Below the pieces are notes generated by a model that searched no databases, was not told the DNA's origin, and saw only the letters and a list, made by a program, of their open reading frames with translations. The position numbers were made by a program, and so were the translations under genes. From positions 1-44,970 of IMG/VR virus record IMGVR_UViG_3300028823_000150: 44,970 bases of DNA; one strand, 5' to 3'. Shown one piece after another: positions 1 through 44,970 of the stretch (positions within the stretch are counted from its first letter, which is position 1; each line of letters starts with the position of its first letter). This DNA comes from a virus.

Positions 1-81
1 AGGAACCAGTGCCACCCATAGCACCCTGCAGGTAATATGGCATCCACTGATTGTAAATGTCGAGTTTACCGGCAGCGGTTT
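1..81. repeat. Left copy of 81-bp terminal direct repeat
   Basis: These bases recur at the right end of the window with 80 of 81 identical; position 71 is G here and A in the other copy. Because the open reading frame on the minus strand continues through the repeat, this is best read as the overlap of a circularly closed assembly or a circularly permuted genome rather than a functional end. Confidence 0.9.
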
Positions 82-232
82 GCCCCATTGGGGTAAGCAG
101 TGGCTCGGTCTCTGGGCGAAACTTTGGCGGAGATACCTCGCCGGATGTCTGCTGTTGTGATCCCCTTCTTGACTGACTTGCGGAATACGCTGTAGCCGCA
201 GCTCCAATTAGGGCCGCACCTAACATTGCCAT
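1..232 (-). CDS. Ejection-type virion protein, N-terminal part (wraps the junction)
   Basis: The gene starts at an ATG at 232-230, four bases after the stop of the GNAT gene, and reads through position 1 into the frame that continues at 44889, giving a 514-residue protein. The first 63 residues, absent from the right-hand piece, begin MAMLGAALIGAAATAY and are Ala/Gly-rich and hydrophobic before a Gln/Ser stretch. Such an amphipathic start is common in podovirus internal or DNA-ejection proteins, such as the T7 gp14 and P22 gp7 types. That role is inferred from this start and from its place after the tail nozzle, not from a recognised domain. Confidence 0.8.
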   Translation of the reverse strand, partial: MAMLGAALIGAAATAYSASQSRRGSQQQTSGEVSPPKFRPETEPLLTPMGQTAAGKLDIYNQWMPYYLQGAMGGTGS

Positions 233-234
233 GA

Positions 235-717
235 CTAACCTCCATTCAGGTCTTTACTAACTACAAAACCCGTTACTTCGAAACCTCTGTCAGTATAGAA
301 TTGTTTAGCTCGTTCCTCGTGTTCACCAACTTCACCGCCGAGAATAATCCGGGTGGCCCCTATTAGTTTAGCCCAAGATTCAAAATATTCATATAGGGCC
401 TTACCACCACCAGTTCCCGGCTTTCTTACTCTCCAGGCTAATTCTGTGACCAGGAGATTGTTTGTCAGGGTATCGAATACCGCTATCCCGGCCATAATCC
501 CACGGATTTTATCCTTCTTGTCCAGAAGCAGGAACATTATTGTATTCTGCATCTGAAAGAACACATACCAGGATTTACAGAATCTTTCTCGGCTAAAAAC
601 TCTCTTCAGTTTTTCCTTGCTGAATCCGCTGTTAAACAGCTCCTCTAATTGATCAACGGCTTCTTTGGTGATCATTCCCGGAGTTGCCCGAACTACCCTC
701 CATCCTTCCTTTAACAT
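235..717 (-). CDS. GNAT-family N-acetyltransferase-like protein
   Basis: A 160-residue protein with the layout of a GNAT acyltransferase. A central beta segment (residues 72-95) precedes a Gly-rich RKPGTGGGKALYEYF stretch that matches the acetyl-CoA pyrophosphate loop and following helix. A C-terminal FYTDRGFEVTG segment fits the last strands of the fold. It is preceded by GGGAGGGAACA and lies within the structural operon, between a zinc-ribbon protein and the ejection proteins. GNAT proteins are frequent in phage late operons, but their substrates are rarely known. It could acetylate a virion or host protein; nothing here identifies the target. Confidence 0.7.
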   Translation of the reverse strand: MLKEGWRVVRATPGMITKEAVDQLEELFNSGFSKEKLKRVFSRERFCKSWYVFFQMQNTIMFLLLDKKDKIRGIMAGIAVFDTLTNNLLVTELAWRVRKPGTGGGKALYEYFESWAKLIGATRIILGGEVGEHEERAKQFYTDRGFEVTGFVVSKDLNGG

Positions 718-937
718 TGTTCCCTCCCGCCCCGCAATTGGGACATATTGATGGTGTGCCCCCTCCCGGGGCTATTTTCACTACGTGACGGCAAGCTTGA
801 CAGGTAGCCACGGATGGCATCTGGCTAAGCCGCCTCTCCAATTCCTTTCCTGAAATCTTATACCCTCCCGCCAACTGCCACCTCCGCCAGATATCCAGCC
901 AACCTCCATCGGTTCCCAACATTTCCATCTGTGGCAA
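653..937 (-). CDS. Small zinc-ribbon protein
   Basis: A 94-residue protein whose core holds CQAC and CPNC pairs, a four-cysteine zinc ribbon of about 25 residues. It overlaps the end of the nozzle gene by about 80 bases and the start of the GNAT gene by 65, so its N-terminus is uncertain; internal Met codons at about 925 or later are possible starts. The tail after the ribbon is Gly/Ser/Asn-rich. No specific function is recognised. The ribbon and its location between confident late genes support a real gene, although the long overlaps lower confidence. Confidence 0.55.
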   Translation of the reverse strand: MPQMEMLGTDGGWLDIWRRWQLAGGYKISGKELERRLSQMPSVATCQACRHVVKIAPGGGTPSICPNCGAGGNNVKGRMEGSSGNSGNDHQRSR

Positions 938-2696
938 ACTTAAGGCTGAATACCCTTCCTGGTTGTGTAAAGTTCACCCAGGGATACCCGGACATATCGA
1001 GCTGATAGTCCTGATATTCACCGGGATAGGTAAACTCTCCGCCGATCCTATCGGCATATCCGGCTGTTATCCGAATGGTCTGGTTTTCCAGGCCAATATC
1101 GGCCCAAGGTTCAACAGACTTCATTTCCTTGATTAGGTGCTGTATCTGGACATCCGGATAGGTTCCACCAACAGCCCCCATCTTTACCCAGGCATCAATA
1201 GCCACTCCGTTCCAGTCGTCGGTTACTCCATAAGCAAAAATCACCCCGTCCTCATTGCCAAAAAGGTTCAGGTCAAATAGGGCGGATAGGTCTTTGTCGG
1301 TCCATCCCCAGGATGCCGAAGCCCAGGCGTAATCGAACATGTTCCAGGTCCAGTCTTCCGACATGGCTGAATATCCGCAAGCAGTGGCCGGCAATGTTCG
1401 TTTGGTCCAGACATTCTGGTTATTATCTGGATCGGAGATACCATAATGATACATCCAACAACCAAAACCACCGCTGGCAAGGGGGATGATAAACTCGGCA
1501 ACGGCGTCATCCTCGCGATAGAACCCCAGAACCTCATCCTTCCTGGCCGGATCCATTAGCCGATAAACTTCTTCGCGAATAGTTTCTCCAATGGACAGAA
1601 TATCAATGCCGTTGAAAACATAGAAATCGTCATTTCCCATAAAGATATGCTCGGTTCCCATGTTTATAACACATCGACGGCTCATTGCCCCAATACCGCT
1701 AATTACCTCCCTTCGCTGGAAAACATAGGGATACCCGACATAGGATAACAGGTGAATGGAGCGCTCCTTGTAAATGGCTGCATAATCTCCTAAGGTATAT
1801 CCCATCACTGCCCAGTCGGGAGTTTCGTCTAAGTCCAGCCATCCGGCCTCACTTCCCGGCGCAACGGTAAAGTCATCGATGGTTCCAATATCCGGCCACC
1901 GTATTCGCTGTGGAAATCGCTGAGTCAATTCAAATGGCGGATCGGTCTCGTCGGTGTCCACCATAATGGGACGGCGCTTAAAGGTAAAAACCCCGCCGGC
2001 TCTTAGACCCTCTACCAGGGTATCGAAAGAAGCCGTTGCTCCATCCCAGTACTGCGTATCCACATCAAGACAGGTGGCTATGATGCAGTCCTGAAATACG
2101 GCAGAAACCCACCGGGTCTGATCGGTACAGTCGTATAGGAGCCTGGCCTCATAAGCCACGTTATTTCCGGTCACCCCCTCGTATACCCTATCCAGTTCCA
2201 TGGTCTGTCCGCCATAGTTGATATTGCATACGGTGTACCAGTCCCCATCGGCCTGAATTTGGATTCTGTCGCCATCGACCACGTTTTCAACGGCCCACCC
2301 GGTTCCATGTCCGGTGACATTCTTGGAGTCATGTACCACGTCTACATCACCGGTGGTATAGGTTGGCGTCAGGAACGAAAAGACCCCAAAAGCACTGCGA
2401 AAGTAAAAATCGTAGGGCGTAGCGAATACGCCTAAAATCGAGCCGTTCAAAAGTGGAAGTTCGTCGATTAAGGCCACAGGACCTTGAGCATCGGCGAGTT
2501 CCCCGTTCATCTCGAATGGAGACCAGCCTTTTACTACCTCAATGGCGTTGTTGAGGACGGTCACGTCCATACAGTCCACCATGGCGTTCGACGGAACTAG
2601 GTATGGCGGAATGTTCCGCATTAACCCAACATTCAGTTGAGTTACTGGAATCCGGATTACCGGGGTAGCTAAAACCTTTTTTCTCTTAGTCGCCAA
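858..2696 (-). CDS. Tail nozzle / tail tubular protein B-like
   Basis: A 612-residue beta-rich protein. The N-terminus has the pattern NVG...PPYLVPSNAMVDC, typical of podovirus nozzle proteins of the T7 gp12 and P22 gp10 kind, which close the short tail and form its distal end. The middle (around 300-370) holds repeated beta blades with motifs such as YKERSIHLLSYVG and FMGNDDFYVFNG, seen in this family. It follows directly after the adaptor gene (11-base overlap), the conserved podovirus order. The assignment rests on motif recall and order. It could alternatively be a hub or stabilisation protein. Confidence 0.7.
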   Translation of the reverse strand: MATKRKKVLATPVIRIPVTQLNVGLMRNIPPYLVPSNAMVDCMDVTVLNNAIEVVKGWSPFEMNGELADAQGPVALIDELPLLNGSILGVFATPYDFYFRSAFGVFSFLTPTYTTGDVDVVHDSKNVTGHGTGWAVENVVDGDRIQIQADGDWYTVCNINYGGQTMELDRVYEGVTGNNVAYEARLLYDCTDQTRWVSAVFQDCIIATCLDVDTQYWDGATASFDTLVEGLRAGGVFTFKRRPIMVDTDETDPPFELTQRFPQRIRWPDIGTIDDFTVAPGSEAGWLDLDETPDWAVMGYTLGDYAAIYKERSIHLLSYVGYPYVFQRREVISGIGAMSRRCVINMGTEHIFMGNDDFYVFNGIDILSIGETIREEVYRLMDPARKDEVLGFYREDDAVAEFIIPLASGGFGCWMYHYGISDPDNNQNVWTKRTLPATACGYSAMSEDWTWNMFDYAWASASWGWTDKDLSALFDLNLFGNEDGVIFAYGVTDDWNGVAIDAWVKMGAVGGTYPDVQIQHLIKEMKSVEPWADIGLENQTIRITAGYADRIGGEFTYPGEYQDYQLDMSGYPWVNFTQPGRVFSLKFATDGNVGNRWRLAGYLAEVAVGGRV

Positions 2697-3411
2697 AACA
2701 GCCTCCCGCCCTTCCAGCTTCTTTCTTGGCTATTTCATTCTTGTATAGGCTAAGCAGCCCCTGTTCATAGAGACCCGCCCATTTATCCACCATCTCCTCG
2801 TCCTTAAAATGTAACCCGGCTTCCATCATGGCGGCATTGAATGTTAATGGCTCTTGCTCCTGAAAAAGAAAATCGCTGTATGTATCTATTTCCCCAGCCA
2901 GCCCCGCCATGTCTTGGTCAAGGTAACGATAAAAAGCCATCCAAAGATAATTTCCTGCGCATTGCGCTCCCACCTTTGGAAAAACTTCGATGGCGTCACT
3001 CCACATGCTGTAGACCAGAGGGAAGCCCTCTATCCCAGTAAGATCAATAAGGATCAAGGTATCTTTATAATTCTCAATGGCCCATTGAACCTGATCCAGG
3101 ACCACCAACCTATTAAACTTAGCCCTGTCAACCTCTTTGGCCAGAACCACCCGGATGTTATCATCGGAATCCAGGACACGAAGATCGATAATTTCTTTGA
3201 AGCTACAAGGAACAGCAAATCGATAATCATTTTCTGCTAAAGCATTCTGAAACCTTCCAGAAGCTTCCATGCCGGAGAAATTATGCCGGCTTTGAACATT
3301 ATGTCTGGCCGAGTTTACAATAACATGGATATCATCGCAAGTAGCCGTAAAGTCCGTACGCCTAACCTTTCTGACCAACTTGTTCCTGAACTGTAAATAG
3401 GTCATTCCCAT
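2686..3411 (-). CDS. Head-tail adaptor / tail tubular protein A-like
   Basis: A 241-residue mostly helical protein. It begins TYLQFRNKLVRKVRRTDF, followed by a helix with NSARHNVQSRHNF. That layout, with an acidic-aromatic middle and a C-terminal helical pair, fits adaptor proteins (T7 gp11, P22 gp4 class) that sit under the portal. It overlaps the nozzle gene by 11 bases and the upstream repeat protein by 10. Two closely spaced ATGs are possible starts; the second forms an ATGA coupling with the upstream stop. The family is inferred; the pairing with the nozzle gene is the main support. Confidence 0.6.
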   Translation of the reverse strand: MGMTYLQFRNKLVRKVRRTDFTATCDDIHVIVNSARHNVQSRHNFSGMEASGRFQNALAENDYRFAVPCSFKEIIDLRVLDSDDNIRVVLAKEVDRAKFNRLVVLDQVQWAIENYKDTLILIDLTGIEGFPLVYSMWSDAIEVFPKVGAQCAGNYLWMAFYRYLDQDMAGLAGEIDTYSDFLFQEQEPLTFNAAMMEAGLHFKDEEMVDKWAGLYEQGLLSLYKNEIAKKEAGRAGGCFGD

Positions 3412-3866
3412 TCTCCCTCTGGTGGTTCCTGAATATCCCAGTTTCCACTTGGTGAACTAACAATGTTAATACCCCCACTTGGCTTATCTGTAATTTGCCA
3501 GCTTCCAGCCCCAGGTCCTGTAATGGAAAGTCCCCCACAAACTTCCGGAGTTGGGCTCCACCATCCCGTCCAGCTAATCGGCGAGGTACCACCAATAATG
3601 AACCCACCACAAGCAATGTGAACCACTTTTGCTGAATGGGAAGCCGCTCCCCCAATTATCATCCCACCAGCAGCCACATGAACAACTTTAGCCAACCAGG
3701 GAGATGTTCCGCCGGCTATGAAGCCTCCCGAGACATCAAAGAGCACCCGACAAAATGAATCACCGATGCCACCAAGTAAGAATCCCCCGCTGGCCTCAAA
3801 AACATACTTCTTGAGGAAAAGTAAATCACCGTAGCAGGTATTTCCATAAGTGGCAATTCCGTACAT
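3402..3866 (-). CDS. Glycine-rich tandem-repeat virion protein
   Basis: A 154-residue protein built around four imperfect copies of a roughly 20-residue unit of the form GGFIIGGTSPxxAKVVHxA (units begin near residues 26, 46, 66 and 86). The C-terminal third has further GGxxI/SGxW elements. The alternating small and hydrophobic residues fit a beta-solenoid or fibre shaft. Its start overlaps the stop of the upstream fibre gene (TAATG), so the two are translationally coupled. It is probably a fibre-associated or tail-surface component. No named family is recognised. Confidence 0.65.
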   Translation of the reverse strand: MYGIATYGNTCYGDLLFLKKYVFEASGGFLLGGIGDSFCRVLFDVSGGFIAGGTSPWLAKVVHVAAGGMIIGGAASHSAKVVHIACGGFIIGGTSPISWTGWWSPTPEVCGGLSITGPGAGSWQITDKPSGGINIVSSPSGNWDIQEPPEGEWE

Positions 3867-5371
3867 TATAACTCCGCAGAGACTGTGTAATGAAGAGAGT
3901 GCTGTCGATCTGCCGCAGCAGCCACACCGTAAATTAGCCCACCCGTTTCGTCAAAAGAAGCATCTACAACAGCATCAACATCAACGCCCCCCGTTAAATC
4001 TCGGAATTTAGCTGATGTTCCTGTTCCTGGCGAATATGCTGTGACAGTACCAGGATCATCACGCATTCTGGGACGTAGCTGAACCCAAAAAGTCACGGTT
4101 GTTGTAGGAGCCTGAACATAGGCCATTCCATTATTGGTTGCCGTTCCCGGGGCGGTCGTTAGCTCATAACTTTTCTGAAAATATCTTTCACAAAGAAGGA
4201 GTTCTTCTCCGAAAGACCGAAACTCAAACGGTGTCGCCACTTCCCCGGCCTCAAGCTGAACGCCAGTAAGCCAGAAATTGTTGTCGGTAGAATCAAGACC
4301 GTTGACTTGGTTGGAAGTAGAGTATTTTCCTGATTCTGTCCAGGTTTCGGCTGTTCCGTGATAAGTTGACCCCATCATCAAAATAAAGGCAACGGCAACA
4401 CCAATTCCATTTGTATAATTCCAAGTTCCACCGGAGTAATCAAAAGTTAAAGTAATAGATTTCTTTTCCCAAGTACTTGCTTGATTAATAGTATATTCTA
4501 CAATATAATTTTGGTCTCCAGCAGCAGAATAAAGACATACACAATAAGTTCCTGTTTTAACCGCTTTAACCCAAAATGATAAAGTTGCTGTTTGTCCAAC
4601 TAAAGGCCTAAAATTATATCCCTCCACAGCTTGTTGTATATACGAATAGTCTCCTGCTCCCATCGTTGGATCAGCAGTAGTACAATCAATTTTAAGAGAC
4701 TTAGCAAAAGTACATCCAGCCTGAGCAGTAGTTGGAACATCCGAATCCTGTGTAATAGTAATCACAGCGTCACCGCTTTTGTAATATTTCCAACGATCAA
4801 GACAATAAGAAGCTGAGGCAACCGATGCAAAACTCGTCCCCCGCTGTGCGATTTCCATCGCTCCATTGATGATTACATTTCGGTTTCTGGTCCGGGCATC
4901 CAACACGGCATTGATGTTTGCCGGGGTGATAGCCCTTTCGGTATCGGACCCTGCTGTAGCCTCTGCATCGGTCGCCAACTCAACCTTGCCAGCGGCGTCA
5001 GTGGTAGCCGCTATTACTTGTCCGGTCATATCGCGGGTAGTAATCTCGGTCTCAAGTTCATCAATCTTACCGGCCGTGATTATAAGAGCAACACGATCGT
5101 TAATCTCCCACTGCTTGGCAGCTGTTCCTTCCTGAGCCCTGGTAATTGTAATAACATCCCCGGCTCGATTAGTAGCATTCACAATTTCTCGAGTGGTATC
5201 CTGTAACGGAGAACCATAAGCCTGGCTCCATAAAACTAATCGAAATTGTACCGCCCCGTCAGGAAACAAGGCTCCCTCACCGGCACTAACGGTAAGGGAA
5301 CCCCCGCCGATTAGAAGCTGTATCGCAAGTTGTGAAGCGGCATAGTTCTTGTTTTTAAGCACAATTGCCAT
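3866..5371 (-). CDS. Tail fibre / receptor-binding protein
   Basis: A 501-residue protein. Residues 1-110 form an N-terminal attachment domain. A short coiled coil (about 100-160) follows, and then a segment beginning NVIINGAMEIAQRGTS. The beta-sandwich that follows carries LSFWVKA and, near the end, LTGVQLEAGEVATPFEFR. These two phrases recur in carbohydrate-binding jelly-roll modules of phage fibres. This supports a receptor-binding role at the tail surface. DNA coding for roughly residues 165-330 is visibly more AT-rich than its flanks, suggesting the binding module was exchanged recently. It is coupled by TAATG-type junctions to both neighbours. Confidence 0.75.
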   Translation of the reverse strand: MAIVLKNKNYAASQLAIQLLIGGGSLTVSAGEGALFPDGAVQFRLVLWSQAYGSPLQDTTREIVNATNRAGDVITITRAQEGTAAKQWEINDRVALIITAGKIDELETEITTRDMTGQVIAATTDAAGKVELATDAEATAGSDTERAITPANINAVLDARTRNRNVIINGAMEIAQRGTSFASVASASYCLDRWKYYKSGDAVITITQDSDVPTTAQAGCTFAKSLKIDCTTADPTMGAGDYSYIQQAVEGYNFRPLVGQTATLSFWVKAVKTGTYCVCLYSAAGDQNYIVEYTINQASTWEKKSITLTFDYSGGTWNYTNGIGVAVAFILMMGSTYHGTAETWTESGKYSTSNQVNGLDSTDNNFWLTGVQLEAGEVATPFEFRSFGEELLLCERYFQKSYELTTAPGTATNNGMAYVQAPTTTVTFWVQLRPRMRDDPGTVTAYSPGTGTSAKFRDLTGGVDVDAVVDASFDETGGLIYGVAAAADRQHSLHYTVSAEL

Positions 5372-5799
5372 TATGTCGGTGTCCCTTTACTAGCCTGACA
5401 TTTAGGAGTTACCAGTAACTGGTCTCCGTTGTTTGCCGGCTGGAATGCTACCGCTATAGTTTCAGCGCAGACGAAGTTATCATCGGCATCAACAATGTAA
5501 TAGCCATAGATTTTTGCATTGCCATTTAATGGCCCGGTAAAGGTAAAGGTCTGCTGGGCATAAGTGGCGGTCATAATCCCGGCAGCCTCGGCCACTGTCC
5601 ATGAACCCTGTGTCAGAGTCTTGGCAACGTATCCCCCACCTGCAGCCTCGGTGTAATCCCCAGAATCATCGTCATCAGCGGGGGTATGGTCATTCACAAA
5701 CAACTTTAAGGTGAGATTAACTCCACCCACCGGCCAGTTGTCATTAAAATAAGCCTCAAGAACTCGTTGTGCACCCTCGTCGCCAAATACCAGTGCCAT
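5371..5799 (-). CDS. Beta-rich virion protein, fibre-associated
   Basis: A 142-residue protein starting MALVFGDEGAQRVLEAYF. An upstream in-frame TTG is possible, but the ATG at 5799 has the better placed AGAGAGG site. The sequence is rich in T/V/F/Y and predicts a single beta-sandwich, with KIYGYYIVDADDNFVCAE as the best defined strand pair. Similar small proteins sit beside fibre genes in many phages and are often annotated only as structural. It immediately precedes the receptor-binding protein in the transcript and may help attach it. No specific family is claimed. Confidence 0.6.
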   Translation of the reverse strand: MALVFGDEGAQRVLEAYFNDNWPVGGVNLTLKLFVNDHTPADDDDSGDYTEAAGGGYVAKTLTQGSWTVAEAAGIMTATYAQQTFTFTGPLNGNAKIYGYYIVDADDNFVCAETIAVAFQPANNGDQLLVTPKCQASKGTPT

Positions 5800-5801
5800 G
5801 A

Positions 5802-5936
5802 TCAACCTCTCTTATGCTTAAAATACTCGATCTGTCGAAGGCGATGTTCAGCTTCTTCTTTGGTCAAATCCTTCCTGCTGAGATTCTTCCCCTTCTCGCT
5901 GACGACTTTATATCCTTGTGATGTTTTCCTAATCAC
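5802..5936 (-). CDS. Short conserved phage protein, GTG start
   Basis: A 44-residue basic protein, VIRKTSQGYKVVSEKGKNLS followed by a helix rich in Glu, Arg and Lys. I chose the GTG at 5936 because AAGGAG lies 6 bases upstream; the longer reading of this frame runs into a GC-rich hairpin and yields a low-complexity Pro/Arg leader. Small proteins of the form GWxVxSxxGKNL...EAExRLxQxEYFK are common in phage late regions and are of unknown function. Confidence 0.6.
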   Translation of the reverse strand: MIRKTSQGYKVVSEKGKNLSRKDLTKEEAEHRLRQIEYFKHKRG

Positions 5937-5955
5937 AGTAACACTCCTTAAGAGT

Positions 5956-5975
5956 GGGGGCGGTTGCCCGCCCCC
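5956..5975 (-). other. GC-rich intercistronic hairpin without U-tract
   Basis: In the late mRNA this reads GGGGGCGG, GCAA loop, CCGCCCCC: eight perfect pairs around a GNRA-type tetraloop, lying between two small genes. No run of U follows, so it is not a classical terminator. Two similar hairpins occur at 9276-9297 and 10239-10262. Confidence 0.6.
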
Positions 5976-5982
5976 TGGGGGC

Positions 5983-6147
5983 TTAGGACTTGGTCCCGCC
6001 CTTCTCTTCGGGTTCGGCTTTGGGCGAGGACTTCGCGGGTCCACCCTTCAGGGATTCATAGTACATCTTCCCTTTATAGGATGAGGCCTTTTTTGTGAAG
6101 TCACCGTCCGAGACGTTCCCACCGGAAAACTTGCCTTTCTCGGCCAT
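5983..6147 (-). CDS. Small lysine/glycine-rich protein
   Basis: A 54-residue open frame, MAEKGKFSGGNVSDGDF at the start and PAKSSPKAEPEEKGGTKS at the end, preceded by GGAGGTAGGAGCC. It lies between two other small late genes, with a hairpin just after its stop. It is hydrophilic and probably partly disordered. It is not recognised as a family. Good ribosome binding site and operon position support it as real. Confidence 0.6.
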   Translation of the reverse strand: MAEKGKFSGGNVSDGDFTKKASSYKGKMYYESLKGGPAKSSPKAEPEEKGGTKS

Positions 6148-6159
6148 GGCTCCTACCTC

Positions 6160-6450
6160 CTATGCTAAGATACGGGAAAGATCGGCGTCTTCCTCGTCCC
6201 GTGGTTGGGCTTTCTTTTTCTTGGGCTTATCGAACTTCTCCTCCAATGTCTTCAAAGGCTGAAGAGCTTCGAATACCCAAGCAGCCGGCTTGGTCTCAAA
6301 AATCACGGCTCCATACTTCTTATGTTTTCTCAGGAGCCCGATCTCCCTCTCATCCCCTGTAGAATATTTACCATTCTCAAAATGGATGAGTAGGTCCTTA
6401 GCCAACTTAATTGTCAGCTCTGGATACTTCTGTGAATAAAATGTTGCCAT
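6160..6450 (-). CDS. Small virion-operon protein of unknown function
   Basis: A 96-residue protein starting MATFYSQKYPELTIKLAKD, with GGGAGGGACA before the chosen ATG (an upstream in-frame start would add six residues). It has an ordered N-terminal two-thirds and a Lys-rich then acidic C-terminal tail. The short YPELTIKL/IHFENGKY pattern is seen in small phage proteins that resemble tail or fibre accessory subunits. It lies immediately downstream of the holin gene. I do not recognise a function. Confidence 0.6.
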   Translation of the reverse strand: MATFYSQKYPELTIKLAKDLLIHFENGKYSTGDEREIGLLRKHKKYGAVIFETKPAAWVFEALQPLKTLEEKFDKPKKKKAQPRDEEDADLSRILA

Positions 6451-6471
6451 TGTCCCTCCCCTGAACATGGT

Positions 6472-6891
6472 TTACTTCCCATTCCCATTCTTCTTGATTT
6501 TTTCGTAGGTACGTAGAGCTCCGAATCCCAGCATTCCAGTCAGCAGCGGCATCAGTTCTCCCATGTCGAAGCTTGGGAGTGGGCCCATGCTAACATTAAA
6601 AGCGTGTAACAAAAACACAAAGAAAGGAGCGAGCACGTAATGATAGCCCAAAGCAATAGCGCAAACCCATCCGACAGCAGGACGCCAACCCGCCACAAAC
6701 CACGAAGCATGTTTCGCCTCCTCCGTATTGGTGATCATCTGCTGAAGGCGGGTCTGTAATTCGCCGGCCAATTCCTGGCTCATCAGCGCGAATTTCGCCT
6801 TTTCTTGTTCGGTCTTGTCCGGCCAGATCTTGTTCGCGATCGTTTCGATCAGTGAAGAAACTCCCCCAAGTCCTGTTAAATCAAGGCCCAT
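6472..6891 (-). CDS. Holin, three-transmembrane GTA-type
   Basis: A 139-residue membrane protein. After an amphipathic N-terminal helix, residues 64-140 contain WFVAGWRPAVGWVCAIALGY, a second hydrophobic segment (residues 88-100), and a third containing LTGMLGFGALRTYEK. This WFVAGWRP...GMLGxGxxRTYEK layout is characteristic of the 3TM holin family first named for gene-transfer agents. It would form membrane lesions that trigger lysis. The adjacent 70-residue membrane protein is likely its partner. No endolysin was recognised next to it. Confidence 0.85.
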   Translation of the reverse strand: MGLDLTGLGGVSSLIETIANKIWPDKTEQEKAKFALMSQELAGELQTRLQQMITNTEEAKHASWFVAGWRPAVGWVCAIALGYHYVLAPFFVFLLHAFNVSMGPLPSFDMGELMPLLTGMLGFGALRTYEKIKKNGNGK

Positions 6892-6892
6892 C

Positions 6893-7105
6893 TTACCCTC
6901 CCATCATCTTTGGAATGCCGCCGGTTATGATCTGCCATAATGACTTAAACAGAAACGCTGCCCCGGCTATAGTCGCGGGAACTATCAATCGCCAAACGAT
7001 CCTTTCGTGATGCTGTAAATGGTTCGTCATTAACGTTTCGCAATTGACAATTCGGTCCTCAGTCCTGGTTAATCGTTCGATCACTTCTTGCTGGAACTTA
7101 GTCAT
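6893..7105 (-). CDS. Small membrane protein, holin-associated
   Basis: A 70-residue protein: a coiled-coil-like N-terminus (MTKFQQEVIERLTRTEDRI), then one hydrophobic helix (about residues 40-62), ending GGIPKMMGG. This layout resembles XhlA-type haemolysin proteins that assist holins. The ATG at 7105 is preceded by GAGGTG; an in-frame GTG two codons upstream is the alternative. Position just upstream of the holin gene in the same transcript supports a lysis or membrane role. Confidence 0.65.
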   Translation of the reverse strand: MTKFQQEVIERLTRTEDRIVNCETLMTNHLQHHERIVWRLIVPATIAGAAFLFKSLWQIITGGIPKMMGG

Positions 7106-7112
7106 ACTCACC

Positions 7113-7475
7113 TCAGTCTAACTTTACCCATACCCACTCAAGCTCTGCTCCGTCTATTGGTGCCCCTGTGGCGTTATAGAGTAGGATCCGGAGTGTATTA
7201 TCAGCTGGGACATAAGCCCCATTAAAGATCAGCCCTGCTTCCAGGGTACCCAGAGGATTAGCCATAACGGAATCCCCCTCGAGAAGCCCGTCCACCGTTA
7301 CATCGGTAGCTGCTTGGACACCGGCATTGATGCTGTCCGGATTAACATCTACCTTTCCATGCTCCGGTGTTCGATTTAACCGATAGCACATTGGATACAG
7401 AATCCTGTGTAACTGATCGATTAAAGCTTGTAGGCTTTTGGGAAGTAATGGTGCATCTTCAACCTTCGGGAGCAT
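7113..7475 (-). CDS. Small beta-rich late protein
   Basis: A 120-residue protein. The first 40 residues are helical and contain ALIDQLHRILYPM. The remainder is beta-rich, with DNTLRILLYNATGAPIDG near the C-terminus, a pattern seen in small phage capsid or fibre accessory proteins. The chosen ATG follows an in-frame TTG by one codon. The gene overlaps the end of the Cys-rich gene and precedes the lysis genes. Function unknown. Confidence 0.6.
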   Translation of the reverse strand: MLPKVEDAPLLPKSLQALIDQLHRILYPMCYRLNRTPEHGKVDVNPDSINAGVQAATDVTVDGLLEGDSVMANPLGTLEAGLIFNGAYVPADNTLRILLYNATGAPIDGAELEWVWVKLD

Positions 7476-7806
7476 CAATTACCCCCTCGATACTCTTTTT
7501 ATCCGGGTCCGGACGGCCGCTTAATGCCCGCATTTTTAAACCCTTGCTAAGAGCAACCATGCTAACAAAGGCCTGATTATTCAGAAGATTTATCGTACTT
7601 TGGGTCCTAATCTGCTCGGCCACCCCTTGGTAAGAACACTCGAACTGCAAAACGAACAAGCAATTCTCAACAACTGTGGTCTTCCCACCAAGAGAAACCT
7701 CCTGCTTTCTCCAAAAAGCACAGCCCTTAGTACATCCCGGACATCTCCCCGTTTTCAGGGCGCATGGTCTTCCAGCCGTTGTTTCGTTCAAAGGATCGTA
7801 TCCCAT
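7459..7806 (-). CDS. Cysteine-rich small late protein
   Basis: A 115-residue protein with a dense N-terminal cysteine cluster: Cys at about 15, 22, 25, 29, with two more (about 49 and 57) further on. The arrangement RCPGCTKGCAFW suggests a metal site (zinc or iron-sulfur). The rest is helical (INLLNNQAFVSMVALSKGL). GGGAGGGGA stands just before the ATG. It is located between the collar-like fibre gene and the lysis region. I recognise the Cys pattern from other phage late operons but no function. Confidence 0.6.
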   Translation of the reverse strand: MGYDPLNETTAGRPCALKTGRCPGCTKGCAFWRKQEVSLGGKTTVVENCLFVLQFECSYQGVAEQIRTQSTINLLNNQAFVSMVALSKGLKMRALSGRPDPDKKSIEGVIDAPEG

Positions 7807-7822
7807 TCCCCTCCCTCCTTCA

Positions 7823-8551
7823 TTAGTCTTTCACGCAGAGAATCATATCCCTGTGTAATGGACGCCAAGTTCCAGCCGAGGTAATACCGGGACTAGCTGA
7901 TCCGGTGGCCCCGGTTCCACCAGAACTAGTATCTCCGGATGACGACCCCGTGCTTCCAGAAACAGGATCGCTGGTTAGTTGCCGGTTATAGGTAGCACCT
8001 GTATAACCATATCCCTCATTGTAATACCAACCGGCTACAGCCGAACCATATCCAAATGGGGCTGCCTGTTTAAGGGTGGCGATAGATCCAGTTAGCGCCC
8101 CAACCGTTTCCTGGTGCTGGTGGTTTCCTATTGCGTGAATATGAGCCCCAATAGGATGGGTATGACTAGGCCCGGTATGTGTATGGGCATTAACGGTTAA
8201 TCCACTAACTGTCCAGGATCCACCGTCAGCCCTTGCCCCTGTGACTATCCGAATGACCTTGTCATTAACGGTAGCCTCATCTCGTGTCCACCCGGTGGGG
8301 GCGGCATCCTGATCAAAGATCATCCTGGTTCCCGATGGTAACGTGCCACCCGCGGTCTCAATAAGCTCAGCAACCGCTACGGATAGCATTGCCACGGTCA
8401 GGAAATTGTCTTTGTGAACCCAAGATGCCCCGCCCAGGGCCTCATGCTCTTTGTTCCAGGCATTCTCGAGAGTTGTTTTGTCCGCTCGATGTATAGCCGG
8501 AAAGAATTTTCCTTTGTCGCCATCGGTCGGTACGGCGGTGTCCCAACCCAT
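7823..8551 (-). CDS. Tail-collar-like fibre protein with His-rich metal site
   Basis: A 242-residue protein. Residues about 75-105 contain GTRMIFDQDAAPTGW followed by NDKVIRIVTGA, the signature of short-fibre collar domains. A His cluster follows (HTHTGPSHTHPIGAHIHAIG), comparable to the HxH metal-binding needle of T4 gp12. The C-terminus, WRPLHRDMILCVKD, is the usual closing motif of these domains. It likely forms a trimeric fibre with metal ions along its axis. The gene is separated by one base from the upstream gene. Confidence 0.75.
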   Translation of the reverse strand: MGWDTAVPTDGDKGKFFPAIHRADKTTLENAWNKEHEALGGASWVHKDNFLTVAMLSVAVAELIETAGGTLPSGTRMIFDQDAAPTGWTRDEATVNDKVIRIVTGARADGGSWTVSGLTVNAHTHTGPSHTHPIGAHIHAIGNHQHQETVGALTGSIATLKQAAPFGYGSAVAGWYYNEGYGYTGATYNRQLTSDPVSGSTGSSSGDTSSGGTGATGSASPGITSAGTWRPLHRDMILCVKD

Positions 8552-8552
8552 T

Positions 8553-9251
8553 TTAATCCCTCCCCATGATCCAGAAATCAGCGGAGCCTACTTCCCCACC
8601 GGAGTAGTCACAATATAGTGAAGAAAGAAGTGGATCGTAGATGGCATGCTGGTTGGTAAAGGTTACTGCCAAGTCAAAGTAGTCCACATCGTTGATAGAC
8701 CCGTAGACCTTGACTGTTCGATCGAAGCCGGAACTTGGCTTGTAATAAAAGTGGAAGTTGCGGCCACGTACCTTGCAGTAACGGCCATCAGTATCGGCTT
8801 TCATGATCTCGAAGACCTGAACAGAGTCCCAAAAATCGGTCTCATCGATATCAGCGGCGGCGAATAGGCCAAGATGTACCACATTAGCTGCAGCGGTGAA
8901 GTCTGTGGTCCCCATAGTCCAGTCGGCATCATTTAATGAACCGGAGTTATACCATACAGTCCCGGTTCCACCCTTGGCCGAGGATAGCTTACAAACTCCA
9001 GCACCAGCAGTACCATTCTTATGCCAGTACACAAGCCGATACCGTTTACCAATAGTAAGTGCCAATTCATAGGTTGCATAACCCTGACTGGCATCGGTAT
9101 TGGTAATGATCAAATGATTCCCTGTTTTTCCACCCCCAGCACTGATGCTTAAAGAAGTGGCCAAACCTTCTTCCCATGGAAGAACCTGGGTCTCGAAAGC
9201 ACTGTTTTCGATTTTAAGGACAGAGGAAAGAATTTGCTTGCCGAATAACAT
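8553..9251 (-). CDS. Beta-sandwich virion surface protein
   Basis: A 232-residue protein. Residues 20-140 read as a carbohydrate-binding-like jelly roll: GNHLIITNTD, KRYRLVYWHKNGTAGAG and DFWDSVQVFEI match successive strands of such modules. The C-terminal 90 residues form a second beta-rich part (FHFYYKPSS, VKVYGSINDVDYFDLAV). It lies between the His-rich capsid-side protein and the collar fibre and is likely exposed on the virion. Whether it decorates the head or a fibre cannot be told. Confidence 0.6.
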   Translation of the reverse strand: MLFGKQILSSVLKIENSAFETQVLPWEEGLATSLSISAGGGKTGNHLIITNTDASQGYATYELALTIGKRYRLVYWHKNGTAGAGVCKLSSAKGGTGTVWYNSGSLNDADWTMGTTDFTAAANVVHLGLFAAADIDETDFWDSVQVFEIMKADTDGRYCKVRGRNFHFYYKPSSGFDRTVKVYGSINDVDYFDLAVTFTNQHAIYDPLLSSLYCDYSGGEVGSADFWIMGRD

Positions 9252-9275
9252 GACTAACCTCCACTAAGGAATTGT

Positions 9276-9297
9276 GGGCGGAGCCGAAGCCCCGCCC
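9276..9297 (-). other. GC-rich intercistronic hairpin with UUCG loop
   Basis: In the late mRNA the arms GGGCGGGGC and GCTCCGCCC enclose a UUCG tetraloop (nine pairs, one G-U). It lies between the stop of the 9306 gene and the start of the 8553 gene. No U-tract follows, so mRNA stabilisation or processing is more likely than termination. Confidence 0.65.
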
Positions 9298-9305
9298 GGT
9301 AGGAA

Positions 9306-10217
9306 TTACTGTCCAGAAGCGAAGAAGATTACTTCAACCCCATCAAGATTGGCAAAGTGTTCTGCCACTTCCCCGAATGGGGCATCGTCGCTATGGTCGT
9401 GATCGATGGCCGCCGTGATATCGTGGTCATGTCCGCCCGCATCTTCTGAAAGGAAGTAACGGTACACGGCCCAGACCCCCACATCACCTTCATCGCCCAT
9501 ATTGGCGTTAAGCTCATGGCCGGTGTCGTCCATCACCAGAGCGGGAACTCCACCACCGTCATCATGCCTGATCTTCACATAATAACCAGGCTGACATGTA
9601 GCAACGAAGACATCCTTTCCACCGTTATAAGCGGTGAGGTCGGCCTCAAGTCTTTCGTCCCCTGTGTCACTTCTGTCGATGAGAACGGATACCCCGGTAG
9701 CAGCATCAGCGTCATGAACGACATTCAGGAACACCCCGTTGGTGAAGTCAATTTTCTCATCTTCAGTGGAAACGGCGTTGTTAGCGCAGAGATAATGCTG
9801 TCCGGATTTGGAGTCATATTTCAGGTAGACCCCATTGCCTTCCGGGGTAGCGTCTAGCTCCACTGTGGCGCAGAAAACGGGAGATGCCGCAGCATGGGTC
9901 CATCCCGCTTCTCTGTAGATGTTATGACCATGATCAAGTTCTGCACTGACCGATCCGGTATGATCATGAGCACCATCAGCCGCAACGGACCCGGGGGCAT
10001 AAGCCCTGATAGTTCCCTGGGTGGGATCATACTCAATGACGTAGCCACTGGCCTGTCCCAGCATCAGGGTGTAAAGGCTTTTGCCGAACTGGAAATCTGC
10101 GAAAGTTACCGGCCATCCACCAGCTGGATAATCGTCATCCAGGGTGATAACTCCGGCACGAATCGAGGGCCCTTTTGGGATGTAAGCCCTTAAACTGTTG
10201 TCAATTTCTAAAGCCAT
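9306..10217 (-). CDS. Putative capsid decoration or head fibre protein, His-rich
   Basis: A 303-residue acidic protein translated directly after the major capsid gene. Two similar motifs, HDHTGSVSAELDHGH near residue 85 and HDHDITAAIDHDH near residue 262, form an internal pair of His-Asp clusters likely to bind metal. Between them is beta-rich sequence (VFLNVVHDADAATGVSVLID). The position immediately after the capsid gene, with hairpins on both sides, suggests an abundant head-associated protein. The family is not recognised. Confidence 0.55.
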   Translation of the reverse strand: MALEIDNSLRAYIPKGPSIRAGVITLDDDYPAGGWPVTFADFQFGKSLYTLMLGQASGYVIEYDPTQGTIRAYAPGSVAADGAHDHTGSVSAELDHGHNIYREAGWTHAAASPVFCATVELDATPEGNGVYLKYDSKSGQHYLCANNAVSTEDEKIDFTNGVFLNVVHDADAATGVSVLIDRSDTGDERLEADLTAYNGGKDVFVATCQPGYYVKIRHDDGGGVPALVMDDTGHELNANMGDEGDVGVWAVYRYFLSEDAGGHDHDITAAIDHDHSDDAPFGEVAEHFANLDGVEVIFFASGQ

Positions 10218-10238
10218 TTTCTTTCTCCTTGTGGGAAC

Positions 10239-10262
10239 GCCCCGGGCCGTTAAGCCCGGGGC
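10239..10262 (-). other. GC-rich hairpin downstream of the major capsid gene
   Basis: Perfect nine-base arms GCCCCGGGC and GCCCGGGGC around a six-base loop, in the 79-base gap after the capsid stop. There is no U-tract on the transcribed strand. It probably protects the 3' end of the capsid message or acts as a weak attenuator that limits readthrough. Confidence 0.65.
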
Positions 10263-10296
10263 ACCTTTGGTTTGATAAGACTCCTACTTAGGAGTA

Positions 10297-11469
10297 TTAC
10301 GGCGCGAACGAGCTCATGTCCTCGATGTACCCGTGGCATTTCTCGTGATGAATTTCGAGGCCTGCCTCGGTTAGGAACTCATCAAGGGTTCCATCGGTGG
10401 CTGCCGTCTGGCGGTTCACGTAGAAGTCGGTGTCGTCGATGAACCGATACTTGAGCTTGTCGGTGTCAACGACGAGCATCAGCTTCCGCCATTCGGTATG
10501 CTCGTTGAAGAGGGGATGCATTCTGAGGTACAGGACCCCGAAAGGAGAGATGTACTTCACAAGGCTCATCCCGTAGGTCTGGGCCCCAGGAACCTGCTGA
10601 ATGGTGCTGCGGTTTTTGGCCAGCTGATTCAGCACGTTAAGGGCGGTGGAGCCAACGAGGGCTAGCTTCTCGGCGGAGCCATAACGGAAGAGCCGCTCCA
10701 TGTAGCTGTCCCAGTCGGACTCGGTGACAACCCCACCAGCGTCGATGGCGTTGCTACTGATGAACCGCATGAAACCACGGGTGGACCGGATTGGATGCCC
10801 GCCGGCCCCTGTGGTCTGGTAACGATGCCCCCAGATGAAGGCCTTTTCCATCTGAATGGAATGGAACTGCAGGGCCTCCCGCTTGGCTTCCTCGTAGGCT
10901 TCCCCGGTGCGAAGTCTGGTTTTCTTCGCTGTTCTGGTGATCCCGAGGGAGTCACGGAAGATCTGGGCGTAGTTGTACAGGTTGTCAGGCTGATAGCCAA
11001 TGGGGGTAGGAGTGGTTGTTCCTTCCTCATGAGCCGTTCCAATGATGATAATGTACTCATTGGCTTCCCACTGAGTCCCAGCAACTTCTCCCCATCCTTT
11101 GGTGATGGTAATAGTGTTGTTGGTGGGATCGGCGGTAACAATGGCCGCTTCACCACTCGTCTCGTGCATAAAGACCTGGCCCTTCTTCCAGTACTTGTAC
11201 TCGTCGTTTGCACCGGCGGTCTTCAGCACCATTGAACCAGCACCGGCAAGAACCTGGGCATTCAACTGGAATCTCTGTGAAGGCAGGGCCTTCTCGAACC
11301 AGTTAAACATCGCGTCATCAGTGGCTTCGCTTTTCAGCTTAGACAGAAGAGCCGTCAGGGGCGCTTCCCCATTCGGAAAGAGGTATAGAATCATCTCTCT
11401 CCAGTTATAGGGTCTCTCGACGTCGCCGACGAAAGTCCCGGATCCTTTCATTCCAAGAATACCTGCCAT
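10297..11469 (-). CDS. Major capsid protein, SU10/DUF5309-like HK97 fold
   Basis: A 390-residue protein. The N-terminus (GMKGSGTFVGDVERPYNWRE then LYLFPNGEAPLTALLSKL) and the segment YAQIFRDSLGITRTAKKT are typical of the DUF5309/SU10-type HK97-fold major capsid protein. These are followed by a long helix (EEAKREALQFHSIQMEKAFIWG), and the C-terminal domain has LEIHHEKCHGYIEDMSS. The order portal-small gene-scaffold-capsid, its length and its good SD site AAGGAGG support it. It would form the icosahedral shell. No N-terminal cleavage site was identified. Confidence 0.85.
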   Translation of the reverse strand: MAGILGMKGSGTFVGDVERPYNWREMILYLFPNGEAPLTALLSKLKSEATDDAMFNWFEKALPSQRFQLNAQVLAGAGSMVLKTAGANDEYKYWKKGQVFMHETSGEAAIVTADPTNNTITITKGWGEVAGTQWEANEYIIIIGTAHEEGTTTPTPIGYQPDNLYNYAQIFRDSLGITRTAKKTRLRTGEAYEEAKREALQFHSIQMEKAFIWGHRYQTTGAGGHPIRSTRGFMRFISSNAIDAGGVVTESDWDSYMERLFRYGSAEKLALVGSTALNVLNQLAKNRSTIQQVPGAQTYGMSLVKYISPFGVLYLRMHPLFNEHTEWRKLMLVVDTDKLKYRFIDDTDFYVNRQTAATDGTLDEFLTEAGLEIHHEKCHGYIEDMSSFAP

Positions 11470-11483
11470 TTGAAACTACCTCC

Positions 11484-12230
11484 TTAAGAAAGTTTTCCCG
11501 TTTTTTCGAAGTTGATGGATTGCTCCAAGTGCGTCTGACTCGGGGTCTTCTGCGGAGATTGGTTGCCCCTGGTTTCACCGCCCTCACTTCGGGTGCCCGG
11601 GGTCGCTGTCTTACCAACTAATCTTTCCAGCTCCTGCCGGGTCCGTTCGGCGATCCTACCAAGTAGCAGGTGCGGAGGTACTTTTGGATTCTCCGCCATC
11701 ACCTGCCCACTGACTGCCCCAACTAACAGCTCCTTACCAACCAAATCTTTGTTGGCTGTATAAAAAGCTGACTTAACTGCATTGCCGTAATTCTCCGTGT
11801 CCTTAACCTGGGTTAACATCCCCTTTGCATCGTTGATGGCATGGCTATGGATACGGCGGCCGTAACTAGCCAACCCCTTAACAGGATCGGTCTTTAACAG
11901 CCGTTGTTCATCCTCCGTGGGAACGAACGGATCTTGAGAAGTAGCGGGTTGTGCTCCCGGCTGTGGGCCACCAACTCGAAGGCCCTGTAATTCTCGATCT
12001 CTCCGTTCCAGCTCCTCTTGGAGAAACTTATTATCCTCACCAAATTCGGTGAGCCGGGTCTCAAGACTTTGCAAAGCTTTTATGGCTTCATCTTCGTCCT
12101 TGTAACGACCCAGAATCTTCTTCTCCGCCCCCTGCTGTCCAGTACCCTGTCCAGCGACCTTATTGGTCTCGCAATTGGGGTTGGTGCATTTGCCTTCAGC
12201 GTTAAGCTGTCCTCCGCATTTTGGACACAT
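11484..12230 (-). CDS. Scaffold-like capsid assembly protein with N-terminal zinc ribbon
   Basis: A 248-residue protein. Residues 2-20 form a zinc ribbon (CPKCGGQL...CTNPNC). Residues about 40-85 are a coiled coil (DEDEAIKALQSLETRL and LQEELERRDRELQ). The rest is polar and low in hydrophobics, with a helix before the Gln/Thr-rich end. This composition and its position between the portal region and the capsid gene fit a scaffolding protein. The ribbon is an uncommon addition. The gene has its own promoter at 12,254-12,282 and GGGGAGG before the ATG. Confidence 0.65.
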   Translation of the reverse strand: MCPKCGGQLNAEGKCTNPNCETNKVAGQGTGQQGAEKKILGRYKDEDEAIKALQSLETRLTEFGEDNKFLQEELERRDRELQGLRVGGPQPGAQPATSQDPFVPTEDEQRLLKTDPVKGLASYGRRIHSHAINDAKGMLTQVKDTENYGNAVKSAFYTANKDLVGKELLVGAVSGQVMAENPKVPPHLLLGRIAERTRQELERLVGKTATPGTRSEGGETRGNQSPQKTPSQTHLEQSINFEKTGKLS

Positions 12231-12253
12231 GATTTATCCTCCCCTGTATTTTA

Positions 12254-12282
12254 AATATAATCCGAAGTCCGCTGCTTGTAAA
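12254..12282 (-). promoter_or_regulatory. Sigma70-like promoter for scaffold and capsid genes
   Basis: On the minus strand: TTTACA, exactly 17 bases, then TATATT. The predicted start would leave a leader of about 17 bases with GGGGAGG before the scaffold ATG. It would add transcripts for the capsid genes independently of the terminase promoter. Confidence 0.7.
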
Positions 12283-12307
12283 CAGAGTACTTCTGAACTA
12301 AAAAGAC

Positions 12308-12583
12308 TTACTTCCCCTCATCCCCCTTACCAATATCGACGATACCAGTAACCATGCTCATGAATAATTCCAATTCATCGATCTGGCCCGAACAGTAAGA
12401 ATGAGCGGACATGAACTTCTCGGTAGAGGCTCCGTCCTTGGTCTTCCAGAAAGGAAGATTCATTTGTTTCTTTAGGCCCTCTGCACGATCGGTCATGTAC
12501 TGTTGCACCATCGGCCATCCAACACATCGCCGAATTTCCTTCAGCGCATCGGCCAGTTGTACCAGTTCTTCTTTCTTAGCCAT
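12308..12583 (-). CDS. Small protein between portal and scaffold
   Basis: A 91-residue mainly helical protein beginning MAKKEELVQLADALKEIRR, with an Asp/Glu/Leu-rich C-terminal helix. It overlaps the end of the portal gene by eight bases, so translation is coupled. Small helical proteins here are frequent in related phages and may aid portal or scaffold assembly. No family is recognised. Confidence 0.6.
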   Translation of the reverse strand: MAKKEELVQLADALKEIRRCVGWPMVQQYMTDRAEGLKKQMNLPFWKTKDGASTEKFMSAHSYCSGQIDELELFMSMVTGIVDIGKGDEGK

Positions 12584-14591
12584 TTTGTCCCCTCCTCATA
12601 GCATTCATTGCATCTGCCATTGCATTCATTCCCCTCGGGGCACCGGGCCCTTTAGCGGGAACCATGTTACCTTTCTGCTGCTGGTCCATCATCTGCTGTT
12701 GCTGCATGACCTTGGACTGAAGAGAATCCGGCTTTAGCAGGAAGTCTTCAAGATTCTTGACCCCCATTCCCCTGACTCCTTCCTGGAAGACTTCCACCAC
12801 ATCAAAGATCTGGAGCAACTGTGGAATAGACACAATAGCCTGGAAGATTTCCTTCCAAGTCTGAGCCAACGCCAATTTATCTACAGGGAAACTTCCGTCA
12901 ACCGGCGGGAAATCAAAGTTACCGATGATATCCTCCGGGCTGACTTGCAGGCTTTGGGCCATTCTAGGATCCTTAGCAAGACGACCCATGATCCTATAGA
13001 ACCTAGTTTCGCTAAGATACTGCTGGGTATTCATTGTGCATTTCTTAACGAAGGGCCACAACCCCATCCAGTAAAAGAGCTCAGCTGTAGTCTTCATTCT
13101 TCCCCCGGACATCTGCTGAATCCCTCTTACTTCTGTAGCAGTCTTTGTTCCACCCACATTTGGAAGCCCCATAAAGTTATCTGCAATTCCTGTAATTCTT
13201 TGCAGAAGACTAAGAATGATCTCAGCATCGGCCATGTGATTCCTAGTGACATCTACAATCTGCAACTGAGTAAGGGCGCTTCGAACATCGGTTCCATAAG
13301 CTGCCGGAAGTAACCGGATTCTTGCCCCTCCCTTAGCTTTCATATCCTCCATGACTAAGCGAGATGGGTCATAGATAAAGATGTCATTTATGGCCTTCTT
13401 GACATTCTCCATATGGCTATTGAATAACCAGGATAAATGCTCATTTAAAGGCTTGACCAACTCTATAAGACCAGGATTCAGGGCTGTATGCACGTCGGGG
13501 TCATATTCAAGGCCGTCCACCGGGAACTCCCCGTGGTAGTTATCCATCCTTTCGGCCCTGATAAGGGTCTCCTTATTGCCGAGTGTTATCACCCAGACCT
13601 CCGGAGAGACCCCCTCGCTGAGCCCATAATCAGAGGGAACCAGCTTTATCCACACCTCCTCAAGCAGCGGATACCCCATATCGACCTTGTCCACGTAGTC
13701 ATCCTGGGTCATTTCGGGCATACCAAGAATCTTTGGTATCTCCGAGGTAGCTGTGGATTCCACCCCTAAGGTCTTTGCCGTCCTACTTTTGAGCTCCTTG
13801 ACGTTCATGTAGAAACCGGATTCCTCGTCTCTAAGCAGCTCGTTGTAGGATTTCCGGGTAACAAAACAGATGAATTCACCATCCTGGGCGCGGGAAACAG
13901 GAACTCTAGGATCATGATAGGTTCTCCATGGATCGCTAACGGATGGCCAATTCCCTTCAAAGGTAGTGATTATCTTGGTATTTCGTTGTTTCGGCGGATC
14001 CATTCCCAGGGTTCGCATCAGCTGGCCGATAACGGGAAGCTCCTCCAAAACAACTCTTGGCTCCTTTTTGGTCCTCCATTCGTTCTTCATCCAGCCAACA
14101 CCATAAATCAATGTATCATGGAACCAGTAATATAGTTTCAAGGCGAGGGTTACTTGACTCATGTTATAGGCCAAAACGGTCTCTACAGCCTGAGCTGGTT
14201 TTACATCCTCTGGGCCCTGGCCCTCTACCTGGAGAATAGGCTGCCTGGCTCCAAATACAGACATCAGGTAAGTGACCATAGTATGAACCATGGCATATGG
14301 CAAGGGAATAACTAATGGGGCAAAACCAGGATATTCTTTGTCCTTGTCCTTCTTCTTGTAGGATTGATCTACTGCAGAAACATCAATATAGGCCCTATAT
14401 TCTCGCTCCACGTCCCTCCAGCGCTGGGTCCTAGATGCATATTTCCTTTTGGCATAGTCGATCCTGGTACGAACCAGTTCCTTGAGCCTATCATGGAGGG
14501 GAAGTCCAGGCATAAAGTTGGGAGCTCCCTCGTCCGGCAAGGCTTGTCTTCCTTCCTCTAGAAATACTTCTTGCTCATCGCGCGTAGCCAT
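12576..14591 (-). CDS. Portal protein
   Basis: A 671-residue protein. The N-terminal 150 residues have the portal layout: a helical RTQRWRDVEREYRAYI stretch, then LVIPLPYAMVHTMVTYLMSV with FGARQPILQVEG. A central clip and stem region follows, and the segment RITGIADNFMGLP precedes TATEVRGIQQMSGGRMKTTA, both typical of portal helices. The C-terminus is Gln/Met-rich (VMQQQQMMDQQQ). It would form the dodecameric ring through which DNA is packaged. It shares one base with the terminase stop (TAATG). Length is in the range of podovirus portals. Confidence 0.85.
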   Translation of the reverse strand: MATRDEQEVFLEEGRQALPDEGAPNFMPGLPLHDRLKELVRTRIDYAKRKYASRTQRWRDVEREYRAYIDVSAVDQSYKKKDKDKEYPGFAPLVIPLPYAMVHTMVTYLMSVFGARQPILQVEGQGPEDVKPAQAVETVLAYNMSQVTLALKLYYWFHDTLIYGVGWMKNEWRTKKEPRVVLEELPVIGQLMRTLGMDPPKQRNTKIITTFEGNWPSVSDPWRTYHDPRVPVSRAQDGEFICFVTRKSYNELLRDEESGFYMNVKELKSRTAKTLGVESTATSEIPKILGMPEMTQDDYVDKVDMGYPLLEEVWIKLVPSDYGLSEGVSPEVWVITLGNKETLIRAERMDNYHGEFPVDGLEYDPDVHTALNPGLIELVKPLNEHLSWLFNSHMENVKKAINDIFIYDPSRLVMEDMKAKGGARIRLLPAAYGTDVRSALTQLQIVDVTRNHMADAEIILSLLQRITGIADNFMGLPNVGGTKTATEVRGIQQMSGGRMKTTAELFYWMGLWPFVKKCTMNTQQYLSETRFYRIMGRLAKDPRMAQSLQVSPEDIIGNFDFPPVDGSFPVDKLALAQTWKEIFQAIVSIPQLLQIFDVVEVFQEGVRGMGVKNLEDFLLKPDSLQSKVMQQQQMMDQQQKGNMVPAKGPGAPRGMNAMADAMNAMRRGQNG

Positions 14592-16207
14592 TAGACTCTC
14601 CTCCAGTCATCGCCCAGATCGCCCTTCACTACATGTTCTCTGTAGTCCAGCCAACAAGGTTCCCTGAGCATTATGCGATAAAGATTCTCCATCATGTGAT
14701 CGTCTTTGTCTTTGGGATGCTGTTTGGGGGACTTCTCAGAATCAGCTGAACGTCGCCATCTATCCCAAACATATCGCTGAATTTCCCACTTCGTCACCTT
14801 CAAGTTATTGAAAAAATAGATCTCCGGCATGGCCAATTCATGGCCGTCTAAGGTCCTCCGTTTACGAAGCGCCAACCCCTCTTTCACCCTCATAATTCCG
14901 GAAGAAAGGGCCTTCGGAGCCATTTGAAAAGCCAAACCGCGCTTCTGCAATTCGGTAAACAGAGTACTTGGCAAACCTTCCGTGGCGTCATGGGAGGAAC
15001 GATTCACCATATCCGCAACGTCCGCACTCGGGTCAATAAGCCTCCAGATAAGCCAATATTTGGCCTCGATGACTTTAATCCTTGTCGCGAGGTTGTCGAT
15101 GTCGAGGTCCTCAAAAAACTCGCTAAAGAAAAACTTCCTTCCTGCGGGATCAACTGCACACATAAGATATGCGTGTTCCGTGCGGGGGTGCGGATCGAGA
15201 GCGCAATAGACAGGCCAAGGTAGATTGCTCTCTTTCTGTGGGTTTGCCAGGTACTGTGGGATATCTGGAATCGCAAAGGAAGGTACATCGTGAATCTTGG
15301 AACTATAATTCTTGTAAACCAGGCCACTGAAAGAGACAAATTCACCCAACAATCGCATCCGTTTCTCTTCTTCGTCATAGATCTTTTCCTCGACCTTACT
15401 GATGGCTTTTTGGGATAAATGTGGATTATCCTTCGTGGCCATTACAAAGACTTCTATGTCCGGATCGCCTTCGGGATCAGCTTGGTCCATAAGAACCCGC
15501 TTCCCGTCCTCATCAGTGGTCATAGCGACTATCCTGGAGGCCCTTAGGTATATTCGGTCATAAACCCAAGTCATTCCATTAACCGGAGTCATCGCTATTA
15601 CTATGTCCCCGTCATAATCAGTAATACGAAGCAAGCCCTCATCGTAGTAGGTTTCGGGGGGCTCCTCATCAAATTGAATCCGATGTCGAGCAGTACCACC
15701 ATGTTTCAGGAGGGGCTGTTCGTAAGTCATTAGCTCGATCTTTGACCCATCGATAAAGGTTGCTACCTGGAGGTCCTCGGAGTAGTCTGCGAAGGCGTCA
15801 GCAGGAGCCCATTCCAGAAGTTTTGGTTTGATGATCTTCTGGATACCGTTGGGATAGTCGGTAGCGTTGATTCTTACGAACACCGGCTCGGGATGCAACT
15901 TCTCTTTTGGATACTCATCCTTCAACGAATCCGGGACTTGCTTCGTAGTATATATCTCGGTATCGACGGTCGCTGTGACCGATTTCGATGCCCGGTTGCC
16001 GCCTAGAAGCAGGCGGATCATTGCTTTGCTTTTATGAAACTCGCGCGCTACAGGAGACACCGGCTCATACAACTTGAACTTGCATTCACCGGAAATGGCC
16101 AGATCCTCGGTGGCGTTGAGCATCTTGACCAGATCTTCACGCGTCATATTTTTAAGGCTGGCCTCGACATACTCCTTGGACAACCCCTTAAGCGCGCCCT
16201 TTACCAA
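14591..16207 (-). CDS. terL: Terminase large subunit
   Basis: A 538-residue ATPase-nuclease. The P-loop at 69-76 is GGNRASKS, in which the Gly before the Lys is Ser. Walker B is IQFDEEPPE (about 193-201). The nuclease domain shows three acidic clusters: ALDPHPRTEHAYL, WRLIDPSADVADM and DKDDHMMENLYR, matching the RNase-H-like fold that cuts concatemers. The start is a TTG overlapping the protease stop, with AGGAG eight bases upstream; no usable ATG lies near. It powers DNA packaging through the portal encoded next. Confidence 0.9.
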   Translation of the reverse strand: MVKGALKGLSKEYVEASLKNMTREDLVKMLNATEDLAISGECKFKLYEPVSPVAREFHKSKAMIRLLLGGNRASKSVTATVDTEIYTTKQVPDSLKDEYPKEKLHPEPVFVRINATDYPNGIQKIIKPKLLEWAPADAFADYSEDLQVATFIDGSKIELMTYEQPLLKHGGTARHRIQFDEEPPETYYDEGLLRITDYDGDIVIAMTPVNGMTWVYDRIYLRASRIVAMTTDEDGKRVLMDQADPEGDPDIEVFVMATKDNPHLSQKAISKVEEKIYDEEEKRMRLLGEFVSFSGLVYKNYSSKIHDVPSFAIPDIPQYLANPQKESNLPWPVYCALDPHPRTEHAYLMCAVDPAGRKFFFSEFFEDLDIDNLATRIKVIEAKYWLIWRLIDPSADVADMVNRSSHDATEGLPSTLFTELQKRGLAFQMAPKALSSGIMRVKEGLALRKRRTLDGHELAMPEIYFFNNLKVTKWEIQRYVWDRWRRSADSEKSPKQHPKDKDDHMMENLYRIMLREPCWLDYREHVVKGDLGDDWRRV

Positions 16208-17151
16208 CTCATTGGCTCCTTATAGACCTCAATCCCACGAGTCTGCAGGTAGGGGATCAGAATGTCGATTCTCGCGGCGTATGTGTACCACGGGCTCCCG
16301 GCCCGGCAAATCCCAACAATGTATGGCTGGCCGTTAATGAAAGCAAACAACGGGGACCCGGAGTCACCAGGAATAATCTTTAAATTAAGAGAAACGTCAT
16401 TCGGCGAAAACCACGGAAGCTCATGCTCCATTCCCTCAATAAGTATGGCATGATGTTTTGCCAAAGTTCCGTAGTTGACCTGGTGATTATTTTCGTTAAG
16501 TTCTCCCTCATACCTGGACATGACCATGTTGGCAACCGACCATCCGGTAAAGAGGCACTCAGACGAAGTAATCTTATATGGGGCTTCAAATGGATGTCTG
16601 GAGGTCATTATCTTAAGAACGGCCACATCAGCATCCCTATCAGAATAGATAAGCTCGGCAGGATACTCATTTACATAGATTGTGGTTGAAATAACCTTGG
16701 TGACTGGACCCACCCACCGCATGTAGGTATGTTCTGGGTCTTTCATTTCCACACCTTTTGGGACAACTACATGCGCCGCGGTTACAATAAGGTCCTTCCC
16801 AAGATAGAAACCAGACCCCTCAAGTCGGTAGAAACCAATTCCTGGCTTCCACTTCGTGAACATAAAATCATTCCCAATTCCAGGATAGGTACCTTCCGCA
16901 ACTCCGGTAGTTATGATATGAATAATGAAGGTGTCCATATTTGGAGTAATATCTTTATTATCCACATCCGCCCACTCGGGAAACTGCCCTGGTAGCTGAT
17001 CGAAGGCGGCGGCGCTCCCAACCGCGCACATGACAAGAGCGCATACCAAGATGAAGATAATCGGCCATAGCATGAATCCCCAAAATACCTTCCAGGATGG
17101 AGGTACTGCCTGAGGAGCATGAACCCACCTATCTACCATCTTCTGTCCCAT
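16201..17151 (-). CDS. Trypsin-like serine protease with N-terminal signal/anchor
   Basis: A 316-residue protein. Residues about 25-50 are a hydrophobic segment ending CAVGSAAAFD, compatible with a signal peptide (AxA site) or an anchor. The rest is a chymotrypsin-fold protease. IVTAAHVV carries His (about 127), SDRDADVAVLKI carries Asp (about 175) and IPGDSGSPLF carries the nucleophile Ser (about 264). There is no PDZ domain. Such proteases are not the usual phage prohead proteases. The gene overlaps the upstream gene by about 23 bases and the terminase by 7, so it is cotranslated with packaging genes. ATG follows GGAGGAGAGTG; the GTG one codon earlier is possible. It may act in the periplasm or envelope, or in head maturation. 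Confidence 0.85.
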   Translation of the reverse strand: MGQKMVDRWVHAPQAVPPSWKVFWGFMLWPIIFILVCALVMCAVGSAAAFDQLPGQFPEWADVDNKDITPNMDTFIIHIITTGVAEGTYPGIGNDFMFTKWKPGIGFYRLEGSGFYLGKDLIVTAAHVVVPKGVEMKDPEHTYMRWVGPVTKVISTTIYVNEYPAELIYSDRDADVAVLKIMTSRHPFEAPYKITSSECLFTGWSVANMVMSRYEGELNENNHQVNYGTLAKHHAILIEGMEHELPWFSPNDVSLNLKIIPGDSGSPLFAFINGQPYIVGICRAGSPWYTYAARIDILIPYLQTRGIEVYKEPMSW

Positions 17152-17620
17152 CACTCTCCTCCTTTACTTCTTGTTCTGCCGCATTCAAGATGCGGTTCAT
17201 AAGCATCTGCCTCAGCTCCGTATCAGAATACTGAGCTGTGACAATTGCTCCTTTCACGGAGATGTTCTGGGTGGGCTTGGGCGCTAAACGGTCAAGAACT
17301 TCGGTGCCCACTGTATTCCGGAGCCATACTGAAGCCTTTGGACTTGTCAGGATCGCATCTTTAAGTGCCAGGGCTTTGGGCGCCATCCCCAGGAGAAACC
17401 TCTGAATGTCTCTTACTTGCTCTACTTTGAAATTTTCGCACATTTTAAGGAATTTACTTCTTGATGCAACCTGGGTGCTGAAGGCCTTCTTGAGACTTCC
17501 TTTTGTTATTTCGCCAGGCCTGGGCTTGCGGGTTTTGCGCGGAGTGAAGGTTAATTGCTCTTCATCTTTGGCATTAGCATCCCTTGGGATGCGATTCGCA
17601 GCTCGCTGCTCATTCTTCAT
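17129..17620 (-). CDS. Putative terminase small subunit
   Basis: A 163-residue protein, first in the late operon. A basic, disordered N-terminus (residues 1-45, TFTPRKTRKPRPGE) is followed by helices (FLKMCENFKVEQVRDIQRFL and later ELRQMLMNRILNAAEQE), ending acidic. Small terminases often combine a DNA-binding N-part with a helical oligomerisation part, and this position upstream of terL suits one. No diagnostic motif was seen, so the name rests on position. The start at 17620 has GGGAGG, and the first 15 codons contain a hairpin element that recurs upstream. Confidence 0.5.
   Translation of the reverse strand: MKNEQRAANRIPRDANAKDEEQLTFTPRKTRKPRPGEITKGSLKKAFSTQVASRSKFLKMCENFKVEQVRDIQRFLLGMAPKALALKDAILTSPKASVWLRNTVGTEVLDRLAPKPTQNISVKGAIVTAQYSDTELRQMLMNRILNAAEQEVKEESDGTEDGR
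17571..17614. repeat. Twin-hairpin element, copy 1 (inside the first late gene)
   Basis: In order: GCATTA, a 16-base hairpin (GCATCCC/GGGATGC), GATTC, then the near-palindrome GCAGCTCGCTGC and TCATT. A second copy with the same flanks but a different hairpin stem lies at 17702-17744. The stem has changed on both sides while keeping pairing, as expected of a conserved structure. Confidence 0.7.
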
Positions 17621-17639
17621 GGATCCTCCCGATAGATTA

Positions 17640-17668
17640 AATATATCACCTTAAAATCTAGATGTCCA
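17640..17668 (-). promoter_or_regulatory. Sigma70-like promoter of the late operon
   Basis: On the minus strand: TGGACA, exactly 17 bases, then TATATT (5 of 6 matches in each box). Predicted start is at about 17633, leaving a 13-base leader that is mostly the ribosome binding site. It is bracketed by the two twin-hairpin elements. Confidence 0.7.
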
Positions 17669-17701
17669 CTATGTACTTCTGATCTGGCACCCCATAACAC
17701 T

Positions 17702-17744
17702 GCATTAGTGTCCTTCGGACACGATTCGCAGCTAGCTGCTCATT
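17702..17744. repeat. Twin-hairpin element, copy 2 (upstream of the late promoter)
   Basis: GCATTA, a 15-base hairpin (GTGTC/GACAC around CUUCGG), GATTC, then the perfect palindrome GCAGCTAGCTGC and TCATT. The copies are about 130 bases apart and flank the late promoter. On the minus strand a short remnant frame resembles the start of the first late gene (KNNEQLAANRV versus KNEQRAANRI), so a duplication is likely. Confidence 0.7.
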
Positions 17745-18127
17745 GTTTTTTAGCGTCGGGAGTACCGCTGCTACCTTAACATTGTTCTTTTATGTGGTAC
17801 ACACGAACACCTAAATCTTAGGTCCAGGACCTGCTTCCGGGTATGGGGGTAGGGTGTAGGCCCTATGCTTAAGATCCTATATATAATAGATCCTAGAACC
17901 AGGATGCTATGACCTAAATATGTAACTGTAATTGTAATTCTAATTGAGAATGTATAGTAGACTGTATTTGCTATACCTAAATGTAGAGCTAATATATAGT
18001 TATGATTATATAAATGAGAATGTAATATCTAAAATGTAAATGAGAATAACATATTCAGGATCTGATAATAGAATTTTAGCGAAAAAGTCGTGGGTAAATC
18101 GTGCGTGCGGGAAATAAAGGTGACTGA
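17745..18127. other. AT-rich intergenic region, possible origin
   Basis: No convincing gene. It contains three ACCTAAAT copies (17809, 17912, 17975), TGAGAATGTA at 17945 and 18015 with a related TGAGAATAAC at 18041, overlapping palindromes at 17809-17823 (ACCTAA/TTAGGT) and 17820-17832 (AGGTCC/GGACCT), and a duplicated AGATCCTA around TATATATAATA (17872-17895). This is the divergence point of the two operons and the most AT-rich non-coding part, so a replication origin or regulator-binding zone is plausible but unproven. Confidence 0.5.
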
Positions 18128-18216
18128 CAAAAAGTGTGAGTCGTTCCTGCCAAAAAATGTTAGTCACAAAAAATGTGAGTCACAATCCACGTCAGGCCCC
18201 TCACAATCCACGTCAG
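18128..18216. repeat. Two families of short direct repeats (iteron or operator-like)
   Basis: Three copies of a 15-base repeat CAAAAARTGTKAGTC (18128, 18151, 18167) are followed by two perfect 16-base repeats TCACAATCCACGTCAG (18180-18195 and 18201-18216) whose starts are 21 bases apart, two helical turns. They lie just upstream of the first early promoter. A frame from 18090 crosses them but has no ribosome site and looks non-coding. Confidence 0.7.
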
Positions 18217-18258
18217 TTTGGCCATTTTTTCATCAAAGTGTGCAAATTTCGGCACCCT

Positions 18259-18286
18259 TTGGCACGATTTTTTCGTCATATATTAT
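18259..18286 (+). promoter_or_regulatory. Putative first early promoter
   Basis: TTGGCA, 16 bases, TATTAT. The expected start, near 18293, coincides with a 14-base inverted repeat GCCGAAAATTCGGC at 18294-18307, followed by CCCC/GGGG pairing at 18309-18322. The inverted repeat could be an operator or a stabilising 5' hairpin of the early mRNA. Confidence 0.55.
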
Positions 18287-18347
18287 GAAAGCTGCCGAAA
18301 ATTCGGCGCCCCGAAAAAGGGGTAATAACCAAAAGGAGGAAGGTAAA

Positions 18348-18713
18348 ATGAAAAAGACATGGGAAGAAGGGAAAGGGAAGAGGGCCCTGGATGTTATTCT
18401 GGACCCAAATTACAAACAATCCACAGCCAAGGAGGTAATCGAAATGGAAGACTTACAGGGTATGGTAAAGGAGACCAAAGAGGTACCAGTGAAAAAGGTA
18501 GGGAGAAAAACCCCTATCATCCTGGCTTCCGATGTCATTAACCTCATGACCGAGGAACAAAAAACCCTCTATAACATGCTGGTTAAGGCCAGGGAGGAAA
18601 AAGACGAAAAATCTCAATTCAAGGCCCGGCGGATGCTGAGGAAATCTGGTATTTATCTCTCTGGAGGTTCCTTAAATCTCCAGGTTCTGAATCCGGTTAT
18701 CACAGCCAAATAA
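18348..18713 (+). CDS. Small early protein, LRKxGxYLS family (copy a)
   Basis: A 121-residue basic protein. I start it at 18348, where AAAAGGAGGAAGGTAAA precedes the ATG; the longer frame upstream runs through repeats and a promoter. Residues about 67-107 (EEQKTLYNMLVKAREEK, then RRMLRKSGIYLSGG) match the C-terminal motif of three other early proteins at 20759, 21549 and 22029. The N-terminal half (KRALDVILDPNYKQ, VGRKTPIILASDV) is unique. First gene of the early operon, hence a candidate host-takeover or regulatory protein. Function unknown. Confidence 0.65.
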   Translation: MKKTWEEGKGKRALDVILDPNYKQSTAKEVIEMEDLQGMVKETKEVPVKKVGRKTPIILASDVINLMTEEQKTLYNMLVKAREEKDEKSQFKARRMLRKSGIYLSGGSLNLQVLNPVITAK

Positions 18714-18723
18714 CGGATTTCAG

Positions 18724-18752
18724 TTTACAAAATTCCGATTCTGGTTTAAAAT
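18724..18752 (+). promoter_or_regulatory. Sigma70-like promoter before the 18775 gene
   Basis: TTTACA, exactly 17 bases, TAAAAT. Like two other early promoters it begins TTTACAAAA. The predicted start at about 18759 leaves a leader of about 16 bases containing GGGGGTGG. Confidence 0.65.
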
Positions 18753-18774
18753 CAAATTCTCATGGGGGTGGAAA

Positions 18775-18984
18775 ATGACAATCAGGGTATGCGACGTCTG
18801 CTACTTCAAAGACAAGAAGCTCCGCAAATCCACATGGAAATGGTGGGTTAAGGACGGACGCGGTGGAAGAATCACCGTCCACTTATGCGTTGAACACAAA
18901 GACTTCTTCAAAGGCATGAGCTTTGAGGCGGCCAGAACCAAACTGATGGAGCTGGAACGGGGACCGCTGCCAATAGGAGGTTAA
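18775..18984 (+). CDS. Small early zinc-binding protein
   Basis: A 69-residue protein with CDVC at 6-9 and HLCVEH near residues 36-41, giving a probable Cys/His zinc site. Basic middle (KDKKLRKSTWKWW). Preceded by GGGGGTGG and its own promoter. It is one of a dozen tiny CxxC proteins in the early block. No function assigned. Confidence 0.65.
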   Translation: MTIRVCDVCYFKDKKLRKSTWKWWVKDGRGGRITVHLCVEHKDFFKGMSFEAARTKLMELERGPLPIGG

Positions 18985-18985
18985 G

Positions 18986-19237
18986 ATGGATCTCCTGAAG
19001 AAGGTATTCTATGTGGAATGGCCTAAGAGCGGCATCCTGAATGGGTTACAACCTGAGGAAGAGAGCGACACTCTCCAAATTCTCATTCTGGCAATGATCG
19101 CATTCTTAGGCACATACTACGAGGTCAACGCTCTGGAATACCGGATTAACCAGATGCTCTGCTGGATATGGACAACCATTACTCAGCTGCCAGCAGAAAT
19201 AAGAATACTCCCACAATTCGGTCCTTGGGGACCATGA
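18986..19237 (+). CDS. Small early protein with hydrophobic helix
   Basis: An 83-residue protein. Residues about 30-44 (LQILILAMIAFLGTYY) form a hydrophobic helix that may insert in the membrane, though it is short. It is followed by MLCWIWTTITQL. AGGAGG precedes the ATG, one base after the previous stop. Not recognised. Confidence 0.6.
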   Translation: MDLLKKVFYVEWPKSGILNGLQPEEESDTLQILILAMIAFLGTYYEVNALEYRINQMLCWIWTTITQLPAEIRILPQFGPWGP

Positions 19238-19249
19238 AGGAGGAGTAAG

Positions 19250-19459
19250 ATGTTTCCGCATGAGACCAAATTGGATATCAGGAAATACTTTCCCGGGGAA
19301 AAGCCACTGTTAGTCTCCGGTGATACCACCTGGTGGCAGGTGGTTTATAAGACCCACACCATGAGAAATTGGGCTCCAGCCGCCGGGAGGCCATTGACCT
19401 GGAAAGAAGCTTTGGCAGTTCGTATAATGCTAGACAAGGAATTAAACCAAATTGTCTAG
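19250..19459 (+). CDS. Small early protein of unknown function
   Basis: A 69-residue protein (MFPHETKLDIRKYFPGEKPL at the start; ALAVRIMLDKELNQIV at the end) with an excellent GAAGGAGGAG site. It has a beta-rich front (DTTWWQVVYKT) and a C-terminal helix. No motif recognised. Confidence 0.6.
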   Translation: MFPHETKLDIRKYFPGEKPLLVSGDTTWWQVVYKTHTMRNWAPAAGRPLTWKEALAVRIMLDKELNQIV

Positions 19460-19461
19460 CT

Positions 19462-19560
19462 ATGTTAAAGGGTTTAAGGAAAATGTGGGGGCAATACACG
19501 ACGACCAAGCTACATGCCTCAGAGGAAGAATTTGAAAAGCCACTACATTTTCCTTTTTAG
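19462..19560 (+). CDS. Doubtful 32-residue ORF
   Basis: A short frame begins MLKGLRKMWGQYTTTKLHAS two bases after the preceding stop. It has no clear ribosome site of its own and could only be translated by re-initiation. It fills what would otherwise be a 165-base gap. Low confidence. Confidence 0.25.
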   Translation: MLKGLRKMWGQYTTTKLHASEEEFEKPLHFPF

Positions 19561-19625
19561 CTGAGAATTTGAAGGACCTGTGGTATAAAAGTTTCGCCTA
19601 TAAAACAAAAAAGGAGGTGAGTTCG

Positions 19626-19790
19626 ATGAGAAACATCATTGTTCATGCTTTGCTGGTTTTTACATTCCTAGGCGGCATTGCCCTCGGTAATTGGATCGGC
19701 TATGATAGAGGATGGAAGACCGGATATGAATTCCGGAAAGAAGAAGTACAAAAGACTTTCGATAGACTCTTTCCAAGATTAAGGAGGTGA
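19626..19790 (+). CDS. Small single-pass membrane protein
   Basis: A 54-residue protein. Residues 3-24 (NIIVHALLVFTFLGGIALGN) are a transmembrane segment or uncleaved signal, followed by a charged tail (RKEEVQKTFDRLFPRLRR). I start at 19626, where AAAAAGGAGGTGAG is well placed; an in-frame start 57 bases upstream is less likely. Possibly acts on the host envelope early in infection. Confidence 0.65.
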   Translation: MRNIIVHALLVFTFLGGIALGNWIGYDRGWKTGYEFRKEEVQKTFDRLFPRLRR

Positions 19791-19795
19791 ACAGG

Positions 19796-20035
19796 ATGGA
19801 AGCAGCCGCCGTTGCCCGTAGACTGTTACGCCATGACGCCGAGGCATCAGCCCGCATAATGATAGACGAACACGACGAATCTGGTATTGCTGATGCCATT
19901 ATGGAAAAGTACGAAGGTTTAAGCGACTCAGAACTGGTGGAAGAGGCCCTGGGTCTAATCCAAGACAACCCCGAATGGGCGCTAGAAATGGTCGCCGAAA
20001 TTGGAAAGGAAGAAACTAATGAAAAACATTCCTGA
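19796..20035 (+). CDS. Small acidic helical early protein
   Basis: A 79-residue protein, all-helical by composition (MEAAAVARRLLRHDAEASAR; LVEEALGLIQDNPEWALEMV). AAGGAGGTG precedes the ATG at 19796; an in-frame GTG at 19787 is the alternative. Acidic overall. Unknown function. Confidence 0.6.
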   Translation: MEAAAVARRLLRHDAEASARIMIDEHDESGIADAIMEKYEGLSDSELVEEALGLIQDNPEWALEMVAEIGKEETNEKHS

Positions 20036-20240
20036 CCAACATTCAAAAATGAATCGGGATCGTAAGATGGCATTTCTCAAAGATTTAGCCAATCGTCATT
20101 TTGATGCAATGGAAAATGACCTTCTCAAAACTTTCCCCGGCTCCGAAGATGAAGTAGATCAACTGATTCATGTGTACCTGTTAGGGCGGGAGGCATTTCA
20201 TGCAAAAGTGGTGGCGAGTTTTCCGGTGCATAAACTGTAA
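20019..20240 (+). CDS. Small early protein of unknown function
   Basis: A 73-residue helical protein (NRDRKMAFLKDLANRHFDAM; EDEVDQLIHVYLLGREAF). It overlaps the gene before it by 17 bases and the gene after it by 41 bases. GGAAAGGAAG lies before the chosen ATG. Not recognised. Confidence 0.55.
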   Translation: MKNIPDQHSKMNRDRKMAFLKDLANRHFDAMENDLLKTFPGSEDEVDQLIHVYLLGREAFHAKVVASFPVHKL

Positions 20241-20415
20241 AGTTGAGATCCATAAGAAAAAGGCGTGGGTCCTCCTCCGATGTCCCCTATGCAAACGGAA
20301 AATGTACATTGTGAGGTTTGAACCACGCACTCCATCCGAAAATAAGGACCGAACCAAAAAAGAAGGAAAATGCCATGAAGACGAATATGCAGGCATGGAT
20401 CGAATCCTCCTATAA
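20200..20415 (+). CDS. Small zinc-ribbon early protein
   Basis: A 71-residue basic protein with CINC (10-13) and CPLC (28-31) separated by 14 residues, a compact zinc ribbon, then a Lys/Arg-rich tail. Likely nucleic-acid or protein binding. It starts inside the end of the preceding gene. Confidence 0.6.
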   Translation: MQKWWRVFRCINCKVEIHKKKAWVLLRCPLCKRKMYIVRFEPRTPSENKDRTKKEGKCHEDEYAGMDRILL

Positions 20416-20548
20416 GTCGAAGGGAGATCACAGGCCGAATGCGCAGGAACTGGATCTCTGGTTAAAGGCCCTCATAGCCCGGGAGGTACTCCGGCGAAAG
20501 CAAAAGGAGATCGAAAATGGTATTAGTTCAGTCGGTCCGCTGCCCTAA
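20375..20548 (+). CDS. Small helical early protein
   Basis: A 57-residue protein (MKTNMQAWIESSYKSKGDHR; LDLWLKALIAREVLRRKQKE), with AGAAGGAAAATGCC before the ATG. Overlaps both neighbours in other frames (about 41 and 32 bases), so its exact start is uncertain. Unknown function. Confidence 0.5.
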   Translation: MKTNMQAWIESSYKSKGDHRPNAQELDLWLKALIAREVLRRKQKEIENGISSVGPLP

Positions 20549-20708
20549 ATGCGGCTATGGAACGCTTGTAAAAGTCAGGCGCGATGATTTCTGCTGGTTC
20601 TCAGAAACTTTTGTGGACTGTGAAGCTTGTGGAGAGACGTTCGTGGTAAAGTTTGAAATGTCCTGTAAGACCACAGTCTTTATTCTGGTAGAAGCTCCTG
20701 AGAAATAG
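20517..20708 (+). CDS. Small zinc-ribbon early protein
   Basis: A 63-residue protein with CPKC (9-12) and CEAC (35-38), a classical zinc ribbon. AAAAGGAGATC precedes the ATG. The C-terminal part is beta-rich (KTTVFILVEAPEK). Unknown function. Confidence 0.6.
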   Translation: MVLVQSVRCPKCGYGTLVKVRRDDFCWFSETFVDCEACGETFVVKFEMSCKTTVFILVEAPEK

Positions 20709-20758
20709 CCGGGCTGTTGGCACATTTTTTTCGGCTATTAAATTGGAAGGAGCAGAAA

Positions 20759-21379
20759 ATGCCTCGAAGAGGACATGACACGGAACTTGATCAGATGCGA
20801 ATCCGCCATGCTATTGTATGCGGAACGACGGTGGCCAATTGTAAATGTGGCTACCATAATCTAACAGAGGAGGAAAGAAAGAAAATGGCAAAAACAAAAG
20901 ACTCCCGCATTACCTTGCTGAGGGAGGAATTTGACCTTAGCAAGAAGGCAGCCCGGGCCCTGATGGACAAGATCAAGGAAAAGACCGGGCAGATCTTCCT
21001 AATCCAGGAACTGGAGGAATGGCTCAAAGACAAGAAGAATTGGGAATGGGCCTACCAGAACGGCACCGATGAGACTCCCCTTGAAGATGCCGACCAGGAA
21101 GAGGAAGATAGCACCGAAACGGCGACAGCCCCCGCTCCCACCACGGCCAAGATCGGTGAGGTTATTCAGGCCAAAGAAGGGACAATGACCCAAGCCCAGG
21201 CCGCCATTTATGCCACCCTGGAAGCAGCGCGGAAAGCCGGTGACAAGGATCTTCAGAAGAAGATTCGGCGGCAGCTCCGCAAATCCGGTTACTATCTCTC
21301 TGGTGGGCCCAAGCCCCAAATTGGTGCCTCCCGCCGGAAGATAGACCCACCGGAAACCGACGAGGAGGAGGAGGAATGA
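20759..21379 (+). CDS. Early protein with LRKxGxYLS motif (copy b)
   Basis: A 206-residue protein from the ATG at 20759 (preceded by GAAGGAGCAGAAA); an internal ATG at 20885 also has AGAGGAGGAAAG and could give a 164-residue form. Residues after the internal start begin KDSRITLLREEFDLSKKAAR, resembling a helical DNA-binding segment. After an Ala/Pro/Thr linker comes the shared motif (QAAIYATLEAARKAGDKD, then RRQLRKSGYYLSGG), and the tail is acidic (DEEEEE). The largest of the four family members. Confidence 0.65.
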   Translation: MPRRGHDTELDQMRIRHAIVCGTTVANCKCGYHNLTEEERKKMAKTKDSRITLLREEFDLSKKAARALMDKIKEKTGQIFLIQELEEWLKDKKNWEWAYQNGTDETPLEDADQEEEDSTETATAPAPTTAKIGEVIQAKEGTMTQAQAAIYATLEAARKAGDKDLQKKIRRQLRKSGYYLSGGPKPQIGASRRKIDPPETDEEEEE

Positions 21380-21549
21380 AATTCACCGTCATCATCGAGG
21401 TGGAAACCCAGGATGTCCCCTTCCCCACCCGCAATGACTTGGTTAAGGGGATTGAGCGGATGGTAAATAAGCATATCCTCTATGACCGGAGGGACATCAA
21501 GAAGGTAACTTTGCTACAGGTAATACCCGATCTTCCAACGGATGTGTAA
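21376..21549 (+). CDS. Small early protein of unknown function
   Basis: A 57-residue frame (MKFTVIIEVETQDVPFPTRN at the start, VTLLQVIPDLPTDV at the end) coupled to its neighbours by an ATGA overlap at the start and a TAATG overlap at the stop. A beta-alpha-beta layout is likely. GAGGAGGAGG precedes it. Position and tight junctions support it. Confidence 0.6.
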   Translation: MKFTVIIEVETQDVPFPTRNDLVKGIERMVNKHILYDRRDIKKVTLLQVIPDLPTDV

Positions 21550-21719
21550 TGGGGAGAATAACAATACCCAAAGCCAAACTCCGGCGACTTCCTCCTGAGG
21601 TGTCTGAGCTATACCGGGCACTTCGGGAGGAGCAAGATCCGTGTGTATGCCGTAAGCTCCGAAGGGAGTTAAGAAAGATAGGATTTAAGTTGTCCAATTA
21701 TTCCAAAGCAAGGAGGTGA
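21549..21719 (+). CDS. Minimal LRKxGxYLS-family protein (copy c)
   Basis: A 56-residue protein that is almost only the shared motif: SELYRALREEQDPCVC then RRELRKIGFKLSNYSK. The usual GDKE loop is replaced by a CVC pair. Starts in a TAATG overlap. Together with copies a, b and d it defines the minimal unit of the family. Confidence 0.6.
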   Translation: MGRITIPKAKLRRLPPEVSELYRALREEQDPCVCRKLRRELRKIGFKLSNYSKARR

Positions 21720-21725
21720 AAAGAG

Positions 21726-21899
21726 ATGCCGGCTGAAAGAGTAAAAAATCCCACATGTCGAATCTGCGAAAAAGAGGGAGAGTTATGGAAGATCAAGAAA
21801 GTGGGGACCATTTGTATCTCCTGCATGAAACTCATTGGTGAGGCTTATGCCGATCTACAGGCTTACGGAGAAGAAGTAAAGCCGCCGGTGAACCCGTAG
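21726..21899 (+). CDS. Small zinc-ribbon early protein
   Basis: A 57-residue protein with CRIC (11-14) and CISC (30-33), then a helix (LIGEAYADLQAYGEE). AAGGAGGTGAAAAGAG precedes the ATG. Probable zinc ribbon, unknown role. Confidence 0.6.
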   Translation: MPAERVKNPTCRICEKEGELWKIKKVGTICISCMKLIGEAYADLQAYGEEVKPPVNP

Positions 21900-21914
21900 A
21901 TCAGAACAAGGGTA

Positions 21915-21943
21915 TTTACAAAATGCTCAAAAGGTGGTATAGT
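21915..21943 (+). promoter_or_regulatory. Sigma70-like promoter before the 22029 gene
   Basis: TTTACA, exactly 17 bases, TATAGT. It shares the TTTACAAAA start with the promoters at 18724 and 26981. It leaves a leader of about 79 bases before the 22029 gene and would also serve the replication genes. Confidence 0.7.
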
Positions 21944-22028
21944 AAATCAAATTGGGGACTAAGATGTCCGCCCCACGACACCCGATGGAATAGGGCATCA
22001 CCAACAATCCCAAGAGGAGGGAAAGCAC

Positions 22029-22328
22029 ATGGCACCAGAAAAAGGCGTGGTTCCGCCCGGGCTGAAGCCCAAAGAAGCAGTGAAGGTTCCGAAGGACCTC
22101 TTCAAGAAACTGCCCGATGAGATCAAGGCGCTCCTGAAGAAACTCAATGACGCCCGTGAATCCGGGGACAAAGAGGCCCAGCGGAAAGTCAGAATGGAAC
22201 TCCGGAAGAAGGGGTTCTATCTGAGCAACATCGAGAACGGCGGGAAGGCTCCGGAAACCACCGAGAAGCCCAAGAAAGCCGCCCCTGCCAAGGAAGAGAA
22301 AGACGAGGAAGAAGAGGACGACGATTAA
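22029..22328 (+). CDS. LRKxGxYLS-family protein with acidic tail (copy d)
   Basis: A 99-residue protein. Residues about 28-66 carry the shared motif (DEIKALLKKLNDARESGDKE, then MELRKKGFYLSNI). A Lys/Pro/Ala linker leads to a strongly acidic C-terminus (EEKDEEEEDDD), like copy b. AAGAGGAGGGAAAG is well placed. Its position directly before the primase gene hints at a link with replication. Confidence 0.65.
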   Translation: MAPEKGVVPPGLKPKEAVKVPKDLFKKLPDEIKALLKKLNDARESGDKEAQRKVRMELRKKGFYLSNIENGGKAPETTEKPKKAAPAKEEKDEEEEDDD

Positions 22329-22341
22329 GTCCTGACCTCAC

Positions 22342-23148
22342 ATGAAACCTCTTCAAATCAGAAAAGGGGGCGCTGAGGAAGTCTATCGGTGCCCCCGATG
22401 CGGCCATCCAAAGCTGCATATCAACCGAAAACGAGGAGTCTGGTATTGCTTTAGGGAAGGAATAGGTGGACCACTAGCAACCCTAGAAGGGTATTCCCAT
22501 TTGGGACAAGAGACAGGATCCACCGTCGACGAACCGGGCGCAAGGGAAGCCATCGATAATTTTCCTGAGTGTACCTTAACCAGACTCCATCTCGTGGATA
22601 GTGTCCTCTCAGAGGTGATCCACGACTACCTAATCAGCCGTCACTTAACCCCTGCCCAGATTCATAAGTATGCGTATGTTCCCGATGACCCAAGGTTTCA
22701 CGGAAGGGTCGCTCTCTTGTCGCCGGTAACCAAGGCATGGACGGCCAGGGCTTTTCTCCCTGGTATCAAGCCGCCATATCTTAATCCATCGGGAAGCAAG
22801 AAGCCCTGGTTTACCCGCGAATCAGATCGGTACGTGGTAGTAGAGGGGGTGTTCGATGCCATGGCGGTTGAGCGCGGCGGATATGCAGCGGCCGCTCTTC
22901 TCGGGAGTTCGTTGTCCGGTAGTAACATTGATTGGTTCAGGGATTCATTTTGCATGTTGCTTTTGGACCGGCGAACTTCCGAGAAATTATGGTATCTTTA
23001 TGAAACCCTAAGTCCCATCGCCAGGGTACAAGCCAGGTTTTTTGAGTCGATCTTCCCTGAATACAAGGACCTGGGAGAAGTTCCCACCCACCATCTAGGG
23101 AGGTTAAAGGCATTATGGACGATCCCAAAAAGAAGGACGAAGACTTAG
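22342..23148 (+). CDS. DnaG-like primase
   Basis: A 268-residue protein. An N-terminal zinc finger (CPRC at 17-20, WYCF with Cys 36) precedes a short linker and a TOPRIM domain. The TOPRIM Glu motif is VVVEGVFDAMA (E168, D172), and the second acidic strand is LLLDRR (D209), which has only one of the usual two Asp. It would make RNA primers for the DnaB-like helicase encoded two genes later. Shorter than cellular DnaG because it lacks the helicase-binding domain. Similar short primases occur in phages. Confidence 0.75.
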   Translation: MKPLQIRKGGAEEVYRCPRCGHPKLHINRKRGVWYCFREGIGGPLATLEGYSHLGQETGSTVDEPGAREAIDNFPECTLTRLHLVDSVLSEVIHDYLISRHLTPAQIHKYAYVPDDPRFHGRVALLSPVTKAWTARAFLPGIKPPYLNPSGSKKPWFTRESDRYVVVEGVFDAMAVERGGYAAAALLGSSLSGSNIDWFRDSFCMLLLDRRTSEKLWYLYETLSPIARVQARFFESIFPEYKDLGEVPTHHLGRLKALWTIPKRRTKT

Positions 23149-23519
23149 ACGCAGCCGCCCACAAAGTCATCACCCCGGACATGGAAGCATTCATGAAGAT
23201 CTACTTGTCCATTCCATTCGGCGGTTCTCCAAAGAATGTCGACGAGGTATGGGAAGAGGCTAAGAAATTCTGCCAGTATCTGAGGGAGGCAGGATCCGCA
23301 TTCATGCTGGTTGTCGCCCCACCGGGTACAGGCAGAGACTTGCCCAAGGAGGGAAAGATATTCATGTTCACCGACATGAAGGGCGGAGGATTAGTCGACA
23401 GTTGTTACCTACTTCTCGACTCCAGTCAGTTACTCATCCCGTTCGTGAACGCTTGTTTGATCCGACTTTCTAACAGCATGAATTTTGAGAACCCAGATGG
23501 CCCGGGGTTCCACGCTTGA
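23115..23519 (+). CDS. Unknown protein between primase and helicase
   Basis: A 134-residue protein overlapping the primase end by 34 bases. Features are an acidic Lys/Asp-rich start, an FGGSPKNVDEVWEEAKKF helix and FMLVVAPPGTGRDL. The last looks P-loop-like but lacks the GK(S/T) sequence. Position suggests a helicase or primase accessory factor, possibly a loader. No family recognised. Confidence 0.5.
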   Translation: MDDPKKKDEDLDAAAHKVITPDMEAFMKIYLSIPFGGSPKNVDEVWEEAKKFCQYLREAGSAFMLVVAPPGTGRDLPKEGKIFMFTDMKGGGLVDSCYLLLDSSQLLIPFVNACLIRLSNSMNFENPDGPGFHA

Positions 23520-24730
23520 AACTATTAGAACGCCAGCTCCTGAACATACTAGCTAACTACCCATTCTACAAACAAGTTAGAGACTATGTTCGGGATGATA
23601 TTTTTGTGACCGATGAAGCACGGCTAATTTTCTCGTGCATGAAAGAAGTGTATGAGAAGTATCGCCGGACTTTCGATTGGGGTGAGATCAAGACCCTGCT
23701 CTATGAACGGGTAGACCAGGAGTCAAAGAAAGCGGAGTTCCGTAAGTTCCTTCGCCAAGTTCAAGCCTCGTCCATCGGTTCAGACCTGGCTATGGACCTA
23801 CTGGTCAAGACCAGGCAAAAGGCAATGGTTCGCCGCATCATCCAGGAAGATGTGATTCCATTTCTGGACGGCCCGGAAGCCTTGCCTCTTGACAGGATAA
23901 AGGATCGGCTGCTCAGTGTCCAAATGACTAACAGGGCCGAAGAGATATACAACTATTTGGACGTGAAATCAAGGAAGCATTACGATCAAACCCAGGCATG
24001 CCCTACCGGCCTTTCGAGGGTGGACAGTGTTATGTACGGCGGTTTATATCCGGGCGAACTTGGTGAGCTTAGCGGAGCCCCGGAAGACGGGAAGACAATG
24101 ATCGCGATAAACCTCTGTATCTCCCCACTCATTGAGGGCCTGGAGGTCTTCTACATTACGTTGGACGAAACCGACGAAGTAATAGCCAAACGCTTTGATC
24201 TCCGTATTCTTGGAAAAAAGGCAGAGGACCTGAACCTAGGGAAGGAGCGATTTCCATCATGGGTAAATGGCCTCAAGATCATAGACAAATCCGGAAGCTG
24301 TACTGTAGACCAGGTGGCTAGTGTGATCGAGCGGTATGGTGTTCCTGGAATGCTGATGATAGATGGGGGAGACCTAATGCTCTCCTCATCCCGCAAGACG
24401 GAACGACGACATCAACTCGGGGAAATCTACGCGGATTATTTAAGATTATCCCGGAAATTTAAGTTGCCAGTTTGGGTCACAACGCAAAGCACGGCGCGCT
24501 CAAAAGATAGCGAGAATAAAAAAGGGACGGACCTGTCCGAGGCGAAACTAGAAAAGTTATCTGTGGCATCGGCTGTGATCATGATCTCCAAAACTGAGGA
24601 TCCAACAATCATCAAGCTGCGGTTTGCCAAGCTTCGCCGTCCACCAGGCCCTCGATCCATTTTGATAGAAGTAGACAGAGCCAAGCAAATGATCAGAGAC
24701 ACGGGAGGGATGGAAGATGAGAGTGTATAG
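23516..24730 (+). CDS. DnaB-like replicative helicase
   Basis: A 404-residue protein. Residues 1-140 fit the DnaB N-terminal helical domain. The RecA-like core has the Walker A GAPEDGKT (187-194), Walker B GMLMIDGGD (about 280-288) and the WVTTQST motif that follows in hexameric helicases. The start is a TTG overlapping the preceding stop (TTGA); no suitable ATG exists nearby. It unwinds DNA at the fork with the adjacent primase. The C-terminus overlaps the next gene by 14 bases. Confidence 0.85.
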   Translation: MKLLERQLLNILANYPFYKQVRDYVRDDIFVTDEARLIFSCMKEVYEKYRRTFDWGEIKTLLYERVDQESKKAEFRKFLRQVQASSIGSDLAMDLLVKTRQKAMVRRIIQEDVIPFLDGPEALPLDRIKDRLLSVQMTNRAEEIYNYLDVKSRKHYDQTQACPTGLSRVDSVMYGGLYPGELGELSGAPEDGKTMIAINLCISPLIEGLEVFYITLDETDEVIAKRFDLRILGKKAEDLNLGKERFPSWVNGLKIIDKSGSCTVDQVASVIERYGVPGMLMIDGGDLMLSSSRKTERRHQLGEIYADYLRLSRKFKLPVWVTTQSTARSKDSENKKGTDLSEAKLEKLSVASAVIMISKTEDPTIIKLRFAKLRRPPGPRSILIEVDRAKQMIRDTGGMEDESV

Positions 24731-25463
24731 AAATTTAGTTGAAGCTATGAAGGAAACGGAAAGGGATCTTTTTGAAATGGGTGTCCTAGTTAAAGGCATC
24801 AAATCCCAGGGCAAAGACATAGGAAAGGCCGGGTGGACCAGGGAGATAATAGGACATACCTATTCCATACCGTTAACCTGTGCTGAACAGTGGTCCCAGA
24901 TAGAACCGGCATTGGAAGCCCTGGAAATCCGCCCCGGAAGAGGAGAAGACTTCTGCTCGTACATACTCATGGAGATAAGTGATCGACTAGGTCGGACCGG
25001 CAAACAAAATCCTGGGAATGCCTACCTTTGGAGATTAGGATACTGGAGAAACCACATGGAGCTTGATGGCAAATTCTCCTATACCTATGACGAACGGATT
25101 GCTCCGTGGCTGGATAATATCATTTCTCTCCTTCGCAGAGATCCCGGAACTCGCCAGGCTATCCTTCCCATCTGGCGTACCTCCCCCGACAATCCCAGAG
25201 TCGTGCAGGGAACACGAAGAGTGCCCTGCTCCATGTATTACCAGTTCTTCATCAGGGATCGTTTTGAAGGAACTGTTCTTGACATGCACTATGTCATGCG
25301 GTCTTGCGATCTCTACACTCATTTTCCGTTTGATGTGGTGTTTGCTTGTAAACTCGGGTTGTATGTAGGAAAACGGTTGGGCATAGCCCCGGGTCGCTTG
25401 GTCCATACCGTTGGCTCATTACATACTTACTACTCTGACCTGGAGAAAAGAGGCATATTCTAA
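24717..25463 (+). CDS. Thymidylate-synthase-family enzyme, dCMP hydroxymethylase-like
   Basis: A 248-residue protein. The nucleophile is Cys171 in RRVPCSMYYQF. The substrate motif is RSCDLYTHFPFD (195-206), where the final Asp206 falls exactly at the thymidylate-synthase Asn177 position. T4 dCMP hydroxymethylase also has Asp there and prefers dCMP. The phrase VGSLHTY (His236, Tyr238) matches T4 gp42 VGSLHVY. The protein ends about ten residues later, shorter than thymidylate synthase (about 264) and close to T4 gp42 (246). The reaction would be hydroxymethylation (or methylation) of dCMP with a folate donor. A dUMP enzyme is less likely. Coupled by overlap to helicase and to the next gene. 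Confidence 0.75.
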   Translation: MRVYRNLVEAMKETERDLFEMGVLVKGIKSQGKDIGKAGWTREIIGHTYSIPLTCAEQWSQIEPALEALEIRPGRGEDFCSYILMEISDRLGRTGKQNPGNAYLWRLGYWRNHMELDGKFSYTYDERIAPWLDNIISLLRRDPGTRQAILPIWRTSPDNPRVVQGTRRVPCSMYYQFFIRDRFEGTVLDMHYVMRSCDLYTHFPFDVVFACKLGLYVGKRLGIAPGRLVHTVGSLHTYYSDLEKRGIF

Positions 25464-25690
25464 TGAAAGATGTAATCCGGGCATGGCGGGGAAAGGAAGA
25501 TTTTATCAGAGTTGTGGATGCCGCCAGGACTTATTTAGCGCGAGCACTAGATGACGTTGACCATAACGATTTTACCACAGCTCATACCAAAGTCAAAGAA
25601 GCCAGGTCGTTATTGGGCGTGGCCCTGGTGTATATTGGGGAGGGTATACATGAAACTCACGACCTATCAGATAAAAGAACCACACCATAA
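25463..25690 (+). CDS. Small helical protein
   Basis: A 75-residue helical protein (KEDFIRVVDAARTYLARALD; HTKVKEARSLLGVALVYIG). Begins in a TAATG overlap with the thymidylate-synthase-like gene and overlaps the next gene by 41 bases. Function unknown; location suggests a role linked to nucleotide metabolism. Confidence 0.55.
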   Translation: MKDVIRAWRGKEDFIRVVDAARTYLARALDDVDHNDFTTAHTKVKEARSLLGVALVYIGEGIHETHDLSDKRTTP

Positions 25691-26276
25691 TCAGCTTGTC
25701 TACTTCTGCCGTGGTGGAAATGATAAGCAACTTAGGGAGTTAATCACCAGAGTAGACGGCGGTATAGACGAGGACCCCGGGGAATTTGGTAGTGGTATAG
25801 TTATTCCTAACCGGATGAATCCAAGGAAGGCTCCGACTTTCTGGATTTGGATAAAGCATTGGCATGGATCCATTGGGTGCTATAAGTTTATGGACCATGA
25901 AGTCACGCATCTGATCCAGTATCTAATGGACTGGTTAGAGATTCCGTGGAGTGATGATACCATGGAGCCAATAGCCGCCTTGCATGAATACTACTTTGGG
26001 ATGATACTAACCGTATTGCGTAAAGGAGGAACGCCATGTACATTTTCGCATCCACCGCCTGGGACTTTTGGAAAAGGCTCAACGAGACAATGTTCACGTC
26101 CCAGAAAGCCCGCGGCTATTGCTCAGGCTACCGCAAAACTCTCTTCTCTGTTGACGGAGAAACCGCCAAGTGGGGAACCCTTGATCTTAAGTTCGAAGAC
26201 ATTGGATACAAAGAAAGAAAACGGGACCAGCTCTATGAATTCTACTATCCCGAAGAAGGAATTGACAAACTCCTAG
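25650..26276 (+). CDS. Protein with HExxH zinc-peptidase motif
   Basis: A 208-residue protein from the ATG at 25650. HEVTH at 83-87 lies in a helix and is followed 19 residues later by Glu106 (DTMEPIAALHEYYFG), the layout of a zincin metallopeptidase or a degenerate relative common in phage early regions. The last 80 residues are encoded in DNA that also encodes the next gene in another frame (241-base overlap) and look low in structure, so the functional protein may end near residue 130. Lies between the two thymidylate-synthase-family genes. Confidence 0.55.
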   Translation: MKLTTYQIKEPHHNQLVYFCRGGNDKQLRELITRVDGGIDEDPGEFGSGIVIPNRMNPRKAPTFWIWIKHWHGSIGCYKFMDHEVTHLIQYLMDWLEIPWSDDTMEPIAALHEYYFGMILTVLRKGGTPCTFSHPPPGTFGKGSTRQCSRPRKPAAIAQATAKLSSLLTEKPPSGEPLILSSKTLDTKKENGTSSMNSTIPKKELTNS

Positions 26277-26857
26277 AGAAAATGCAAACCCAGGGCCACA
26301 AGATATGCTCCCTTGCCCTGGATATGGTGGGCCCAAAGAAAAAGGAAGAAGTGGTAGTAGCCACTAAGGGTCCATGTCTTAAGACCCTGGTATTCAATAT
26401 GGCCAGGAACCAAACCTACGGCGTCCATGTATTCTATCGAACAACGGAGTGCACCAAGAAATTTCTGGCCGACCTTATATTTCTGGATTTGGTCTTTAGA
26501 AGAATTTACCCCGGAGGCACCCACCGTGGTTTGCATGTTTCATTCCATTTCGCGTCCATCTATTGCCATGTCAAACAATGGCCGCTACTGGACATTTTGC
26601 TGGGGGATGAATGCATGCGGTGGAAATGGTTGGACGAGGATCGTGAGGAAAAAATTGCAAGTTATATGGCCGGCCTCAATGAGGGAAGGATTTCATCTTA
26701 CGGAATGGTACGCAATGGCGAACGTTGGTACCTGAAAAGAAAGGGGATACCAGAATGTACAGAACAGGACAATCCAATTTCAACGCCAAGCAAATCCGCA
26801 GAAATCAAGGGCGACTCAGAAGACTTCGCTTTCCCGGGCCGCTACGAGCGCCGCTAA
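26036..26857 (+). CDS. Second thymidylate-synthase-superfamily protein
   Basis: A 273-residue protein with weaker resemblance to the family. GPCLKTLVF carries a candidate nucleophile Cys114, comparable to GPCL of archaeal thymidylate synthases. The motif YRTTECTKKFLAD (Arg135 to Asp146) aligns with RSxD...PFN and again places Asp at the Asn177 position. SFHFASIY fits the SHxAHIY strand, with Ser174 replacing the usual His. The pattern suggests a cytosine-specific or non-catalytic paralogue of the 24717 enzyme. AAAGGAGGAACGCC precedes the ATG. Superfamily assignment is inference. Confidence 0.5.
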   Translation: MYIFASTAWDFWKRLNETMFTSQKARGYCSGYRKTLFSVDGETAKWGTLDLKFEDIGYKERKRDQLYEFYYPEEGIDKLLEKMQTQGHKICSLALDMVGPKKKEEVVVATKGPCLKTLVFNMARNQTYGVHVFYRTTECTKKFLADLIFLDLVFRRIYPGGTHRGLHVSFHFASIYCHVKQWPLLDILLGDECMRWKWLDEDREEKIASYMAGLNEGRISSYGMVRNGERWYLKRKGIPECTEQDNPISTPSKSAEIKGDSEDFAFPGRYERR

Positions 26858-27003
26858 AGCCGATGGGCTTCTGGGATTTATGGAGAGCCCTGCCCTGGCA
26901 TAAACTTCCCAAATTGATCTACGCCTGGACCAGAATGTCGTACAAAAACTGGAAAGCCAAGCGAGATCAAAAGAAGAGAGTTTACAAAAGTCTCACAAGA
27001 TGA
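26755..27003 (+). CDS. Small basic protein
   Basis: An 82-residue, very basic protein (QIRRNQGRLRRLRFPGP; KNWKAKRDQKKRVYK). It overlaps the previous gene by 103 bases, so its start is uncertain; GGGGATACCAG precedes the ATG at 26755. Its 3' end overlaps the promoter of the polymerase gene. Possibly nucleic-acid binding. Confidence 0.45.
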   Translation: MYRTGQSNFNAKQIRRNQGRLRRLRFPGPLRAPLKPMGFWDLWRALPWHKLPKLIYAWTRMSYKNWKAKRDQKKRVYKSLTR

Positions 27004-27009
27004 TATAAT
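26981..27009 (+). promoter_or_regulatory. Near-consensus promoter before the DNA polymerase
   Basis: TTTACA, exactly 17 bases, TATAAT. The predicted start, seven bases after the -10 box, is the A of the polymerase ATG at 27016. No Shine-Dalgarno site is present and an in-frame stop lies at 27001, so the transcript would be leaderless. Confidence 0.75.
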
Positions 27010-27015
27010 TACATT

Positions 27016-29574
27016 ATGGGAACGATTAAAGATCGCGTCAGGAACCCAGAATGTAAGCTTTGTGATCTCCACAAGACTGCTGAATACATCTGTCTCATTG
27101 GTACCGGCCCGTCGCAGCCGGACATCCTTGGGGTAGGGGAGGCTCCTGGACAGCGAGAAGATGATTCTGGCAGGGCCTTTGTGGGGAAGGCGGGACAGCG
27201 CCTTAACCTCATTCTTCAGCACGTTGGGCTCAGCCGGGAGCGTGATATCTTCATCTGCAATGCAGTGAAATGTCGCCCTCCCGAGAACAGAAAGCCCACC
27301 GTTCGGGAGGTTAAGGCCTGTCGCTGCTATCTTGAAAAGGAGATCGAACTTCTTAAACCAAAGATGATTGTCTGCTTTGGCCGAGTGGCTGCTGATTCTG
27401 TGGTAGGTCAGGGCTTAAGTGTTGAGGATCAACGAAGAAGAATATTCAAGTGGGGTGGGACTCCAGTAGTAGTTACCTATCACCCCTCTATCATCATGCA
27501 CCGTGGCTCCAAGTTTGGGGTGGTCATAGCGGAGGACATAGAATGGGGAATAAAGCGAATCATAGAGGGGGAACCAGAAGAGGAGGATCCGTTCTTTTAC
27601 ACGACCGACGATGTCCTTCTAAAAGACTACCTCCGGACCTCTACCTTCTGGTCGTTAGATGTCGAAACCAACAACACTTTGGAATTCATGGACCCATCCA
27701 TGAGGTTAGTATCCGCTGCTGTCTCCCCTGCGAAAAACGTAGCAATTGTGAAATTGGGGGAAGAGGCCGCGGTAAGTTTATGCCGAGAAGTTTTATCAAA
27801 TCCAAAGAACGTTGTATGCGGGCACAATATCAAAGCGGACTTAAGGTGGTTAAGGCGGCGAGGGATCAAACGATCGCAGATACAAGCGAAGATCTTGGAC
27901 ACTATGGTATTGGCAAGTCTGGACGACGAAAACTATCCCAACAGGAAACTGCAGCACCTTGCCATGATTCACTTAGGTGCAAAGCCCTGGAAGGACCAAG
28001 CCGAAGAAGTAGGACCAGCCGGCCTAAAAGAAGAAGACCTAATCAAATATAATGGTAAGGATGTTATCTGGACTAGACGCTTAGCTAAGTTCTTCCTCAA
28101 GAGAATCGACAAGCAGAACCTTTGGAAGTCATTAAATATAGATATGGAGACCATCAAGGTTCTCACAGAAATAGAACTGGATGGCATTCAACTGGACCGC
28201 TCTATATTCTATGACCTGGTCCAGGCATACGAAAAGAAGCTCAAGAAACTAAGATCCAAGTTACCGATTAAGAATCCTGAATCAACAGAACAGGTGTCTG
28301 ATTATATATTTAATGCCCTGAACTTAGTCCCCTTACCAGAAGAGAAGCCAGGAAAGAGGGGTAAATACTCCACCAGAGAAGAAGTCCTGATTAAAATGGA
28401 GGAGGAAGATAACAGTGGATTCATCAAGCGTCTGTTGCGTTACCGAATGTATGCAACAAGGAAGAAAATGTTTCTTGATGGACTCGATGGAGAAAGTGGC
28501 ATACTGCCTTTCATTGATTATCGAGGTAGGATTCACCCCACTTTCAACGTCGCAAAGGTCGCGAAAGGTGGGGGAGATAAGGACTCTGATGGGGGAACTA
28601 CAAGCGGTCGAACGTCGTGCAAAGATCCTAACCTACAACAGTGGCCAAGAGAGCAAGAAGACATCCGACGAGAGCTGAACATCAAACGAATGGTGATCTC
28701 TCGTTGGGAGGGAGGGGAAATAGGTGAAGCCGACTTTCGCCAAGGTGAGGTATTTCTTGCGGCTAATGAAAGCGGTGACAAAGCAATGCTTGGGGTCCTG
28801 GCTAAAGGTGGAGATTTCCATCAGCAGGCCGCGGCTGATACGCTTCATGATGGCGAAACTGAGAAGGTAACCAAGTTTGAAAGGAAGGCGGCTAAGGCCG
28901 TAGTCTTTGGAAAGATATATCGGGCGGGAATCAATAAGATTATGAGGGCCTTGAACCTGCCGTATGAAACGGCGGAGCATTGGTTCAATACCTTTACCCG
29001 TAGATTCAAGGGGCTAGAGGTATTCATGAAGGACCGAGAATCCATTATCCTGGAACAGAAATGGATTCGTAACTCTGCCGGTAGAATCAGGCATTTACCC
29101 GGCGCATCTAAGTTCACGGCAGAAGGTCGTGAGATGATACGATCGGGATGCAATATGCTGATCCAGGGCCTACTGGGGGATATAGCAAAATGGGGTATGG
29201 TCAGATTCTATTGGGCCCTTAAATCTGAGGGCCTAAAGACTAGGGTCCTAGGAATAATCCATGATGCTATTCTATTTGATATATATCCTGGGGAAAGGAA
29301 CAGGGCCGTATATCTAGTAGCAAGGGAACTGGAGGCCGCCCAACATGATATCTGTAAGTTAAAGATTTCTCTGACTGTGGATGTAAGTGTCGGGCCTAAT
29401 TGGCTTGACCAGAAAAAACTCAAGAGGGAGGAATATGACGGCAAGTCGACAGGCGCGAAAGAAATACAACATGCTGATGAGCCCGGCCAAACGGAAGGCA
29501 AGAAATCAGCGCAAACAGCTCAACAAATTATGGAGGGAACATGGCAGGAAAAACTGATTTGGAAGGCAGCTTAA
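27016..29574 (+). CDS. Uracil-DNA glycosylase (family 4)-DNA polymerase A fusion
   Basis: An 852-residue protein of three parts. Residues 1-185 are a family-4 uracil-DNA glycosylase: GEAPGQREDDSGRAFVG (41-57), YHPS (155-158), and iron-sulfur Cys at 13, 16, 86 and 102. Residues 208-365 are a 3'-5' exonuclease with LDVET (D215, E217), GHNIKADLRW (D275) and YNGKD (D349). Residues 500-820 are family A polymerase: motif A ADFRQGEV (D573), motif B R623-K627-F631-Y635, motif C HDA (H749, D750). The usual HDE Glu is Ala here. Similar UDG-polymerase fusions are known in SPO1-type phages. It replicates DNA and would excise uracil or recognise it. Confidence 0.9.
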   Translation: MGTIKDRVRNPECKLCDLHKTAEYICLIGTGPSQPDILGVGEAPGQREDDSGRAFVGKAGQRLNLILQHVGLSRERDIFICNAVKCRPPENRKPTVREVKACRCYLEKEIELLKPKMIVCFGRVAADSVVGQGLSVEDQRRRIFKWGGTPVVVTYHPSIIMHRGSKFGVVIAEDIEWGIKRIIEGEPEEEDPFFYTTDDVLLKDYLRTSTFWSLDVETNNTLEFMDPSMRLVSAAVSPAKNVAIVKLGEEAAVSLCREVLSNPKNVVCGHNIKADLRWLRRRGIKRSQIQAKILDTMVLASLDDENYPNRKLQHLAMIHLGAKPWKDQAEEVGPAGLKEEDLIKYNGKDVIWTRRLAKFFLKRIDKQNLWKSLNIDMETIKVLTEIELDGIQLDRSIFYDLVQAYEKKLKKLRSKLPIKNPESTEQVSDYIFNALNLVPLPEEKPGKRGKYSTREEVLIKMEEEDNSGFIKRLLRYRMYATRKKMFLDGLDGESGILPFIDYRGRIHPTFNVAKVAKGGGDKDSDGGTTSGRTSCKDPNLQQWPREQEDIRRELNIKRMVISRWEGGEIGEADFRQGEVFLAANESGDKAMLGVLAKGGDFHQQAAADTLHDGETEKVTKFERKAAKAVVFGKIYRAGINKIMRALNLPYETAEHWFNTFTRRFKGLEVFMKDRESIILEQKWIRNSAGRIRHLPGASKFTAEGREMIRSGCNMLIQGLLGDIAKWGMVRFYWALKSEGLKTRVLGIIHDAILFDIYPGERNRAVYLVARELEAAQHDICKLKISLTVDVSVGPNWLDQKKLKREEYDGKSTGAKEIQHADEPGQTEGKKSAQTAQQIMEGTWQEKLIWKAA

Positions 29575-30263
29575 AGGAACTGGAGGGGTTGGAGTCAGAG
29601 AATTACGCCACCATCCAGGAGGGGAAGAACACACTCCGCATCCTTCCGGCTTGGACCCAGAAGGGCCCGCATGCTGGGAGATTCTTCTTCAAGGCCATCC
29701 TTCATTATGGGTTCACCAGTGAGGGAAGGAACAGGGCATTCCCCTGCATGCGGATGTTTGACTCGGCAGCCGATTGCCCCGTCTGTCAGTTCATTGAGGC
29801 CCTGAAGGAAGAGGGGTCCAAAGAGCTGGACAAGATCGCCGCCCGGCTTCGTCCCCAGTCCAGGTATTACGTGAACGTTCTCAATCGAAGATCAGCTTCC
29901 CCGGCTCCTCTCATCTATGGGCTTAGAACCAGGATGATGAAGACCCTGCGGAGTTATCTGCAGGACCCGGACTACGGGGACATCACTGATCCTGAAGACG
30001 GCCGTGACATTGTCATCGAGCGAACTGGTCAGGGCCTTCAGACCCGCTATGAAATTCGCATCAAGCCCAAGACTTCGCCCATAGGAGTTGAAGGCTGGGA
30101 GTCTAAGCTCCACAAGTTATCGAAGGAAGTAGTGGAGAAGATCGATGAGAAGGGCCTGCGTTCAAGACTCCAGGAATCCTACGGCAAATTGTACTCAAAG
30201 GTAACAGGAATTACCGCTGAGCCCGCTGAGTCCGAAGACGAGGATGACGAAGATGGTGAATGA
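29541..30263 (+). CDS. gp32-like single-stranded DNA-binding protein
   Basis: A 240-residue protein. A T4 gp32-type zinc site is visible: His55, Cys69, Cys79 and Cys82 in CPVC. An OB-fold core surrounds it, with RYYVNVL and KTLRSYLQDPDYGDITD characteristic of this group. The C-terminal tail is acidic (ESEDEDDEDGE), as needed for partner recruitment. It coats ssDNA at the fork. It overlaps the polymerase end by 34 bases with GGAGGG before the ATG. Confidence 0.85.
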   Translation: MAGKTDLEGSLKELEGLESENYATIQEGKNTLRILPAWTQKGPHAGRFFFKAILHYGFTSEGRNRAFPCMRMFDSAADCPVCQFIEALKEEGSKELDKIAARLRPQSRYYVNVLNRRSASPAPLIYGLRTRMMKTLRSYLQDPDYGDITDPEDGRDIVIERTGQGLQTRYEIRIKPKTSPIGVEGWESKLHKLSKEVVEKIDEKGLRSRLQESYGKLYSKVTGITAEPAESEDEDDEDGE

Positions 30264-31371
30264 GACCAAGGTGCTCCTGAGACAGGCGGACACCCTGGCC
30301 TTTTCCGCTAGTCGGAGTGGACATCCCTGCCCCCGCCACATCTTTTATGGCATAATGAAAGTGCCGAGGAAGATACCGAAGCGAACCCAGAAGATCTTTG
30401 AGGAGGGGCATCGCCAAGAGGAATTAACTCTCAAGGAGTTGAAGGCCGATGGGATTCGCTTTAAACATTCGGTTCTTGGGTCGGGGCAACAAGAATACGC
30501 CCGAGATGTACAACTTAAAGGGAAACCAAAATTTCTTGTTACCGCACATCCGGACGCCATTTACAACAGAGGATTCTCATCCGGGGTATTACTCCCAGGT
30601 TGCCCCATTGAAATCAAGGGGCTTCACCAGAGAACATGGCAGGGTATAAAGGACTATGCAACTATACCCCCTAACTACTATGCCCAAATCCAAATCCAGA
30701 TGTTTGTCCTTGATGCGCCGGCTTGCCTTTTCGTTGCCAGGAACAAAGGCTGGGGCAAGAACAGGCCTGATGATGGTAGGCATAAACGGATCGTGGTTCT
30801 TAGGGACGAGGAGTGTCTTAGAAAGATTTTTAAGGCGCTGTCCAGAATAGCCCAGGGCGTATGCGTGGACCGTGAACTACCCCGGCCGCTTTGGCCACCC
30901 GGAGATGACGCTGAATGTGACAAGTGCTTTTATCTTCAGCGTTGTCTCCTGGATGAGGAGGGGGATAGGAAGTTAGAGAAGCGAGAACCAAAGCCACTAC
31001 TGGAAATAGCCGAGCCGATCTTTGTCAAGAAACTCCATTCGCTCTTCCTATTCAAGGAGATGCTTAAGCGGCTGGAAAGTCTAGAAGATCGCCTGACTTC
31101 CGAATTGAAAAACTTTATGAAGGAACATCAGGTGAAAGAACTTCTGGGTGGCGCCGTTCGTTATTCGCTTCGTGATGTATCCAAACAAGTCCCGGACATG
31201 GATGAAATCCGTAAGCGGCTTGGTGGAGAAATACCAATGAAGGCTAATAACTATCAAGCCCTATACAAAACCAAAGTCAGGGATCTAACAGAGGAGGAAT
31301 ACCAGCTTATCAAGGGGGACATACCAAAGCCACGGGCCCTCCTTATAGGAGCAACTGATGAATGTGAGTGA
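30244..31371 (+). CDS. Cas4/RecB-like PD-(D/E)XK exonuclease with Fe-S cluster
   Basis: A 375-residue protein. The nuclease core shows TAHPD (D104), EIKG (E123, K125) and a QIQIQ stretch (about 148-152) of the Cas4/AddB family. Four cysteines (29, 225, 228, 234) fit an Fe-S cluster that closes the fold. C-terminal residues 250-375 form a helical extension (LFLFKEMLKRLESLEDRLTS). It overlaps the SSB gene by 20 bases; an ATG at 30253 is an alternative start. It probably processes DNA ends in recombination-dependent replication. Confidence 0.8.
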   Translation: MTKMVNETKVLLRQADTLAFSASRSGHPCPRHIFYGIMKVPRKIPKRTQKIFEEGHRQEELTLKELKADGIRFKHSVLGSGQQEYARDVQLKGKPKFLVTAHPDAIYNRGFSSGVLLPGCPIEIKGLHQRTWQGIKDYATIPPNYYAQIQIQMFVLDAPACLFVARNKGWGKNRPDDGRHKRIVVLRDEECLRKIFKALSRIAQGVCVDRELPRPLWPPGDDAECDKCFYLQRCLLDEEGDRKLEKREPKPLLEIAEPIFVKKLHSLFLFKEMLKRLESLEDRLTSELKNFMKEHQVKELLGGAVRYSLRDVSKQVPDMDEIRKRLGGEIPMKANNYQALYKTKVRDLTEEEYQLIKGDIPKPRALLIGATDECE

Positions 31372-31786
31372 TGTGGAACAAATTGCCCCTCCCGTAGGGG
31401 ATATGTTAGAGGAAATCTTTCGCCGGCAAAAAGAGTTATTGGATAAGTACATTCCGATAGAGATAAGGAATGGAAGGAGTTTTCCGGTATCCAGGCCCCC
31501 ATTTAAAACGGGTGATCTAGATCATCCGGCCGGCCAAGCTTTCCTGAAGGATGAAATTATGCGGGTGGTCATTGAATTAGTGGAGGCTGCTGACTGCCTG
31601 AAGAATAAATATTGGAAGACTACTCAGATGCAAACTGACCTCTTCCACTTTATCGAGGAATTGGTTGACGCCTTCCACTTCTTCGTAGAACTCATGATTT
31701 GGCTGGATGTTGATGCCAGAAAATTGAGGGATATGTATCTGAAAAAGAATGCGGTGAATCAATTCCGGCAAAGGACAAACTATTGA
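31358..31786 (+). CDS. All-alpha NTP pyrophosphatase, dimeric dUTPase/MazG-like
   Basis: A 142-residue protein with the all-alpha pyrophosphatase motifs: IELVEAAD (E73, E76) and EELVDAFHFFVEL (E101, D104), then MYLKKNAVNQFRQ, the dUTPase-type C-terminal signature. It hydrolyses dUTP and possibly dCTP to the monophosphate; T4 dCTPase-dUTPase gp56 belongs to the same superfamily. In this genome it would supply dUMP or dCMP for the thymidylate-synthase-family enzymes and remove dUTP. Substrate specificity cannot be read from sequence. Confidence 0.75.
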   Translation: MNVSDVEQIAPPVGDMLEEIFRRQKELLDKYIPIEIRNGRSFPVSRPPFKTGDLDHPAGQAFLKDEIMRVVIELVEAADCLKNKYWKTTQMQTDLFHFIEELVDAFHFFVELMIWLDVDARKLRDMYLKKNAVNQFRQRTNY

Positions 31787-32166
31787 AAGACTTCCTTATA
31801 CAACTGAAACATGATGTGGCGGAATTTGAACAGGCTGTATTGTTCTATCCTACATCGTTGGAAACTCGAATCAAGTTATTATCAAAGATCCAGAGTGATA
31901 TCAACATTGTCAGGCGCTGTCTGTTTAATGAAGCCTTTGGGGACTTCGACGACACCGCTATGCTATCGGAGGCGCTATGTCATATCATGACAGAATACAG
32001 GAACGGGCGCGTGAAATCGAGCAAGCCCGAGGAAAGCACTACTACCAACCGGGACAAAAGAACGAACTTCTCGGTTTCACTCCTAAGGAACAAGCGTTTC
32101 TCTACGGCGCTATCTACAAACTTCTTAGAGTCGCCCACAACACGAAGTCGGAAGAGAAAGCCTTAG
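31783..32166 (+). CDS. Unknown early protein, TTG start
   Basis: A 127-residue frame starting at a TTG overlapping the pyrophosphatase stop. The first 75 residues are helical and look real (FLIQLKHDVAEFEQAVLFYP; SKIQSDINIVRRCLFNE). The rest (Ser/Thr/Arg-rich) overlaps the next gene by 190 bases and is likely an unstructured tail or an artefact. A frameshift near 31975 would join it to the next frame; this is undecided. Confidence 0.4.
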   Translation: MKDFLIQLKHDVAEFEQAVLFYPTSLETRIKLLSKIQSDINIVRRCLFNEAFGDFDDTAMLSEALCHIMTEYRNGRVKSSKPEESTTTNRDKRTNFSVSLLRNKRFSTALSTNFLESPTTRSRKRKP

Positions 32167-32411
32167 ATGATATAATGGACGCCTATAATTTCTGCGCCCT
32201 GTTCTATGAGGAGTTTACCGGGAGGTCCAAATGCTTACCAGATCAGAGAGGTCTAGGCTCGGGCGGAGGAGCCGGAAGCTCGGAGCTCAAGGCGAGAGAA
32301 AGATTCGACACCGAATGGAAGAAAGAGGTTTTGAAGTTGTCCGGTCTACTAGATCGGCCGGAACCTACGACCTCATTGCATGGAGAACAAAAGGCGGAAT
32401 CACCAGAATAA
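31977..32411 (+). CDS. Small protein, weakly MazG/NMAD1-like
   Basis: A 144-residue frame. Residues about 15-75 (KHYYQPGQKNELLG; AIYKLLRVAHN; EEKALDDIMDAYNFCALFYE) resemble the nucleotide-modification-associated or MazG-like layout, in which an Asp-rich helix ends in DIxDxYN. The last 60 residues overlap the next gene in another frame. Role unclear; possibly a nucleotide pyrophosphatase relative, which would suit the modified-base hypothesis. Confidence 0.4.
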   Translation: MSYHDRIQERAREIEQARGKHYYQPGQKNELLGFTPKEQAFLYGAIYKLLRVAHNTKSEEKALDDIMDAYNFCALFYEEFTGRSKCLPDQRGLGSGGGAGSSELKARERFDTEWKKEVLKLSGLLDRPEPTTSLHGEQKAESPE

Positions 32412-32572
32412 GGTTTGTTCAAGTCAAAGCCAGGAGAATCAAACCGGCTGAAAGACATGCAATCATGGCTCACATCCTGGAGAGTACGCTGATCGTAACC
32501 AAGGAGGTTAGGTATTGGTATGACAACCGAAAAGAAGTCATCGAGAAGGCCCGCTACAAAAGAGTTACCTAA
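32231..32572 (+). CDS. Hjc/PD-(D/E)XK-like endonuclease
   Basis: A 113-residue protein with the archaeal-type resolvase layout: GAQGERKIRHRMEERGFEVV (E22), then SAGTYDLIAW (D47) and FVQVKARR (Q64, K66). The usual E/D-x-K is Q-x-K, a variant that occurs in this fold. It could resolve Holliday junctions or branches before packaging. The start at 32231 overlaps the previous gene by 181 bases; the nuclease core needs at least residues 18-70. Confidence 0.6.
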   Translation: MLTRSERSRLGRRSRKLGAQGERKIRHRMEERGFEVVRSTRSAGTYDLIAWRTKGGITRIRFVQVKARRIKPAERHAIMAHILESTLIVTKEVRYWYDNRKEVIEKARYKRVT

Positions 32573-32864
32573 GGGAACCCTGGAAGCATCCAAAGAATTA
32601 GGGCCCACATTCTCGATCTCTGAGTTCTGTGTAATGATGGGGCTCAGGACCAGGATGACTGTATATCGTTGGATGAAGGAAGGTAAGTTGGTTCTGGGTA
32701 GAGATTACTTCCAACTACCTACGGGGCATTATCGAATCCATGCCCTGGCCGTTAAACGACTCTTCGGAATACCGGAGGAAACCAATGTCAATTACCGCCT
32801 CTATTTTGAGCAAAGGAAAAGTCGCAAAGGGCCGGAAGGAACTGATCCGATTCCTGAAGGGTGA
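32520..32864 (+). CDS. HTH DNA-binding protein, MerR/excisionase-like
   Basis: A 114-residue protein. Residues 31-85 form a winged-helix segment (FSISEFCVMMGLRTRMTVYR, then WMKEGKLVLGRDYF and a TGHYRI wing), similar to helix_turn_helix_17-type domains. Basic N-terminus. Overlaps the endonuclease gene by 53 bases. A candidate regulator of early-to-late switching or of nuclease activity. Confidence 0.6.
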   Translation: MTTEKKSSRRPATKELPKGTLEASKELGPTFSISEFCVMMGLRTRMTVYRWMKEGKLVLGRDYFQLPTGHYRIHALAVKRLFGIPEETNVNYRLYFEQRKSRKGPEGTDPIPEG

Positions 32865-33006
32865 GCCCCTCACCTACAAGCAGGCCATCCGGGCTAAGTG
32901 CTATGAGTGCATGGGCTGGTACACCGATGGTAAGGTGACTTGTGGGATTAAGAAATGCCCACTCTTTCCTTTCATGCCATTCAAAGATGTGGAGGTAAAG
33001 GAATGA
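32785..33006 (+). CDS. Small Cys-rich protein (KCYECMGxY type)
   Basis: A 73-residue protein from the ATG at 32785. It contains RAKCYECMGWYTDG and CGIKKCPLFPFMPF, a Cys-rich zinc module that I recognise from other phage early regions. ATGA overlaps the next gene. Unknown function. Confidence 0.6.
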   Translation: MSITASILSKGKVAKGRKELIRFLKGEPLTYKQAIRAKCYECMGWYTDGKVTCGIKKCPLFPFMPFKDVEVKE

Positions 33007-33284
33007 TATACCGCCAATTTAGACATGGGCTTGAGCCATTCTGCAAAGCCCTAAAAAACTTAAGGGCCAAGAAGCGATGTCCGGTCGAACACTGCGGGGG
33101 AATGCTCTGGGCCGAACGCTCGGTGTATCCCGAAGTCTTGATTATATCCTGCGACAAAGGGCATAGCTGGGAGGCTGCAGTAAAGGAGATCAAAGATGTC
33201 AAAGCATGCTTGCGCCAGATGTCACAAGAAGTTCGAGAGGTTGCCCCAGGTGGTGGAGGTGATTTTCTTTTTAAAGACCGATGA
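33003..33284 (+). CDS. Small zinc-binding protein
   Basis: A 93-residue protein starting in an ATGA overlap. CPVEHCGG with a downstream SCDKGHSW forms a likely Cys/His zinc site. The C-terminal 30 residues overlap the next gene by 89 bases. Function unknown. Confidence 0.5.
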   Translation: MIYRQFRHGLEPFCKALKNLRAKKRCPVEHCGGMLWAERSVYPEVLIISCDKGHSWEAAVKEIKDVKACLRQMSQEVREVAPGGGGDFLFKDR

Positions 33285-33459
33285 CACCAAGCCACCCCAA
33301 GCACCCCCGGCTGTCGACCTGAGTAATCAAACAGTCTTCTTGTGTAGCTCCTGTATTAAGGAGGGGGCTGTACAAGAATTGGTAAAAACCCTGATGAGTA
33401 AGATTCAGGTTGACCAAAAAGAAATCCTCACCTATGAGGTGAAATGGAGTAGAGGATGA
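33196..33459 (+). CDS. Small zinc-ribbon protein
   Basis: An 87-residue protein: ACARCHKKFERL at the start, CSSC near residue 52, then a helix (VQELVKTLMSKI). GGAGATCAAAG precedes the ATG. Likely nucleic-acid or protein-binding ribbon. Ends in an ATGA overlap. Confidence 0.55.
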   Translation: MSKHACARCHKKFERLPQVVEVIFFLKTDDTKPPQAPPAVDLSNQTVFLCSSCIKEGAVQELVKTLMSKIQVDQKEILTYEVKWSRG

Positions 33460-33758
33460 AACCACCATCTCGTCCAGGACCTCCGTGCGTAGAATGTGGC
33501 AGCAATGACGCCAGATCCAAGGGACGTTATTGGAGTTGCCGTTCTTGCGGGCGTATTTGGTCTAAGGTTTATAGGGGACGGAGAGTAGTTAACGACCCGG
33601 ATAGACCCCCATGTCCGGAGTGTGGAAGACCAAATCCACAGAAGGTTTCAGGAACACATTGGTTGTGTACGGAGTGTGGGTGTAAATGGCCTAGAACACC
33701 CAGACGCCAAAGATTAACCAGGGAGGAAATGTTTCCAACGGAGGTAATGGAACTATGA
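33456..33758 (+). CDS. Double zinc-ribbon protein
   Basis: A 100-residue protein with two tandem ribbons: CVEC/CRSC (about 11-32) and CPEC/CTEC (about 53-74). The ribbons share the CxxC...WxCxxCG pattern, so they probably arose by duplication. Basic. Both ends are coupled by ATGA overlaps. Likely binds nucleic acid. Confidence 0.65.
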   Translation: MKPPSRPGPPCVECGSNDARSKGRYWSCRSCGRIWSKVYRGRRVVNDPDRPPCPECGRPNPQKVSGTHWLCTECGCKWPRTPRRQRLTREEMFPTEVMEL

Positions 33759-34579
33759 GCTACATCCGCACAATCGCATTCACGTCTGATTTTCATGTAG
33801 GCAGTAGGTATGCTGTCTGCCCCGAGGGATTCCGTACTCCCCAAGGCCAGTATTACACATTGAGCGAAGGACAGCTTCAGCTCAACTCCTATTTGGATAA
33901 CTACATGAACAAATGCCTGGAGCTTGGGGTAGATACCATGATCATGCCCGGGGATCTTCTTCACGGCTCTAATTATAAAGAAGGTGGCATTCTCTTAATG
34001 ACTCCGGACATCGACGAGCAAGTGGATATGTCCTATACCCTCCTGGACCCTTATGTCCAAAAGTTAAGAGAGCATTCACCGCGACCCTTTCAACTATATG
34101 CCTTTAGCGGATCGGGGTATCACAAGACTACAAAGGGGCACAATCCAGAGAAGGACATTGTCGAGAAGCTTGGTGGCAAGTTCCTTGGAATGGTTAAGAA
34201 CGCTTGCTTTCCACCATCCAAGCGGGTATTCAACATCCACCACGGGCAGTCAGGTGCCTATATTTACAGGGAGATGATGCTGGGTCGTGAAGGTCTGCAC
34301 GAGAAGTTCGCCGAGGCCATGGGCAAACTCCCCAAGATTGATGTTATGGTTCGTGGTCATTGGCACAACTTCATTTATATCCATGAGCACAAGCAGCACT
34401 TTATTCAGCTGCCTTGCTGGATTGCCTTCGAGCCCACCCGCATTACCCTGAAACTCTACGGCAAATTCCAGCCGGACATCGGCGGGGTGATAGTCAGGAT
34501 TGATGAGAACGATCGTATTCTGGTTTGGCATTTCCTATACGATGTTCCCCTGATGGAGAACAAGGTCATTGAGCTATAA
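33755..34579 (+). CDS. Calcineurin-like metallophosphoesterase
   Basis: A 274-residue protein with all five metal-binding segments: SDFHVG (D12, H14), MPGDLLHG, GSGYH in place of GNHE, IHHGQSG and RGHWHNF. This is the two-metal phosphoesterase fold. Substrates could be nucleotides, cyclic nucleotides or nucleic acid; nearby nucleases and zinc proteins do not decide. In some phages such enzymes counter cyclic-nucleotide defence, which is speculation here. Confidence 0.8.
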   Translation: MSYIRTIAFTSDFHVGSRYAVCPEGFRTPQGQYYTLSEGQLQLNSYLDNYMNKCLELGVDTMIMPGDLLHGSNYKEGGILLMTPDIDEQVDMSYTLLDPYVQKLREHSPRPFQLYAFSGSGYHKTTKGHNPEKDIVEKLGGKFLGMVKNACFPPSKRVFNIHHGQSGAYIYREMMLGREGLHEKFAEAMGKLPKIDVMVRGHWHNFIYIHEHKQHFIQLPCWIAFEPTRITLKLYGKFQPDIGGVIVRIDENDRILVWHFLYDVPLMENKVIEL

Positions 34580-34677
34580 TGGAAGTTGATTGGCAATTGG
34601 GAGTAGCACTGTTAATTCTGCTGGTAGTAACGACCGGGTTAGCAGTGCTCTTCACCTGGGTAGGAATTAAGAAATAA
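34579..34677 (+). CDS. 32-residue transmembrane peptide
   Basis: Begins in a TAATG overlap with the phosphoesterase. A single hydrophobic helix (LGVALLILLVVTTGLAVLF) ends VGIKK. A second tiny membrane ORF at 35110 is arranged the same way, each followed by the same GC-rich motif. Likely an inner-membrane peptide. Confidence 0.55.
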   Translation: MEVDWQLGVALLILLVVTTGLAVLFTWVGIKK

Positions 34678-34782
34678 CCAACGCCCCCGCTCGGCGTGGC
34701 GACTCGGTGACTGCGGAGGGGCCGAAATGAGGATAAGGCTGGGGAATGGGAACGTAGCCGGACTAATACCGGTAGCGGGGGC
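34673..34782 (+). ncRNA. Structured GC-rich element E1
   Basis: The arms GCCCCCGCT (34683-34691) and AGCGGGGGC (34774-34782) pair perfectly over nine bases and enclose three smaller hairpins: TCGG/CCGA, GGCT/AGCC and CCGG/CCGG. Nineteen of the first 21 bases (34673-34693) recur at the start of E2. No U-tract follows. It lies between a membrane peptide and the 34801 gene and could be an RNA element of that message. Confidence 0.45.
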
Positions 34783-34800
34783 AATTAAGGCGGTGATAAA

Positions 34801-35070
34801 ATGAAAGCAAACAATGAACAACCGAAAACTCTCTGGGTTAGGTTTAGCTGGCCAATTGAACCAAAAATTAGGCGGGAGATTGAAGAACTCTTGGAGAGAC
34901 ATGATTATATCGTGCATGGCTGGGAAACAGATTTAATACAGAAAACGGCGGATATTTCTCTGCATCATCCTGGAACAAGTCAGGGAACCAAGGCAGACCA
35001 CAGAGAGGAAAACCCGGATAGTCCGTCACCCGGCTGGGGGCGGGATTTTTGGAAGGGATGCTGGAAATGA
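34801..35070 (+). CDS. Unknown protein
   Basis: An 89-residue protein (KTLWVRFSWPIEPKIRREIE; LLERHDYIVHGW), ending in a Pro/Ser/Gly-rich tail. AAGGCGGTG precedes the ATG, directly after element E1. No family recognised. Confidence 0.5.
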   Translation: MKANNEQPKTLWVRFSWPIEPKIRREIEELLERHDYIVHGWETDLIQKTADISLHHPGTSQGTKADHREENPDSPSPGWGRDFWKGCWK

Positions 35071-35109
35071 TTACGCGGAGTATCTAGAAGTAGGGAGGAA
35101 AAAGATAAA

Positions 35110-35196
35110 ATGGGAGAAGTATTGATAGCGGCTGGTTTGGTTATGATAGTAGTAGCAATCATTATGGCAATTATCCAAGCGATCAAGAATGAATAA
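35110..35196 (+). CDS. 28-residue transmembrane peptide
   Basis: A near-pure hydrophobic helix (LIAAGLVMIVVAIIMAI) with a short polar end, preceded by GGGAGG. Its stop (TAA) is followed by element E2, as the 34579 ORF is followed by E1, which suggests an ancestral duplication of the pair. Confidence 0.5.
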   Translation: MGEVLIAAGLVMIVVAIIMAIIQAIKNE

Positions 35197-35265
35197 CCCA
35201 AGCCCCCGCTCGACCAGAGGAAGATGGGACGGAGGCCGTGGAGGCGGCACCCACCTGGGCGGGGA
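35192..35265 (+). ncRNA. Structured GC-rich element E2
   Basis: Shares 19 of 21 starting bases with E1. The arms CCCCGC (35204-35209) and GCGGGG (35259-35264) enclose TGGG/CCCA and CCG/CGG pairs. Shorter than E1 and lacking the third hairpin. No U-tract follows. Confidence 0.4.
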
Positions 35266-35283
35266 TTCAAGGGAGAAAAACAA

Positions 35284-35682
35284 ATGACAAGCCCACTGAA
35301 TCCTTTTTGGAATCCTTTTTGGACATTCTTTATTCCGTGTGCATTGAGTGTTTTAGTTTTACAAAAAGACAGGCTGATTGTAGAAGCGTTGGGGGAGTGC
35401 TGGCATGAATATGATGGTACATCTGCCCGGTGTAAGCATTGCGGAAGCCTTGTTTATATCCCCCACGACAGACCGAATCTTGCCACCCCCGAAGGCTTCT
35501 TCTGGATTTGGGAACGGGCGCAGAAGAAGGAGTGGTGGCCTATATTTAAAGCGTGGTTTTGGGGTCATGATGGAGTAAGACATTTACCCATGATGATTCC
35601 TGAAGAATTTATTGACCCCATCCGTGGCCGCGATGCCCTGGCCGAATGGCTGAGGAATAATGAGGACAAATGGAAATCATAA
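35284..35682 (+). CDS. Unknown protein, tandem paralogue 1
   Basis: A 132-residue protein. An N-terminal hydrophobic/aromatic segment (NPFWTFFIPCALSVLVL) precedes a domain shared with the next gene: KDRLIVEALGECWHE, CKHC, ATPEGFFWIWERAQ and a closing AEWLRNNEDKWKS. Zinc coordination by CKHC is possible. The shared domain resembles small phage proteins of unknown function. Confidence 0.6.
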   Translation: MTSPLNPFWNPFWTFFIPCALSVLVLQKDRLIVEALGECWHEYDGTSARCKHCGSLVYIPHDRPNLATPEGFFWIWERAQKKEWWPIFKAWFWGHDGVRHLPMMIPEEFIDPIRGRDALAEWLRNNEDKWKS

Positions 35683-35714
35683 AAAGGCAATACTCTATTG
35701 ATGGTCAGGAATAT
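35661..35714 (+). repeat. Direct repeat, left copy (54 bp)
   Basis: Matches 36048-36101 with two mismatches. It covers the end of paralogue 1 and the start of a small ORF, so it marks the boundary of a tandem duplication. Confidence 0.8.
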
Positions 35715-35729
35715 CTGCGGGGGAGGTAA
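35670..35729 (+). pseudogene. Truncated 19-codon copy of the 36057 gene
   Basis: Reads MEIIKRQYSIDGQEYLRGR then stop, matching the first 15 residues of the intact 59-residue gene at 36057 with two changes. Its last codons lie in GGGGGAGG, which now serves as the ribosome site of paralogue 2. Probably a leftover of the duplication. Confidence 0.55.
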
Positions 35730-35730
35730 T

Positions 35731-36069
35731 ATGACCGACCAGGAAAAAGACAAGCTGATTGTGGAGGCGTTGGGGGGGTGTTGGCATGAATGGGAATTTC
35801 CAACAGACAACCCCAATTTGGCTATATGCAGAAAATGCCACACCTTTCCTCCGCGTTTAAATTTTGCCACCTGGGAAGGCTTTGGCTGGTGGTGGGAGAG
35901 ATTTTTAAAACAGAAGTGGGCCAGAGAATGTATCCATGATTATTTAGTCACAGAATATGAATGGGATGAACCCGATCCTTGGTATGTACCCTTTGATTTT
36001 CTGGGTATAAAAGGAAGAGATTTCTTAGCCGAATGGCTGGAGGCCAATGAGGACAAATGGAAATCATAA
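35731..36069 (+). CDS. Unknown protein, tandem paralogue 2
   Basis: A 112-residue protein. KDKLIVEALGGCWHEW, CRKC, ATWEGFGWWWER and AEWLEANEDKWKS match paralogue 1. It lacks the hydrophobic N-terminus of paralogue 1. GGGGGAGGTAAT precedes the ATG. Unknown function. Confidence 0.6.
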   Translation: MTDQEKDKLIVEALGGCWHEWEFPTDNPNLAICRKCHTFPPRLNFATWEGFGWWWERFLKQKWARECIHDYLVTEYEWDEPDPWYVPFDFLGIKGRDFLAEWLEANEDKWKS

Positions 36070-36101
36070 AAAGGCAATACTTTATTGGTGGTCAGGAATA
36101 T
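36048..36101 (+). repeat. Direct repeat, right copy (54 bp)
   Basis: Partner of 35661-35714, 52 of 54 identical. Spans the end of paralogue 2 and the start of the 36057 gene. Confidence 0.8.
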
Positions 36102-36236
36102 GTAACGGAAGAATACACCTACACCACGGCAGATATTGAAAGATTTTATTCTTCCTGGATTCCAACGAAGGTTATCCCAGCAAACGAACAGGCTTCGCGA
36201 CTGGGGACCAACCCGGAGAAATGGAGAATGAAATGA
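36057..36236 (+). CDS. Small protein of unknown function
   Basis: A 59-residue protein (MEIIKRQYFIGGQEYVTEEY at the start). Its ATG lies inside the end of paralogue 2, and it ends in an ATGA overlap with the next gene. A truncated copy stands upstream at 35670. Unknown function. Confidence 0.5.
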   Translation: MEIIKRQYFIGGQEYVTEEYTYTTADIERFYSSWIPTKVIPANEQASRLGTNPEKWRMK

Positions 36237-36490
36237 TTAAGAAAATTGAAATTGACTTTCCCTGCTTAGTAAGTGTACCGCAAGGCTTTTATCAACAGCT
36301 GGCAGAACTAATAGATAAGGTTTGCGATTGTTACGAAAGTGAACATCCCAACGAAGTGATGTGGCCTGCCGAACACGGATCAAAGATAATATCAATTCCG
36401 ATTACAAAAGAAGATGAAGAAAACGGGGTTCCGCTTAAATTTGATGATACTATCTATCGTATCGGAGTATGTAAGCGCGAGAGATATTAA
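36233..36490 (+). CDS. Unknown protein
   Basis: An 85-residue protein starting in an ATGA overlap (MIKKIEIDFPCLVSVPQGFY; AELIDKVCDCYESEHPNEVM). Beta-alpha layout, acidic. No family recognised. Confidence 0.55.
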   Translation: MIKKIEIDFPCLVSVPQGFYQQLAELIDKVCDCYESEHPNEVMWPAEHGSKIISIPITKEDEENGVPLKFDDTIYRIGVCKRERY

Positions 36491-36535
36491 TAATACCCGG
36501 AGTAATGGAGGGGCAACCTGGGGGAGGGAAAGACT

Positions 36536-36919
36536 ATGAGAGACCTAGGATGGATCGGCGTAGACCTGGATGGAACCTTGGCCTATTTTGACTTCGAGGC
36601 TTGGTGCAAAAATAAATACCACATAGGGCCTCCGGTACGACCCATGCTGAACAGAGTTAAGGACTGGCTAAGTCAGGGAAGGAAAGTTAAGATCTTTACA
36701 GCCAGGTATGTACACGGACCCGCTATGTTAATTGCCATCAGAATATGGCTAACAAAGGTAGGTCTTCCTGAGCTGGAAATAACTAATGTGAAGGACTTCT
36801 GGATGGATGAATTGTGGGACGACCGATGCATCCAAGTGGAACATAACACCGGTCGTCGTATTGGCAGCCAAGATGTTATTGTCGAGGATGAGCCCCCAGA
36901 ACTGGCGCCGAAAGAATAG
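36536..36919 (+). CDS. HAD-superfamily phosphatase
   Basis: A 127-residue protein with GVDLDGTLA (D10, D12) as the nucleophile motif, VKIFTARY as motif II, and NVKDFWMDELWDDRC near the end as motifs III-IV. Short, capless HAD proteins of this type occur in many phages. Possible substrates are nucleotides or DNA 3' phosphates. GGGGGAGGGAAAG precedes the ATG. It is the last plus-strand gene and overlaps the end of the converging late gene by 44 bases. Confidence 0.75.
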   Translation: MRDLGWIGVDLDGTLAYFDFEAWCKNKYHIGPPVRPMLNRVKDWLSQGRKVKIFTARYVHGPAMLIAIRIWLTKVGLPELEITNVKDFWMDELWDDRCIQVEHNTGRRIGSQDVIVEDEPPELAPKE

Positions 36920-37301
36920 TGATGTAGAGTTCTTCGCCTCTTTCAACTGCCGCCGTCATCTTTCTGTATAGGGCAGTAAAGGCATTCCCACTATGTTCAA
37001 GATACCCATCCCCTCTTTTCTGGCCAACGGCTATACAGCCAAGGAGTTCCCTGGGCCAGTTGGCGATGTGTATTTTGATCTCATCTCTTCCAGGTACATT
37101 CTTAAGCTCTGGAAGTATCCGTTTGAAATGGTCGGACCGCTCGAGTATAATGGGATAGGTACCCTCCGGTATACAGGAAATGTTCTTCTGGTTATCCCTC
37201 CAAGGGAGTTCCAAAGTGAAACATTCATAGATACCGTCGACGAATAGCTCGCCCATTGTCCACTTATCAGATTTCCAAACTCGCTCCAAAGTTAATTTCA
37301 T
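36876..37301 (-). CDS. DUF5675-family protein, possible peptidoglycan enzyme
   Basis: A 141-residue protein, the last gene of the late operon. CFTLELPWRDNQ, SCIPEGTYPI and IKIHIANWPRELLGCIAVG are the hallmarks of DUF5675. The last stretch, with His78 and Cys89, resembles the catalytic H...GCI arrangement of YkuD-type L,D-transpeptidases; that similarity is my inference. As no endolysin was recognised elsewhere, it is a candidate for cell-wall attack. It follows a 112-base gap with a GGAGGTGG site. Confidence 0.6.
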   Translation of the reverse strand: MKLTLERVWKSDKWTMGELFVDGIYECFTLELPWRDNQKNISCIPEGTYPIILERSDHFKRILPELKNVPGRDEIKIHIANWPRELLGCIAVGQKRGDGYLEHSGNAFTALYRKMTAAVERGEELYITILSAPVLGAHPRQ

Positions 37302-37413
37302 TATCCACCTCCTGGGCTATTATAATAACAAAGCCGGATTCTTGCTTCGCAAATTGCCCGCAAGGATTAACAGAAAAAATCCGGGTAATATATTCCTATG
37401 GGTTTTGTTATCC

Positions 37414-38496
37414 CTAGAATCCAAATTTGGCCTTATATTCACCCAGTATTCTCGCCAGGGTCTCTTCGCCACCCGGGGCTCCGGCTAGCTTTTCTTGAGC
37501 CGACCTTCGAGCAGCGGCCAAGGCCTTCTCCGATTTCTTCTTCCACTTCACATCAGTTTCCTCAAGAGCCGGACTAAGTCGCTTTCTTCCAGGCATATAC
37601 TTCCCACGGTACTTAGAGATAGTGGCGGCTGGAACTAGTTTAGCCTGGGTTTCTGCCCAAGCTCTTAGTCTTGGATTCTCGGAATAGGTAGCTAGATACC
37701 CCATCAGGTCCTGAAAGTTATGAACATTGGCTTCATGATATAGAGTGTTTAGCCAGGCTTCTGACGGAGTACCTTTTCCCATTCCCTTTGGTAAGGTGTT
37801 GTATACCGGGCCCACCGGTTCCGCAACAATGGCCGCCTTCATCCCCTCGACATCGTCAACCTTTATTTGTGGGGCGATGTATTCATGCCAAATCTCTTTT
37901 CCTCTTTTGGTTTTTTCTAGGCGTAGATAAAGATCACCCAGATCTTGCTGATACATGCCGGCCATAATGGTTCCTGGTTGTACCTGTCCCGGTGTTCGTA
38001 TTTCTTGCAGGACATCTCTTGGTAGATAGATTAACTCGTCCAGATGTTCAAGACTTCCAGCCGGGCGCATAGCCTCCAGTTCCTTCATCAGACCTTTACT
38101 ATACGGATTCCAACGACCTCCCTTCTTCAACGCTCCAATAACACTTCGGAAAAACTGCGGCCTGCTGATGGATGCCATAGCCAAGGCCGATCCCCCAGCT
38201 CCAGCCCCCGGAAGATAGGGACCAAGAAAGCTAGCTCCCTCAGCTAATGACCCCGGAATTAACGATCCAAGAATGGATTTCTGTAACCAATTTTCTTGGC
38301 CAGGAGATAGTTCTTCAAGCTTTTGTTGAGCGGTCTGTTGGGCAGTTCGAAGGCCGGTGTCAATATTGCCCAGAGAGCCGGGCCATGGTGTTTGACCAGG
38401 ACCTAGGTAGGATCCGACCGAAGCCGCCGGATTTATGGAGCTTAGCGGAATACCTAATACCTTGTTTAGAATAAGTGCCCGTTCTTCTGGACTCAT
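37414..38496 (-). CDS. Putative virion protein near the ejection genes
   Basis: A 360-residue protein. The N-terminal 120 residues are Gly/Pro/Ala-rich with hydrophobic patches (GPYLPGAGAGGSALAMA). The middle and C-terminus are helical (LEHLDELIYLPRDVLQE; KSEKALAAARRSAQEKLA). It starts in a four-base overlap with the ATP-grasp gene. Composition and operon suggest an internal virion protein. A short HEANVH occurs but is not a zincin motif. Confidence 0.55.
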   Translation of the reverse strand: MSPEERALILNKVLGIPLSSINPAASVGSYLGPGQTPWPGSLGNIDTGLRTAQQTAQQKLEELSPGQENWLQKSILGSLIPGSLAEGASFLGPYLPGAGAGGSALAMASISRPQFFRSVIGALKKGGRWNPYSKGLMKELEAMRPAGSLEHLDELIYLPRDVLQEIRTPGQVQPGTIMAGMYQQDLGDLYLRLEKTKRGKEIWHEYIAPQIKVDDVEGMKAAIVAEPVGPVYNTLPKGMGKGTPSEAWLNTLYHEANVHNFQDLMGYLATYSENPRLRAWAETQAKLVPAATISKYRGKYMPGRKRLSPALEETDVKWKKKSEKALAAARRSAQEKLAGAPGGEETLARILGEYKAKFGF

Positions 38497-39761
38497 GTAA
38501 ACAACCTCTTGTAATACTTAGTAGGAAGTTCCCAGCCATCGGTTCGATATTGCCTATTAGCTAGGGTCAACTTCTTGAGGTGCTTATCTACTTTATCTCT
38601 GGCTTCCTCGATTGTCTTTCCCTTGTCGGATACTTCCATAACCACCCCGTCGGAGCCGGCCGTCACAAGGTCGTAATTCTTATCCCTTTGCACGTCAAGT
38701 AACCAGCAATGTTCAAAATCCGGTATAACCCCTACAGGGATGCCCGCTGATTCCTCGTAGATCTTCGCCTTTGCCTCCTTGTCTGCAACATGAAGTGGAT
38801 AAGGAGGAATAGAAACACGCACGCAATAAGCAAAATTATCGTTAAGTTTCGCCTTAGGAATCCTACCATTTGCAACGGCCTCGAAAAGAGTTGCCGGGTC
38901 TCCTTCCAGTAATTCAAGAAAAGCATATATAGCATTGTATCCCAACCTCGCTGTAAATTCTAGGCCCCTTGGTTCACCATTTACGATAATAGAATTGATG
39001 TCCAAGGGACCTGAATATTGATTCTCTTCCAGGATCCTAAGCAACCTAGGAGTAAATAACTTATTCAGGATCCTAGTATCCTGGGCCTTAAATACTATGG
39101 ACGAGGCACATCCGATACTTGGCCCAAGATCGTCGTTCATCATCTTCTTACGCTCAAAAGTATGAGTGCTAAGGGGCGGTATGGGACGGCCTTTGGAAAA
39201 CCACATTTCGGTGGAAATCTCCGGGCCCTCGAAGGCCTCCTGCAATAAACAAGGTGTCCTGGCCGGCAGTTGCTTCTGATCCAGGAGATACTCCAGGTAC
39301 ATAGTCATGTGGTCTTTGCTGGGAGAAACATAGGTAAAAGAAGTGTCTTCGTTTCCCAGGGGCTTAAGGACCCATCGCCCTTTTAGCTCTTTGAGGGCCT
39401 TTCGACATTCTTCCAAAGTATGGAACTCATGAGTTTCCCCGACATTGATACCAACCCTACGCATCGTACGAAGGCCAAAACTACGATCCAATTCGAGTTT
39501 GTCCTGGAATTTACTAGCCCCAAATACAGGGTACTTGTCCCTTAGATCCTCGGCCAATTCCCCGTTTTCTACCATATCAAACAGGACTATAGTATCAGGG
39601 GACAAGCCATCTTCATATGCCTTGACCTTGGATAAGATTCCTGTATATTGATCCCTGAACTCCTCGTGGTCAATATATACCTGGACCTTATGTCCCCCCG
39701 CCTGGAGCTTATCGGCTAGCCCCAATGCATCCCCATGTAAGGACCAGAGTAAGAATTTCAT
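38493..39761 (-). CDS. PurD-like ATP-grasp ligase
   Basis: A 422-residue protein close in length to PurD (429). Residues 80-105 (FGASKFQDKLELDRSF) match PurD's GPTAGAAQLEGSKAF. WVLKPLG (K133) is the nucleotide lysine. DLGPSIG (211-217) matches DTGPNTGG. LEFTARLG (267-274) matches IEFNCRFG, with Thr in place of the Mg-binding Asn. A C-terminal domain with SDGVVMEVSDKGKTIEEA matches PurD's. It would ligate a carboxylate to an amine using ATP. It sits with four-base overlaps between virion genes, unusual for a purine enzyme; a modified-base or virion-modifying role is possible. Confidence 0.8.
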   Translation of the reverse strand: MKFLLWSLHGDALGLADKLQAGGHKVQVYIDHEEFRDQYTGILSKVKAYEDGLSPDTIVLFDMVENGELAEDLRDKYPVFGASKFQDKLELDRSFGLRTMRRVGINVGETHEFHTLEECRKALKELKGRWVLKPLGNEDTSFTYVSPSKDHMTMYLEYLLDQKQLPARTPCLLQEAFEGPEISTEMWFSKGRPIPPLSTHTFERKKMMNDDLGPSIGCASSIVFKAQDTRILNKLFTPRLLRILEENQYSGPLDINSIIVNGEPRGLEFTARLGYNAIYAFLELLEGDPATLFEAVANGRIPKAKLNDNFAYCVRVSIPPYPLHVADKEAKAKIYEESAGIPVGVIPDFEHCWLLDVQRDKNYDLVTAGSDGVVMEVSDKGKTIEEARDKVDKHLKKLTLANRQYRTDGWELPTKYYKRLFT

Positions 39762-42730
39762 CTAATACCCCTTATGAACCTTTTGGCGAAGTTGTACTTG
39801 GAGGCGTCTATCTCACCCTCCCTGAACATTATCTTTAATTCATCCTCCAGCCTTCGCTTATAATTGAGAATGGATTTAGCCCGCTCAGCTCGAACATCCA
39901 CCGGTGTAATTCTGGTTCCAAATCCTACGCTGGTTATACCGGAGATGTAGGATGGATTAGCTAGATTTTCCTCTGTGGGGAGTAATCGGCTGATCTTAGA
40001 AAACACCGGTAAGGCGTTGGTTAAAAATCGTTTGGCTTGTGGGTTCATCCCTGGCACCGGCTTACCAGTAATGAAACCCTCAACATCCCCTACGCCAATT
40101 TGTGACCGTATATCATTCGGAAGGTTCTTGAAAATCAGTGAATAGATCTCTGGCATTGGGACTTTGGCTTCCCGTTTGGCAAAGAATCTATAGAGTTGTT
40201 CGGCGGAAGCAATAGCCGGTGAAAGTCCTTGAATGCTCCCAATAAGGCTCTCACCTTCCCTTGGGTTGAAGAACTCCATTCCGAGGTCAGAAATAGGCAA
40301 ATCAGGACTGGCCAAAACAGGAAGACCACCAAGACGAAAACGGGTAGCAACAGATAGGGGCTTATCTTTTTCATAAAATGGCCTCTGTTCCGCGGGAAGA
40401 AGTCTGTTTTGTTCTTCTGGGTTGGCCCCCAAAATATCCTGCACCATGGAGTATTTGCCGGGAGAAGTAACGACATGTTCTAACTGGAGAGGAACATTCT
40501 TACGCATCCAGGTATAGAATGGGATAATTCTCCTCATCACCTGAGACTCAAATGGAGTTAGTTCACCATAGTCAAATAGGTATTTCTTAACCCATTGTGC
40601 CGCTTTAACCGGTGAGTCCCCCATGTCTAGCCTGTTCAAAAATAGGGCTAGTCTGGCGTTGTTTTCCATCGCCGAACCAACATCCCGCCCAAGTTCAACT
40701 GGGGCAAACCGTGGCGAGATTGGATTAACCAATTGCTTAAGCTTGGCCGGACCCTCCAATTCGGGTCGGACCCTGGTAATTTCTCCCATGAAGGCACCCT
40801 CAGGCTTATACACCCTGAGTTGGGTTGCCATATCCTTTAACTCTTCGGCTCCCCATTTGCCTATCTTAACAGTTCCCCCATGAAGCACCTGGAATGCATC
40901 ATCATAATATTTCGGATTGTTTAACCCTCCTAGCCAGGCATTAAAGATATTTCCCATTTCATTTCTGATGTGGAATCCCGGGCTAGTAACGGTGACATTC
41001 CCCTTCCAGAAAGTTAGAACCTTGTCATAATATTTGAGGAATCCCCGCATGGTTTCATTGTTTCCAAAGACCTTCTCAATGCGGTTGAGGTCGTCGGCTA
41101 TTCCACCAGGAACCAAGTAGGCCGGTGCATCCTTGCTTACACCAATGCCCTTCCGGACATCATCAATAGTTAGCTCAGCATAGAAACGAGCTTCCTCGGC
41201 TTTAGCCTTGCTGATGACAAATTGTGGATAAAATTTCAGGTTACCCTTGGGCATGTAGATTTTATAGCCCTGTTCCAACAGCGTCTGGAAGTCCGTCATA
41301 TCCCGCTTGATTACCTGAGTCCCAAATTCGTCAAGAATATTTCCAATAAACTTTTTCTTAGCCAGGGTTACTTCGGCTGCTCTGGCGAATTGCCGGGCTA
41401 GGATCTCGGATTCCAGAATGGGCATATAGCCTTTATTGATATCATCCACCAAAGTGGCGGCTGTTCTGTGTTTAGCAAAGAACGGTTTTTCCTCTCCTAG
41501 CTTTCCAGAGAACCCCCGAAGAGTGGGCATTTTGGTTCCCTTAAATCCAAGAGGAACATCCGGCTCCAACATGTGGGGAGCGTATAGGGCACGTATGGTA
41601 TCCTCTTTCAAAATCCCGGCATCGACCAATTTCTCGGCATACCGATCCAGCATTTCGCTAAATGCCGTATGGGCCTTCTTAACCCTGTCCAGGCTGATAT
41701 TTCCGGGGTTGATCTGCCCACGGATAAAGTCAGCTGTGACCGGATTTGCCCCCTTTAAAACAGGGCCTAAATCCGCCCTATCCAGTAACTCGGGAAACTC
41801 TCTAGCAAAAGATACATATTTGATTTCGTCCGGATTTAGCCCCTCAAACATCTGCTTAACCGATTTGTTTACTTTCATCGTGTTATGCAGAATTTCGGCC
41901 TTCATCCCCTCCTCCAGCATGTGGTATTCCTGGGGCAGGCCAAATTGGGGAATAAAGCCCTTACCAAGGATACGGCCAAGTTCAGTCTTTCCAAGGGCCG
42001 ACATTCCTTGCGCCATTTTCTCCTGAAGAGCAGCCCCTCTCCATAGGACCATAGCTTCACCGGGAGCAGTAAAGGGACCCTTGGGCATAAAGGCCAGCAT
42101 AGCTCTTCCGCCGCCTTTAACATAAGCCCCCGCACCTAGCCAGGTTAATGGATCGGTGACAATATCTAAGCCAATTCCCGCGGCACCAGCAGCGATCATT
42201 CGTTGGACCAGTAGTGGATCATCACCGGACACGGACTGAAATTGCGCCGGAGTAGTAACCTTGGCCGGCTCTACCGCCTGTGGCTTAAACCCAAACATTT
42301 CATGGGCAGTAAGTGGAGGGGTCGCTGCTTGGGGAGGCGTGAAGGGGAGGGGAACTTCGACGGTCTCCTTACCAGACAACCCCATCCACCGTTGCATCAT
42401 TGGGCCAAACGTACCTTCGGGAATACCCATAGCCTCACGTACCTTCCGGCCTGGATAATCAATGATACGCATGATCTCTTCAAAGATATTCTCTTCTGCT
42501 TCTTTCGGCTTAGGCAGACGATTGGCTTTTCCAAAAGCGGTCACAAGAGATTTTGTCTCCTGAATAGTTCTTTTGGCCCTGCCCGCCGAAACTTCTAGCT
42601 CTTGAGTCTTGGGCCCAAAATACGGCGAATTTGGATCCACGCCATATACCCCGCCCAATGGGCTCTCCTCCGCGGCAATACTTGGAGTGCCTTCAAATAG
42701 ACTTTTGAGCTTATCCTCTGGAAGACCCAT
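39758..42730 (-). CDS. Large internal virion / DNA ejection protein
   Basis: A 990-residue protein. Amphipathic helices occupy most of it, with a hydrophobic Gly-rich stretch (MIAAGAAGIGLDIVTDPLTW) near residue 180. The segment YLFDYGELTPFESQVMRR, followed by IPFYTWMRKNVPLQ, is a phrase I recognise from large internal virion proteins of podoviruses. It probably travels in the capsid and forms part of the conduit that carries DNA across the envelope. Position between other ejection-type genes agrees. Confidence 0.65.
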   Translation of the reverse strand: MGLPEDKLKSLFEGTPSIAAEESPLGGVYGVDPNSPYFGPKTQELEVSAGRAKRTIQETKSLVTAFGKANRLPKPKEAEENIFEEIMRIIDYPGRKVREAMGIPEGTFGPMMQRWMGLSGKETVEVPLPFTPPQAATPPLTAHEMFGFKPQAVEPAKVTTPAQFQSVSGDDPLLVQRMIAAGAAGIGLDIVTDPLTWLGAGAYVKGGGRAMLAFMPKGPFTAPGEAMVLWRGAALQEKMAQGMSALGKTELGRILGKGFIPQFGLPQEYHMLEEGMKAEILHNTMKVNKSVKQMFEGLNPDEIKYVSFAREFPELLDRADLGPVLKGANPVTADFIRGQINPGNISLDRVKKAHTAFSEMLDRYAEKLVDAGILKEDTIRALYAPHMLEPDVPLGFKGTKMPTLRGFSGKLGEEKPFFAKHRTAATLVDDINKGYMPILESEILARQFARAAEVTLAKKKFIGNILDEFGTQVIKRDMTDFQTLLEQGYKIYMPKGNLKFYPQFVISKAKAEEARFYAELTIDDVRKGIGVSKDAPAYLVPGGIADDLNRIEKVFGNNETMRGFLKYYDKVLTFWKGNVTVTSPGFHIRNEMGNIFNAWLGGLNNPKYYDDAFQVLHGGTVKIGKWGAEELKDMATQLRVYKPEGAFMGEITRVRPELEGPAKLKQLVNPISPRFAPVELGRDVGSAMENNARLALFLNRLDMGDSPVKAAQWVKKYLFDYGELTPFESQVMRRIIPFYTWMRKNVPLQLEHVVTSPGKYSMVQDILGANPEEQNRLLPAEQRPFYEKDKPLSVATRFRLGGLPVLASPDLPISDLGMEFFNPREGESLIGSIQGLSPAIASAEQLYRFFAKREAKVPMPEIYSLIFKNLPNDIRSQIGVGDVEGFITGKPVPGMNPQAKRFLTNALPVFSKISRLLPTEENLANPSYISGITSVGFGTRITPVDVRAERAKSILNYKRRLEDELKIMFREGEIDASKYNFAKRFIRGIR

Positions 42731-42832
42731 ATTATTACCCCGGCCCCCGACAACGGATAATTCTTGCTGTGCAATGAGGCGAGCTAAAAATTTAGAGTTT
42801 ACCCGGAAAAGTCACCCATCCCCGGATTATTT

Positions 42833-43564
42833 CTATTTCGGGCGAGATTTTGCCCGGCCAGAAATCCAACCTTGGAGATCAGCCTCGGTGTCGGGGAAGT
42901 TCCCCAAATATCCGCGATATGCATCGGGAATTACAGTCTTGGCCTGATCAGGCCCCATGGCAAAGGCAGTTTCCATTGCCATTACAGACTGCTGAGCTTT
43001 CTGCAGGATATCACCAACGGACTGTGAATAGGCCCGCATAGATCTGGATCGCTGCACGTTCTGCCCCAAGGGAATGTTGAATTTCAGCTTCTTGGTGTCA
43101 TAGATCGGAAGCCGCTCCTTAAATCCCTGGAGCTGTAACATAGTGTTCATCTTCACATGCAGATTATTGATCTGGGCCACCTTATCCCGTAGGGTCTCCT
43201 CGTCCATTAACTGCTGCTCCCGCGCTGCTGGAGACGGCTGCCCAAGAACACCAGAAAGATTCCCGGCTAGCTGGGGAAGCTCAGGAGGAATTGCACCCTG
43301 GGTTCCAACACCCGGGGCTCCGCCAGTTAGGGCGGCAAATGGATTAAGCCCGGCTGTCCCAGCACCCTGCATTGCAGGAACACCAAGTAAAGCCTGGAGC
43401 TCCATTGGTGAGAGATTCTGGGGACCTCCAGTTAATCTCTGCATCATGTCCTGTTTGTACTGACCGAGAGGACCCTGCTGTTCGGCAATTCCACTAAGGG
43501 ATTTACCAAGCTCGTCAAAGCCCGTTTTGGTCTGTGCAATTGGGTCTTGAATTGGTATTGCCAT
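42833..43564 (-). CDS. Ejection-type virion protein
   Basis: A 243-residue protein (PIQDPIAQTKTGFDELGKSL at the start). Residues about 40-105 are Gly/Pro/Leu-rich and probably disordered. A helical region follows (LMDEETLRDKVAQINNLHVK). The composition is typical of small internal virion proteins. It starts 12 bases after the 514-residue protein, with AGGAGGTAAG before the ATG. No specific family. Confidence 0.6.
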   Translation of the reverse strand: MAIPIQDPIAQTKTGFDELGKSLSGIAEQQGPLGQYKQDMMQRLTGGPQNLSPMELQALLGVPAMQGAGTAGLNPFAALTGGAPGVGTQGAIPPELPQLAGNLSGVLGQPSPAAREQQLMDEETLRDKVAQINNLHVKMNTMLQLQGFKERLPIYDTKKLKFNIPLGQNVQRSRSMRAYSQSVGDILQKAQQSVMAMETAFAMGPDQAKTVIPDAYRGYLGNFPDTEADLQGWISGRAKSRPK

Positions 43565-43576
43565 ACTTACCTCCTG

Positions 43577-44970
43577 TTAATATCCATAAACTGGGTTCGT
43601 GTAGATTTCATCCATACCGGCTTGTGTGGGCGACCCACCTATATTTCCAGTATTACTTCCCCACCCGCCCATAGAGTTCATCAAATCGCTATAGCCCTTA
43701 TAGGCGTTAAGTCCACCGGATAACCCCTGAAGAGCCGCAGCCACATAATTTGGCGATTGCCCAACCGTTGACATCTGAGTAGATGAAGCCCCACCAGATG
43801 TGGCTTGAAGCAGGTTGAGAATATCACTCCACTGTGGTTGCATCATGCCCTGCATCTGCTGAGCCAGGGTCATCTGCTGTGAAACCGGGGCATAGCTAGC
43901 TGTAATCGCGGCTAGCAAAGGATTGTATTGAGCCGCCCCATAAGCAGTTCCGGCCATTAGCGGGGCATACTGTCCAGCCTCGGCCTGGCTTCTTGCCAGT
44001 TGCATTGATGGGCCCATGGTGGTCATTCCGGGAAGATACGTCCCAAGAGCTTGACCGAGCATACCGGCCCCTAATTGCCGCTCCTGACCGAATAAGGTTC
44101 CGGCCAAATTTCCGAGCTGAGTGTTCAACCGATCTGCGGCTAACTGTCTGGCTAGAATTGCCCCTGAACCGGAATACCCGCCCATCTTCATGGCTTCAGC
44201 CCCAAGAGCGGGCATGGTCTCTTCCTTAAAGGACTGAATTAGTGGATTAGCCGCTGTCTGATAGGCCGTCAAGAATCCAAGGGGGTTCTGAACTGGATCA
44301 TATTGCCCGCCAAGAATATTGGCCACATTTCCAATTCCCATGTTAATCAGGGCGTTCTCCCCTTGATCCTGATAGGGGGTATAAGCCGGATAAGCCGAGG
44401 ACAGAAGCTGCGGAGACCAGAACTGACCCTGTTGGCCCCATAAAGACCCGAGATTATCGGTTGGAAGTTGCGATTGTAAACCACCCACTGTTTCCCAATA
44501 ACCTGGCTGGGTATTAGCCCATTCCTCAAAAGTAGGAACTGTGGCATTTATGTCTTCCTGCCATCCACCTTCACCAGTGTCGACATATGGCCGCTTCCAA
44601 GCATCTTTATAGGACTGGTACTTTCCCTGCATCTCCTGATTGAACATCTCCTGAGTATACAGGTTTGTGGCCGATGGGACATTTCCGGGAGTAGAAGGAG
44701 TAGCAGCCCCTCCACCAGACGGTGCAGCAAATGGGTTATAGGTAGTCCCTGATGGAGCCCACCCTCCACCACCAGTAGTCCATCCGCCCCCTCCCGCTGG
44801 CATAGTCCCTACCCCCATTTGAACAGGGGCTCCAAACATTTGGCCGATATTAGTCATACCAGCATAGGGTGATGTTTGTCCGGACAGAAAGGAACCAGTG
44901 CCACCCATAGCACCCTGCAGGTAATATGGCATCCACTGATTGTAAATGTCGAGTTTACCAGCAGCGGTTT
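43577..44970 (-). CDS. Ejection-type virion protein, C-terminal part
   Basis: C-terminal part of the protein that starts at 232 (514 residues in the circle). It is Gly/Ala/Gln-rich with many MGG and GQ runs, and a central helical region (FKEETMPALGAEAMKMGG; LARQLAADRLNTQLGNLA). A run of hydrophobic small residues and Gln suggests a membrane-active conduit protein. The first ATG to the left of the window end (44932) is an internal Met, not the true start. Confidence 0.7.
   Translation of the reverse strand, partial: TAAGKLDIYNQWMPYYLQGAMGGTGSFLSGQTSPYAGMTNIGQMFGAPVQMGVGTMPAGGGGWTTGGGGWAPSGTTYNPFAAPSGGGAATPSTPGNVPSATNLYTQEMFNQEMQGKYQSYKDAWKRPYVDTGEGGWQEDINATVPTFEEWANTQPGYWETVGGLQSQLPTDNLGSLWGQQGQFWSPQLLSSAYPAYTPYQDQGENALINMGIGNVANILGGQYDPVQNPLGFLTAYQTAANPLIQSFKEETMPALGAEAMKMGGYSGSGAILARQLAADRLNTQLGNLAGTLFGQERQLGAGMLGQALGTYLPGMTTMGPSMQLARSQAEAGQYAPLMAGTAYGAAQYNPLLAAITASYAPVSQQMTLAQQMQGMMQPQWSDILNLLQATSGGASSTQMSTVGQSPNYVAAALQGLSGGLNAYKGYSDLMNSMGGWGSNTGNIGGSPTQAGMDEIYTNPVYGY
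44890..44970. repeat. Right copy of 81-bp terminal direct repeat
   Basis: Same 81 bases as the window start, with one substitution (44960 A versus 71 G). The mismatch suggests either a strain polymorphism in the source population or a sequencing error close to the contig end. Confidence 0.9.

What the first reader, a model, noticed from the sequence alone, without database searches (positions are those of the whole stretch)
24717..31786. Candidate modified-cytosine nucleotide system beside the replication genes
Two thymidylate-synthase-superfamily proteins and an all-alpha dUTPase/dCTPase-like enzyme surround a UDG-fused polymerase. Both synthase-like proteins carry Asp at the residue that selects the pyrimidine. 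T4 uses dCTPase plus dCMP hydroxymethylase in the same way to replace cytosine. The genome may therefore contain 5-hydroxymethylcytosine or a further modified cytosine. I see no obvious dHMP kinase or glucosyltransferase, so part of the pathway is missing or host-supplied.
Basis: partly seen in the sequence, partly recalled or inferred. Interest (0 to 1): 0.75.

Follow-up and report, generated by a model that had tools for sequence, protein, structure and literature searches.

The report
Phage cytosine-modifying enzyme pair
This phage genome carries an enzyme that probably remakes the DNA letter C before it is built into viral DNA, as phage T4 does, together with an unannotated sister protein that nearly always travels with it, so it may belong to a common and largely overlooked C-modification system.

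Summary
TS-A (24717-25463) and TS-B (26036-26857) belong to the thymidylate-synthase superfamily and lie next to a UDG-PolA polymerase (27016-29574) and an all-alpha nucleotidase (31358-31786). Both carry Asp where thymidylate synthase has the dUMP-selecting Asn177: 97/98 TS-A and 79/79 TS-B relatives. TS-A keeps Cys146, Trp80, Asp169 and mostly Glu58, and lacks the C-terminal tail. This fits a folate-dependent dCMP hydroxymethylase like T4 gp42 better than the flavin-dependent 5-hydroxy-dCMP synthases that are its nearest solved structures.

TS-B has no Pfam model; PHROGs call it unknown. TS-B-seeded loci contain TS-A in 57/60 cases; TS-A-seeded loci contain TS-B in 60/82. The pair recurs in phages of Serratia, Pseudomonas and Brevundimonas. 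All 24 loci with a trimeric dUTPase also carry the all-alpha enzyme, suggesting a dCTPase role.

The contig ends overlap by 81 bp, so it is probably a complete ~44.9-kb genome. I found no kinase, glycosyltransferase or dCMP deaminase; the triphosphate step is unexplained.

Best reading: dCTP -> dCMP -> 5-hydroxymethyl-dCMP -> modified C in DNA, with TS-B as partner or follow-on enzyme of unknown chemistry. No chemical proof exists.

The parts
24717..25463 (+). TS-A: predicted dCMP-specific pyrimidine C5 enzyme (dCMP hydroxymethylase-like), 248 aa
   Evidence: Pfam Thymidylat_synt 2.5e-14; PDB profile hits 9iqu, MilA, T4 gp42; AF2 pLDDT 91.5
25227..25229 (+). TS-A Cys171 codon, catalytic nucleophile (E. 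coli Cys146)
   Evidence: Cys in 98/98 relatives
25332..25334 (+). TS-A Asp206 codon, pyrimidine selector (E. coli Asn177, T4 gp42 Asp179)
   Evidence: Asp in 97/98 relatives
26036..26857 (+). TS-B: divergent TS-superfamily paralogue, family without a Pfam model, 273 aa
   Evidence: hhalign with TS-A P=5e-5; AF2 model and Foldseek to dCMP hydroxylase/hydroxymethylase; phrog_34294 unknown function
26375..26377 (+). TS-B Cys114 codon (E. coli Cys146 position)
   Evidence: Cys in 79/79 relatives
26471..26473 (+). TS-B Asp146 codon (E. coli Asn177 position)
   Evidence: Asp in 79/79 relatives
27016..29574 (+). Polymerase: N-terminal family-4 UDG, 3'-5' exonuclease, PolA polymerase
   Evidence: the same fusion in 23 of 64 non-redundant TS-A loci with a polymerase
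29541..30263 (+). gp32-like single-strand DNA-binding protein
   Evidence: Pfam gp32 2.7e-11, phrog_1192 1.8e-32
30244..31371 (+). Cas4/RecE-like exonuclease
   Evidence: phrog_1990 2.6e-15, phrog_434 7.9e-13
31358..31786 (+). All-alpha nucleotide pyrophosphohydrolase, predicted dCTPase/dUTPase
   Evidence: dUTPase_2 1.2e-11; homology to T4 gp56
1..81 (.). Left copy of the terminal overlap: contig probably a complete genome
   Evidence: 80/81 identical to 44890-44970
44890..44970 (.). Right copy of the terminal overlap

Best explanation
This is a T4-like precursor pathway for modified cytosine. The all-alpha enzyme (31358-31786) hydrolyses dCTP, giving dCMP and keeping plain C out of phage DNA. 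TS-A (24717-25463) adds a one-carbon unit from methylene-tetrahydrofolate to C5 of dCMP; with no TS-type C-terminal tail to exclude water, the product is 5-hydroxymethyl-dCMP. TS-B (26036-26857) is a separate nucleotide-binding TS paralogue that acts with or after TS-A, as a heteromeric partner or second-step enzyme. A host or unrecognised kinase makes the triphosphate, and the UDG-PolA polymerase inserts it. Shown: fold, homology, active-site residues, gene linkage, absence of a recognisable kinase and glycosyltransferase. Inferred: substrates, product and the role of TS-B.
For: Asp177 in 97/98 TS-A relatives; His147 replaced by Ser/Thr in 97/98; Cys146, Trp80, Tyr94, Arg126, Arg166 and Asp169 in 98/98; Glu58 in 84/98; median 12 residues after His207 versus 57-60 in ThyA and 30 in T4 gp42. 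TS-A model and profile match dCMP hydroxylase, CMP hydroxymethylase MilA and T4 gp42. T4 gp42 also lacks the C-terminal tail and uses Glu60, Cys148 and Asp179 (PMC6400193). Nucleotidase homologous to T4 gp56, and present beside a trimeric dUTPase in 24/24 loci. Module conserved across very different phages. TS-B-seeded loci have TS-A in 57/60.
Against: No DNA chemistry or enzyme assay. The nearest solved structure of both proteins is a flavin-dependent dCMP hydroxylase, and the TS-A profile scores it above T4 gp42 (77 versus 54 bits). TS-A has His at the folate-contact position Gly173 in 92/98. No kinase for the modified dCMP was found in an apparently complete genome. dCMP deaminase, common in relatives, is absent here.
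Confidence: 0.6

Rival explanations
1. TS-A, or TS-B, is a flavin-dependent 5-hydroxy-dCMP synthase like that of RB69-type phages, so the DNA carries 5-hydroxycytosine or a glycoside of it.
For: Best PDB match of both models is 9iqu/9iqc, dCMP hydroxylase with dCMP and FAD; TS-A and TS-B profiles score this protein highest among reference enzymes tested; short C-terminus shared.
Against: The flavin-enzyme family has Phe58, Asn169 and Val173; TS-A keeps Glu58 (84/98), Trp80 (98/98) and Asp169 (98/98) as folate enzymes do. No arabinose or sugar-nucleotide genes in the window. TS-B cannot be excluded by these residues, because its N-terminal half aligns poorly.
Confidence: 0.15
2. TS-A is a dCMP methylase, giving 5-methyl-dCMP and 5-methylcytosine DNA as in phage Xp12.
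For: A single Asn-to-Asp change makes thymidylate synthase methylate dCMP (cited in PMC8670742).
Against: TS-A ends about 12 residues after His207 and lacks the C-terminal tail that TS uses to close over folate; T4 gp42 lacks it too and makes hydroxymethyl. No Xp12 synthase sequence was at hand to compare.
Confidence: 0.1
3. Ordinary thymidylate metabolism: TS-A makes dTMP, the nucleotidase is a dUTPase, TS-B is a decayed paralogue, and the DNA is unmodified.
For: Annotation pipelines call TS-A relatives thymidylate synthase. dUTPase_2 is the Pfam family of the nucleotidase. In relatives the module includes dCMP deaminase and 'thymidylate kinase'. A UDG-fused polymerase fits uracil exclusion.
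Against: Asp177 in 97/98 and loss of His147; a second, trimeric dUTPase in 24 loci; ThyX or an Asn177 ThyA alongside TS-A in some relatives; a short C-terminus; strict conservation of Cys and Asp in TS-B, which decay would not leave.
Confidence: 0.1

Closest known systems
T4 dCMP hydroxymethylase gp42 with dCTPase-dUTPase gp56
   Same: Asp179/Cys148/Glu60/Asp171 equivalents kept in TS-A; no TS C-terminal tail; partner nucleotidase homologous to gp56; both near replication genes
   Different: TS-A has Gln/Lys at the second phosphate Arg (Arg127) and His at Gly173; extra TS-B gene; no dHMP kinase and no glucosyltransferase found; polymerase is UDG-PolA rather than a B-family enzyme
Flavin-dependent 5-hydroxy-dCMP synthase (HY126 AfhB; RB69-like Mosigvirus)
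   Same: TS fold, Asp177, catalytic-position Cys, short C-terminus; top structural match of both TS-A and TS-B
   Different: That family has Phe58, Asn169 and Val173 where TS-A has Glu, Asp and His; it sits with sugar-nucleotide genes, absent here
CMP 5-hydroxymethylase MilA
   Same: Second-best PDB family by TS-A profile, 2.6e-16
   Different: About 325 aa, ribonucleotide substrate, antibiotic pathway (the last two from own knowledge)
Xanthomonas phage Xp15 TS with carbamoyltransferase and dCMP deaminase (MetaGPA type)
   Same: Asp177 TS with Thr at 147, nucleotidase-like hydrolase and dCMP deaminase neighbours
   Different: Longer C-terminus (62 aa after His207), Arg127 and Gly173 kept, carbamoyltransferase present, no TS-B found among the two neighbours tested

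Membership tests
dCMP hydroxymethylase (T4 gp42 type) | Asp at the Asn177/Asp179 position | tested here: met
   97/98 TS-A including the window protein
dCMP hydroxymethylase (T4 gp42 type) | Catalytic Cys, Glu58/60, Tyr94/96, Asp169/171 and phosphate Arg residues | tested here: met
   Window TS-A has E58, W80, Y94, R126, C146, R166, S167, D169, H207; only R127 differs (Gln)
dCMP hydroxymethylase (T4 gp42 type) | No TS-type C-terminal tail | tested here: met
   12 residues after His207; median 12 in 98 relatives
dCMP hydroxymethylase (T4 gp42 type) | Makes 5-hydroxymethyl-dCMP from dCMP and methylene-THF | not testable with these tools
   Needs an enzyme assay
Flavin-dependent 5-hydroxy-dCMP synthase (RB69 type) | Residue pattern of the family: Phe58, Asn169, Val173 | tested here: not met
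   TS-A has Glu, Asp, His; pattern drawn from four sequences, of which only the RB69/HY126 type has an assigned function
Thymidylate synthase ThyA | Asn177, His147 and the C-terminal closing tail | tested here: not met
   Asp, Ser and a 12-residue tail
TS superfamily (for TS-B) | TS fold with Cys, Arg and Asn/Asp in register | tested here: met
   Fold match E 7.9e-07 to 9iqu; profile P=5e-5; Arg-to-Asp spacing 11 as in TS
dCMP hydroxymethylase (for TS-B) | Complete folate and nucleotide site (Glu58, His207, Arg126/127) | tested here: inconclusive
   No conserved Arg126/127 column and no His at the 207 position; Glu58 could not be placed because the N-terminal half is too divergent
All-alpha dCTPase/dUTPase (T4 gp56 type) | All-alpha NTP-PPase homology and metal-site motifs | tested here: met
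   dUTPase_2 1.2e-11; gp56 38% over 42 aa, family HMM 44 bits
All-alpha dCTPase/dUTPase (T4 gp56 type) | Activity on dCTP | not testable with these tools
   Indirect only: present with a trimeric dUTPase in 24/24 loci
Complete T4-like hmC replacement system | Phage dHMP kinase and, in T4, DNA glucosyltransferases | tested here: not met
   No Walker-A kinase apart from the helicase, no kinase-HMM hit, no glycosyltransferase in PHROGs/Pfam scans, in a contig with overlapping ends

The most novel reading that the evidence does not exclude
TS-B is a catalytically active TS-superfamily enzyme with chemistry not yet described. For example, it could take the 5-hydroxymethyl-dCMP made by TS-A, form the exocyclic methylene adduct with its invariant Cys, and let a nucleophile other than water add; or it could form an obligate TS-A/TS-B heteromer. 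Either way the phages would carry a modified cytosine built at the mononucleotide stage without a glycosyltransferase.
Probability: 0.25. Interest if true: 0.85.

Novelty: new variant of a known kind. Interest (0 to 1): 0.6.

Why it matters
If right, a cytosine-modification module has been filed as 'thymidylate synthase' plus 'hypothetical protein' in phages of Serratia, Pseudomonas, Brevundimonas and probably Mycobacterium, and in several hundred viral contigs. That bears on how these phages evade restriction and CRISPR and on which modification-dependent defences target them. TS-B gives a directly testable unknown: why a dCMP-modifying enzyme is accompanied by a divergent TS paralogue that is rarely found without it. 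Cultured phages with the pair exist, so one LC-MS run could identify the base.

Tried and rejected
(1) Single-protein IMG/VR scan with TS-B found nothing, and with TS-A one locus; an alignment query was needed. (2) The broad TS-B alignments A2 and A6, and the TS-A alignment A4 against bacterial genomes, had no searchable conserved block, so no host or prophage survey was made. (3) TS-B as counterpart of the gene beside the RB69-type synthase: rejected, moskry gene 65 does not match the TS-B HMM. (4) Flavin route for TS-A: taken seriously after the Foldseek result, made less likely by the residue table. (5) Mirror-tree test for TS-A/TS-B co-evolution: r=0.84, partial 0.32 after polymerase and nucleotidase; all genes of the module co-vary, so uninformative. 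(6) TS-B as a source of the Arg126/127 pair that reaches across the TS dimer: no conserved Arg column found, so a simple heterodimer that completes the TS-A site is not supported, though the alignment is uncertain there. (7) Literature search for a description of the pair: none found in the held library; the Serbin paper reports only kinase, TS and deaminase, and the two main 5-hydroxycytosine papers are not held. (8) Restriction data on relatives: Brevundimonas isolates including Polewnik were typed with EcoRI patterns (PMC10070969), but this says nothing clear about 5hmC.
Full report
Observation. The coordinates are right. TS-A (24717-25463, 248 aa) matches Pfam thymidylate synthase at 2.5e-14; the polymerase (27016-29574) matches UDG, 3'-5' exonuclease and DNA_pol_A; 31358-31786 matches dUTPase_2 at 1.2e-11. 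TS-B (26036-26857, 273 aa) matches no Pfam or NCBIfam model; its only PHROG hit below 0.001 is a family of unknown function. Two genes lie between the polymerase and the nucleotidase: a gp32-like SSB and a Cas4/RecE-like exonuclease. The window is the whole IMG/VR record. Its first 81 bases recur at its very end with one mismatch, so it is probably a complete genome of about 44.9 kb.

Relatives. tblastn in annotated phages gave distant relatives of TS-A in phages of Brevundimonas, Mycobacterium, Gordonia, Rhizobium and others and in gut metagenome records, and of TS-B in 18 records, mainly Serratia, Pseudomonas and Brevundimonas phages. In the annotated records opened the two genes are neighbours, typically in the order kinase, all-alpha nucleotidase, TS-B, TS-A, dCMP deaminase, polymerase. 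NoShow has the same layout with a weaker TS-B match (3e-14 with the widened model). An alignment-based scan of IMG/VR returned 474 relatives of TS-A; 80 loci were studied.

Residues. Asp at the E. coli Asn177 position is present in 97 of 98 TS-A proteins; the exception is a ThyA-like paralogue in L046 with Asn177, His147 and Gly173. TS-B keeps Cys114, Tyr70 and Asp146 in 79 of 79, and Arg135 in 76. TS-A and TS-B profiles align with P=5e-5, placing Cys on Cys, Arg on Arg and Asp on Asp. In both, Arg and Asp are 11 residues apart, as in E. coli TS (166/177) and T4 gp42 (168/179). A published association study found positions 177 and 147 to be the two TS residues most linked to cytosine modification, with mostly Asp177 on modified contigs (PMC8670742).

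Fold. AF2 models are confident (TS-B pLDDT 82, pTM 0.81; TS-A pLDDT 91.5, pTM 0.89). The top PDB match of both is 9iqu, titled phage HY126 dCMP hydroxylase AfhB with dCMP; the related entry 9iqc is titled a riboflavin-dependent monooxygenase with dCMP and FAD. The stretch of that protein printed by the search is identical in RB69-like phages such as moskry, a Mosigvirus. In that genus cytosine is arabinosylated on a C5 oxygen, starting from a 5-hydroxy-dCMP synthase of the TS superfamily (PMC13390438). This raised a serious rival to 5hmC.

Which chemistry. I compared key positions with T4 gp42, Xp15 TS (next to a carbamoyltransferase), ThyA, SPO1 gp29 and four members of the flavin-enzyme family. 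The flavin family has Phe58, Asn169 and Val173, and three of four lack Trp80. TS-A has Glu58 (84/98), Trp80 (98/98) and Asp169 (98/98), as in T4 gp42, where Glu60 activates the folate and Asp171 belongs to the pterin water network (PMC6400193). TS-A also ends a median 12 residues after His207, against 57-60 in ThyA; T4 gp42 likewise lacks the tail needed for folate closure in TS. I therefore favour folate-dependent hydroxymethylation of dCMP. Caveats: the TS-A profile scores the flavin enzyme above T4 gp42 (77 versus 54 bits); TS-A has an unusual His at Gly173; and only one member of the flavin-family signature has an assigned function.

The nucleotidase. It is homologous to T4 gp56: the family HMM scores 44 bits, and BLASTP gives 38% over the last 42 residues, up to the shared C-terminus. 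In all 24 non-redundant loci that carry a trimeric dUTPase, the all-alpha enzyme is present too, which argues that it is not there only for dUTP.

TS-B. None of 44 members matches a relevant Pfam family, and 27 match phrog_34294, function unknown. Two records carry the automatic label 'pyrimidine hmase synthase', so pipelines had glimpsed the resemblance. A scan seeded on one large TS-B clade found TS-A within 5 kb in 57 of 60 loci, while TS-A-seeded loci have TS-B in 60 of 82 (redundant contigs included in both counts). TS-B thus seems to depend on TS-A more than the reverse. Some loci carry two TS-B copies, and L046 has four tandem TS-family genes. TS-B keeps the phosphate Arg, the Cys and the cytosine-selecting Asp but has no His at the 207 position and no conserved Arg126/127 pair. 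I infer a nucleotide-binding, probably catalytic partner or follow-on enzyme; its reaction is unknown.

What is missing. No dNMP kinase, dCMP deaminase, ThyX or glycosyltransferase was detected in the window. Relatives with the same gene order (L018-L031) mostly keep the deaminase but show almost no kinase in the stretch held. The triphosphate step is therefore the main gap.

Verdict. My estimate that the module modifies cytosine at C5 is about 0.85, and that the product is 5-hydroxymethyl-dCMP about 0.6 (judgement, not calculation). The novel element is the TS-B family and its linkage to TS-A.

Noticed in passing
window 1-81 and 44890-44970: 81-bp terminal overlap with one mismatch, although the record is classed as linear; the contig is probably a complete, circularly assembled genome.
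   Followed up: yes
window 38493-39761 (-): ATP-grasp protein resembling PurD (GARS_A 1.4e-07) set between two large probable virion proteins; only three phage records have a relative.
   Followed up: partly
L046:2667-6352: Four tandem TS-family genes: TS-B, an Asn177 ThyA-like protein, TS-B, TS-A.
   Followed up: partly
L043:7596-8534 and L060:8368-9300: Second TS-A-like paralogue with Asp177 but Asn at Ser167 and Ala at His207.
   Followed up: no
window 23115-23519 (+): 134-aa protein weakly similar to nucleoside 2-deoxyribosyltransferase (phrog_355, 3.7e-04), beside the primase-like and helicase genes.
   Followed up: no
window 25551-26276 (+): ORF with an HEVTH metalloprotease-like motif between TS-A and TS-B, overlapping the TS-B start by 240 bases in another frame; its true end or a frameshift is unclear.
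   Followed up: no
window 35632-35714 and 36019-36101: Two direct copies of an 83-bp stretch, 87% alike, 387 bp apart.
   Followed up: no
L102 (Bacteroides phage BF486P2): Two Asp177 TS-family genes annotated as dCMP hydroxymethyltransferase on either side of a dUTPase gene: another phage with several TS-family genes.
   Followed up: no

Follow-up and report, generated by a model that had tools for sequence, protein, structure and literature searches.

The window analysed here, a 44,970-nt stretch of viral DNA (IMG/VR record IMGVR_UViG_3300028823_000150, positions 1 to 44,970), contains two thymidylate synthase (TS) superfamily proteins, named TS1 (24717-25463) and TS2 (26036-26857; P0002), which together with an all-alpha NTP pyrophosphatase (NTP-PPase) belong to a module conserved among phages. 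A dedicated cytosine-nucleotide pathway adjoining the replication genes is well supported, because both TS-like enzymes have an Asp at the pyrimidine-selecting position and because the module is conserved, also in cultured phages. The TS1/TS2 pair probably changes cytosine building blocks ahead of phage DNA copying. The original prediction of a modified-cytosine system thus holds for a cytosine-nucleotide pathway beside the replication genes, but not for a T4-like 5-hydroxymethylcytosine step, since TS1 has an Arg three residues before the catalytic Cys (the Cys-3 position) and Tyr-x-Tyr rather than Ser-x-Tyr. The genes concerned are as follows.

23516..24730, + strand: DnaB-like replicative helicase (PHROG_19, PF03796)
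24717..25463, + strand: TS1, TS-superfamily enzyme, 248 aa (Pfam PF00303; family conservation; AF2 model and PDB fold matches)
25650..26276, + strand: small, unrelated protein with a DHEVTH stretch, between TS1 and TS2 (sequence)
26036..26857, + strand: TS2, highly divergent TS-superfamily partner, 273 aa (AF2 model, fold search, profile comparison with TS1, conservation)
27016..29574, + strand: family-4 UDG fused to a 3'-5' exonuclease/family-A DNA polymerase, 852 aa (UDG, exonuclease and DNA_pol_A matches)
29541..30263, + strand: single-strand DNA-binding protein, gp32-like (PF08804, PHROG_1192)
30244..31371, + strand: Cas4/RecE-like exonuclease (PHROG_1990, PHROG_434)
31358..31786, + strand: all-alpha NTP pyrophosphatase (dUTPase_2), candidate dCTPase/dUTPase, 142 aa (PF08761, PHROG_12184)

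The two synthases and the dUTPase had been said to surround the polymerase, but TS1 and TS2 both lie upstream of it and only NTP-PPase lies downstream. The UDG-fused polymerase and the all-alpha dUTPase/dCTPase-like enzyme themselves had been correctly recognised. The UDG of the former scores above the cut-off for family 4, and related UDG domains gave 29 matches in the fetched loci, mostly within Pol-A-sized proteins. The latter matches PF08761 with 45.7 bits against a Pfam cut-off of 22.9 and has the paired ExxE/ExxD metal motif (ELVE...ELVD); its sequence places it in the all-alpha dUTPase_2 family, with dCTP hydrolysis as a candidate activity only. The small protein between TS1 and TS2 has no homologue in the fetched loci, and over its last 80 codons, which run into TS2 in a different frame, the coding bias is poor. 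A frameshift fusing 25551-26276 to TS2 was considered and rejected: TS2 has a good Shine-Dalgarno sequence (AAAGGAGG) upstream of its own ATG at 26036, and its relatives start at about the same place, therefore TS2 is a separate gene.

TS1 matches PF00303 above the cut-off (E=2.5e-14), and its AF2 model (pLDDT 92) has TS, MilA and AfhB as PDB fold matches. Among 75 aligned TS1 sequences, the catalytic set E43, Y124, R146, C171 (the nucleophile), R195 and D198 is invariant, including the equivalents of the folate-handling residues (E43 and D198), and H236 is present in 73. Asp206 replaces Asn at the pyrimidine-selecting position in 74/75, the sole exception being the second, canonical TS of one locus (L040). 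The Cys-3 residue is Arg168 in 74/75, and the Tyr-x-Tyr begins with Tyr122 in 69/75 and with His in 5/75. TS1 ends ~12 residues past its SLH motif (SLHTY), without the C-terminal folate-sealing tail, which is required by methyl-forming TS and is missing in T4 dCMP hydroxymethylase (PMC6400193). Compared with T4-type hydroxymethylases, TS1 shares the TS fold, the catalytic Cys, the equivalents of Glu60, Tyr96, RSxD and Asp179, and the absence of the tail, but it lacks both a Ser/Thr at position -2 from the catalytic Tyr and the Asp/Glu at Cys-3 that marks hydroxymethylases (PMC6400193). Because this acid is replaced by Arg, the TS1 sequence does not support 5-hydroxymethylcytosine specifically. 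The signature of the RB69/AfhB 5-hydroxy-dCMP synthase is not found either, with Arg168 instead of Glu and Asp198 (75/75) instead of the Asn of RSxN. Nor does TS1 resemble ThyA in its diagnostic residues, having Asp206 and Ser172 where ThyA has Asn177 and His147, and it falls under every NCBIfam TS cut-off, including that of the TS equivalog TIGR03284 (41.7 bits, 108.35 needed).

TS2 has no Pfam or NCBIfam family match; it matches PHROG_34294 (E=2.4e-4), which has no assigned function, and the PF00303 profile matches 1 of 51 TS2 members, at E=0.085. Nevertheless, TS2 belongs to the TS fold by predicted structure and profile. A Foldseek search of the PDB with its AF2 model (pLDDT 86, pTM 0.84) gave only TS-superfamily proteins among the best 50 matches, and the model aligns with 9iqu over 182 residues at 3.8 A (VIA Z 14.1). 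Profile comparison of TS2 with TS1 pairs C114 with C171, R135 with R195 and D146 with D206. TS2 keeps Tyr70, Cys114, Arg135 and Asp146, the last of these, at the pyrimidine-selecting position, in all 59 aligned TS2 sequences. The two TS-superfamily proteins with a selecting Asp that the original prediction had described are therefore borne out.

One IMG/VR scan returned 521 TS1 relatives, and linkage was counted around 80 IMG/VR loci with a related TS1 gene. NTP-PPase is near TS1 in 74 of these loci. TS2 is near it in 62, invariably in the same orientation and with a median gap of 185 nt; TS2 was undetected in 18. A thymidylate-kinase (TMK)-like gene is near TS1 in 47/80 and a dCMP deaminase in 28/80, and all 19 loci that carry a trimeric dUTPase also contain NTP-PPase. 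In 42 loci collected by an unrelated structural gene, which served as the comparison for chance linkage, TS2 was found once only, adjoining a TS1, and all 18 phage records matching TS2 also match TS1. TS1, TS2 and NTP-PPase are a conserved module, and the pairing of TS1 with TS2 exceeds chance. Direct IMG/VR scans gave no relatives for TS2, no match for P0021 and no confirmed relative for P0004.

The module is also present in cultured Gordonia, Mycobacterium, Streptomyces, Serratia, Yersinia, Pseudomonas and Brevundimonas phages, where TS1 is annotated as 'thymidylate synthase' and TS2 mostly as 'hypothetical'; the 'hypothetical' genes adjoining TS1 in actinophages are TS2 (E down to 5e-26). 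The original prediction, too, had missed TS1 and TS2 as a conserved pair. The module is common and occurs in cultured, freely exchanged phages. If it is cytosine-modifying, the genomes of dozens of Gordonia and other actinophages, along with those of Serratia, Pseudomonas and Yersinia phages, would be modified, with bearing on restriction, CRISPR sensitivity and sequencing. Published restriction, mass-spectrometry or other chemical data on modification in relatives carrying TS1/TS2 were looked for, and none were found.

A cytosine-nucleotide pathway is further supported by the dCMP deaminase and kinase genes in relatives and by the occurrence in some of them of ThyX or, in L040, a canonical Asn/Leu TS, so that dTMP synthesis there does not depend on TS1. 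It is also supported by published work linking Asp-177 TS homologues, NTP-PPase-type domains and dCMP deaminase to modified cytosine (PMC8670742). From the genes, predicted folds, invariant residues and conserved linkage documented above, we infer the substrate, cofactor and product, as well as the roles of TS2 and NTP-PPase. The monophosphate would come from hydrolysis of dCTP, and perhaps also of dUTP, by NTP-PPase. Cys171 of TS1 would attack C6 of dCMP, with Asp206 selecting cytosine, and methylene-tetrahydrofolate would donate a one-carbon unit to C5. The substituent of the resulting 5-substituted dCMP would most likely be hydroxymethyl, although methyl or another group is possible. TS2 may be a dedicated same-fold partner that completes a heteromeric enzyme together with TS1, because TS active sites are built from residues of both subunits; alternatively, it may be a separate enzyme whose substrate is either the nucleotide used by TS1 or the modified one. 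The triphosphate would be produced by a kinase, which many relatives encode themselves and which the host presumably supplies here, and the adjoining UDG-Pol A would incorporate it. The original prediction had noted that dHMP kinase and glucosyltransferase were lacking, and indeed no kinase or glycosyltransferase match was obtained among the window proteins scanned (including Pfam and PHROG), although relatives often have the TMK-like gene.

On balance, we lean towards this reading, in which the whole module makes and incorporates a 5-substituted cytosine nucleotide. It is favoured by the retention of D198 and E43 in TS1, the former of which is replaced by Asn in the RB69/HY126 hydroxylase. 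Against it, the argument from Asp to cytosine is drawn from mutants and a few enzymes outside the TS1/TS2 family, and the T4, SPO1 and MilA hydroxymethylases and the 5-hydroxy-dCMP synthase all have an acid where TS1 has Arg168. Moreover, the dCMP deaminase and dUTPase-like neighbours fit a dUMP route equally, TS2 is undetected in 18 of the 80 loci, and the window revealed no gene for a sugar or any other hypermodification. A PurD-like ATP-grasp gene (38493-39761) was rejected as a linked hypermodification ligase because its relatives lie on records where no TS1/TS2 was found. It is conceivable, albeit doubtful, that TS1 and TS2 constitute an obligate two-protein enzyme, a new TS-superfamily branch in which an active-site Arg replaces the acid and which makes an undescribed C5-modified cytosine in phages of several bacterial phyla.

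A SPO1-like dUMP route of this kind, in which TS1/TS2 would produce 5-hydroxymethyl-dUMP or a different modified precursor of thymidine, with dCMP deaminase and NTP-PPase supplying dUMP and the TMK-like kinase and UDG-polymerase finishing the pathway, seems unlikely. SPO1 does combine a TS-like dUMP hydroxymethylase with a UDG-containing polymerase, its gp29 shares the TRQA phosphate motif with TS1, and relatives have dCMP deaminase, dUTPase-type NTP-PPase and TMK. However, Asn occupies the selecting position of gp29 and its Cys-3 residue is Asp, where TS1 has Asp and Arg, and a dCMP deaminase is present also in T4, which modifies cytosine. That TS1 is an ordinary or decayed thymidylate synthase feeding dTTP synthesis only, together with TS2, is highly improbable despite the PF00303 match and the annotation in many phages: TS1 is without Asn177, His147 and the tail and below all NCBIfam TS cut-offs, some relatives have ThyX or a canonical TS besides, and the invariance of the active-site residues in 75 sequences argues against decay.

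Two other products of a dCMP-directed TS1 were considered. Production of 5-methyl-dCMP, as inferred for the Xp12 group, represented here by its relative DLP4, would agree with the DLP4 homologue, which shares the selecting Asp and adjoins NTP-PPase and dCMP deaminase, and with the formation of 5-methyl-dCMP by TS N177D mutants (PMC8670742). This is quite improbable, as the DLP4 enzyme retains a long C-terminal region and has DHFR nearby, whereas TS1 stops right after SLHTY and the window has no recognisable DHFR gene. Equally improbable is an RB69/HY126-type dCMP 5-hydroxylase forming 5-hydroxycytosine, which may then be glycosylated. The closest solved structure for both TS1 and TS2 is HY126 AfhB/dCMP hydroxylase, the TS1 profile gives RB69 a slightly higher score than SPO1 and T4, and RB69 carries a thymidylate kinase gene nearby. 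However, RB69 differs from TS1 in having Glu instead of Arg at Cys-3, Asn instead of Asp at the D198 position and no match to Glu43.

Among known systems, T4 gp42 dCMP hydroxymethylase (PDB 1B5D, 6A9A) shares with TS1 the TS fold, Cys nucleophile, cytosine-selecting Asp, Glu60 equivalent, RSxD and GSLH motifs and missing C-terminal tail, and a dCTP/dUTP pyrophosphatase works alongside, as the candidate one would in the window. It differs in Asp145 at Cys-3 and in Ser-x-Tyr; unlike gp42, TS1 is paired with TS2, in a window with no recognised kinase or glucosyltransferase. The RB69/HY126 5-hydroxy-dCMP synthase (AfhB, PDB 9IQU, 9IQC) is the best structural match, with Asp at the selecting position, a short C-terminus and, in RB69, the TMK gene nearby, but it has Glu at Cys-3 and the Asn of RSxN and is a flavin-dependent hydroxylase according to the PDB titles. 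MilA CMP 5-hydroxymethylase (PDB 5JNH, 5B6D) has the TS fold, the cytosine-selecting Asp and an RxxD motif in common with TS1, unlike which it has Asp at Cys-3, a longer C-terminal region and CMP as substrate. SPO1 gp29 resembles TS1 in its TS fold and TRQA motif, and the SPO1 polymerase has a UDG domain, whereas its selecting Asn, Asp at Cys-3 and longer C-terminal region set it apart. MetaGPA found that cytosine-modified contigs from the environment are enriched in Asp-177 TS homologues and, with them, in domains of the phosphoribosyl-ATP-pyrophosphohydrolase and dCMP deaminase types (PMC8670742). The TS1 module likewise combines Asp at position 177 with a pyrophosphohydrolase-type domain and co-occurring dCMP deaminase, whereas the carbamoyltransferase of those contigs was not recognised in the window.

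The stronger result to come from this interval, compared with any named product, is a widespread, uncharacterised module of two proteins of the thymidylate synthase (TS) superfamily, TS1 and TS2. The 44,970 bases make up an entire IMG/VR virus record, classed as linear and possibly a fragment, in which replication genes lie on the plus strand and virion genes on the minus strand. The interval contains, in gene order:

23516-24730, +, DnaB helicase
24717-25463, +, TS1
from about 25650 to 26276, +, small gene, its product with a DHEVTH stretch
26036-26857, +, TS2
27016-29574, +, UDG-exonuclease-PolA fusion, UDG domain above the family-4 cut-off
29541-30263, +, SSB
30244-31371, +, Cas4/RecE-like exonuclease
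31358-31786, +, all-alpha NTP-PPase

At its 3' end the small gene runs into TS2 in another reading frame, where its coding bias is poor; this may reflect a frameshift. No homologue of the small gene was found in the fetched loci. In the virion module, a trypsin-like serine protease domain (16201-17154, -) adjoins a terminase-like gene. Also among the virion genes is a PurD-like ATP-grasp protein (38493-39761, -; GARS_A above cut-off, TIGR00877 below it at 80 bits); its distant relatives are on MW202796 and on contigs of gut phages, records without TS1 or TS2.

TS1 matches Pfam PF00303 at 2.5e-14 and falls below the cut-off of every NCBIfam thymidylate synthase equivalog. Among 75 aligned non-redundant relatives, E43, Y124, R146, C171, R195 and D198 are unchanged, and the pyrimidine-selecting residue D206 is Asp in 74; the lone Asn is in locus L040, in an additional TS of canonical type that has Leu three residues before the catalytic Cys (Cys-3) and so gives the alignment a useful internal check. 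TS1 retains the folate-associated residues E43 and D198 together with the cytosine-choice residue D206. It ends shortly past the SLH motif and therefore lacks the TS tail that seals the folate site, as does T4 dCMP hydroxymethylase (PMC6400193). Asp158, in the loop preceding the Cys, is near-invariant (70/75); that it takes over water activation is speculation.

TS2 matched no Pfam or NCBIfam family and only weakly a PHROG of unknown function. However, its AF2 model (51 input sequences, window plus IMG/VR; pLDDT 86, pTM 0.84) retrieved TS-superfamily proteins as all 50 best Foldseek hits in PDB, and VIA-align gave Z 14.1 to HY126 AfhB and 13.0 to MilA. HHalign paired C114, R135 and D146 of TS2 with C171, R195 and D206 of TS1, at a probability (75%) modest by itself. 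Y70, C114 and D146 are unchanged in 59 relatives despite identities to the window protein of mostly 10 to 27%, so selection must be maintaining another active site of the Asp type, or its nucleotide-binding core at the least. The original observation of two such proteins with Asp at the selecting position is correct. The alignment of TS2 relatives showed no pair of conserved Arg residues. A TS1-TS2 heteromer is attractive, because each active site in TS enzymes is completed by Arg residues of the partner subunit that bind phosphate, as described for T4 (PMC6400193).

Scanning IMG/VR with the TS1 alignment gave 521 relatives, of which the best 80 loci were kept; these are nearest to the query, and proportions apply to that neighbourhood. 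TS2 lay within the fetched flanks in 62/80, without exception on the strand of TS1, with a median gap of 185 nt (at most 1.2 kb in 59/62). NTP-PPase was nearby in 74/80 loci, a TMK-like kinase in 47/80 and dCMP deaminase in 28/80. In the control set, 42 loci collected by their match to the window's virion protein P0023, a single TS2 was present, and it too adjoined a TS1. All 18 named phage records matched by TS2 were also matched by TS1. Gordonia phage Cozz, Streptomyces phage Zuko and Mycobacterium phage JacoRen57 share the order kinase, NTP-PPase, hypothetical protein, TS1, DNA polymerase I, with dCMP deaminase between the last two in Cozz and Zuko; in all three, what is annotated as hypothetical is a TS2 (E 5e-26 to 1e-20).

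Within the Cozz nucleotide module (L139:6926-8783), gp45 is recorded as ThyX and is actually a TS1, and a lysin B gene is annotated. L040:2667-6352 carries four consecutive TS-superfamily genes (TS2, canonical TS with Asn and Leu at Cys-3, TS2, TS1). L008, L054, L061 and L088 have two TS2 copies near a single TS1, which suggests that these paralogues have diverged in role. L055:10368-11297 and L037:9596-10531 encode a second, longer TS1-like protein without the conserved His236; no TS2 was detected there, and this protein is possibly its replacement. Phage DP SC_2_H4_2017 has a DNA polymerase I of 1421 aa (L008:10441-14706), with an apparent intein or other inserts.

Cytosine, as originally proposed, is still the best reading of the substrate. 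ThyX is also encoded by the relatives MW202455 and DP SC_2_H4, and a canonical TS by L040, so dTMP does not depend on TS1 there. A trimeric dUTPase is near TS1 in 19/80 loci, and NTP-PPase is kept in all 19, which suggests that the latter has another substrate such as dCTP. MetaGPA linked cytosine modification of environmental DNA to TS homologues with Asp at residue 177, and likewise to domains of phosphoribosyl-ATP pyrophosphohydrolase and dCMP deaminase (PMC8670742). Asp206 and Asp146 also count toward cytosine. The absence of an obvious kinase was confirmed: no kinase or hypermodification gene was recognised in the window, a possibly incomplete record, and these steps would have to come from host enzymes or unrecognised genes.

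The more specific label of 5-hydroxymethylcytosine goes beyond the evidence, because a tested defining residue is absent from TS1. The paper on the T4 ternary complex (PMC6400193) gives two marks of hydroxymethylation: an acid at Cys-3 and, two positions ahead of the catalytic Tyr, a Ser. Two loci that share the window's P0023 gene encode, in place of TS1, TS homologues in which both Cys-3 and the selecting position are Asp, the hydroxymethylase signature (L098:15664-16638, -; L100:14598-15494, -), whereas L103 has TS1 and TS2. Equivalent modules look to have been exchanged, although identity of the virion gene is only about 30%. In TS1, Cys-3 is Arg168 in 74/75 relatives, and Tyr or His stands two residues before Tyr124. 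Judged by this signature, TS1 falls outside the T4-type dCMP hydroxymethylases, the TSs and the RB69-type 5-hydroxy-dCMP synthases. It resembles the T4 enzyme in its short C-terminus and in D206, which aligns with Asp179, but differs in having Arg168 where T4, SPO1 gp29 (dUMP hydroxymethylase) and MilA have Asp and RB69/AfhB have Glu; SPO1 gp29, unlike TS1, also has Asn at the selecting position.
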